This document shows positions 1 through 29,118 of a DNA stretch of 29,118 bases, piece after piece (within the stretch, counting starts at the first letter, position 1; the number at the start of each line of letters is the position of its first letter). The notes beneath the pieces are model-generated. The model was given only the letters and a program-made list of their open reading frames with translations, had not been told where the DNA came from and searched no databases. The DNA is taken from the IMG/VR virus record IMGVR_UViG_3300048586_000167, positions 1 to 29,118 of that record. One strand, given 5' to 3'. A program made the position numbers and the translations under genes. Origin of the DNA: a virus.

Positions 1-484
1 CGGCCATGATCGCCAGCACGGCCTCGACGGTCTGGCCCGACCGGTCGGCGTAGACCTGGGCATAGACGCGGGCGAGCATGTCGAGGAAATCGGCCTGCGC
101 CCGCATGCCATCGGCATTGGCGTAAACATAGCCAGAGGGGTTGTGCAGCATGATGAAGGACCCGGCCGTCATCTCACGCCGCGAACCACCCATCAGGATG
201 AGAGAGGCCGCCGAGGACGCATTACCCTCGACAATGATCCGACACCCGCCCGGATGGTTCGCGAGGGTGGCGCGGATGGCCTCACCTGCAACCGGATCGC
301 CGCCATTCGAGTTGAGGCGCACGACAACCTCGCCGTCACCCATCGCAAGCAGCGCTTCCCGGACCATCTGGGGGCAGAAGTAGATCTCTTCCTCCCAGGC
401 CCATCCTGCCGCTTCATCCGACATCACATAGCCCGACAGCACCAGTTCGCCGCCGAGGATCAGGTCAGACCCACGTTTCTTCAT
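1..484 (-). CDS. ClpP-like prohead (head maturation) protease, partial
   Basis: The first 161 codons are present and the 3' end is beyond the window. The protein belongs to the ClpP/S49-like phage head maturation proteases, which process scaffold and capsid proteins during procapsid assembly. The fold's marks are visible: an N-rich loop (LNSNGGD), the nucleophile-serine segment EGNASSAASLI and the catalytic-histidine segment IMLHNPSG. The ATG overlaps the portal stop codon by four bases (ATGA), so translation is probably coupled. Clp-type protease directly after a lambda-type portal is the standard order in this phage class. The gene may be fused to a scaffold domain in its unseen part. Confidence 0.9.
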   Translation of the reverse strand, partial: MKKRGSDLILGGELVLSGYVMSDEAAGWAWEEEIYFCPQMVREALLAMGDGEVVVRLNSNGGDPVAGEAIRATLANHPGGCRIIVEGNASSAASLILMGGSRREMTAGSFIMLHNPSGYVYANADGMRAQADFLDMLARVYAQVYADRSGQTVEAVLAIMA

Positions 485-1959
485 GCTTTCGTCTCCTCGG
501 TTTCCTTGGCCTTGCGGGCTTCGCGCGCCGTGGGCCGGGGTTTGGGCGCGATCGGGTCAAGCTTCGCCCCGGCGTCCTTTTCGGCGTCCTCTGCCCGCTC
601 GCGCCGGATCCGCTCGGGATCGAGGCCCAGCTTGCGCTGCACGTTCTGGCGGCTGTCGACGCCCCCTTCGACACCCTTGAGCATCGCATCGATTTCGTCG
701 TTCGGATCGATCAGCGGGCGCCGCGGTGCGGTATGCTCCAGCGAGAACGTCTCAGTCTGCAGAACCCGCTGCATCGGCCATGCTTCGAGCACCCACCGCT
801 CCACGCCCATGCAGAACTGGCTGATGATCATGCGCTGCCAGCGCTCGACGTTGCGATCCATCTCCATGCGCCCCATCCGGCCGCTGGAGAAATTGGTGCC
901 GCTCAGATCGCCGGTCAGGGCTTCGCGCGTGATCCCGATGCCCATGGCAATGGCGCCCAGACATTCCCGCATGAAAATGCCGTAGTCATCGACCTTCGGC
1001 GGCGTGGTGAAAGTGACCGACGATCCTTCCGGAGTGCCGACGATGGCCCCCGGCTCCATCTTGTCGAGGCCCTTCAGACGCGCCTTCTGATCAACAGCGG
1101 CGTCTTTGTCATAGGTCACGACCGCCGCGAGCAGGGCGGCCATCTTCTGCTTCAGGATCTGCGCTTCCTGATAGTCGCTGACCTCGCCAAGCGTCAGCAT
1201 GACAGGGGCAAGCCACGGCACCCCGCGCAGCTGACCGGGGCGGTCTAGCTTGCGAATATGCAGGATATCGCGCCACGAAACGCGCTCGGATTTCAGGCTG
1301 TGCCCCATCTGGCGGGTTGCGCCGGGATGTTCGGTGTAGAGATGATAGGCCTCGATGTCGCCGATCGGGCTGTATTCGACGCCTTCGATGACGATGTTCT
1401 TGCCCCAGCTGGTGACGGTCGTGTCGAGGTAATCCGCCTCGAGCAGTTCGACCTGAAACCCGAGCGGCAGATCCTTTGCATATTTGCCGCGGCGGATGCG
1501 GCGACGGGCCAGAATCTCGCCATCGGTGAAGACGGTCCCGATCACCACTTCCTGAAGGGCGTAAAGATCAAGCTCGCCCCGGGCATCAAGCGCCGGGGTC
1601 AACAGATGCTTCGCCAGAACCTCCCAGATCTTTTCCTTTTTCTCTGCATCGTCGTGTTTGACCGATGGCACGATGCCGGTGCCCACCGTGTTCGAAACCA
1701 CGACCTCCTTGGCCCGCGCGGCATAGGGACGATTGCGGACCATGTCCCGGCTAAGGTTGCGCAGGCGCGACCGCGCCCCGAATGCGGCGGCATCTGCATC
1801 CGTTCCCGGCGCCTTCCAGCCCTGTGTACGCCGGCCGCGCGAGGCACCGTCATAGTTCATCGCGACCCCGAGGGCCTGACGCGCCATGACCCGATCACGA
1901 CCGGCAACGGGCGACAGTTCGCAGATCACCCGGTCAATGGCCTTGCCGATCCAGCCCAT
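481..1959 (-). CDS. Phage portal protein, lambda gpB family
   Basis: The 492-residue product has the length and features of lambda-type portal proteins (Phage_portal_2), which form the dodecameric DNA channel at one capsid vertex. The N-terminal segment with RLRNLSRDMVRN followed by NTVGTGI is characteristic of the family. The C-terminal ~50 residues are rich in Lys, Arg, Glu and Ala, as is common for portal tails. It starts two bases after the stop of the small upstream joining-protein gene and overlaps the protease start by four bases. It therefore lies in the tightly packed leftward late operon TerL, gpW-like, portal, protease. The family assignment is secure; the detailed structure is inferred. 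Confidence 0.95.
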   Translation of the reverse strand: MGWIGKAIDRVICELSPVAGRDRVMARQALGVAMNYDGASRGRRTQGWKAPGTDADAAAFGARSRLRNLSRDMVRNRPYAARAKEVVVSNTVGTGIVPSVKHDDAEKKEKIWEVLAKHLLTPALDARGELDLYALQEVVIGTVFTDGEILARRRIRRGKYAKDLPLGFQVELLEADYLDTTVTSWGKNIVIEGVEYSPIGDIEAYHLYTEHPGATRQMGHSLKSERVSWRDILHIRKLDRPGQLRGVPWLAPVMLTLGEVSDYQEAQILKQKMAALLAAVVTYDKDAAVDQKARLKGLDKMEPGAIVGTPEGSSVTFTTPPKVDDYGIFMRECLGAIAMGIGITREALTGDLSGTNFSSGRMGRMEMDRNVERWQRMIISQFCMGVERWVLEAWPMQRVLQTETFSLEHTAPRRPLIDPNDEIDAMLKGVEGGVDSRQNVQRKLGLDPERIRRERAEDAEKDAGAKLDPIAPKPRPTAREARKAKETEETKA

Positions 1960-1961
1960 GC

Positions 1962-2183
1962 TCAGAGCCCCCGCCCGGTGGTGGCATAGCCGATCGAAAA
2001 GCCGCCGCTTTCGCCCTGCGCGGCATCGATCTGACCTGTGAGCGCGTTGATTGCGGCAGCCATCTCGGCGTCAGAGCGGTATTCGACGCGCTCACCGTTC
2101 AGCTGCAGCACCTTCACGCCCTTTGCCCGGGCGCGGATCAGGTTGTCCCGCATCTCGATCAGTTCGGAAACTGCGATTGCCAT
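1962..2183 (-). CDS. gpW-like head-tail joining protein
   Basis: This 73-residue protein sits between TerL and portal, where lambda-like phages encode gpW, the small head-completion protein needed before tail joining. The sequence fits the family: an N-terminal helix (SELIEMRDNLIRARAKGVKVLQ), then a short beta stretch (VQLNGERVEYRSD-like) and a second helix (AEMAAAINALTGQID), giving the alpha-beta-beta-alpha plan of gpW. It starts eight bases after the TerL stop and ends two bases before the portal ATG. The assignment rests on position, size and this pattern. A low-complexity Gly/Ser/Thr tail (SGGFSIGYATTGRGL) ends the protein. Confidence 0.75.
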   Translation of the reverse strand: MAIAVSELIEMRDNLIRARAKGVKVLQLNGERVEYRSDAEMAAAINALTGQIDAAQGESGGFSIGYATTGRGL

Positions 2184-2191
2184 GATTGCTC

Positions 2192-4336
2192 CTAGCCATT
2201 CAGCCAGCTGATGGCGGTTGGTTCTTCTGTCGTGTCACTGTCGGCCGGCGGCTCGGCCTTGCCGGTCCAGATCGCGAACGGGTTCACTTCGCCGAGCACC
2301 GCCCAGGAGGGCGGGTCTTCGGGGTTCAGCCGCAGGATGCCCTTGTGCTCGGCGATGGCCTGCGCCTGTACCGAAAGGTCCAGCGTTTCGTTCCGGCCCG
2401 CACCGGGGCGCCTCGAATAACCGTCATCGCCCCGCCGTTCGGCCAGAAGCTCGTCAATCCGCTCCCGCTCGATCGACCGGGCGAACACATAGGAGCCGGG
2501 CCCCTGATCCATCCGGGCAGCACTGGCCAGAACCGTATCCTTCAGCCGGTCCACCGCCATGTTCAGCAACTTGATGGACCGAGCCTTCTTGTTCTGCGAT
2601 CCGCGTTCCGGCGCGATCAGCCAAACCCGATCCGACAGCTTGAAGCCGCCGCGACCGATGGACAGAAACCACAGATGCCCCTGCCCCTCGCGCTTGCGCT
2701 TGCGCCAGAACTTCTCGGCATTGTCCGACCAGCCGGTCGGGCCGTTGAAGTCGATCACCACAGCGCAAGGCTTCAGCGTCCAGGTCTCACCCTCGACTGC
2801 ATATTCCCGATCGACCAGATCAAGCAGCGCCTCAGCGTCCTCGATGTAGCGCCCCGGGTTGATGGCCCGGAAGCGCCCTTCAAGATCCTTCGCCCGCGGC
2901 GCATTGTCCGGCGGTTGCGTGATGTCGAACCGGTCCAGCGCCATGCGCCTGCCGTCCAGCCCCCACGCGGTAACCAGAACGGCGAACCAGCTGCCATTGG
3001 TATCGACCGACACCGTGATGAACCGCGTCCACTGAGGACAGTGGCGGGGCGGCAGGTCGCAGGCCGATTCCTTCAGCGCGGCCGCCGAAAGCTCGGCATC
3101 GCCGTCGACCGGTCGGGCATAGGGCACGCCGATATCGGTGTAATGCACCCGCGCGAAGTCGATATCGTCACTGGATGCCGCAAACCCACGCCGGGCGGTT
3201 TCGTAGCGCTCGACCAGTTCATCCCAGCCAGAGAACGCCGCCGCGGCGCCATTCAGCGCATAGCTGGCAATCGGCGTCTGCCGGATGTTCGGATCATCGA
3301 TCCGCACGAGGATGCGCCGGCCTTTCTCATCCAGCAGCCGCGATTCATGGAGCCAGCCGCCGCGACCCGAGAGTGCCAGCGAGTTGAGCCGCGCCTTGTG
3401 GCGATGGCTGATCTTGTGGCCACAGTCCGGGCACTGCATCCGCGCCATTGCGCCCGCTTCGCCGGGCTCCAGCTCCTTGTCGTAGACCAGCCGATCGAAC
3501 CGGGGTTCGAACAGCTCCGCGCAGTTCGGGCATTCCCAGTACCAGCGGCCGCGCGTCCCTTCGTTGTAGATCTTGACGATCCCGCCAGTGACGGGAGGCA
3601 AGCGGTGCGGTGCCGCAGGGTCGAACTCCCAGACCTGTTCCGGGTCCACCGGAAAGGCCGGGGTGCTCTCCACGAAAACGCAACCGCGCGACATGAACGT
3701 GCGGATGCGCTGCAGTGCCATGCCGTGCGGCGTGCCCTCTGGCGCATCCTTGGGGCCAAGCCGTTGCGGCATGTGGTCGTAGTCAGTCAGCAGCACCATG
3801 CGCTGCGAGCGCGATGACAGCTGGTTGGCCACCGGATAGCCGATGGTCAGCCGCATCCCCTTGAACCGTTTCCGGCTGAAGGTGCTGTCGTCGCGCCCTG
3901 CCCCGAGCCGCTCGCGCAGCGCCGGGCTGGCATTGATGGCAGGATCGAGCTTTTCCTCGACCCAGGCGTCGGCGTCGGTCTTGGTCATATGGATGACCTG
4001 AACCGGCGCCTGCGCGCAGGTGATCGCATGCGCCGAAACGGACAGCAGCATCTGCGACTTTCCCGACTGAGAAGGTCCGACGAAACAGACCGTCTTGAAC
4101 CGCCGCGACTGGCTGATGTCCTGCGGCTCCACCGTGTAGGGTGCAACCGTCCGGTCATAGGCCTGCCAGTTGCCCTGTACGGGCACCTTCAGGTGCCGCT
4201 CGGCCGCATCCGTGACCGAGATCCGGCTGGGCGGGTCGAGAAGAACTGCGGCATCGGCCAGCAGTTCCTCAGGCGTCACGAACGGCGGAAGCGGCGGGAT
4301 ACCGCTTCCCATCGCGCCGCCGAACATCAAAACCAC
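2192..4336 (-). CDS. Terminase large subunit, gpA family
   Basis: The ATPase/nuclease motor packages phage DNA into the procapsid and cuts concatemers. At 714 residues it matches the gpA family (lambda gpA is 641). Visible marks are the Walker A motif GPSQSGKS (residues 87-94), a Walker-B-like LLTDYDHMP, paired CPNC and CPDCGH knuckles forming the zinc site typical of gpA proteins, and a C-terminal nuclease region with VVIDFNGPTG. A GTG preceded by GGGGTG is taken as the start; an ATG three codons further in is an alternative. It lies downstream of an unrelated gene that separates it from the small subunit, which is uncommon. Confidence 0.95.
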   Translation of the reverse strand: MVLMFGGAMGSGIPPLPPFVTPEELLADAAVLLDPPSRISVTDAAERHLKVPVQGNWQAYDRTVAPYTVEPQDISQSRRFKTVCFVGPSQSGKSQMLLSVSAHAITCAQAPVQVIHMTKTDADAWVEEKLDPAINASPALRERLGAGRDDSTFSRKRFKGMRLTIGYPVANQLSSRSQRMVLLTDYDHMPQRLGPKDAPEGTPHGMALQRIRTFMSRGCVFVESTPAFPVDPEQVWEFDPAAPHRLPPVTGGIVKIYNEGTRGRWYWECPNCAELFEPRFDRLVYDKELEPGEAGAMARMQCPDCGHKISHRHKARLNSLALSGRGGWLHESRLLDEKGRRILVRIDDPNIRQTPIASYALNGAAAAFSGWDELVERYETARRGFAASSDDIDFARVHYTDIGVPYARPVDGDAELSAAALKESACDLPPRHCPQWTRFITVSVDTNGSWFAVLVTAWGLDGRRMALDRFDITQPPDNAPRAKDLEGRFRAINPGRYIEDAEALLDLVDREYAVEGETWTLKPCAVVIDFNGPTGWSDNAEKFWRKRKREGQGHLWFLSIGRGGFKLSDRVWLIAPERGSQNKKARSIKLLNMAVDRLKDTVLASAARMDQGPGSYVFARSIERERIDELLAERRGDDGYSRRPGAGRNETLDLSVQAQAIAEHKGILRLNPEDPPSWAVLGEVNPFAIWTGKAEPPADSDTTEEPTAISWLNG

Positions 4337-4348
4337 GGCAGCACCCCG

Positions 4349-5251
4349 TCAGTGCAACGACCGGCTTGGCGCAAAACCAGCCTCGACCATCGCAGCCCTA
4401 TGCGCCGCGCCCATCGCCGCGAACCGCGTAGAATCCAGAACTTTCTCACCCCCGACGAAACGCGAGCGGGGCTCTCCAAGGTGCGGCTCATGACGTTGCA
4501 GCTTGACCCCAAAGTCAGGGTGGCCCTTCCAGCAGTCCGGCGCCCAGCAGTACCAACCCCAGCCACCTTTGCGCGGGATATTCACCCATTCAGCCTTCGG
4601 TTGACCCTCTTTTGCATGGCGCCAATGAGCACGGCACCAATGAAGGGCAACACCGTACCAGTCTCCATATGCGGCGGCTGCCTTAGCCCTCGTCTTGGAG
4701 CCCACTTTCCAGCGCACCGTCGAAAACGCCAAGGCGACTTTGCCGGTCACTCTCTCTACCGCTTTGCGGTGCTGGCGAGACCAGTCGAGACCCGTCGCAG
4801 GCGAGGTATCAACGATTCGCGGCTCGTTGATAAGCGACAGCATCATCGCCACGAGGAACATCAGTCCCCAGTTATTCCGGCCCTCACTGTCGGTTCGCAA
4901 AAGGTCAGTACCTGGAACAAAGGCGCCAATGTAATCCATGTCAGCGCTATCTTGGTAGCTGTAGACCTCGATAGCCTCATCTTTCTTCGACAAGAAGATT
5001 GGCCCCGAATGCCCTTTAGGGTGCTCAAAGGTTAGCACCATATCCGGCCCTGGCAGGCGTGCACCACACGGGAAAACAAGTTTCCCACCAGGTCCAGCAG
5101 CGCCTATTTCGCCGGACATGGCATCGGTAGCGACACGAAAAACCACTGCCCCCACATGAAAGTGTCGAGGGCCAACGAGCACATCCCTGATGGCACTCGA
5201 GACTCCGTTCTCACTCATCCTCTCGTACGCAAACAATGTCTTCGGGTGCAT
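4349..5251 (-). CDS. Unknown ~300-aa protein inserted between terminase subunits
   Basis: I do not recognise a function. The ATG chosen is preceded by GGAG at a six-base spacing; upstream in-frame starts (ATG at 5263, GTG at 5347) have poorer signals. The N-terminal half looks globular. The C-terminal half is Trp- and His-rich (DWYGVALHWCRAHWR, KGGWGWYCWAPDCWKGHPD) and contains scattered Cys and His that could bind metal, though no regular CxxC pair is present. Related 'RxHWR' proteins of unknown role occur in prophages (recollection, not checked). The DNA appears less GC-rich than the flanking terminase genes. Its place between TerS and TerL, with a ~125-base gap before it, suggests a moron or later insertion in the late operon. 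Confidence 0.75.
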   Translation of the reverse strand: MHPKTLFAYERMSENGVSSAIRDVLVGPRHFHVGAVVFRVATDAMSGEIGAAGPGGKLVFPCGARLPGPDMVLTFEHPKGHSGPIFLSKKDEAIEVYSYQDSADMDYIGAFVPGTDLLRTDSEGRNNWGLMFLVAMMLSLINEPRIVDTSPATGLDWSRQHRKAVERVTGKVALAFSTVRWKVGSKTRAKAAAAYGDWYGVALHWCRAHWRHAKEGQPKAEWVNIPRKGGWGWYCWAPDCWKGHPDFGVKLQRHEPHLGEPRSRFVGGEKVLDSTRFAAMGAAHRAAMVEAGFAPSRSLH

Positions 5252-5377
5252 TCCGTTCTCCATCGCGCCCGGCCTGCCAAGCCTCAAGCGCATAAGGGTC
5301 CACACAAGCGGACACCGGGCGCGATGAAGCTCCCTATCCGCGCTCACCCCCTTGGCACGGGGAATTTCCGGTATCGG

Positions 5378-6037
5378 TCAGAGATCCATTTCCGCCTGAC
5401 GCGTGGCGATCGACACGACCGAGGCCGGGCGGCGGAGCAGATCCTCGATCTTGCCCTTGATTTCGTCGCGCAGCTCGTCCGTCCGCTCCACCACCTGCGC
5501 CACCTGATCGGTGGACAGGCCGAACTTCATTTCCAGGTAATCCGGCAGCGTCTCCAGCGAGGTCGCCACCATCACGAGAACCTCTTCCATCACGGCCCGG
5601 GTCCGATCGGCCCGGACCAGGTCGCCGCGCTGTTCGGCCAGCCTGTTGCGGTCGTATTCGGCCAGAGACCACTTCCGCAGCTCGTCCGCCGTCAGACCGG
5701 CCTCGGCCTCTTCCTGATCGGCATCGAGGTTACGGAAGGCCAGCGCAGCCTGCGCCGCGACCTGGTCGCCCCGCTGCTTTGCCGCACGCGCCCTGTCGTC
5801 GCGATGCTGGCGCCAGGCGTAGCAATGCGAAAGGCGAAACTCATAGGCCACGCCATTCTGCCCTTCGGACAGCACCGGCATGCCTTGGCCCATCCATTTC
5901 GTGATGGTGTTTTCTGTCACGTTGAACGCGCGGGCGAGCTGCGAACGGTTCAGCACCCCATCCTCGGCACCCTCTGGAAGGGGCCATGCCGACACGTCCA
6001 GCACCTCCCCATCCGCAAGAGTGATGAGGTTAGACAC
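5378..6037 (-). CDS. Terminase small subunit, Nu1-like DNA packaging protein
   Basis: This 219-residue protein starts at a GTG with GAAAGGAAA eight bases upstream; an upstream ATG in frame would add only a Leu-rich, RBS-less leader. Residues ~27-60 (LNRSQLARAFNVTENTITKWMGQGMPVL) form a winged HTH like that of lambda gpNu1, which binds the cos/pac site and guides the large subunit. The rest is helical and charged (RDDRARAAKQRGDQ, AEQRGDLVRADRTRAVMEEVLV), suited to oligomerisation, as in Nu1/DUF1441-type small subunits. It is the first gene of the visible late operon. TerL follows after one intervening gene. Confidence 0.88.
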   Translation of the reverse strand: MSNLITLADGEVLDVSAWPLPEGAEDGVLNRSQLARAFNVTENTITKWMGQGMPVLSEGQNGVAYEFRLSHCYAWRQHRDDRARAAKQRGDQVAAQAALAFRNLDADQEEAEAGLTADELRKWSLAEYDRNRLAEQRGDLVRADRTRAVMEEVLVMVATSLETLPDYLEMKFGLSTDQVAQVVERTDELRDEIKGKIEDLLRRPASVVSIATRQAEMDL

Positions 6038-6161
6038 AGCTTTTCCTTTCAATAACAACAACAAGCACAGCAACACGCACCCACGGCCACCACACCGGAG
6101 GCCAATGTAACGGGGCGCGAATTACCCGCGTGCGGCAGATGCCCCGGAAGGACCCAAAGGC
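6038..6161. other. Spacer between TerS and the next upstream gene
   Basis: This 124-base spacer separates the early operon's last genes from the packaging genes. Read leftward it contains a T/G-rich stretch (TTGTTGTTGTTATTG) just before the TerS ribosome binding site. I see no convincing sigma-70 promoter. It is a reasonable place for a late promoter, a cos site or a TerS binding site, because lambda-like phages keep cos next to the small terminase gene, but no specific cos sequence was recognised. Confidence 0.4.
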
Positions 6162-6878
6162 CTACCCGAAACGCTTCGCCATCATCTTGGCCAGCGTCCG
6201 GGACAGATGACCCGGCATCTTTGCCACGAAGACCCGCCCGGCATTGTCGAAGAGTCCAAGGCGCTGTTGATACACCGGCACCTTGGGACTGATCACCGCA
6301 ACCACCCCGATCTGACCTTTGGCCCCGCGCTTGTAGATCGCATTGGCAGTCAGCCCACCTTTGGGAACAAAGTATCGGCCCCTTGCCCGGTTCCGCTTGC
6401 GCGATGCCTCGGTAGCGTTCTGGTGCGCATCCCGCTGCACCTTCAGATCCGACAGCACTTGGCTGATCTCGCCTGACGACCAGTTGCCATATGCATCAAG
6501 CCGCGCGTTGTCCGCCGGGATGATCGATTGCACAATCCCCGCGAAGGCAAGCTTCTGCGAAACCAGTTTTTCAAGTCCTGTCTGCGGTCGCGGCCCGCCC
6601 TCTTCCTCGACCCTCAAATAGTGACGCGAGGCAGAGCCAGCCCGCTGTTGCACGACAGCCTGCAACCCTGTCGGGTTTGCCTTGACCACCTCGAACGAGT
6701 TCAACGTCCAGCGTGTCGGACGATCGAACACCACGTTCATCCGCTTCTGCACATCGAGGCGGATATCCTCGGCCATGTCGTTCAATGCCCAGGTCGCGGC
6801 GATGCGCAGATCTCGCTCAGCCATCTGGCGCAGGGCAAGGGTGAATGGCCCGGTGTCGATGGACATAGACGTATCCAT
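6162..6878 (-). CDS. Unknown phage protein, possibly minor tail/connector type
   Basis: The 238-residue product begins at an ATG preceded by a G-rich ribosome binding site (TGGGGGTTGGGTT). The N-terminal half is helical (FTLALRQMAERDLRIA, ALNDMAEDIRLDVQKRM) followed by FDRPTRWTLNSF and a beta stretch. The C-terminal half is very basic (ASRKRNRARGRYF, RTLAKMMAKRFG). The helical start followed by a basic region recalls lambda gpZ-like minor tail or connector proteins in general layout, but the similarity is too weak for a firm call. It lies just upstream of TerS and after a hairpin that separates it from the early operon. A structural or packaging role is inferred from position. Confidence 0.7.
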   Translation of the reverse strand: MDTSMSIDTGPFTLALRQMAERDLRIAATWALNDMAEDIRLDVQKRMNVVFDRPTRWTLNSFEVVKANPTGLQAVVQQRAGSASRHYLRVEEEGGPRPQTGLEKLVSQKLAFAGIVQSIIPADNARLDAYGNWSSGEISQVLSDLKVQRDAHQNATEASRKRNRARGRYFVPKGGLTANAIYKRGAKGQIGVVAVISPKVPVYQQRLGLFDNAGRVFVAKMPGHLSRTLAKMMAKRFG

Positions 6879-6901
6879 AACCCAACCCCCAGAAATGCGA
6901 A

Positions 6902-6926
6902 CGCCCAGAGGGGTTTCCTCCGGGCG
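6902..6926 (-). terminator. GC-rich hairpin between early operon and late genes
   Basis: The stem CGCCC-GAGG pairs with CCTC-GGGCG around a five-base loop, with one bulged base on each side. Read leftward it is followed by a mixed TTCGCATTT stretch, not a clean U-tract. It falls in the 89-base spacer after the last early gene. It could be an attenuator that separates early from late transcription and is overcome by an antiterminator. This is inference from structure and position. Confidence 0.5.
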
Positions 6927-6967
6927 CACGTGTCCTGCTGGCAAATTGTCAAGGGGGCAGACTTTTG

Positions 6968-7660
6968 TCAAGCGCCCTGTTCGCGCCATGGCGTCATTGA
7001 GGGCATAGCATCTGTGATCCGTACCCGAGACAGGATGTTCAGAGAGACCAGCTCTGTTCGAAGCCACAGCAAAGCACCCCACCAATCCAGATAGACCCGG
7101 CGCGCCCGCGCGATCTGGCCGGGCGTTGGCATGACACAAACCGGGCAGTAGAGCACCGGCTCCACTCTGACCTTGCCATTGCGCCCCTTGCGTTCGACCG
7201 GCGGCCAGCCCTCACAGCCGAGGTGATGCGCCTCACTGGTGGCGGCGCGCCACCCAGACGGGTTCTGATGAACATCACGCGGCAGGAACTTGGGCCGCTC
7301 GCCCCGCATCCAATCCGGTTCCAAGCCAGCACGCGCAAGGTCGGCGATCCTGATCGCCATCTCTCGCCCACCATAGCCGATAGGCAGGTTGGTAACCGCC
7401 GAGGCGATCAACTCAGCATCGGACGCCGGTTCACTCCACCCGCCGCCGTCAATCTTGCACCCGAGCTGACCGCGCTGCATCATCAGCCATATGCCATCGA
7501 CGCCGCCGCGCAGGCCACCAGAGGTCTCTCCCAGTTCATCGAACTCCACCCGGGCGCACTCATCGCGGAACGCCCATTCCAGAGCGCGCTGGATCGACAT
7601 CTCCCGAACCTGCGGCACGGGCGCCGCACGCAGCCGCGACATCCCCAGATCCATCATCAC
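6968..7660 (-). CDS. Unknown phage protein in late-regulator position
   Basis: The 230-residue product has no motif I can name. It begins at a GTG overlapping the upstream stop by four bases, with ATGs at the next two codons. A helical N-terminus (SIQRALEWAFRDECARVEF) is followed by a Gly-rich middle. A candidate zinc site has a Cys near HHLGCEGW and a CPVC about 25 residues later, and then a long amphipathic Trp-rich helix (ARARRVYLDWWGALLWLRTEL). It is the last gene of the early leftward operon, directly before a hairpin and the packaging genes, the place occupied by antiterminator Q in lambda. A late-transcription regulator is therefore a reasonable guess from position and the possible zinc knuckle, but not from homology. 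Confidence 0.75.
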   Translation of the reverse strand: MMMDLGMSRLRAAPVPQVREMSIQRALEWAFRDECARVEFDELGETSGGLRGGVDGIWLMMQRGQLGCKIDGGGWSEPASDAELIASAVTNLPIGYGGREMAIRIADLARAGLEPDWMRGERPKFLPRDVHQNPSGWRAATSEAHHLGCEGWPPVERKGRNGKVRVEPVLYCPVCVMPTPGQIARARRVYLDWWGALLWLRTELVSLNILSRVRITDAMPSMTPWREQGA

Positions 7661-7905
7661 AGCCCGCCCTCCGCGACACTGAGGGCGCCATGCTTGGCCA
7701 GTTCGAGCAGACCGATGAGCTGCAGCAGATCGTCATGAAAGCCGAACTCCACCACGCCCTTGCCGCCCGCCATGATGATGATCGCCATGCCCTGCGGATT
7801 GGCGCGCGCCTCTTCCAGCGCCTTTTCCAGCGCCGCCACGACCTCACCCGCCTTGTGATCAGCGCCAGCCTTCAATCCCGTCACATTGCCGCCCACGTCC
7901 ATCAT
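7657..7905 (-). CDS. Small hypothetical phage protein
   Basis: This 82-residue protein overlaps both neighbours by four bases (ATGA upstream, GTGA downstream), which supports translation. It has an amphipathic helix (AGEVVAALEKALEEARA), a hydrophobic beta-like strand (GMAIIIMAGGKGVVEFGF) and a second helix (DLLQLIGLLELAKHGAL), so it looks like a compact alpha/beta fold with a glycine turn. No catalytic motif is visible and no known family is recognised. Its membership in the early operon between two unknowns gives no functional clue. Confidence 0.7.
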   Translation of the reverse strand: MMDVGGNVTGLKAGADHKAGEVVAALEKALEEARANPQGMAIIIMAGGKGVVEFGFHDDLLQLIGLLELAKHGALSVAEGGL

Positions 7906-8495
7906 GCTGCACCCGCCCGTTTCTTGTTGCCTTCATCCACCAGCGCCAACGCCAGCTCTTCATCGCGCAGCCAGCCCGTGAGCCAGTTGCGGTCATCATC
8001 GGTCGCCATCTCGGCCCGGATCTTTTCCTGAATGATCTGCCGCCGCCGATCATGCTCACGCGCCCGCTCACCGATCTCGCGCATCTCGTAAGGGGTCGGC
8101 GGGCGCAGGCGCTGCCGGATGAAGCGGAAGAGATCGACCAGATACCCGCCGGCCACCGCCTTGGGCCCCTCGACCGAGGCAAGCCAGCTGGTCAGCGCCC
8201 GCGACTGCGCAGGCGGCGGCGTCTGAATGCCGCGCGCCAGCTGCATCATGACGATCTCGGAGGGCCATTCATTCGATGCAGCCGTGTCGATCAGCGCATC
8301 GGCCAGCACCTGAAGGTTCTCGACCGACATATAGGCCAGGCGCTCGACCAAATGTTTTTTCCCGGCCTCGAACGCCTCGACGCCCATGCGCCGGGGCCGG
8401 GTCATGCCGGCCGCCTCCAGTCGATCGATCAGATGCAGTCTGACTGCTGCCTTGCCCTCTGCCGGGCCGTTCACGTCTTGCGCTTCGCTTGCCAT
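7902..8495 (-). CDS. Hypothetical phage protein, helical
   Basis: The 197-residue product starts at an ATG with AAAAGGGG seven bases upstream. It is almost entirely helical: VRLHLIDRLEAAGMTRPRRM, a middle with ENLQVLADALIDTAASNEWP, and a charged C-terminus (EIGERAREHDRRRQIIQEKI) that may form a coiled coil. No motif is recognised. It is the first gene after the palindrome and polypurine spacer and is coupled to the next gene by a four-base overlap. A role in phage replication or its control is possible from context only. Confidence 0.75.
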   Translation of the reverse strand: MASEAQDVNGPAEGKAAVRLHLIDRLEAAGMTRPRRMGVEAFEAGKKHLVERLAYMSVENLQVLADALIDTAASNEWPSEIVMMQLARGIQTPPPAQSRALTSWLASVEGPKAVAGGYLVDLFRFIRQRLRPPTPYEMREIGERAREHDRRRQIIQEKIRAEMATDDDRNWLTGWLRDEELALALVDEGNKKRAGAA

Positions 8496-8675
8496 GTCGC
8501 ACCCCTTTTCTCAGCAAGTTCCATCGGATCAGCCAGCACCCCGCCAATTCTGTTACGCGGCGCTAAGTCTTTTCTTCTCTTCTCTTTTCTTTTCTCTTCT
8601 ACGCAGAACAGTTCCATTCTGAGTGGTTTCGTTCCGGAACAGTACCGAACTGTTCCGGAACAGTTTTCGACAGTT
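8496..8675. promoter_or_regulatory. Palindrome cluster plus polypurine tract (candidate origin or operator)
   Basis: This 180-base gap is the only sizeable spacer in the leftward early operon. It contains an 18-base perfect palindrome at 8648-8665 (AACTGTTCC and its mirror). A second GTTCCGGAAC lies 21 bases to the left at 8631-8640, so GGAACAGT/ACTGTTCC can also form an eight-base stem around a five-base loop. More copies of the half-site occur as GAACAGTTCC near 8607 and CGACAGTTT near 8668. Beside it, about 8566-8600, lies a run that is almost purely pyrimidine on this strand and purine on the other. Iterated sites next to a strand-asymmetric, easily melted tract after a replication-like gene suggest an origin or a transcription control site. 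Confidence 0.55.
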
Positions 8676-9311
8676 TCACCCGCGCCGGGCGCCCTTGTCC
8701 GTCCAGCCGGAGCGGACAGCATGTTCAAGCGCCGCCTCATAGTGAGGCTGCTTCCGGTTGCCCTTGCAGTGATCCTTGAGCCAGTCATCCATCCGACTGA
8801 TCAGGACGTCATCGGCAACTGCCGCATCGCAGAGACCGATCTTCTTCAATGCCTCGCGAAGACGCTTGAGGCGCTGGTAGTAGGCCTTGTCTTCCTTCGA
8901 CAGCTCATGCATTTCGCGCCGCTCGAGCACGTCCAGCACCTGTTCAAGCACCACTGGGTGCATCAGCCGCCGCTCGCCGTCCGACAGGCACGGACGCCAG
9001 TTGCGCAGTGGGCCGAACTCCATGTTGCGCAGCTCACGCAGGCGAGAGACCGGCAGCTTGAGCATGTCTGCAAGATCATCGTCGTCATCAGGAAGGGTGC
9101 CGATCGGGCTCTCGTTCTGCGCCAGGTCGAACAGCGCACGCGCCATGCCCTGCACCTCATAGGTGGCCCTGCGGAAGGTCTTCGAACGCAGCCAGCGCAG
9201 ATGCTGCCACTTCACGAAGGAATTGCCATCCAAGCGCACCGTGCGCGGGATCGCGTATTCTTCCAGATCATCGATATCAACCACCACTGGCCGCCGCGCC
9301 GCACTCATCAC
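8676..9311 (-). CDS. Phage protein with replication-type N-terminus
   Basis: The 211-residue product begins at a GTG overlapping the upstream stop (GTGA); the ATG one codon on is equally possible. The N-terminal part (SFVKWQHLRWLRSKTF, then PIGTLPDDDDDLADMLKL) resembles the opening of DUF1376-type and other phage replication-initiation proteins, where a small winged-helix-like domain carries a 'GxLPDDDxxLA' signature. The rest is basic and helical (LSKEDKAYYQRLKRLREALKKIGL). No helicase or primase motif is present, so a DNA-binding initiator or accessory role is more likely than an enzyme. The adjoining palindromes would fit a protein acting at a site next to its own gene. Confidence 0.72.
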   Translation of the reverse strand: MMSAARRPVVVDIDDLEEYAIPRTVRLDGNSFVKWQHLRWLRSKTFRRATYEVQGMARALFDLAQNESPIGTLPDDDDDLADMLKLPVSRLRELRNMEFGPLRNWRPCLSDGERRLMHPVVLEQVLDVLERREMHELSKEDKAYYQRLKRLREALKKIGLCDAAVADDVLISRMDDWLKDHCKGNRKQPHYEAALEHAVRSGWTDKGARRG

Positions 9312-10753
9312 GCCGCCACCCCTCTTTGATTGTTGTTCGATCTGGCCAACCCCAGTTCCGTGATGTCGGCCGAGATCGTCGACGCACTGACGCCAAGCGC
9401 CTCGACCATCTGCTGGAGGGTCGCGCCTTCCGATCGCATCTGCACCACGCGCATTTGGCGCTCTGCCTTGGCATTCTTGCCACCGACCAATCCGAGCGCG
9501 CGAATATCCAAGGTCAGCGTGGAAGAGCTGATGCCCAATGCCGCCCTGATCTCGGCGAGCGTCCTGCCCGCAGAACGCATCTTCGCAACCTCTGCCCGCC
9601 GCCGCTTGATGGCAGCGTCATCCGGCACCCGAAGTCCACCGAGCCGGGCCAGATCCTTGCGCAGGGTGTTTTCCTTGACGCCAAGCGCCGCGAGCATCTC
9701 AGCCCTGCCCATCCCCTCAGCGATGAATTGCCGCAACTTCGCATCACGGGCGGCGATCGTCGCGGCCACCTGCGCCTCGCGGCGGGCACGGGCCAGAACC
9801 ACAGCCCCCTGCGGATCGGCGAACTTGACGCCGCGCGCATGCAGATCGTGCCGAACCGTCCGCGCCGTCATCCCGATCGACGCGGCGATTTCGGCGGTCT
9901 TCAGACCGCGCGCATGCAGGCGCACAACCTGGTCGCGCCGGGTCTCTCTTTCCTCGTGCATCTCGACCATGGTTTGGGATCGCGGCTTGCGCAGTGACCG
10001 CCCATCAACCAGATCCAGCCCCAAGGCATTGGCATCGCGCGCCACCGTTCTGGGCGTCACACCAAGGCGATCCGCGATATCGCGCGTCAGTTGCCCGGCC
10101 TCGATCAGCTTGCACACCTCGGCACGGCGAGCGATTTCCGCTGCCGCGCGTTCCTCGCGCGCGACAACCGCCTTGGCCTTGCGCAGCGACGGCCTTTCCA
10201 GGCGCTTGATCTCAATCCCAAGCTTGGCCGCAACCGCATTCACTGTCTGTCTGGTGAACCCGACCGCCCGCCCGATTTGCTCGGAAGACCACCCAAGGGA
10301 CGCCAGCTCCGCTATCCTCGCGTTTCGGGCGATGATCTCGGGCGGAACGACATAGGGGGTTTTTCGGCGACGGATACCTGCCGGAGGCTTGACCGGTTTC
10401 AGGCCGAGCGCGGCGAGATCATCAGAAACGGTGGTCGGGCACACGTCGAGCCGCCGCGCAATCTCCGACGACCAGACGCCCTCGGCATGCAGCCGCGCGA
10501 CATCGGCGCGGCGTGCATTGCGCGCCTCTGCAGCGCGGGCAGACGCGATATTGCGCCCAAGAATGTAGTGCGCCGCATGCTCGGCGCGCCTTCTGGCCTC
10601 AGCATCGGGGTAGCGCAACTGGTTGATCTTCGGATCCCACACCGGCGCCTGCCACGCGCTCCTGCCCACCGGCAGCACCTGCACGGCTGTATCTGGAACC
10701 GGGCACCCGTAGCGGGCGGCAACCTCAGCGGCGATCTGCTGTTCGCGGGTCAT
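9308..10753 (-). CDS. Protein with seven tandem helix-turn-helix units
   Basis: The 481-residue product is built from seven consecutive HTH units at about residues 80-120, 142-182, 209-249, 271-311, 334-374, 384-423 and 431-471. Each follows the same plan: a first helix (RRAEVAKMRSAG), a second with xxEIAxxLGV, a recognition helix beginning with Ser/Thr (SxxTVxxD) and the ending LxALGL. Examples are SSEIARRLDVCPTTVSDDL and LAEIRAALGISSSTLTLDI. Units 3-5 are joined by Arg/Lys-rich linkers. Single HTHs of this type resemble HTH_38 or resolvase-C domains, but seven in one chain with no catalytic domain is unusual. The N-terminal 70 residues may be a separate small domain. It is coupled to the methyltransferase upstream by ATGA. 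It could coat or bridge DNA at repeated sites, or recognise a long target. Confidence 0.85.
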   Translation of the reverse strand: MTREQQIAAEVAARYGCPVPDTAVQVLPVGRSAWQAPVWDPKINQLRYPDAEARRRAEHAAHYILGRNIASARAAEARNARRADVARLHAEGVWSSEIARRLDVCPTTVSDDLAALGLKPVKPPAGIRRRKTPYVVPPEIIARNARIAELASLGWSSEQIGRAVGFTRQTVNAVAAKLGIEIKRLERPSLRKAKAVVAREERAAAEIARRAEVCKLIEAGQLTRDIADRLGVTPRTVARDANALGLDLVDGRSLRKPRSQTMVEMHEERETRRDQVVRLHARGLKTAEIAASIGMTARTVRHDLHARGVKFADPQGAVVLARARREAQVAATIAARDAKLRQFIAEGMGRAEMLAALGVKENTLRKDLARLGGLRVPDDAAIKRRRAEVAKMRSAGRTLAEIRAALGISSSTLTLDIRALGLVGGKNAKAERQMRVVQMRSEGATLQQMVEALGVSASTISADITELGLARSNNNQRGVAA

Positions 10754-11451
10754 TCCTGCCCCCCAAACAGATCCGCTTGTCTTGCATCAGTGCGGTCCAT
10801 GAAGCGCATCTGCATCGGCACTTCGGTCCAGTCCCGGCGCCAGACAAACCAGGCATTGCGCTGTGGAGGAGAACCCTCGCCGGTGAAGTCGAGCTTCCAG
10901 CGCATGAGGTAGCAGTAAGAGAACGGGTTCCGATCCAGCAGATCACCGAGGCCGTTTGCCTTTGCCGCTGGCCAATCCCACGACAGCAGCAGCGCGAGAT
11001 AGCTCCAGCCTTGCATATCCAATGAGTGGCGAAGCCAACGCCCGTGGCCATCGCGCGCATTGATCAGGTTGTATGGGGGATTGGTGATGATCGCCTGACA
11101 CGGCGATGCGTTGAAACCGAAGAAGTCGCCTATGCTCGAATCCGGGCAGCCGCGATCGACCAGATCACTCGCGAAGCAGGTAAGACCCATAGCGCGAACC
11201 TCGCGCACCAAAGCACCATCACCGCACGCTGGCTCCCAAACCGCACCGCAATCGCGAATTGCCGCACCATCCAACGCAAAAAGCGCGCGGATAGCCTCGG
11301 GCTGGCCAGTTGGATAGAAGTCTTGCGGGCGCCGATCGGCGGCCTCACGGCGGGCCTCTGGCAGAGCCATCAGCAGATCCTGCCGGGCATCTACACGAGA
11401 CGCTGCGCCGGATATCGCCTTGAAGTATGGCTTGGCCGAAGGTGCATTCAT
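10750..11451 (-). CDS. Orphan DNA N6-adenine methyltransferase-like protein
   Basis: The 233-residue product has the SAM-binding motif EPACGDG at residues 73-79 and the catalytic motif TNPPYN at 123-128, the (N/D)PPY motif of amino methyltransferases that modify adenine N6. A DFYPTG segment precedes the SAM motif, as in many phage DNA methyltransferases. The protein is short, with no separate target-recognition domain and no partner restriction gene, so it is an orphan enzyme. In phages these usually protect the DNA against host restriction or mark origin and packaging sites. It is coupled by ATGA overlaps to a DnaA-like gene upstream and the seven-HTH gene downstream. Confidence 0.85.
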   Translation of the reverse strand: MNAPSAKPYFKAISGAASRVDARQDLLMALPEARREAADRRPQDFYPTGQPEAIRALFALDGAAIRDCGAVWEPACGDGALVREVRAMGLTCFASDLVDRGCPDSSIGDFFGFNASPCQAIITNPPYNLINARDGHGRWLRHSLDMQGWSYLALLLSWDWPAAKANGLGDLLDRNPFSYCYLMRWKLDFTGEGSPPQRNAWFVWRRDWTEVPMQMRFMDRTDARQADLFGGQE

Positions 11452-11693
11452 TGGCGCACCGCATGGCAGATCGAACTATGGTTCCAGCCGCCGACCCGCG
11501 CGATTTCGGCCTTGGAGAAGCCAGCCGCATGGGCCGAGGTCCACGCCGCGCGCCGTGCGACGCTGACAGGGCCGGAGCGATCCCGGACGTAGATGTCAGC
11601 CTCAGTCAGTCCATGCCGTGCAGCCACCGTGGCGATGATCGCGCGGATGCTTTGCCGAACACGCGCCCGGACCCGTGTCTGATGCCCGTTCAT
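11448..11693 (-). CDS. Stand-alone DnaA domain IV-like DNA-binding protein
   Basis: This 81-residue protein resembles only the C-terminal DNA-binding domain IV of the replication initiator DnaA. The order of elements matches: a helix ending AARHGLT, a 'DI.VRDRSGPVSVARRAAW' stretch equivalent to the basic loop and helix of domain IV, the HTH segment KAEIARVGGWNHSSICHAVR, and a terminus equivalent to the DnaA signature GG(R)DHTTVLHA. Here Trp-Asn replaces Arg-Asp before His-Ser. The ATPase domain III and helicase-loading domain I are absent. Neighbours are the HD phosphohydrolase and adenine methyltransferase genes, both with four-base overlaps. It could bind DnaA boxes, compete with host DnaA, or serve the phage origin. 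Confidence 0.8.
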   Translation of the reverse strand: MNGHQTRVRARVRQSIRAIIATVAARHGLTEADIYVRDRSGPVSVARRAAWTSAHAAGFSKAEIARVGGWNHSSICHAVRQ

Positions 11694-12214
11694 GCAGCTA
11701 CCCCATGCGAAATGGGGTCGAGCCGCAGCGTCCGTCGCATCAGATCGACCACCGTGCCGCCACAGCCGAGCTTGCTTGCCGCAGTGCTGATCCAGGCACC
11801 AGCCTCGGGCCAGCCATCGCCGTCAAGCAGCTCGGGCCGGTGATGCGCGACATGTACCCACGCCGCCAGACGATCGGCCAGCGACAGCCAGTCCCGCTCT
11901 TCCGCCGTCAGCCAGAAGCCCGCGCCCATTTCCTCGCGCACCTTGGCCTCTTCCTCTGCGTGCAGCGCGGCAACCTCGGGGCGCCGGTCCTTGAACGGTG
12001 CAGGCAGATCGCCGATGACCTCTCCGACATCATGGTGCAGGGCGGCGAAGATCAGTTGCTCGGCCAGTGGCGCCGCGTCCTTGGGCAGCAGCTGCAGCAG
12101 GATCACGGCGACCATCCATTGATGCTCGGCATTTGTCTCGCGGATATGCGCCATGTCAGGGTTTGCGTGCCAGCGAGCCACGCGACCGGCGCGAATGATG
12201 TCGTAAAGGCTCAT
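11690..12214 (-). CDS. HD-domain nucleotidase, YfbR-like
   Basis: The 174-residue protein belongs to the HD superfamily of metal-dependent phosphohydrolases. The metal ligands can be seen: His31 in NAEHQW, the HHDVGE segment around residues 60-65, and a later Asp in SLADRLAAW. The sequence after the HD motif (GDLPAPFK) matches the signature of YfbR, a 5'-deoxynucleotidase acting on dNMPs. In phages such enzymes adjust nucleotide pools or remove competing dNMPs when DNA is modified, but no base-modification genes beyond the methyltransferases are seen here. The chosen ATG has a GGGGTGG site seven bases upstream; a GTG five codons earlier is less likely. Coupled to its upstream neighbour by ATGA. 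Confidence 0.85.
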   Translation of the reverse strand: MSLYDIIRAGRVARWHANPDMAHIRETNAEHQWMVAVILLQLLPKDAAPLAEQLIFAALHHDVGEVIGDLPAPFKDRRPEVAALHAEEEAKVREEMGAGFWLTAEERDWLSLADRLAAWVHVAHHRPELLDGDGWPEAGAWISTAASKLGCGGTVVDLMRRTLRLDPISHGVAA

Positions 12215-12501
12215 GCTGCCACCCCACACACCAAATCTTTTTGCCCAGGATCACCCGCGGGCTGGTTGCCCAACCCGCGGGGATCACAACCCTGCGCGCC
12301 ATCAATCCCCGCCGCCGCGCAGCGGTGCGGTGCCGACCCCGGGAGGAGGATGGGGCCAGCGAAGGGGAAGGTGTTCGAAGAGAAAGCGGGCAGCATGGCA
12401 GTGCCGCCCCAGTCTTCCGCATCACCCGAAGCAGGAAGGTCAATGCGGGCGGCCAGCGGGCGATGCCCACGGCCTGAAAGGTCACAACTGGCGGGGATCA
12501 C
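12211..12501 (-). CDS. Small hypothetical protein of the early operon
   Basis: This 96-residue reading frame begins at a GTG that overlaps the previous stop (GTGA) and ends overlapping the HD nucleotidase ATG by four bases. That exact coupling is the main reason to believe it is translated. The product is rich in Gly, Ala and Pro and contains four widely spaced cysteines without a CxxC motif. No domain is recognised, and the composition is less typical of a folded protein than its neighbours. A longer frame on the same strand at 12156-12485 is incompatible with the overlap pattern. I rate this as probable but not certain. Confidence 0.55.
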   Translation of the reverse strand: MIPASCDLSGRGHRPLAARIDLPASGDAEDWGGTAMLPAFSSNTFPFAGPILLPGSAPHRCAAAGIDGAQGCDPRGLGNQPAGDPGQKDLVCGVAA

Positions 12502-12845
12502 GCCGCCCTCCGAAGCGTGGACTGGGCTTGCTCGGCAACCGCCTGAAACTCATCAGGCCACAAGATCGCCGCCTTCAGCATGATGTTGGAATGCGGGCGG
12601 GAGAAACCGACCAGCCAGTTCCGTGCGGTCTGATCAGTCACCTGAAATTTCTCCACGATATCCGTCACATCGGGAAGGCGGCGGCGCAGCACATCCGCCC
12701 ACCAGGCCTGCGCCTCTTCACGGGTCACATCGATCACCGGATCGACCCGCCGTGGTCGAAACGCAAAGACATTCGAATGGGACTTTTGGGCGCCCAAGGC
12801 GGCAGACTGGCCGCCAGAGATAGAATGGAGGGTGCGAGGTGACAC
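12498..12845 (-). CDS. Small HTH-like phage regulator
   Basis: This 115-residue product has a candidate HTH in its second half: VTDIVEKFQVTDQTARNWL followed by a 'GFSRPHSNIML' turn, as in small phage regulators that bind DNA through a fragment-like HTH. The GTG start is placed five bases after the stop of the upstream 59-residue gene, with AAAGG upstream; a more distant ATG would overlap that gene by 55 bases and is rejected. The N-terminal stretch (SGGQSAALGAQKSHSNV) looks disordered. The downstream gene begins at the overlapping GTGA. A CII-like or accessory transcription regulator of the early operon is possible but not proven. Confidence 0.65.
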   Translation of the reverse strand: MSPRTLHSISGGQSAALGAQKSHSNVFAFRPRRVDPVIDVTREEAQAWWADVLRRRLPDVTDIVEKFQVTDQTARNWLVGFSRPHSNIMLKAAILWPDEFQAVAEQAQSTLRRAA

Positions 12846-12850
12846 GGAAT

Positions 12851-13030
12851 TCAACCTTTCAAGACTTGCGGGACAGGCGGAACCTCGACGCTGGCTTGCC
12901 AGCATGCGTTGCCAATTTCGGCGCGGTAACTGACAGTGAACCCGCGCGCACAGAGCCGCTGAATCGCGGCATCAAGCGCGCGCTCGAACATGGCCAGAGA
13001 GGTATCGGAATTGATTTCAGTGTCAGACAT
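12851..13030 (-). CDS. Small hypothetical protein (59 aa)
   Basis: The ATG has GAGGAG seven bases upstream, a strong site, so it is taken as the start over a TTG two codons earlier. The 59-residue product has an N-terminal helix (SLAMFERALDAAIQRLCARGF) and a C-terminal part with beta character (VSYRAEIGNACW). There is no recognisable domain. Its ribosome binding site lies inside the 3' end of the 164-residue gene upstream, and the start overlaps that gene's stop by eight bases, so the two may be coupled. On the opposite strand the GTG of a convincing rightward gene lies only 11 bases inside it. Confidence 0.6.
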   Translation of the reverse strand: MSDTEINSDTSLAMFERALDAAIQRLCARGFTVSYRAEIGNACWQASVEVPPVPQVLKG

Positions 13031-13304
13031 TCTCAAACTCCTCGACCAAATGCCGGTCTGGAAAACCCTGAAAGCCTTGCCGCCGCGTATCGAAGCACTC
13101 GAGCGGCGGGTGGCGGAACTCGAGGGCGGGCGTCAGTTGCCCGGCACCTCTCCGGGACAACCATGCCCGGCATGCGGCCATCACAGCCTGCGCCGAACGT
13201 CGAGCAAAACCTCGACTGGCCCCTTTGGCGCCTTGGGCGCGCGGGACGAAATCTGGACCTGCGGAAACTGCGGGGAAATCGACCAAAGGAACGGGGTGCG
13301 CTAG
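13020..13304 (+). CDS. Small phage protein with leucine-rich coiled coil and zinc ribbon
   Basis: The 94-residue product starts at a GTG (a preceding ATG at 12990 has no RBS and would add 10 residues). The N-terminal half is a leucine-rich coiled coil (SDILKLLDQM, ALPPRIEALERRVAELEGG). It is followed by two CxxC knuckles (CPACGHH and CGNCGE) that form a zinc ribbon. This coiled-coil plus zinc-ribbon design is a recurring small phage protein; I recall it from many prophages without an assigned function. Codon third positions are G/C-rich, as in real genes here. It lies in antisense to the 3' half of a leftward reading frame, so one of the pair may be non-coding over that stretch; its clear domain structure favours this strand. 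Confidence 0.7.
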   Translation: MSDILKLLDQMPVWKTLKALPPRIEALERRVAELEGGRQLPGTSPGQPCPACGHHSLRRTSSKTSTGPFGALGARDEIWTCGNCGEIDQRNGVR

Positions 13305-13517
13305 ATCACGAACGGCACAGGTGTCGCAGGCGTGTTCACCTCGCACCTGACGATTCAGCGATGCCCGCAAATCGGCCTGTGCCTTCGCTGACACCCAAAC
13401 GCGCAAGACCGAGCCATCCGCGAGGTCGAACGACAGGATCGCCACGCCACAACCGCTGCAGGACAACGTCAGGCCGCGCAATTCTGCCGGGATCATATGG
13501 GGCGGGCGAGGTGACAT
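13023..13517 (-). CDS. Small zinc-knuckle protein, 3' half antisense to another gene
   Basis: The ATG is the last base of the Cro-like gene's stop (TGATG) and has AAGGA nine bases upstream, and the frame runs on for 164 codons. The first ~72 residues look real: SCSGCGVA, a beta-rich stretch (ILSFDLADGSVLRVWV), then HACDTCAV, giving a pair of CxxC knuckles. The remaining ~90 residues are exactly antisense to the rightward zinc-ribbon gene, in the frame register where long shadow frames arise (second codon positions opposed). The tail is Arg/Ala-rich and shows no domain. So either the protein really extends, or the expressed product ends by other means. The 3' end overlaps the next gene's start by eight bases, which argues for genuine reading to the end. 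Confidence 0.5.
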   Translation of the reverse strand: MSPRPPHMIPAELRGLTLSCSGCGVAILSFDLADGSVLRVWVSAKAQADLRASLNRQVRGEHACDTCAVRDLAHPVPLVDFPAVSAGPDFVPRAQGAKGASRGFARRSAQAVMAACRAWLSRRGAGQLTPALEFRHPPLECFDTRRQGFQGFPDRHLVEEFENV

Positions 13518-13762
13518 CAGGCGACGTCCTTATGATCGGGCAACGCGCCCGGTTGTTCCGATTGAGTTTCAGGGGATGGCAACCACGAACGCGCCGACAC
13601 GGCACCGCCAGTCGCGTCCTCGATCTTCAAGGCAAGTTCGAGACTGGGCGTCATGGTGCGGGCGATCAGCTTCGAAACGGTTGCCTGCGTCACGCCGACA
13701 CGAAGCGCGAACGCCTCCTGCTTCATCCCGGCTCTGCTAAGGTAGTCTTTCAGATCGCTCAT
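13517..13762 (-). CDS. Cro-like HTH regulator, first gene of the leftward early operon
   Basis: This 81-residue protein carries one HTH (residues ~9-40: SRAGMKQEAFALRVGVTQATVSKLI) typical of small Cro/YdaS-type regulators, followed by an Ala/Pro-rich C-terminus (GAVSARSWLP). It is the first gene behind the leftward promoter, whose -10 box lies only seven bases before the ATG, so its mRNA should be leaderless. No Shine-Dalgarno sequence can be present on such a message. As the first gene of the lytic early operon and divergent from a larger repressor, it fits the role of Cro, shutting off the repressor promoter and later its own. The assignment is from motif plus position. Confidence 0.82.
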   Translation of the reverse strand: MSDLKDYLSRAGMKQEAFALRVGVTQATVSKLIARTMTPSLELALKIEDATGGAVSARSWLPSPETQSEQPGALPDHKDVA

Positions 13763-13769
13763 ATGGCGA

Positions 13770-13798
13770 TTTATGCGCGAGGTGAATATTCACGTCAA
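13770..13798 (-). promoter_or_regulatory. Leftward early promoter with operator palindrome
   Basis: Read leftward there is a TTGACG -35 box, a 17-base spacer and a CATAAA -10 box. The spacer contains a perfect 12-base palindrome, GTGAATATTCAC (13782-13793). The -10 box ends seven bases before the Cro-like ATG, so transcription should begin at or next to the start codon. From the -35 box to the start of the -10 box the sequence matches the rightward promoter at 15681-15709 in inverted orientation, with a single mismatch in about 28 bases. The shared palindrome is therefore the probable repressor operator. Confidence 0.82.
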
Positions 13799-13821
13799 GT
13801 ATATTTATACGCAGTACGATT

Positions 13822-13850
13822 TTGCAGATGCATCACCCTGCGCGGATAAT
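13822..13850 (+). promoter_or_regulatory. Repressor promoter, leaderless
   Basis: The -35 box TTGCAG and -10 box GATAAT are separated by exactly 17 bases, giving a good sigma-70 promoter. The -10 box is followed by six bases and then the repressor ATG. Transcription would begin at the start codon, a leaderless arrangement like lambda cI from PRM. A sequence element ATTTATACGCAGTACGA (from 13803) overlaps its upstream edge and recurs near 15654. This could be a second operator class that lets a regulator act on repressor transcription. Confidence 0.78.
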
Positions 13851-13856
13851 GTCGAA

Positions 13857-14156
13857 ATGCACATCGCCACGCTTCGCCGCCTTCGCGGCCTGACCCAAAC
13901 AGACATAGCCGACATGACGGGGCTAACGCAGCCAACGATCTCACGCGCCGAAAAGGGTGAAGACGGTATCACGCTAGGCACGCTCCGGCTTATTGCGACC
14001 GCCCTTGGCGTCAGCTTGGCTGATCTGGTTGCGGATGACCGGACGAAGGTGGAAACGGAGCTTCTGTCTGCGTTCCGCAGACTGTCTGCGGATCGCCAGC
14101 GAGGATGGCTCGATCTGGCCCGTTCAGTGATCTCAGATCCTCCGCCACCAAGTTGA
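13857..14156 (+). CDS. CI-like immunity repressor (HTH_3)
   Basis: The 99-residue product has an HTH_3 (Cro/CI) domain at its N-terminus (residues ~2-58: ATLRRLRGLTQTDIADMTGLTQPTISRAEKG, ending in LIATALGVSLADLV). A short helical tail (ETELLSAFRRLSADRQRGWLDLARS) follows. There is no LexA/S24 autoprotease domain, so induction would not occur by RecA-aided self-cleavage. The start is the ATG six bases after the -10 box, giving a leaderless mRNA. It is transcribed away from the Cro-like gene across a 94-base divergent operator region. A longer in-frame start upstream would run through the promoter and is rejected. The repressor role is inferred from HTH type, orientation and operators. Confidence 0.82.
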   Translation: MHIATLRRLRGLTQTDIADMTGLTQPTISRAEKGEDGITLGTLRLIATALGVSLADLVADDRTKVETELLSAFRRLSADRQRGWLDLARSVISDPPPPS

Positions 14157-14431
14157 GGAAATCCCGAAACTGATCATCACTCATTACGGACAAAAGCTGC
14201 TGAAACTCGCTCGCGAACAATGCGCAGTCCTCCAATTTAATGGTTAAGCCTTGCGCGAACGGATGGTGAACGCAATGTTCGCTATCCGATGGATGCTGTG
14301 TTTTCTGGGGATATGCCTCGGGATAAGACGGGTGCTGCCGAAACACACTGTTTCGCGGGTCCGGTAGCGTAAACACTTTATAGAACAAGCCCGCGCCGAC
14401 ACACTCGCGCGTCAAGTGAGGAGACGAAGAT
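14157..14431. other. Gap without a confident gene
   Basis: This 275-base stretch between repressor and YbjQ-like gene contains no rightward gene with a credible start. A leftward frame reaching across it (14011-14490) has a helical part (FASEFQQLLSVMSDDQFRD), but its 3' end is antisense to the repressor and no RBS supports it. A rightward start-less stretch (VEEIPKLIITHYGQKLLKLA), beginning just after the repressor stop in another frame, could be a remnant of an older C-terminus. A hairpin with stem CGAAAC/GTTTCG lies at 14339-14355. It may hold the promoter of the next gene, but no clear boxes were found. Confidence 0.5.
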
Positions 14432-14923
14432 TTGGCAAAGTGCAAACGTTGCGGCGACAGTATCTGGCGGTTGGATAGCATCAACGGCATGTGTCACAGT
14501 TGCGCCGTCCAGCACGAGGAAGAGCAAGACGCGCAGCGCGCATCGGCCGCTCGGGCGCTATCCGTGCGAGACGCCCGCGCGCAGAGCATCATCCTCACCA
14601 CAGAGACCAGCGCCAACGATTTGGTGATTGCACAGCGCCTCGGGGTCGTCGCGGCAGAATGCGTCTTCGGAATGCACTTGTTCAAGGACATGTTTGCGGA
14701 GATGCGAGACCTGTTCGGCGGTCGCAGTCAAGCGGTGCAGAATACGCTGAAGGACGCTCGCAAGGTCGCCTTGGACGAATTGCGCAGCGAAGCAGCCTAT
14801 CTTGGCGCCGACGCGGTGATCGGGGTCGATCTGGATTACAGCGAAATCAGCGGAGGCGGAAAGTCGATGCTGTTCCTTGTCGCCAGCGGGACCGCAGTAA
14901 AGCTTAGTAAAACCGAGTATTGA
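14432..14923 (+). CDS. YbjQ (UPF0145) family protein with N-terminal zinc ribbon
   Basis: This 163-residue protein starts at TTG with AGGAG about nine bases upstream. Four cysteines in CxxC pairs (residues 4, 7, 21, 24) form a zinc knuckle. The rest matches the YbjQ/UPF0145 fold, a small domain forming a pentameric ring in solved homologues: [20 protein letters not shown], a long helix with [28 protein letters not shown], and a terminal beta strand. YbjQ proteins are widespread and their role is uncertain; heavy-metal binding has been suggested from similarity. Here it follows the repressor inside the immunity interval, the position of rexAB in lambda, so it is probably expressed in the lysogen as a lysogenic-conversion or exclusion gene. 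That is inference. Confidence 0.85.
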
Positions 14924-14929
14924 CCTAGT

Positions 14930-14963
14930 GCGCGCCGGAGGCTCGACTCGGCCCCCGGCGCGC
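14930..14963 (+). terminator. GC-rich hairpin after the YbjQ-like gene
   Basis: A nine-base perfect stem (GCGCGCCGG with CCGGCGCGC) encloses a 16-base loop that can pair further. It begins seven bases after the stop. No T-run follows, so it is not a classical intrinsic terminator and could act as a 3'-end stabiliser or a Rho-assisted stop. Confidence 0.55.
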
Positions 14964-14991
14964 CTCCATCATCGGGTTCCGACACCAACTG

Positions 14992-15231
14992 ATGATGGAG
15001 ATTCGATTGTTCAAAGTCACTGAGCGCATCACCTGCTCTACCGAAGATGGCCGCCGTGTAATCGTCGAAATGCACCAAATTGTTGAAACCATTACGGATT
15101 TGGATGGCAAAACAGAAGTGGGCATTCGAGGCGCAAAGCACCCCAAGCTGATTGACGGCACCCCGATCCGCTATGGCGACGGCGACGGTGTTTTCATCTT
15201 GTCAGACGGAACCATCATCCGCGCGGAATAG
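14992..15231 (+). CDS. Small hypothetical protein of the immunity region
   Basis: This 79-residue product is mostly beta-strand with charged turns (TEDGRRVIVEMHQIV, LDGKTEVGIRG, LIDGTPIRYGDGDGVFIL) and has no known motif. Two consecutive ATGs open the frame without a clear ribosome binding site; a TTG five codons in has GGAG six bases upstream and could be the true start. It lies behind the YbjQ-like gene and hairpin, in the interval framed by the two operators. Its last 30 bases overlap tail to tail with the leftward 132-residue gene. Confidence 0.6.
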   Translation: MMEIRLFKVTERITCSTEDGRRVIVEMHQIVETITDLDGKTEVGIRGAKHPKLIDGTPIRYGDGDGVFILSDGTIIRAE

Positions 15232-15600
15232 CGGATCACTCGCCGGCAGGATGCTGCGCGCATCATCCATGCGATTGGCGTAGATGGTCCCCCTTATCCC
15301 GGGTTCAAAAAAGCTGCCCGGGCGGATCGGCGGACATTGCACTGGCGTGGCGCGCGGGTGATCTCCGGGCGTCAGCACATACGGGCCAGCCCAGAACATA
15401 ACGACGCCTGCCCGCGTGTCTCGCGGGAAGCCAACCCATATCCTGCCATCATCATCGACAGACATCACGCGACCATACTCTGAGGCCCGCATGGCTCTGC
15501 CGAAGAGGCCAATGACAAAGTCGTTGCTGTTGTCATGCCCAGGGGCCGCGTCCCACAGCTCCGACCCGTGCGGGGCTTTTTCGTCCACTTGATCGTCCAT
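15202..15600 (-). CDS. Hypothetical protein of the immunity region, leftward
   Basis: The ATG is chosen because GGAGG stands six bases upstream; a TTG or ATG further out is weaker. The 132-residue product has no membrane segment or signal peptide. It contains a beta-rich middle (GRVMSVDDDGRIWVGFP, AGVVMFWAGPYVL) with several Pro/Gly turns and no catalytic motif I recognise. It is transcribed away from the rightward operator-promoter, so its own promoter should be in the ~80 bases before the ATG. It converges with the 79-residue gene, overlapping by 30 bases at the 3' ends. Location inside the operator-framed interval suggests expression in the lysogen. Confidence 0.7.
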   Translation of the reverse strand: MDDQVDEKAPHGSELWDAAPGHDNSNDFVIGLFGRAMRASEYGRVMSVDDDGRIWVGFPRDTRAGVVMFWAGPYVLTPGDHPRATPVQCPPIRPGSFFEPGIRGTIYANRMDDARSILPASDPLFRADDGSV

Positions 15601-15680
15601 TTCAGACCTCCATTTGATTTCTTGCACTTACCAGAATGCTAAGTCGCTCCGGCATTTATGCGCAATACGAATTTTCATGC

Positions 15681-15709
15681 TTGACGTGAATATTCACCTT
15701 GCGCATATT
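15681..15709 (+). promoter_or_regulatory. Rightward early promoter with operator palindrome
   Basis: The -35 box TTGACG and -10 box CATATT are separated by 17 bases. The same perfect palindrome GTGAATATTCAC (15686-15697) as in the leftward promoter lies across the -35 box and spacer. The element ATTTATGCGCAATACGAATTTT lies upstream (15654-15675) and matches the one in the divergent repressor region. It faces the long rightward operon, whose first start codon is 30 bases downstream. It is probably shut by the same repressor, with the same logic as OL/OR of lambda. Confidence 0.8.
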
Positions 15710-15738
15710 CAATCCATCGCAACCCGATGGAGGCCACC

Positions 15739-15990
15739 GTGCCACTTATCTTCATCTTCGCCCAACAGGCGCCGGCCAATGCGCCGGAACCACCGAACCT
15801 TCGCTTAGAAGCGAGCCACAGCAGCGCAGCCCGCGCCATGCGAATCCTGCGCGACTTCGCAGCCCTTCACGCCTTGCCTGCCGCTGATCAGCGCGACATC
15901 TGGCGCTTCAACGCTGACCTGATCCGCGCATCCCGCAACCCGATCTCTGTGCCCTCGCGCAGCTGGCCCACCGATGGGGATGCAGCATGA
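15739..15990 (+). CDS. First gene of the rightward operon, hypothetical
   Basis: The GTG start has GGAGG five bases upstream, an almost ideal site; an in-frame ATG four codons earlier would place the RBS inside the gene and is rejected. The 83-residue product begins with a hydrophobic stretch (PLIFIFAQQAP), then a helical part (SSAARAMRILRDFAALHALP, DQRDIWRFNADLIRAS). No family is recognised. As the first gene behind the repressor-controlled promoter it is an early lytic product, and such positions often hold host-takeover or regulatory proteins. It overlaps the next gene by four bases (ATGA). Confidence 0.72.
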   Translation: MPLIFIFAQQAPANAPEPPNLRLEASHSSAARAMRILRDFAALHALPAADQRDIWRFNADLIRASRNPISVPSRSWPTDGDAA

Positions 15991-16313
15991 TGGACAGCCG
16001 CCATCCCCGCATCGATCCGCCCGCTGTGCGATCACGCATGGCTCTCGATCGCCTTCGCGCCGCATGGGACTGGGCGCGCGCCACGCATCCCGCCGTGCAA
16101 GACTTCGACAAGGGCCGCCCCTCCCTGCGCGAGGTTGCCGTCAGCAATTCGTGGGTTCTGCGCGGTGACTGCCCCGATGGCCGCGCGCTGCATGCCTATG
16201 TCCATGACGATGCGCTGCAGATCAGCATCGCCACGCCTGGCCCCTTTGCTCCCATCGCCCATGTCGCGCTGGACCTGCCCGCCCGTCTCGGCGGTCACCC
16301 CAAGGCTGCCTGA
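15987..16313 (+). CDS. Hypothetical phage protein (108 aa)
   Basis: The ATG overlaps the preceding stop by four bases. The 108-residue product has a helical N-terminus rich in Arg and Ala (RSRMALDRLRAAWDWARA) followed by a beta-rich half (VAVSNSWVLRGDCPD, LHAYVHDDALQISIAT). No domain is recognised. It ends five bases before the hairpin-containing spacer, which isolates it from the next gene. Confidence 0.7.
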   Translation: MMDSRHPRIDPPAVRSRMALDRLRAAWDWARATHPAVQDFDKGRPSLREVAVSNSWVLRGDCPDGRALHAYVHDDALQISIATPGPFAPIAHVALDLPARLGGHPKAA

Positions 16314-16317
16314 GGCT

Positions 16318-16349
16318 TTCCGGTGACCGCCCTCGCGGGGGCGGCATCC
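16318..16349 (+). promoter_or_regulatory. Spacer hairpin, homologous to the 19365 element
   Basis: Just after the stop codon a stem CCGCCC/GGGCGG surrounds a six-base loop (16327-16344). The whole element TTCCGGTG...GCATCC aligns with the spacer at 19365-19397, with a stem change from C-G to A-T that keeps pairing. It precedes an AAGGA ribosome site. It may act in mRNA processing, stability or as a gene boundary. Confidence 0.6.
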
Positions 16350-16379
16350 CGAGACCCTCAGCCCAAAAGGATTTGCCCA

Positions 16380-16592
16380 ATGTTTTCGCCACAAGCGCAG
16401 ATCAATGCGCGCACCATCCGCAGGGAGAAGCTGAACCGCACCTGCCGCACCGCGATCCTGATCGGTCGCGAGGTGGTGCCGTTCATCCCGTTCGCCTTTG
16501 CCGTGCTGCTTCTGGCCGATGGCTACCTGCGCCTCGCCTCGGGCGATCTGCAGACCATCCACGCCCAGGCCGAAGCGCTGCGGGGGTGGTGA
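16380..16592 (+). CDS. Small single-span membrane protein
   Basis: This 70-residue product has a basic N-terminus (NARTIRREKLNRTCRT) followed by one transmembrane segment (VVPFIPFAFAVLLLADGYL) and a short polar tail. By the positive-inside rule the N-terminus faces the cytoplasm. The ATG has AAGGA eight bases upstream. No homology was recognised. A small single-span protein in an early phage operon could act on the host envelope, in exclusion, or as a partner of the other membrane genes at 19.4-19.8 kb. Confidence 0.7.
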   Translation: MFSPQAQINARTIRREKLNRTCRTAILIGREVVPFIPFAFAVLLLADGYLRLASGDLQTIHAQAEALRGW

Positions 16593-16636
16593 TGTCAGCG
16601 GCCGTGAAACCCCACCCCACCCTCGGAGCACAGAAG

Positions 16637-16966
16637 ATGGCCAGCAAGGCTGAACTCAACTTCATGGAATTCCTCCAGTCGTTCCGCCGCGGCGAGCTGC
16701 TCGCCGATGGTGACGACAAGCTGAACGAACTGATGGACGCGATGAGCCGCTGTGACGGCAACGGGTCCATGTCGATCAGCTTCAAGTTCACCCGCAACAA
16801 GGCGGGCCAGCTCGAAGTAACGCCGACGATCTCGATCAAGAAGCCGTCCCGTGCCCTTGGCACCGGGATCTACTTCTCGACCGACGATGGCCGCCTCAGC
16901 CGGCGCGACCCGAACCAGCTCGACATCGAGGACGAGATCGAGCGCCGCCGCAACATGGACAACTGA
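16637..16966 (+). CDS. Hypothetical phage protein paired with DUF2303
   Basis: The ATG at this position has GGAG eight bases upstream; an in-frame ATG 15 codons earlier overlaps the previous stop (TGATG) and cannot be excluded. The 109-residue product has an acidic helical N-terminus (NFMEFLQSFRRGELLADGDD) and a beta part (SMSISFKFTRNKAGQLEVTP) that ends with LGTGIYFSTDDGRLSRRDPNQ and a short charged helix. I recall similar proteins encoded directly before DUF2303 genes in alphaproteobacterial phages (not checked). The function is unknown, but close spacing to the next gene suggests a shared role. Confidence 0.75.
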   Translation: MASKAELNFMEFLQSFRRGELLADGDDKLNELMDAMSRCDGNGSMSISFKFTRNKAGQLEVTPTISIKKPSRALGTGIYFSTDDGRLSRRDPNQLDIEDEIERRRNMDN

Positions 16967-16986
16967 CACCACCGAAGGGAGCCGCA

Positions 16987-17841
16987 ATGGCCACGAAATC
17001 CACCACCGAAACCGCGCTGGTCGACAGCCCTGCCGCCTATCCGGGCGAGGCGCTGGACGCCGCTATCCGTGCGGCCCGCATCGCAAGCCCCGTGATCGAA
17101 GGCCCTGACGGCCGCCAATACGCGGCCCTGCCCGAAAATCACCGTCTGACCGAGCTAGTCAACACGCTGCGGCTGCCGCCCTACCCGGCGCAGCGCCTGC
17201 AATTCGACAACCGCGCATCACTGGTGACCTATGCCAACCGGTTCAGGGATGCCCGGTCGATCATCATCGCGGACTATGACAAGCTGGAAATCACCGCGCA
17301 TCTGGACTGGCACCCGCACAACCAGCACGAGGACTTCGGCCTCAGCGGCGCGCAGATCCACACTGCCACACTGAAACTGCGCCCGTCCGAAGAGTTTGCC
17401 CGGTGGAATGCCGCCGCAGGCAAGCTGATGGAACAGGCGGATTTCGCGCGCTTCCTCGAAGAGAACTCGACCGATGTCGCCTATCCCGAGGCGGCGACCA
17501 TGATCGAGATCAGCCGCGACTTCGAAGCGACTGTGGGTCAAACATACAAGTCGGCAGCGCGCCTCGACAACGGCGATCGGCGGATGGTGTTCGAGACTGA
17601 GACTCGCGCCAAGAACGAGGTGGTGATCCCGCAGAAGTTCACCCTGAACATCCCGATCTACAACGGCGAGGAACCCGACACCCTGACCGCGCTTTTCCGC
17701 TGGCGTGCACAGGGTGGCGGCGTGGCACTCGGCTTTGAATGGCATCGGGTCGAATACCAGCGCCAGGCACATTTCGAGCAGATCGCCGCCGCAGCGGCCG
17801 AGGAAACCGGCCTGCCCTACCTCATGGGCCGCCGCCTCTGA
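16987..17841 (+). CDS. DUF2303 (YfdQ-like) phage protein
   Basis: The 284-residue product belongs to DUF2303, proteins found in temperate phages including E. coli YfdQ. Typical features are an N-terminal AAPVI-like segment before a short beta region, LPPYPAQRLQFDNRASLVTYANRF, a central beta-rich domain (KLEITAHLDWHPH, GAQIHTATLKLRPSEEF), and the C-terminal GVALGFEWHRVEYQ. No enzymatic motif is visible. DUF2303 genes are usually located in early phage operons, so an anti-host or recombination-linked function has been considered, but none is established. It has a GGGAG ribosome site. Confidence 0.82.
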   Translation: MATKSTTETALVDSPAAYPGEALDAAIRAARIASPVIEGPDGRQYAALPENHRLTELVNTLRLPPYPAQRLQFDNRASLVTYANRFRDARSIIIADYDKLEITAHLDWHPHNQHEDFGLSGAQIHTATLKLRPSEEFARWNAAAGKLMEQADFARFLEENSTDVAYPEAATMIEISRDFEATVGQTYKSAARLDNGDRRMVFETETRAKNEVVIPQKFTLNIPIYNGEEPDTLTALFRWRAQGGGVALGFEWHRVEYQRQAHFEQIAAAAAEETGLPYLMGRRL

Positions 17842-17852
17842 CCCCATGCCGG

Positions 17853-17872
17853 GCGGGGCGGCGCCACCCCGC
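17853..17872 (+). promoter_or_regulatory. Spacer hairpin after DUF2303 gene
   Basis: GCGGGG pairs with CCCCGC around an eight-base loop, 11 bases after the stop and about 100 bases before the next start. It has no U-tract. It is one of five GC-rich spacer hairpins in this operon. Confidence 0.5.
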
Positions 17873-17969
17873 AAACCTCTCAAGGTTGGAACTGCCCCGG
17901 CCCATGAAGCCACCACTGAAACGGGTCGGGGCGCATTTTCGAACCACTTTGACCCGAAAGGAAAACACG

Positions 17970-18257
17970 ATGACCGATACCGCCGGAATGCGGCCCATCC
18001 TCGTAACGACCAAACACCGCGGCGTGTTCGCGGGGCTGGTGCCGTCCGATCAGGATATCGCCGCGCCGACCATGGCCCTGAAAGAGGCGCGCATGGCGAT
18101 CTACTGGGGCACCACCAAGGGCCTGATGCAGCTCTGCGCCACTGGCCCGACCGAGAAGAGCAAGATCAGCGCGCCCGCCGATATCCCGGTGCTGCATGAC
18201 ATTACGGCCGTTTTCGACATCACGGCGGAGGCCTGGTCCAAATGGCAGGCGGCGTGA
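17970..18257 (+). CDS. DUF6948-like phage protein
   Basis: The ATG has AAAGGA seven to eight bases upstream. The 95-residue product has the pattern I associate with DUF6948: ILVTTKHRGVFAGLV near the N-terminus, MALKEARMAIYWGTT in the middle, a stretch with LCATGP, and a C-terminal helix (DITAEAWSKWQ). Family function is unknown. It ends overlapping the start of the Gly-X repeat gene by 16 bases, so the two are translationally linked. Confidence 0.72.
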   Translation: MTDTAGMRPILVTTKHRGVFAGLVPSDQDIAAPTMALKEARMAIYWGTTKGLMQLCATGPTEKSKISAPADIPVLHDITAVFDITAEAWSKWQAA

Positions 18258-18799
18258 CCCCAGATGATCCGCTGCTCACGATCGATGACATCATCCGCAG
18301 CGGCGCCTGCGTCTCGGGGGCTTATGCCACCCTAGAGCGGGTTGCCACGCGCGTGAGCGCGGCAATGCCTGCCAGTAAGATCAGAGCGCTGCTGACCGAC
18401 GACGAGCAGCGATACGTGGATCGAGCGGAACAGCAAAGCCAGGGCAACGGCGACGGCTACGGCAACGGCGACGGCAACGGCTACGGCAACGGCTACGGCA
18501 ACGGCAACGGCTACGGCTACGGCTACGGCAACGGCAACGGCTACGGCTACGGCAACGGCTACGGCGACGGCTACGGCAACGGCAACGGCGACGGCGACGG
18601 CAACGGCTACGGCAACGGCAACGGCAACGGCTACGGCTACGGCAACGGCTACGGCAACGGCGACGGCAACGGCTACGGCAACGGCAACGGCTACGGCAAC
18701 GGCAACGGCGACGGCGACGGCAACGGCAACGGCGACGGCAACGGCAACGGCAACGGCGACGGCGACGGCAACGGCAACGGCAACGGCGACGGCGGCTGA
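18242..18799 (+). CDS. Gly-X repeat protein with small N-terminal domain
   Basis: The 185-residue product has two parts. Residues 1-67 form an apparently folded helical domain (TIDDIIRSGACVSGAYATL, ALLTDDEQRYVDRAEQQ). Residues 68-184 are nearly perfect Gly-X pairs, where X is Asn, Tyr or Asp. Such a tail should be flexible and disordered. I recall a similar plan, a short domain plus Gly-Tyr/Asp tract, in other phage early proteins, but no function is known to me. A tail of this kind might phase-separate or bind RNA. The gene overlaps the previous one by 16 bases. The repeat DNA should be prone to length change, so different isolates may differ. Confidence 0.78.
   Translation: MAGGVTPDDPLLTIDDIIRSGACVSGAYATLERVATRVSAAMPASKIRALLTDDEQRYVDRAEQQSQGNGDGYGNGDGNGYGNGYGNGNGYGYGYGNGNGYGYGNGYGDGYGNGNGDGDGNGYGNGNGNGYGYGNGYGNGDGNGYGNGNGYGNGNGDGDGNGNGDGNGNGNGDGDGNGNGNGDGG
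18443..18796. repeat. Hexanucleotide-like tandem repeat, GGC(A/T/G)AC
   Basis: Every second codon is GGC and nearly every other codon is AAC, TAC or GAC, giving a (GGCNAC)n array of 354 bases. The first base of the alternating codon varies, while its last two are always AC and the glycine codon is always GGC. Such uniform codon choice points to growth by slippage or unequal crossover. The opposite strand stays open throughout, which is an artefact of the repeat. Confidence 0.95.
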
Positions 18800-18818
18800 T
18801 CGCGCGCGCATGCCTATC

Positions 18819-18840
18819 GACCGGGCATCAAAGCCCGGTC
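18819..18840 (+). promoter_or_regulatory. Spacer hairpin before the ACP gene
   Basis: A perfect eight-base stem GACCGGGC/GCCCGGTC with a six-base loop (ATCAAA) lies between the repeat gene and the acyl carrier protein gene. No T-run follows. It is another of the spacer hairpins with a CGGGC/GCCCG stem core. Confidence 0.6.
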
Positions 18841-18866
18841 ACCACCCCACCTCAGGAACATCCCAA

Positions 18867-19112
18867 ATGCCCGACATCACCACCCGCATCTCTCGCGTCC
18901 TTTGCTCGATCCTCAACGTCGAGCCAGAGCAGATCACCCCCGAGGCGTCAATCATCCAGGACCTTGGTGGCGACAGCCTGGACACGGTCGAAATCGTGAT
19001 GGCCCTCGAGGAAGAGTTCGGGATCGAGATCACCGACGACACCGCCGAGAGCATCCGCACCGTGGGCGATGCCATCACCGCCGTCACCAAGCTGACCAGC
19101 GTCAACGCCTGA
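18867..19112 (+). CDS. Phage-encoded acyl carrier protein
   Basis: The 81-residue protein is a full-length acyl carrier protein. The phosphopantetheine site GGDSLD is intact with Ser37, preceded by IQDLG and followed by TVEIVMALEEEFGIEI, the helix II typical of ACPs. The protein is acidic, as is usual. ACPs carry acyl chains in fatty acid, lipid A or polyketide synthesis, or bind regulatory partners. No acyltransferase, ketosynthase or phosphopantetheinyl transferase is encoded in the visible prophage, so it would use host enzymes. It is not next to fabF, as a host acpP would be, but in a phage operon. The start has AGGA nine bases upstream. A decoy for host ACP-dependent enzymes is an inference. 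Confidence 0.92.
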   Translation: MPDITTRISRVLCSILNVEPEQITPEASIIQDLGGDSLDTVEIVMALEEEFGIEITDDTAESIRTVGDAITAVTKLTSVNA

Positions 19113-19117
19113 ACCCG

Positions 19118-19136
19118 TGCCCGGCGGCACCGGGCA
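19118..19136 (+). promoter_or_regulatory. Spacer hairpin between ACP and Acb2 genes
   Basis: TGCCCGG pairs with CCGGGCA around a five-base loop, five bases after the ACP stop. It is followed closely by the GGAG ribosome site of the next gene and has no T-run. It continues the pattern of one hairpin per spacer. Confidence 0.6.
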
Positions 19137-19152
19137 GAGAATGGAGAACCCC

Positions 19153-19362
19153 ATGCAAACCGTCGACAGCGCATCCGATGATCGCACCGCCAACAATGCG
19201 GTGCGCCACCAATACCGCGTCCTCAGCGATGCAGAGAAACAGCAGATGGTCGAGTTGAAGGACCTCGGCGCGGCCTTCATCGCCAAGTGCACCGAGATGT
19301 CGCTCGCGATCACCAACGCTGAACAGGCGGTCATGTGGGCCGCCAAACACGTCACGCGCTGA
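19153..19362 (+). CDS. acb2: Acb2-family anti-CBASS cyclic-nucleotide sponge (predicted)
   Basis: The 69-residue product shows the signature of the Acb2/Tad1 hairpin family: QYRVLSDAEKQQMVELKDLG, then GAAFIAKC, and the highly characteristic NAEQAVMWAAKHVTR C-terminus (family pattern 'EEAVMWAVKHIT'). Acb2 is a phage protein that sequesters cyclic di- and trinucleotides, so CBASS effectors are not activated. The start is the ATG with GGAG six bases upstream; an ATG four codons earlier would contain that GGAG. The gap between helix 1 and helix 2 is a little shorter than in many homologues. Position in a repressor-controlled accessory operon fits counter-defence. The family call is from remembered sequence patterns, not a search. 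Confidence 0.8.
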   Translation: MQTVDSASDDRTANNAVRHQYRVLSDAEKQQMVELKDLGAAFIAKCTEMSLAITNAEQAVMWAAKHVTR

Positions 19363-19364
19363 CG

Positions 19365-19397
19365 TTCCGGTGTCAGCCCGCGCGCCGGGCTGCATCC
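19365..19397 (+). promoter_or_regulatory. Spacer hairpin, homologous to the 16318 element
   Basis: CAGCCC pairs with GGGCTG around a seven-base loop, within TTCCGGTG...GCATCC. The corresponding stem at 16318 is CCGCCC/GGGCGG, a two-sided change that retains the pair. It is followed by GGAG and the next start. This is the best single piece of evidence that the spacer hairpins are conserved RNA structures. Confidence 0.65.
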
Positions 19398-19421
19398 AGA
19401 GCGCCACTGGAGAACATCGAC

Positions 19422-19613
19422 ATGAGCACGAAGACACAATCAGGCGGCATCAGCACCATCGGGCTGCTCGGCGTCCTGTTCATCGCCCTTAAGCTGACGG
19501 GCCACATCAATTGGTCTTGGTGGTGGGTTCTCGCCCCCTTCTGGATCCCGTTCGCCATCGTTCTCGTCATCATCCTGATCGCGCTGATTGCGCAGGCGGT
19601 GCAAAAATGGTGA
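19422..19613 (+). CDS. Small two-span membrane protein, Fragile-X-F type
   Basis: The 63-residue product has two hydrophobic segments: IGLLGVLFIALKLTGHI and, after WSWWWVLAPFWIP, FAIVLVIILIALIAQ. The central LKLTG.I.WSWWWVL..FWI motif matches small bacterial/phage proteins labelled transmembrane Fragile-X-F, which share this motif with eukaryotic TMEM185. The start has GGAG nine bases upstream. The role in phages is not known; a small inner-membrane protein after Acb2 could act in envelope-linked host takeover. Confidence 0.75.
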   Translation: MSTKTQSGGISTIGLLGVLFIALKLTGHINWSWWWVLAPFWIPFAIVLVIILIALIAQAVQKW

Positions 19614-19777
19614 AGCCGCCCACCCCAGAGTTCAAAAACCACAGCAAGACTGTAGGCATTGAGATCGTTGCCGCAGTGCTTTGCATCTGCGGCCTGATCA
19701 TCGCTGCAGCCCTCATCGAGCCAAAGGCAGAGCCACAAACTTGGCCGCGCACCGGGGAATGGGAGTGCACGCGATGA
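19607..19777 (+). CDS. Small single-span membrane protein (56 aa)
   Basis: It starts seven bases inside the end of the preceding membrane-protein gene. The 56-residue product has a polar N-terminus, a single transmembrane segment (IVAAVLCICGLIIAAALI) and a short tail ending TGEWECTR. There is no signal-peptidase or lipobox motif. The overlap with the two-span protein suggests a paired membrane function. It is coupled to the next gene by ATGA. Short length limits confidence. Confidence 0.65.
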   Translation: MVKPPTPEFKNHSKTVGIEIVAAVLCICGLIIAAALIEPKAEPQTWPRTGEWECTR

Positions 19778-20079
19778 CCGACACATTGACCCCGGCAGCC
19801 AAAGACGTGCTGGCCGAGCGCGACAGGCAGCTCAACGAAGAACGCTGGGACCATGCTTGGGACGACCACTATGAGGAGTGCGAACTCGCCCGTGCAGCGG
19901 CAACCTACGCGATCTGCACCAAGCCAGAGCAGCTGACAATCCGGGGCATGATCTGCTGGCCTTGGCAGAAACACTGGTGGAAGCCCACGACCTATCGCCA
20001 GAATTTGGTCAAGGCCGGGGCACTGATACTCGCTGAAATCGAGCGGCTGGACCGCGCCGCAAGCAGGGGCACGCGATGA
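19774..20079 (+). CDS. Phage protein of the 'LAERDRQ...E.W...DD' family
   Basis: The 101-residue product has a pattern familiar from many temperate phages: DVLAERDRQLNEERW, then a D-D-H-Y stretch (AWDDHYEECELARAAATYA), an aromatic patch (ICWPWQKHWWKP) and a C-terminal helix (NLVKAGALILAEIERLDRA). No enzymatic motif is present, and the function is unknown. ATGA coupling at both ends shows it is part of the operon. The aromatic patch may form a binding site; this is inference. Confidence 0.78.
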   Translation: MTDTLTPAAKDVLAERDRQLNEERWDHAWDDHYEECELARAAATYAICTKPEQLTIRGMICWPWQKHWWKPTTYRQNLVKAGALILAEIERLDRAASRGTR

Positions 20080-20411
20080 CCTTCCCCGACCGCATCATCA
20101 CCCACCACATCAGCGACCATCACGCCGTGCAGGGCACAGAGGCCGAGGTGCGCCGCATCGTCGGGCAACTGCCGAGCGATCCGCCGGGATACTGGAACCG
20201 CTGCGAGGAGTGCTACCAGCTCGTTGGCTACACGCATCAGCGCTGGTGCCCCGAAGATGGGATCGTGACCGAGGCGCAGACATATGGAGGGCGGCATCTA
20301 ACCCGGCAGGCGCGGAGGACGAACGTGCAACCTGCAAGCGCGGCGCCGGCAATTCCCGCCGCGACCGGGGATGGACAGGATAGCGGTCAGGTGGGCGCGC
20401 GCAATGGGTGA
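20076..20411 (+). CDS. Hypothetical protein (111 aa)
   Basis: The ATG overlaps the preceding stop by four bases. The 111-residue product is His-rich at the N-terminus (RIITHHISDHHAVQ), has a single CEEC pair (NRCEECYQLVGY) and ends in a low-complexity Ala/Gly stretch. The histidines and cysteines could bind zinc, but no complete four-ligand pattern is visible. No family is recognised. Confidence 0.65.
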   Translation: MTFPDRIITHHISDHHAVQGTEAEVRRIVGQLPSDPPGYWNRCEECYQLVGYTHQRWCPEDGIVTEAQTYGGRHLTRQARRTNVQPASAAPAIPAATGDGQDSGQVGARNG

Positions 20412-20607
20412 CCGCGATCACATCCTCACCCCTGCCGCCCGGGCGTTGCTGACAGAGATCCAGACCGCCGGATCGGCAAAGACCAAGGGGCGCATCAAGG
20501 CGGCCGATGAACTGGACCGCAAGGGCCTTATCCACCGCACCAAAGGCACGGCCACGCTATCGTCTGCCGGGCGGTGGTCTTTCCGTCAGGAGGCCAAGCA
20601 TGGCTGA
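20404..20607 (+). CDS. Small winged-helix-like phage protein
   Basis: The ATG lies eight bases inside the previous gene. The 67-residue product has helical segments and a short beta hairpin in the order expected for a winged helix (AARALLTEIQTAG, KTKGRIKAADELDRKGLI, TKGTATLSSAGRWSF). A DNA-binding role is possible. It is too short and divergent for a firm call. It overlaps the next gene by eight bases, whose ribosome site lies inside it. Confidence 0.62.
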   Translation: MGDRDHILTPAARALLTEIQTAGSAKTKGRIKAADELDRKGLIHRTKGTATLSSAGRWSFRQEAKHG

Positions 20608-20794
20608 CAATGGTTCCAACATCCACATGCGGACACCCGAGGGTGGCAAATCCTCAATCACATGCACCCGGAATGGGGATGCGGTCGATCTGGTCTTTAT
20701 CCGGCCCGGCATCCCAAGCGTCGGCATCAGGATCACCCGAGCAATGGCACGCAATCTGGCAGATTCCCTGAAACGGGAGGCCGACCGTGACTGA
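20600..20794 (+). CDS. Small hypothetical protein (64 aa)
   Basis: The ATG has GGAG seven bases upstream. The 64-residue product is predicted to be mainly beta with a C-terminal helix (SSITCTRNGDAVDLVFIRP, GIRITRAMARNLADSLKREA). No family is recognised. Overlaps on both sides with eight bases support its membership in the operon. Confidence 0.65.
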   Translation: MADNGSNIHMRTPEGGKSSITCTRNGDAVDLVFIRPGIPSVGIRITRAMARNLADSLKREADRD

Positions 20795-21092
20795 CCTCCA
20801 CCCGGATCACATGGCCCTGCTGTCTCTGGCCCGCTGCGCGATAAATGCTGAGGCCGGGCCCCTTTGGAAGAAGGATGTGGAAGAGGCCGTTACCATCTAC
20901 GGCGCCGCCTGTGATGCGCTCTGGAACGAATTGCGCCGCCAGCTGGACGTTCAGGACGGCAAGGTGCCGGTGCTGGAACATCCCAGCGTGCAACAGAAGG
21001 CCCTAGCCCAGCGGATGCGCGGCACGATCATCACCGCTTGCCGAAGCGCGATCGAGGAAGCCCTCTCCAATCTGGAATATGAGCATGAGTGA
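20787..21092 (+). CDS. Hypothetical helical protein (101 aa)
   Basis: It starts at a GTG inside the previous gene's end. The 101-residue product is helical throughout (DHMALLSLARCAINAEAG, CDALWNELRRQLDVQ, RMRGTIITACRSAIEEALS) with an acidic tail. No known domain. It overlaps the Gp37/Gp68 gene start by eight bases, with a ribosome site for that gene inside its end. Confidence 0.65.
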   Translation: MTDLHPDHMALLSLARCAINAEAGPLWKKDVEEAVTIYGAACDALWNELRRQLDVQDGKVPVLEHPSVQQKALAQRMRGTIITACRSAIEEALSNLEYEHE

Positions 21093-22158
21093 CGCCACCA
21101 CCATCGAATGGACCGACGCGACCTGGAACCCGATCACGGGCTGCACCATTGTCGATGCGGGCTGCACCAACTGCTATGCCATGGCGCTGGCAGGGTCGCG
21201 GCTGCGCAATCACCCCAGCCGGGCGGGCCTGACCCGCGTAACAGGCGGGCGGGCAAAATGGACAGGCGAGGTCAGGCTCAACGAACAATGGCTCGACCAG
21301 CCGCTGAAATGGACCCGCCCGCGCATGATCTTTGTCTGCGCCCATGGCGATCTGTTCCACGAGTCTGTGCCAGATGAATGGATTGACCGGGTGTTCGCCA
21401 TCATGGCGCTGGCCCCGCAGCATACCTTTCAGGTGCTGACCAAGCGGCCAGACCGGGCGCGGGAATACCTTGGCGCGAATCCGGGCATCCGTATCAGGAC
21501 GCAAATGGCCAGCATCGGCGGGCCGCTGCCTGTCATCGAAATGGACTGGCCTCTGCCGAACGTCTGGCTTGGCACCAGCGCCTCGGATCAGGCCAGCGCA
21601 GACAAGCGCATCCCTGAATTGCTGGCCTGCCCGGCAGCGGTGCGCTTTGTGTCGCTGGAACCACTGCTAGGGCCGATTGATCTGACGCGGGTCGGCACCA
21701 TCGACAGTGTGCGGTCAGCATTTCCGGCTCTGGTTCGACGCCTTGACCAGCACATGCGCCCTCACACCATCAATGGCGCGCAAATTGAGGCGCTTGGTAG
21801 CCAGTTTCAGGCAACCACCTATTACCAAACACCAGACCACATGGGGGGCTTCGAGGTTGGCTCACGCTATTACCCCCGCCTCGACTGGGTGATCGTCGGC
21901 GGCGAGTCTGGCACCCATGCCCGTCCTATGCACCCTGACTGGCCGCGCGGTGTGCGCGATCAGTGCTTGGCGGCAGGCGTGGCGTTCTTCTTCAAGCAAT
22001 GGGGGGAGTGGGAGGCGGATCAGATCGGCCCAGAGGATACTCGGTCAATCAGCCATCCGCCCGGTCATGTCATTTTTCGCAAGGTTGGCAAGAAACACAA
22101 CGGCCGCCGTCTGGACGGCCGCACATGGGATCAGATGCCGGGGGTGAACCATGTTTGA
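21085..22158 (+). CDS. Gp37/Gp68 (DUF5131) phage protein, candidate Fe-S enzyme
   Basis: The 357-residue product belongs to the phage Gp37/Gp68 family. Its opening, IEWTDATWNPITGC, is the family signature and leads into three cysteines spaced C-x6-C-x2-C (Cys20, Cys27, Cys30; CTIVDAGCTNCYA). This triplet resembles [4Fe-4S] sites of radical-SAM-like enzymes, with a different first spacing. Further family blocks are MIFVCAHGDLFHESVPDEW, TFQVLTKRPDRA, NVWLGTSAS, RFVSLEPLLG and WVIVGGESG. A DNA/RNA-modifying or SAM-dependent radical role has been considered plausible but is not established. The ATG with GGAA eight bases upstream is taken as start. It overlaps the C5 methyltransferase by eight bases. 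Confidence 0.88.
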   Translation: MSDATTIEWTDATWNPITGCTIVDAGCTNCYAMALAGSRLRNHPSRAGLTRVTGGRAKWTGEVRLNEQWLDQPLKWTRPRMIFVCAHGDLFHESVPDEWIDRVFAIMALAPQHTFQVLTKRPDRAREYLGANPGIRIRTQMASIGGPLPVIEMDWPLPNVWLGTSASDQASADKRIPELLACPAAVRFVSLEPLLGPIDLTRVGTIDSVRSAFPALVRRLDQHMRPHTINGAQIEALGSQFQATTYYQTPDHMGGFEVGSRYYPRLDWVIVGGESGTHARPMHPDWPRGVRDQCLAAGVAFFFKQWGEWEADQIGPEDTRSISHPPGHVIFRKVGKKHNGRRLDGRTWDQMPGVNHV

Positions 22159-24379
22159 CAGCCTGACCCTTTTCCCGATGCCCGTCGCACCGGTTGCGCC
22201 GATCGATCCGCGCCCGCTGATCGTGGACAGCTTTGCCGGCGGCGGCGGGGCCTCGACCGGGATCGAACTCGCGCTTGGCCGTAGCCCGGACATCGCCATC
22301 AACCACAGCGAATCCGCGCTTGCCCTGCATGCTGCCAATCATCCGGAGACGCTGCACCTATCGGAGAACGTCTATCGGGTTGACCCCCTGCACCACATGC
22401 ACGGACGGCACATCGGCCTGATGTGGTTCAGCCCGGATTGCAAGCATTTCAGCAAGGCCAAGGGCGGCGCGCCGGTGAAGCGCAACATCCGCGATCTGGC
22501 TTGGATCATTCCCGGCTGGATCGAGCGCATCCAGAAATCCGGTGGTCGCGTCGACGTGGTGCTTCTGGAGAACGTCGAAGAGTTCAGGACATGGGGACCG
22601 TTGATCGAAACCGAGAAGGGCCTGATGCCGGATCCGACCCGCACCGGCGAGACGTTCCAGGCATGGTGCAAGGCCCTGCGCAAACTGGGCGGCAAGATCG
22701 AGATGCGCGAGCTGCGCGCCTGTGACTATGGCGCGCCGACGATCCGCAAGCGCCTGTTAGTGGTGGTGCGCTTCGACAAGCAGCGCATCGTCTGGCCAAA
22801 GCCCACCCATGGCGCCCCGGATTCGCCCGAGGTTCGCGCGGGCAAGCTGCTGCCATGGCGCACTGCGGCAGAGTGCATCGACTGGTCACTTCCCTGCCCC
22901 TCGATCTTCGACACCGCGCCACAGATCATGGCCAAGCATGGCCTGCGCGCGCAGCGGCCACTGGCGGACAACACGCTTGCCCGGGTGGCACGCGGCATGA
23001 AGCGCTATGTGCTGGAAGCTGATCGGCCGTTCATCGTGAACCTGACCCACGGCGGGCGCCTCGAGGATGCGGCGGAACCCTTCCGGACCATCACGGCGGC
23101 GCACCGCGGCGAGAAGGCGGTGGTCGTGCCCAGCATCGTCGGATGTGGCGGCAGGGCCGGTCAGAGCCGCCCGCGCGGCGGGGATGAACCCTTCGCCACC
23201 GTAACGGCCAAGGCCGATGCCTGCATGGTCGCGGCCAGCATTACCCGGTTCAACGGCGGCGCCACCGGCGCGGATCTTCGCGACCCCATGCCCACGGTGA
23301 CCGCGAACAGCTGGATCAAGAAGCCGGGCGGCGCGATGCCCCTTGGTCTGCTGACCCCTTATCTGGCCAGCATCGCCCATGGCTACAGCGGCGGGCGGCG
23401 GGAATACCCGCTCACCGATCCGCTGGGCACTGTGACGGTGGGGGGCATCCAGCACGCGGTTCTTGCGCCATTTCTGGCAACCATGCGTAACAGCCAGAAG
23501 CCTTGGCAGGGCGCCGACAAACCGACACACACCGTCACCGCCGGTGGCGCGGGGCTGACACTCATCGCCCCGGTCCTGACCTATGCCCAGCAGGGCGGCA
23601 GCAACCGGCCCGCGACCGATCCGCATCACACGATCTGCGCCAGCCGCAAGGATCAGAACAGCATGATCGCCGCGACGATGGTCCACATCGGCAACGGTGA
23701 ACGCTCAGGCCAGCGCCCACGCGCGCTCGACATCGAGGCGCCCCTGAATACCGTGGTGGCAAGCGGCGTGAAGCAATACCCGGTTGCGGCCTTCCTCGCC
23801 CAGCAGAACGGCGGCCCCCGCATGGAAGGGCACAGCGGACGCGATGCGCTCGAGCCGATGAGCACCGTGACCGGAAGTGGCAGCCATCAGACACCGGTTG
23901 CAGCCTTCTTTGCCAAATACTACGGCACCGGCGACGGCGCGCGGTCAGACGAGCCTTGCCACACGATCACGGTCAAGGATCGCATGGGGCACATCCAGGC
24001 CGATCTGGCCGCCCCTCCTTTCGGTCCCGAGCATCACGACCGGGCCCGCGAGGTAGCGGAGTTCCTGCGCGCCCATGGCGCATGGGATGGTGGCGAGTAT
24101 GTCACCCTCTCGATCGACGGGCAGGATTTCGTGGTGGTCGATATCGGCATGCGGATGCTGACACCGCGCGAGCTGTTCAACGCCCAAGGCTTCCCGCCTG
24201 ACTATGTGATCGAAGGTGTCTGGACGGGCACCGAGACCGATCACCCGAAATGGAACCCATTCCCCGGCCACGTCCAGGTGAGTTGCTGTGGCAACAGTGT
24301 TTGCCCGCCGCTGGCCGAGGCCTTGGTCCGAGCCAACTGTGGCCATCTGGCCGTCGAACAGATCAGAGGTGCAGCATGA
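22151..24379 (+). CDS. C5 cytosine DNA methyltransferase with nine-repeat target region
   Basis: The 742-residue product has the ordered C5 methyltransferase motifs: DSFAGGGGAS (I, residues 26-35), the catalytic loop FSPDCKHFSKAKGG (IV, Cys97 in PDC in place of the usual PPC), LLENVEEF (VI), TIRKRLLVVV (VIII) and C-terminal LTPRELFNAQGF and GNSVCPP (IX/X). The PDC variant is known from phage enzymes. Between motifs VIII and IX the target-recognition region has nine copies of a short repeat, (D/E)xPxxT(V/I)T, with prolines at residues 310, 347, 379, 424, 458, 491, 531, 569 and 602, about 37 residues apart. At least one copy is degraded (HTICA). It is longer than typical enzymes. It probably protects phage DNA from host restriction and may have several target sites. 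Confidence 0.92.
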   Translation: MFDSLTLFPMPVAPVAPIDPRPLIVDSFAGGGGASTGIELALGRSPDIAINHSESALALHAANHPETLHLSENVYRVDPLHHMHGRHIGLMWFSPDCKHFSKAKGGAPVKRNIRDLAWIIPGWIERIQKSGGRVDVVLLENVEEFRTWGPLIETEKGLMPDPTRTGETFQAWCKALRKLGGKIEMRELRACDYGAPTIRKRLLVVVRFDKQRIVWPKPTHGAPDSPEVRAGKLLPWRTAAECIDWSLPCPSIFDTAPQIMAKHGLRAQRPLADNTLARVARGMKRYVLEADRPFIVNLTHGGRLEDAAEPFRTITAAHRGEKAVVVPSIVGCGGRAGQSRPRGGDEPFATVTAKADACMVAASITRFNGGATGADLRDPMPTVTANSWIKKPGGAMPLGLLTPYLASIAHGYSGGRREYPLTDPLGTVTVGGIQHAVLAPFLATMRNSQKPWQGADKPTHTVTAGGAGLTLIAPVLTYAQQGGSNRPATDPHHTICASRKDQNSMIAATMVHIGNGERSGQRPRALDIEAPLNTVVASGVKQYPVAAFLAQQNGGPRMEGHSGRDALEPMSTVTGSGSHQTPVAAFFAKYYGTGDGARSDEPCHTITVKDRMGHIQADLAAPPFGPEHHDRAREVAEFLRAHGAWDGGEYVTLSIDGQDFVVVDIGMRMLTPRELFNAQGFPPDYVIEGVWTGTETDHPKWNPFPGHVQVSCCGNSVCPPLAEALVRANCGHLAVEQIRGAA

Positions 24380-24759
24380 CCGACATCACCCCAACCATGC
24401 GCAGCGCTGCGGTCCTTATGCGCGCCCGCTTCACCTATCGCCGGGACAGCAAGATCGACAAATGGGTGATCATCGACCCCAAGACCGACAAGATCATCGG
24501 CGACTGCGAGGATTTCGCATTGACCACCCTTGCCGCGACCCTTGGCAGCAAGAGAGCTGCCAAGCGTGCCCTGTGGAACGGCGATGCCAAGATCATCTAC
24601 ACCCGTTTCAACGGCGGCGGTCACGCGGTCCTGTATTTCAACGGGCACTACATCGACAACGTCCACCCCTACTGGTCGGACACTTGGCGCTATGGCGACA
24701 AGATCGCCTATCCCCGACTGGTCATCGCGACCAAGTTGCTGCTGGCGAAGGTGCTGTGA
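24376..24759 (+). CDS. BTLCP-like transglutaminase-fold cysteine protease
   Basis: The 127-residue product resembles bacterial transglutaminase-like cysteine proteinases. The catalytic order Cys-His-Asp is visible: DCEDFAL (Cys44), GHAVLYF (His83) and YIDNVH (Asp94). There is no signal peptide, so action in the cytoplasm is expected. The family includes proteases and related enzymes, and the phage substrate is unknown. It is coupled to the C5 methyltransferase (ATGA) and to the next gene (TGATG). Its place behind a DNA-modification gene suggests counter-defence or host modification, by inference. Confidence 0.8.
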   Translation: MTDITPTMRSAAVLMRARFTYRRDSKIDKWVIIDPKTDKIIGDCEDFALTTLAATLGSKRAAKRALWNGDAKIIYTRFNGGGHAVLYFNGHYIDNVHPYWSDTWRYGDKIAYPRLVIATKLLLAKVL

Positions 24760-25394
24760 TGAACTGGCGCGAGAGACTGGCAGACTGGATATCCTTCGGC
24801 GCGCTGACCCGCGCACGCGGCTGGACCGAGTACGAGGCCGAAGCAGCGCGTCTGGCTGAAAGGCGGTGTGACAGTTGGCGTGAGTTTGCAGCCAACCAAG
24901 CTGAGTCAATCAACCCACTGCGCGCCGCTCTGAGGCAGATCGCATCCTGCGAAACGCCATCAGCTAACGCCACCGTTCGGCGCATGGCCGGCATCGCGCG
25001 AGGGGTGCTGGAGAAGCAGCACGGTGTGGGGATCACCCACTTGACCACCGATCGTGATGCGGCGCAGGAGGCCGCGCCAGACTGGATTTGGTATGGTGTT
25101 GATGCCGAGGGTAAGACCCACGTCAGCATGGGCCGCTGGCAACAGCAAACCTTTCAAAAGCGGTACAAGCTGGCAGCGATCCAGCCGACCGAGCATGACC
25201 ACCCGGCGCAGGATGCAGCAAAGTTGCTGCTGCAGGCAGGCTGCTCGGGCGTCCCAACGCTGACCTGGCACATCCGCCGGGATCTTGATGGCAAGGAACC
25301 GGGGTATGCGCCCGGCGATGCCTTCTTCCATGACGGCAAGCTGTATGCCGCCGTCAAATCTGCCCTGCACCAGCTGGTTGGAGAGCCTAAATGA
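24759..25394 (+). CDS. Hypothetical phage protein (211 aa)
   Basis: The ATG overlaps the protease stop (TGATG). The N-terminal ~110 residues are helical (WRERLADWISFGALTRA, NPLRAALRQIASCETP, ATVRRMAGIARGVLEKQ). The C-terminal half is mixed alpha/beta (DWIWYGVDAEGKTHV, LTWHIRRDLDGKEPG). No domain or catalytic motif is recognised. Codon use is normal for the prophage. It is coupled to the next gene by ATGA. Confidence 0.7.
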   Translation: MNWRERLADWISFGALTRARGWTEYEAEAARLAERRCDSWREFAANQAESINPLRAALRQIASCETPSANATVRRMAGIARGVLEKQHGVGITHLTTDRDAAQEAAPDWIWYGVDAEGKTHVSMGRWQQQTFQKRYKLAAIQPTEHDHPAQDAAKLLLQAGCSGVPTLTWHIRRDLDGKEPGYAPGDAFFHDGKLYAAVKSALHQLVGEPK

Positions 25395-25636
25395 GCGACC
25401 TAAAAATCACCGAAATCCATGTCCGCAAATGCCGGTTTGTGATCGATAGAGCCACGCTACAGCGCATCATCAGAGACTGGGCAATGGCGAAGACCGGTTT
25501 TTGCGACGACGTTACTTCAGTAAATTTCGCTTTCCACGACGAAACCGCAGGCAGCCCGCCCTACAAGGTCGGCACCTACTGCACTGTAGACCTGACCGAG
25601 GACCAAATGATGATGCCGAAGGTGCGTGCGGAATGA
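25391..25636 (+). CDS. Small hypothetical protein (81 aa)
   Basis: The ATG overlaps the previous stop by four bases. The 81-residue product has beta strands and one helix (KITEIHVRKCRFVIDRATL, SVNFAFHDETAGSPP, VGTYCTVDLTEDQ) with no known motif. It ends overlapping the next ATG. Confidence 0.68.
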   Translation: MSDLKITEIHVRKCRFVIDRATLQRIIRDWAMAKTGFCDDVTSVNFAFHDETAGSPPYKVGTYCTVDLTEDQMMMPKVRAE

Positions 25637-25905
25637 CCGGGCCCCGTGCAGAGATCCATGACGGCGGCCCGGCATTCCCGACAGAGCGCTTCACCAGCTA
25701 TGGGAATGGCGCGGGCGCGACCACCAGAGAGGGTGGAATGACACTGCGCGATTGGTTCGCGACCCACGCCAGCGAGGACGATATTGCTGAACACCGCTGG
25801 CAAGGCATCCTCGCTGACGGGAGCTATGGTTACAACCTCACCCGCGAGGAAGCACGTTATCGCCATGCCGACGCCATGCTTGCTGCTCGAGGGGTGAAGC
25901 CATGA
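25633..25905 (+). CDS. Common phage protein of the 'GGPAFP...GMTLRDWFA' family
   Basis: The 90-residue product carries the pattern seen in very many temperate phages: DGGPAFP near the N-terminus, then GGMTLRDWFATHA, and a C-terminal helix containing ARYRHADAMLAAR. Its function is unknown even though the family is widespread. ATGA overlaps at both ends place it firmly in the operon. Confidence 0.82.
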   Translation: MTGPRAEIHDGGPAFPTERFTSYGNGAGATTREGGMTLRDWFATHASEDDIAEHRWQGILADGSYGYNLTREEARYRHADAMLAARGVKP

Positions 25906-26237
25906 CCGACGCACCACTGCTAGGAAGGGGCCGCCCACTGCCAGATGCACCCCTGCGGATCTACATCGACCGTGGTCCTCGGGGTGGTTGGATGCACCGG
26001 CATGAGCGGATGCCAGACACACGCCATGTCTACATCGAAGAAACCCGCGACGCCCTCGAGCAATCGCCCATCGTGCACGCGATGATAGCGGAGGCGGTGG
26101 AGCGTGAGCGCGAGGCGTGCGCGAAGGTAGCCGAGGATGATGACGAGACGCGCAAGGGATGGGGCGAACACCGAAACATGGTAGCCGCCCAGATCACAGA
26201 GCAGGAAATCGCTGCAGCCATCAGACGCAGGGGGTGA
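25902..26237 (+). CDS. Phage protein with 'EREACAKVAED' segment
   Basis: The 111-residue product has a basic beta-type N-terminus (LRIYIDRGPRGGWMHR) followed by a charged helix (AVEREREACAKVAEDDDE) typical of small phage proteins with this Cys-containing segment. The last helix (TEQEIAAAIRRRG) is also common in them. No function is known. It overlaps the previous stop by four bases and ends one base before the next gene. Confidence 0.75.
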   Translation: MTDAPLLGRGRPLPDAPLRIYIDRGPRGGWMHRHERMPDTRHVYIEETRDALEQSPIVHAMIAEAVEREREACAKVAEDDDETRKGWGEHRNMVAAQITEQEIAAAIRRRG

Positions 26238-26238
26238 C

Positions 26239-26427
26239 ATGGGCGCACCGAAAGCATCCGAGGCGGCGATCCTGCGCGCTATCAACGCGTGGAAAGCAGG
26301 CACCGGCCAGCCGGTCGGGCGCATGGAAGTCACCGCAGACGGGCGCATCATCATCACCGCGCCCGCTGTAGACACACCGGAGGAATTGCCGCAACCTGCC
26401 GGGCCGAAGCGGTGGACAAAACGGTGA
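26239..26427 (+). CDS. Small protein upstream of the integrase, excisionase-like position
   Basis: This 62-residue protein is the last small gene before the integrase and overlaps it by four bases (GTGA). It has a short N-terminal helix (ASEAAILRAINAWKAG) and a beta stretch (GRMEVTADGRIIITAP). I recall similar small proteins before phage integrases in Rhodobacterales; some may act as recombination directionality factors. The sequence lacks a clear winged-helix Xis motif, so this role is positional inference. Confidence 0.68.
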   Translation: MGAPKASEAAILRAINAWKAGTGQPVGRMEVTADGRIIITAPAVDTPEELPQPAGPKRWTKR

Positions 26428-27512
26428 CGGAATTGCGCGTGGATTTCCCGGGCCTGCTGATCGAGCGGCACAGAAACGGCAGCCTGCGCTACAGGGTGCG
26501 CGTCGAAGGCAACAAGGCCAAGCGCATTCCTATTCCGGTCGCACCGGATCACCCGGATTTTGCCCACCACTACTGGGCAGCCCGAGCCGGTGAAACGTGG
26601 CAGCCAGGCCAGTCCAAGATTGAGGAAAAGTCGCTCGACTGGCTGTGCCAGCGCTATCTGGATTTCATCGCGAAGCTGGTGGACGCGGGGCAAATGTCCC
26701 CCGCCACGCTCAAGCAGCGACGCAGCATCCTGACGCGCCTGTGCGACCATGTGGATCCGCAGGGCGAGCGCTACGGCGAGTTTCACATGGACTTTGACCC
26801 GGCAGGCTTCGTCGACATCCGGGACGCATGGGCAGCCCATCCTGGCGCCGCTGACAACCTGATCAAGTCCATCCGGTCGGTATACAAATGGGCCATGGAG
26901 CGCGGCGAGATCGGCCACAACCCGGCAGCTGGCATCGGTGCGATCAACCTCAACCCGAAGGGCGGCGCGGTGCCGTGGACGGCTGCGGATCTGCGGAAGT
27001 TCCGAGAGCACTACCCCGCCGGAACAACGGCCCATCTTTGGCTCACCATCCAAGCCTTCACGGCATGCCGGATCGGTGACGCGATTTGGCTGGGCAGAGA
27101 TCAGGAAGTGCACCGGGCGGGCCAGACGTGGCTGGAATGGCAGCCGCGCAAGCGTGGGTCGGCGTTCGTGTCGATCCCCATGCTTTCCCCGCTCTACACC
27201 GCCACGCGGGCCGTCAAGATCGTGGGGCCTGCCTATCTGCTGAATGAGAAGGGCAAGCCGTTCGCCAGCGTCGAGGCACTTCGCGTCAGGGTCCAGCGCT
27301 GGTGCGAGGCCGCAGGCTTGCCTGGGCGGTCGTCGCATGGCATCCGAAAGGCAATGGCCGAGACAATGGCCGAGGCGGGATGCAGCCAATACCAGATCAT
27401 GGCCGTGATGGCGCACACCCAAGCCAAGACGTCAGAGATCTACACCAAGGACGTTGAACGGCGCGGTTTGGCGCATCAGGCGGTGCAGGCGCTGGCCGGT
27501 CTTGACTGGTAG
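26424..27512 (+). CDS. int: Tyrosine recombinase/integrase of the prophage
   Basis: The 362-residue product has the catalytic set of tyrosine integrases: Arg216 ([11 protein letters not shown]), Lys243 (KRG), His305 and Arg308 (HGIRK), His331 and Tyr340 (SEIYTK). Residues ~68-160 form the core-binding domain ([19 protein letters not shown]), preceded by an arm-binding-like beta region ([18 protein letters not shown]). The start is a GTG overlapping the upstream stop; a longer frame would extend 45 codons through that gene without an RBS. It integrates and, with a directionality factor, excises the prophage. It is the last gene of the rightward operon and faces the 3' end of tRNA-Ala(CGC), a common attachment place. 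Confidence 0.96.
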
Positions 27513-27544
27513 GTGTCCCGCAGCCTTTAAGAGCGGGACACTTT
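27513..27544 (+). terminator. Strong intrinsic terminator after the integrase
   Basis: A perfect nine-base stem GTGTCCCGC/GCGGGACAC encloses an 11-base loop and is followed by TTT. It begins at the base after the integrase stop codon. It ends the rightward operon before host DNA. Confidence 0.88.
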
Positions 27545-27756
27545 GCTCAATGCAATAAGGGCATGTTTGCGCCTATGGCATTCCAGGGTCGCCCACCATC
27601 TTCCGACAGATATTTAAGAATTTCCACCTTGGCGCTGAGCCATGCGGACACAGCGCATCGCAGGCCGCTCTGGACAAGGCCGCGCGCATCAAAAGGCACG
27701 TCAATCAATAGGACAAGCCTTTACGAAAGCTCAGAGATTTTCGGGAAGGAAAGGTC
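27545..27756. other. Right border spacer, probable att region
   Basis: No gene with good start, frame and codon use is present. It includes a leftover AT-richer segment near 27610-27630 and lies between the integrase terminator and the tRNA 3' end. The right att core should lie here or in the adjacent tRNA end. Its partner copy is beyond the left edge of the window, so the core cannot be fixed from this sequence. Confidence 0.6.
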
Positions 27757-27832
<76 letters not shown>

Positions 27833-27846
27833 TCGACCTGACCCGG

Positions 27847-27875
27847 TTTTTGGCGAATCGTGCCAGACTTGTCAA
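27847..27875 (-). promoter_or_regulatory. Promoter of tRNA-Ala
   Basis: Read leftward a perfect TTGACA -35 box is followed after 17 bases by CAAAAA as a weak -10 box, 14 bases before the tRNA 5' end. The position and spacing fit a stable-RNA promoter. Confidence 0.6.
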
Positions 27876-27918
27876 GCTTCGCAGGTTTGCCTGTAGGGCC
27901 TTTGGGCTGGGCCGTTTG

Positions 27919-28362
27919 TCACACCCGCCCGGCAAGGTTCTGGCGTACGAAATCGGCAATCTGCGCGGCCGGGCGGGCGCCAGCGAGGCGGGCAACCTCG
28001 CGCCCGCGATTGTAGAGGACAAGCGCCGGAATTCCCTGAATCCTTGCACGCGAGGCCACGTCCGGGTGGTCTTGGGTGTTGAGTTTGACAAAGCGCACGT
28101 CTGGCGCCAGCGCCTGCGCCGCTTTGGCGAACTCGGGCGCCATCATCCGGCAGGGGCCACACCAAGGCGCCCAGTAATCGACCAGCAAGGGCAAATCATC
28201 GCTTCGGATCGCCTTGTCATGGCTGTTGGCATCAAGTTCGCGCACCTTGCCATCATCAAGCGGCTCGCCGCAGATGCCGCACTTTGGTCGTTGCTCAAGC
28301 CGTTCGCCTGCGACACGGTTGATCTGTCCACAAGAGGTGCAGGTCAGTTTCACGCTGGTCAT
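27919..28362 (-). CDS. trxC: Thioredoxin TrxC (thioredoxin 2)
   Basis: The 147-residue product has the TrxC design: an N-terminal zinc domain with two CxxC pairs (Cys8/11, Cys28/31: CTSC and CGIC) and a thioredoxin fold with the active site WCGPC at residues 67-71 within DYWAPWCGPCRMM. The cis-proline region GIPALVLY is present. It reduces protein disulfides in the cytoplasm, notably under oxidative stress. The ATG has GGGGA nine bases upstream; the long upstream frame is rejected. This is host chromosome, lying between gcvP and tRNA-Ala. Confidence 0.95.
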   Translation of the reverse strand: MTSVKLTCTSCGQINRVAGERLEQRPKCGICGEPLDDGKVRELDANSHDKAIRSDDLPLLVDYWAPWCGPCRMMAPEFAKAAQALAPDVRFVKLNTQDHPDVASRARIQGIPALVLYNRGREVARLAGARPAAQIADFVRQNLAGRV

Positions 28363-28438
28363 TGGCTTCCCCAAAACACATTCGCCTGCCCGAATATATT
28401 GGAAGCCATCATCGCGGGTGCAAGTCCATCCGATGTGG

Positions 28439-28465
28439 AAAAGGGGCGGCATTTGCAGCCGCCCC
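28439..28465 (-). terminator. Intrinsic terminator of gcvP
   Basis: Read leftward an eight-base stem GGGGCGGC/GCCGCCCC with a seven-base loop is followed by TTTT. It lies a few bases after the gcvP stop codon and before trxC. Confidence 0.85.
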
Positions 28466-28477
28466 CCTTTGGATGCC

Positions 28478-29118
28478 TCACTCGGCCGCCTGCGCGTAGC
28501 TTTCAACCGGCGGGCAGGTGCAGATCAGGTTCCTGTCACCATAGACGTTGTCGACACGCCCCACCGGCGGCCAGTACTTGTCCACACGGAAGGCACCGGG
28601 CGGGAAGCACCCCTGCTCGCGCGGGTATTTGCGCGTCCAGTCCGCAACCAGATCTTCCACCGTGTGCGGTGCGTGCCGCAGCGGGCTGTCCTCGGCCGAA
28701 ATCTCGCCGGCCTCGACCGCCTTGATCTCGGCCCGGATAGCCAGAAGGGCGGTGATGAACCGGTCGATCTCGGCCTTGGTCTCTGACTCGGTCGGCTCGA
28801 CCATCAGCGTCCCTGCGACGGGCCAGCTCATGGTCGGCGCATGGAAGCCATTGTCGATCAGGCGCTTGGCGATGTCGTCCACCGTGACACCCGCTTCGGC
28901 GAAGGGGCGCGTATCGAGGATGCATTCATGCGCCACGCGGCCGCGGTTACCCATGAAGAGCACCTCATAGGCGCCCTTCAGCCGTGCCGCTATGTAGTTG
29001 GCGTTCAGGATCGCCACGCGGGTCGCCTGCGTCAGCCCCTCGCCCCCCATCATCAGACAGTAGGCCCATGAGATCAGCAGGATCGAGGCCGAGCCATAGG
29101 GCGCCGCGCTGACCGGGC
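28478..29118 (-). CDS. gcvP: Glycine dehydrogenase (decarboxylating) GcvP, C-terminal part
   Basis: The reading frame is open to the window edge and encodes the last ~213 residues of the P-protein of the glycine cleavage system, a PLP enzyme that decarboxylates glycine and passes the aminomethyl group to the H protein. Recognisable blocks are [52 protein letters not shown] and the C-terminal [17 protein letters not shown]. The pyridoxal lysine is in the unseen part. It is an ordinary chromosomal gene. Confidence 0.97.

Follow-up and report, generated by a model that had tools for sequence, protein, structure and literature searches.

Seven tandem helix-turn-helix units in a replication-region phage protein, and an origin-like element that follows its neighbour

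The window, a 29,118-base virus record analysed at its full length, comes from a phage of Rhodobacteraceae-like bacteria and encodes a 481-residue protein in which seven helix-turn-helix (HTH) units follow one another in a single chain. We tentatively interpret this array protein as an accessory, early and multivalent double-stranded-DNA-binding protein that would act on extended stretches of DNA in phage replication or early transcription, a reading that we regard as plausible if not quite probable. The gene and its surroundings are arranged as follows.

9308..10753, minus strand: seven-HTH array protein, an intact and complete gene of 481 aa
10750..11451, minus strand: DNA methyltransferase (phrog_799, E=6e-42; NPPY motif)
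11448..11693, minus strand: DnaA domain IV-like protein of 81 aa (PF08299, E=6.5e-8, above the cut-off)
8676..9311, minus strand: replication protein of 211 aa (phrog_22470), related to the DUF1376-like protein of the sequence L002
8496..8675, no strand assigned: origin-like spacer with a purine tract and palindromes (AACTGTTCCGGAACAGTT, copies spaced at 21 bp), which goes with the replication gene, not with the array system

The plus strand across 9308-10753 is interrupted by a stop, and the reading frame lies on the minus strand, where the array start overlaps the methyltransferase stop and the array stop overlaps the start of the 211-aa replication gene, by four bases each. The first-pass annotation had placed the gene in an operon with a methyltransferase and a DnaA-domain-IV-like protein, and the profile matches bear out both neighbours. 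Judging from its position, the array gene is probably expressed early. No Rfam family matches across 7.5-14 kb of the window, and PADLOC returns HTH-level matches only for the array protein, giving no indication of a defence role. Elsewhere in the window, a GGCAAC hexamer is repeated about 58 times at 18443-18793 (88% matches) within the ORF 18242-18799, a 359-aa protein at 21079-22158 matches DUF5131 (PF07505, E=1e-96), and a tRNA-Ala (anticodon cgc) lies on the minus strand at 27757-27832.

The array protein begins with an N-terminal module, which is followed by the seven units.

10568..10753, minus strand: N-terminal module, residues 1-62 (QIAAEVAARYG...VWDPxxNxLRYPDAEAR), where conservation along the protein is highest
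10400..10510, minus strand: HTH unit 1, residues 82-118 (self-alignment, AlphaFold2, leave-one-out)
10214..10324, minus strand: HTH unit 2, residues 144-180 (AlphaFold2, leave-one-out; the weakest match, 17 bits)
10016..10126, minus strand: HTH unit 3, residues 210-246 (self-alignment, AlphaFold2, leave-one-out)
9827..9937, minus strand: HTH unit 4, residues 273-309 (self-alignment, AlphaFold2, leave-one-out)
9635..9745, minus strand: HTH unit 5, residues 337-373 (self-alignment, AlphaFold2, leave-one-out)
9488..9598, minus strand: HTH unit 6, residues 386-422 (self-alignment, AlphaFold2, leave-one-out)
9347..9457, minus strand: HTH unit 7, residues 433-469 (self-alignment, AlphaFold2, leave-one-out)

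Self-alignment reveals a 37-residue unit that recurs seven times, with top window scores of 85, 71, 68 and 67; in 100 shuffles the maximum averaged 32 and never exceeded 50. In a leave-one-out analysis, in which a model built from six units was scored on the seventh, each unit in turn, all seven predicted units were recovered, units 1-7 scoring 46, 17, 37, 34, 30, 40 and 38 bits where shuffles peaked at 5.7-15.4; even unit 2, the lowest at 17 bits, exceeds all 1000 shuffles. The Pfam family HTH_23 matches six separate stretches of the protein (E=2e-27; 94.6 bits against a curated cut-off of 24.6), which places the units among the homeodomain-like HTH folds. AlphaFold2, run on a four-sequence alignment, likewise folds seven three-helix units with pLDDT mostly 75-90, separated by linkers of low confidence; the overall pTM is 0.28, so the relative placement of the units is not predicted. 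From unit 1 to unit 7, start-to-start spacing is 62, 66, 63, 64, 49 and 47 residues. Thus, the protein has neither fewer than four HTH folds nor another known domain over most of its length, the two outcomes that would have argued against the proposed build.

The units share a frame and differ where an HTH would meet DNA, as had been suggested. All 21 unit pairs share G at position 11, T at position 27 and G at position 36, whereas recognition-helix positions 24, 25, 26, 29 and 30 agree in only 4, 2, 2, 2 and 1 of them. The protein is basic (pI 11.0), with 84 Lys and Arg against 53 Asp and Glu. Profile searches of Pfam, PHROG and NCBIfam find no catalytic domain, in agreement with the earlier description, and none of the HNH, GIY-YIG or LAGLIDADG domains in particular. 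The N-terminal module has neither a nuclease motif nor a family match, and a fold search of the PDB with the array model returned nothing at E < 0.001.

The palindrome-rich spacer at 8.5-8.7 kb had also been linked to the array, as a possible local target. It contains palindromes GTTCCGGAACAGT repeated at 21 bp together with the purine tract, and four sequences allow the two associations to be separated. The window combines the array with a type A replication gene and palindromes A. L002 has the same array (96%), but its replication gene is of type B, only 27% identical to type A, and its palindromes are different. Conversely, L208 carries a type A replication gene (64%), a purine tract and palindromes A with their 21-bp spacing preserved, and the array is absent from its 7.1 kb of sequence, whereas L062 carries a type B replication gene (75% to that of L002) and palindromes B (62 bp at 90%) with a different, two-HTH protein in the array's place. 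The palindromes therefore follow the replication gene in both directions and belong to it; On the evidence of L208 and L062 we reject them as the array's target, and the local site that had been suggested is in all likelihood the wrong one. The preferred reading of the palindromes is an origin-like element belonging to the replication gene, where they would serve as an origin. Direct repeats within the array gene mirror the repeated protein units and are not taken for iterons.

The same comparison bears on whether the array protein is itself a replication initiator or loader, binding at the phage origin alongside the replication protein encoded downstream. In favour of such a role, its gene overlaps that of the replication protein, and arrays are repeatedly placed in replication modules. 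However, the palindromes and the tract beside them change when the replication gene changes, irrespective of the array (window and L208 versus L002 and L062). Although L208 shares the replication gene and palindromes, its 7.1 kb contain no array; that replication module therefore does not strictly depend on one, and we consider an initiator role highly improbable.

Origin-like spacers that combine palindromic repeats with a purine-rich tract, and vary in sequence along with the replication gene, follow DUF1376-like replication genes at 8496-8675 in the window, 3687-3866 in L208, 4640-4805 in L209, 10103-10288 in L002 and 7784-7990 in L062. A perfect DnaA box (TGTGGATAA) is found in the spacers of L208 and Paracoccus phage Psul1 and is absent from those of the window and L002, the two that carry a stand-alone DnaA domain IV-like gene. 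Over the whole window there are seven one-mismatch matches to the box, against 6.1 expected, and no perfect one.

Immediately upstream of the replication gene lies a slot of variable content, occupied by seven units in the window and L002, where the array overlaps the replication gene, by two units in L062 and Psul1, and by none in L208. Its occupants in L062 (149 aa, two HTH units) and Psul1 (p21, 159 aa, two HTH_29 stretches) thus resemble the array protein in being multi-HTH proteins directly upstream of a related replication gene, but have only two units and lack the N-terminal module. In Gemmobacter, the seven-unit protein is followed by a 145-aa gene and then a D5_N primase. This variable content marks the array as an accessory element of early and replication regions and not a fixed replication protein. 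The methyltransferase position varies as well, with a different phrog_799 enzyme in L002 and a DUF3310 protein in Gemmobacter. A methyltransferase-guided search found no array beside most relatives of the enzyme, and adjacency of the two genes is not obligatory.

Close relatives of the array protein occur in L002, in L004, where the C-terminal 55 residues are identical and the contig ends, and, at 56% identity, in L003 and in a contig of a Gemmobacter aquaticus genome that is presumably a prophage. The family is rare in host genomes, with 2/395 Gemmobacter-family genomes positive at E < 1e-8, and no relatives were found in plasmids. The N-terminal module is recognisable in alignments with Ruegeria phage 45A6 and with host-genome relatives. 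Two of the latter, L056 and L057 (contigs C58 and C52 of G780, a genome in the same genus as Gemmobacter aquaticus), show the module and about two units, counted by eye, before the contig end, and in one of them the array relative lies beside a methyltransferase resembling that of the window. Both of these arrays stop at a contig end in nearly the same place, as would happen if repeated copies had interrupted the assembly. In G153, a 223-aa relative with three units is flanked by an O-like replication initiator and a GapR-like protein, and L015 combines one HTH unit with a 45A6-type C terminus. Three matches from a class-wide search with the N-terminal alignment were discarded once their ORFs were read, as they proved to be LuxR-type regulators.

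Divergence is uneven along the chain. Relative to the Gemmobacter-type homologue, the N-terminal module is 87% identical (dN 0.10); identity is 73-76% in units 1, 2 and 6, 54% in unit 7 and no more than 38-43% in units 3-5. The dN of units 3-5 is 0.53-0.81, and dS for units 3 and 5 is no higher than elsewhere, although dS is near saturation, which makes this a rough measure. At positions 24-26 and 30, the window and L002 are identical at 28/28 residues, and the window and the Gemmobacter type at 8/28, where other positions average 61% identity (permutation p=0.007, indicative only, as these positions were taken as DNA-facing from the general HTH fold and picked after alignment). The putative DNA-facing surface thus appears, at an indicative level, to be among the least conserved parts between the window/L002 and Gemmobacter lineages. 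This divergence of the recognition helices fits re-targeting and would also be compatible with relaxed constraint, given the few lineages.

A different function would be sequence-independent coating or compaction, in which the seven units together confer avidity for double-stranded DNA of any sequence and the protein, nucleoid-like and encoded beside a modifying methyltransferase, hides phage DNA from host nucleases or silences transcription. The pI of 11, the weak conservation of units 3-5 and the fast change of DNA-facing residues all point this way, as does the adjacent methyltransferase in the window, L002 and one host-genome relative. In addition, a viral small-terminase ring of HTH motifs is reported to recognise DNA through multiple sequence-independent interactions (PMC4737164). 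Nevertheless, most of the methyltransferase relatives have no neighbouring array and the Gemmobacter array lacks that methyltransferase. The complete identity of the recognition-helix residues between the window and L002 also speaks against coating, though weakly because the two differ little overall. Coating is the strongest of the alternatives but remains rather unlikely.

The best experimental precedent for consecutive HTH units along one long site is Cbp1 of Sulfolobales, an archaeal host protein whose three HTH units are products of duplication and lie in 5'->3' order on a single CRISPR repeat (PMC10883916). It shares tandem HTH units with the array but has only three. The Cbp1 structure 2lvs matches the array model with a probability of 0.96 but E=0.36, and the Cbp1 family NF040595 scores 25.3 bits on the array protein, far below its cut-off of 140.

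A looser precedent is the T5 gene D5 protein (AAS77164.1), which has several HTH-like segments (perhaps four, by eye), lies within a replication module, flanked by ligase and helicase genes, and is annotated in the T5 record as DNA-binding and as needed for both replication and late transcription. Unlike the array protein, it is acidic (pI 6.3) and only 255 aa long. This parallel raises the possibility that the array protein is a multivalent transcription factor whose single composite target lies at an early or a late promoter, and that it switches phage gene classes as the T5 note describes for D5. In favour, phrog_323, a family of D5-like regulators, matches three stretches of the array protein (E=2e-14). 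These are HTH stretches only, however, and repeats inflate matches of this type; a single pairwise BLASTP of the two proteins gave E=0.003 over 78 residues, which is not significant as full-length similarity and reveals no homology beyond the HTH fold, and no shared operator was found. We consider a promoter switch of this kind unlikely.

The first-pass annotation described the build as very uncommon, and this holds only in part: seven units are at the high end, but strings of two to five recur in many phages. A structure search of viral models returned many multi-HTH phage proteins, and unit counts were checked in several, giving four plus an HNH domain in HJTV-4 gp23, three to four in BcepSauron and in Proteus phage ZX7, and two in several actinophages. 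Seven has at least one independent parallel, ORF18 of Bacillus phage PM1 (BAM99099.1, 364 aa), where the leave-one-out analysis recovers seven units at 20-61 bits (shuffles <= 9.7). Like the array, ORF18 is a tandem of seven without an enzyme domain, and its genomic region holds DnaD-like and SSB-like genes. It belongs to another HTH subtype (WK motif), lacks the N-terminal module and has no detectable full-length homology to the array protein; it is annotated as hypothetical. Our literature search, which took in few subscription journals, found no published description of a seven-HTH phage protein. Multi-HTH strings recur across phages of very different hosts, several in replication regions, and nearly all are labelled 'hypothetical protein'. 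The array protein is therefore a genuine and well-defined case of a poorly studied kind, extreme in unit number but not unique in build.

Some of these strings are attached to other domains. HJTV-4 gp23, from a haloarchaeal virus (L045, 1435-2409), is annotated as hypothetical and carries four tandem HTH units and an HNH nuclease domain. The proteins of phrog_2554, HTH-GP88 proteins of Rhodobacterales phages whose family profile matches the HTH part of the array protein (E=1.7e-22), share its arrangement of an N-terminal module followed by HTH units; the example from Ruegeria phage 45A6 (ANH49055.1), whose host is of the same bacterial family, has three units and then a GP88 domain (PF17338) that the array protein lacks. 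In principle, the array could be the DNA-reading part of a homing endonuclease-like protein, its nuclease lost or never present, reused as a regulator. HTH strings do occur on nucleases, as in gp23 and in the BcepSauron protein annotated as an endonuclease, and HNH families in PHROG match the units (phrog_20467, E=5e-15). Those matches reflect shared HTH units, however, and no nuclease motif is present in the conserved N-terminal module, which is fused to GP88 instead in relatives that share it. Such an origin is very doubtful.

We thus return to a multivalent protein that acts on extended DNA. In favour are its seven units, basic pI, position in a replication region, the multi-HTH slot, the lineage-specific DNA-facing residues and the precedents of Cbp1 and D5. 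In a carrier that appears to be a temperate-type phage, the seven small units would be strung like beads on linkers that the model suggests are flexible. Each unit, from its fold, should be able to enter one major groove, and together they could bind a stretch of about 50-80 bp, or several stretches at once, with a partial sequence preference arising from their differing recognition helices. A Cbp1-like mode seems most likely, in which the units would lie colinear on the DNA and occlude promoters or organise the template around replication; on the comparative evidence, the protein would not bind the adjacent origin-like palindromes. No DNA target sequence was found for it. The weak conservation of units 3-5 may, if it reflects relaxed constraint, argue against precise reading. 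A bolder version of sequence reading, which we rate as decidedly unlikely, is that phages use HTH strings as an expandable DNA-reading code, a TALE-style counterpart covering about 50-80 bp in which each unit reads a few base pairs by its own recognition helix and lineages swap, add and re-tune units, from two to seven per slot.

The two-by-two comparison separates the array from the origin-like module, which makes the spacer at 8.5-8.7 kb a poor choice as its presumed target. The seven-unit array and its close relatives offer an approachable system in which long specific reading, as by Cbp1, could be set against a non-specific coat.

Follow-up and report, generated by a model that had tools for sequence, protein, structure and literature searches.

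A phage-encoded stand-alone DnaA domain IV and its candidate role as an accessory transcription regulator

Domain IV of DnaA serves as a transcription factor module in two proteins, GafY and GafA, the drivers of alphaproteobacterial gene transfer agents, which derive from phages. GafY of Caulobacter crescentus (earlier HdaB; CCNA_01111) is a homologue of DnaA domain IV; ChIP-seq showed it at promoters and, together with GafZ, it activates the gene transfer agent genes. In the authors' proposal, oriC-based replication is not under its control (PMC9632790). GafA of Rhodobacter capsulatus, from the Rhodobacterales, carries a DnaA-IV-like HTH at its N-terminus for promoter activation (PMC9638019). 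The domain is also reused outside DnaA in the TnpA-REP transposases, where a C-terminal Bac_DnaA_C is fused to a HuH (Y1) transposase (PMC6006769). Stand-alone forms of about 79-200 aa are represented by the phage 'DnaA C-terminal' proteins of BFVD/UniProt and by phrog_27829. These widespread phage proteins are usually named as if they were meant for replication; in the literature we found no test of that role and no tested function of a stand-alone DnaA-IV protein in a phage.

The window analyzed here, the whole of a 29,118-nt IMG/VR virus record, encodes a protein of this stand-alone kind. Like GafY, it is a small, alphaproteobacterial DnaA-IV protein tied to a phage-like element (PMC9632790); GafY, however, is encoded by the host beside GafZ (DUF6456), whereas the window phage has no DUF6456, and the recognition helix reads HPST in the GafY-type protein of locus L137 and NHSS in the window protein. 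GafA, a fusion, has about 390 aa as compared with the 81 aa of the window protein, and in the GafA homologue recovered here the domain match was confined to the HTH half. The window protein has fold and profile in common with E. coli DnaA domain IV (1j1v), but lacks domains I-III. Neither the window nor any of eight further records of DnaA-IV phages yielded GafZ, and the candidates located before the terminase gave no Pfam match. As DUF6456 is missing, we do not claim membership of a GafY-GafZ system, and the proposal is that the protein may work like GafY.

Family, fold and operon of the DnaA-IV gene

The gene lies at positions 11448-11693 on the minus strand and is an intact ORF, from ATG to TGA, coding for 81 aa. 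Pfam searches returned Bac_DnaA_C (PF08299) with an E value of 6.5e-8 and 32.9 bits (cut-off 31.5); protein residues 17-81 aligned with positions 2-68 of the 69-position profile, i.e. with the whole domain, and the runner-up family reached an E value of 0.029, leaving Bac_DnaA_C as the only significant match. The NCBIfam DnaA model TIGR00362 scored 20.4 bits (cut-off 343.9) and was covered only in its C-terminal part, profile positions 345-415; the AAA+ domain III and the N-terminal helicase-loading domain of the DnaA initiator are absent. A profile of the window protein and nine phage relatives (A5), all ten of which match Bac_DnaA_C, retrieved E. coli DnaA domain IV on a DnaA box (PDB 1j1v) with an E value of 5.3e-13, followed by five more DnaA structures (3pvp, 2hcb, 1l8q, 8btg and 2z4r). 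The AlphaFold model of the window protein showed five helices with a pLDDT of 88.5; DnaA took all ten top places among its fold matches in the PDB, 1j1v and 3pvp having a probability of 1.00. The family phrog_27829, named 'DnaA-like replication initiation protein', matched the window protein weakly (E 0.048) and nine of the ten A5 members at E values up to 1, the best being 4e-5. Judged by profile and predicted fold, the protein was confirmed as a genuine DnaA domain IV and nothing else. The initial annotation of a phage-encoded, stand-alone DnaA domain IV with an HTH and a final 'GG..HS...HA' signature was thus borne out, including its coordinates; the C-terminal end reads GGWNHSSICHA.

The coupling to a nucleotidase and a methyltransferase gene that had been pointed out earlier is translational and takes the form of ATGA overlaps on both sides, between the HD stop and the DnaA-IV start and between the DnaA-IV stop and the methyltransferase start. 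The early operon, all on the minus strand, begins with the HD-domain 5'-deoxynucleotidase-like gene (11690-12214; YfbR-like PF12917, E 3.6e-8, above cut-off) and continues after the DnaA-IV gene with a DNA methyltransferase (10750-11451; phrog_799, E 6.5e-42), which is of the N6-adenine type by its NPPY motif only. The next gene codes for a protein of 481 aa that contains about six HTH repeats (9308-10753; HTH_23 in six stretches, E 2e-27) and is conserved in the nearest relative, L142, with 95% DNA identity. It is followed by a putative replication (rep) protein of the DUF1376/YdaU-like type (8676-9308; phrog_22470 'replication protein', 6.5e-7; alignment A3), whose relatives in L142 and L134 match DUF1376 below the family cut-off, and by a putative phage origin with iterons (8567-8664). 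Directly behind the origin, the 'p23-like' gene (7902-8495), homologous to p23 of Paracoccus phage Psul1, marks the rep-origin cassette.

Upstream of the operon, an HTH_3 (XRE) regulator (13517-13762, minus strand; PF01381, E 1.3e-9) and a divergent phage repressor-like regulator (13773-14156, plus strand; PHROG transcriptional regulator/repressor matches, best E 1e-12) form a pair of divergent repressor-type genes near 13.5-14.1 kb. An integrase was located at 26.3 kb, and the minus strand carries genes for a portal, a gpA-type terminase and a Nu1-like protein. Since relatives of the methyltransferase were found in Paracoccus, Gemmobacter, Defluviimonas and other Rhodobacteraceae, the host of the phage very likely belongs to this family. 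Comparison of the DnaA-IV gene with that of L142 returned a dN/dS of 0.15, and in another DnaA-IV subfamily (L217-L230) the pooled pN/pS was 0.32; the gene is under purifying selection.

Recognition residues and possible action at promoters

In E. coli DnaA, the TTA part of the box is contacted by R399 in the minor groove, the TnCACA part by the recognition helix; the substitutions R399A and T435M impair box binding, and recognition is therefore sensitive to changes (PMC5742627). Alignment with E. coli DnaA placed the recognition-helix part of the window protein, residues GGWNHSSICHAV, opposite GGRDHTTVLHAC (11457-11492, minus strand). The HTH is kept, and R39, R47 and H72 of the window protein correspond to R399, R407 and H434 of DnaA, so that the protein should read a DnaA-box-related site, which the alignment makes a plausible target. 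Residues D433, T435, T436 and R432 are changed (D433N, T435S, T436S, R432W), the recognition helix of host DnaA being DHTT, and arginines are lost by R398D, R401G and R405V, with fewer basic residues in the loop; D433N and the loss of backbone arginines point to a specificity that is changed or weakened. A sample of 23 non-DnaA proteins with the domain included two GafY-like and a few larger proteins; R407 and S/T at position 436 occurred in all 23, R399 in 19, and D433 and H434 were each kept in 17. H434 is absent from the two GafY-like proteins.

As the protein has no ATPase, oligomerization or helicase-loading part, DnaA-IV alone could not open an origin, and an accessory gene-control protein is more likely than a replication starter. 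We tentatively favor, with a probability of about 0.45, an accessory transcription regulator working like GafY or the N-terminus of GafA, because these proteins use the module on promoters and gene transfer agents are phage-like. According to this proposal, the small basic protein would be an early-operon product of a lambda-like Rhodobacteraceae prophage and would bind promoter sites, tuning the transcription of phage (or host) genes in a role that would be optional, accessory to the phage. DNA binding, target and regulatory role are here what we infer. The missing GafZ speaks against such a regulator, as does a poorly resolved domain tree in which the protein stood apart from GafY, and the position of the gene upstream of rep, or beside a DUF1376 gene, fits replication equally well. 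Given that the DnaA-IV module acts as a transcription factor in GafY and GafA, their regulator may have come from phages of this sort.

A more doubtful possibility is that the protein competes with host DnaA. Lacking the AAA+ functions, it would occupy boxes at oriC or in promoters regulated by DnaA, and would thereby restrain host replication or reprogram the DnaA regulon during phage development. The core base-contact residues are indeed largely kept, and most domain proteins retain D433 and H434; phages are known to target DnaA by other means, as with YfdR (PMC4776307), and an effect of HdaB overexpression on replication initiation is reported in the title of Frandi and Collier 2020 (via PMC7561715) and in PMC9632790. 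The D433N, R398D, R401G and R405V changes of the window protein argue against competition for the same boxes, given the sensitivity of recognition (PMC5742627).

Rep-origin cassettes and DnaA boxes

Action at DnaA boxes of the phage, as first suggested, found no support in the window, where 18 box-like sites were counted as compared with 14.4 +/- 4.0 by shuffling, with no enrichment and no perfect TTATCCACA. The phage origin itself has no box; it consists of ACTGTTCCGGAAC(AGT) iterons at 8664-8648, 8643-8631 and 8615-8606 with a purine-rich tract (8600-8567) next to them. Relatives likewise have arrayed iterons and a purine-rich stretch behind rep, with different iteron words, and the isolated Paracoccus phage vB_PsuS_Psul1 has the rep-origin-p23 layout of the window, the DnaA-IV gene being absent.

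We then considered the DUF1376-like rep genes with iteron origins in Rhodobacteraceae prophages as a set (window 8567-8664, L127, L131, L132, L134, L141, L142, L145, L177-L267, L277-L330 and L362-L374). In the first set, the perfect box TTATCCACA occurred in 29 of 58 rep clusters as compared with 0.03 in shuffled origins; all 29 boxes had one orientation and 26 of them lay 22-45 bp before p23. After enlargement, the perfect host DnaA box was present, in uniform orientation and mostly 22-45 bp ahead of the following gene, at 39 of 87 origins, counted as clusters at 85% rep identity that are not phylogenetically independent, and the phage type therefore often offers host DnaA a site. With a box of fixed orientation in nearly half of the clusters, whether this phage type depends on host DnaA becomes a directly testable question.

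These boxes imply that DnaA-type recognition probably matters at such origins and, with the location of the gene in the replication module upstream of rep, they are the argument for a replication accessory that would aid initiation by binding at the phage origin or by linking host DnaA to phage rep. We consider this role possible but less likely than that of a regulator. The window's own origin is box-free, boxed origins belong mostly to phages without the DnaA-IV gene, the identical rep/origin type occurs without this gene, and the gene occurs with unrelated rep and iterons. Between the window and L142, DnaA-IV is 91% and p23 98% identical and the multi-HTH gene is common to both, but rep is only 28% identical and the iterons differ; rep and origin were therefore swapped as a cassette without DnaA-IV. 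Iteron binding by the DnaA-IV protein was rejected on account of this swap. Within single rep clusters the gene is patchy, being present in 6/15 records of one cluster (85% identity) and in 8/10 of another, and it is thus an accessory gene, dispensable to the rep-origin and independent of the phage iterons. The origin-binding adaptor proposed in the initial annotation found no support, with no box at the origin, patchy occurrence within one rep/origin type and near-identical copies beside unrelated cassettes.

In a scan covering the rep strand only, about 2.5-6 kb upstream, DnaA-IV lay upstream of rep in the rep-origin cassettes holding it; in L132 it overlaps the rep start by ATGA, and in L314 and L324 it is directly adjacent to rep. 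One genome, G090 (C4 and C5), contained four copies of the p23 cassette, with DnaA-IV beside the C5:911930 copy only.

Loss of the origin box upon gain of DnaA-IV was suggestive in the first sample, where 2/9 clusters with DnaA-IV were boxed vs 27/49 without it (one-sided p 0.07), and in two rep clades picked after seeing the tree (2/7 with DnaA-IV vs 10/11). It failed in the enlarged sample, with boxes in 3/12 DnaA-IV clusters and 36/75 others (one-sided p 0.12), the new clusters alone giving 0/2 and 10/29 respectively, and at this p value we claim no association between box and DnaA-IV. The lack of significance also weakens competition with host DnaA, as a box-free origin would have been the self-protective arrangement. 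It is improbable that some phages gained an ATPase-free DnaA-IV blocking or replacing DnaA at boxes while their own origin turned box-free, so that host initiation would be restrained and phage initiation spared. A functionless remnant of a captured dnaA gene, to which long branches and diverse sequences might point, is hardly credible because of the dN/dS of 0.15, and the intact ORF, the two ATGA overlaps and the recurrence of the gene also contradict it.

Recurrence in genomes and phages

A Bac_DnaA_C match besides dnaA was detected in 14 of 248 genomes of the host family and in 5 of the 12 genomes that had been selected by their methyltransferase. Some of these extra matches are not phage genes, as at L137, which is a GafY-GafZ pair (DUF6456 E 1e-40). 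Many small DnaA-IV genes adjoin phage replication-type genes, recognized partly by reading the proteins (L124, L125, L127, L131, L132, L134 and L138-L142), and in Rhizobium phage RHph_N28_2 a DUF1376 gene is followed by an annotated DnaA-like gene (EVB88_078). The best 50 predicted viral structures all matched the fold with a probability of 1.00, most of them being named 'DnaA C-terminal'. By tblastn, the window protein gave no match among named phages and plasmids, and a relative used as query returned 18 records, part of them annotated as complete dnaA genes. The domain tree, built to trace origin and kinship with GafY, was poorly resolved, and the window protein did not group with GafY in it. 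By sequence, the stand-alone phage DnaA-IV is a kind already known to databases and widespread in phages, to which the present analysis adds its recurrence, dispensability and iteron independence, and the DnaA-box result for the rep-origin family.

Some further genes were observed in these records. The DnaA-IV phage L141, which also carries the methyltransferase, encodes a GcrA-like HTH protein (8093-8434, minus strand; PF07750, E 5e-12), and its early operon thus holds several cell-cycle-regulator-like genes. In L131, a NusG-like protein (9506-10171; PF02357, E 1.6e-8) precedes the terminase region and might be a late antiterminator. On the plus strand of the window, a short protein (18810-19112) resembles acyl carrier protein by eye, with a DLGGDSLDTV motif, and a large C5 cytosine methyltransferase (PF00145) adjoins a DUF5131 gene (22151-24379 and 21079-22158, respectively).
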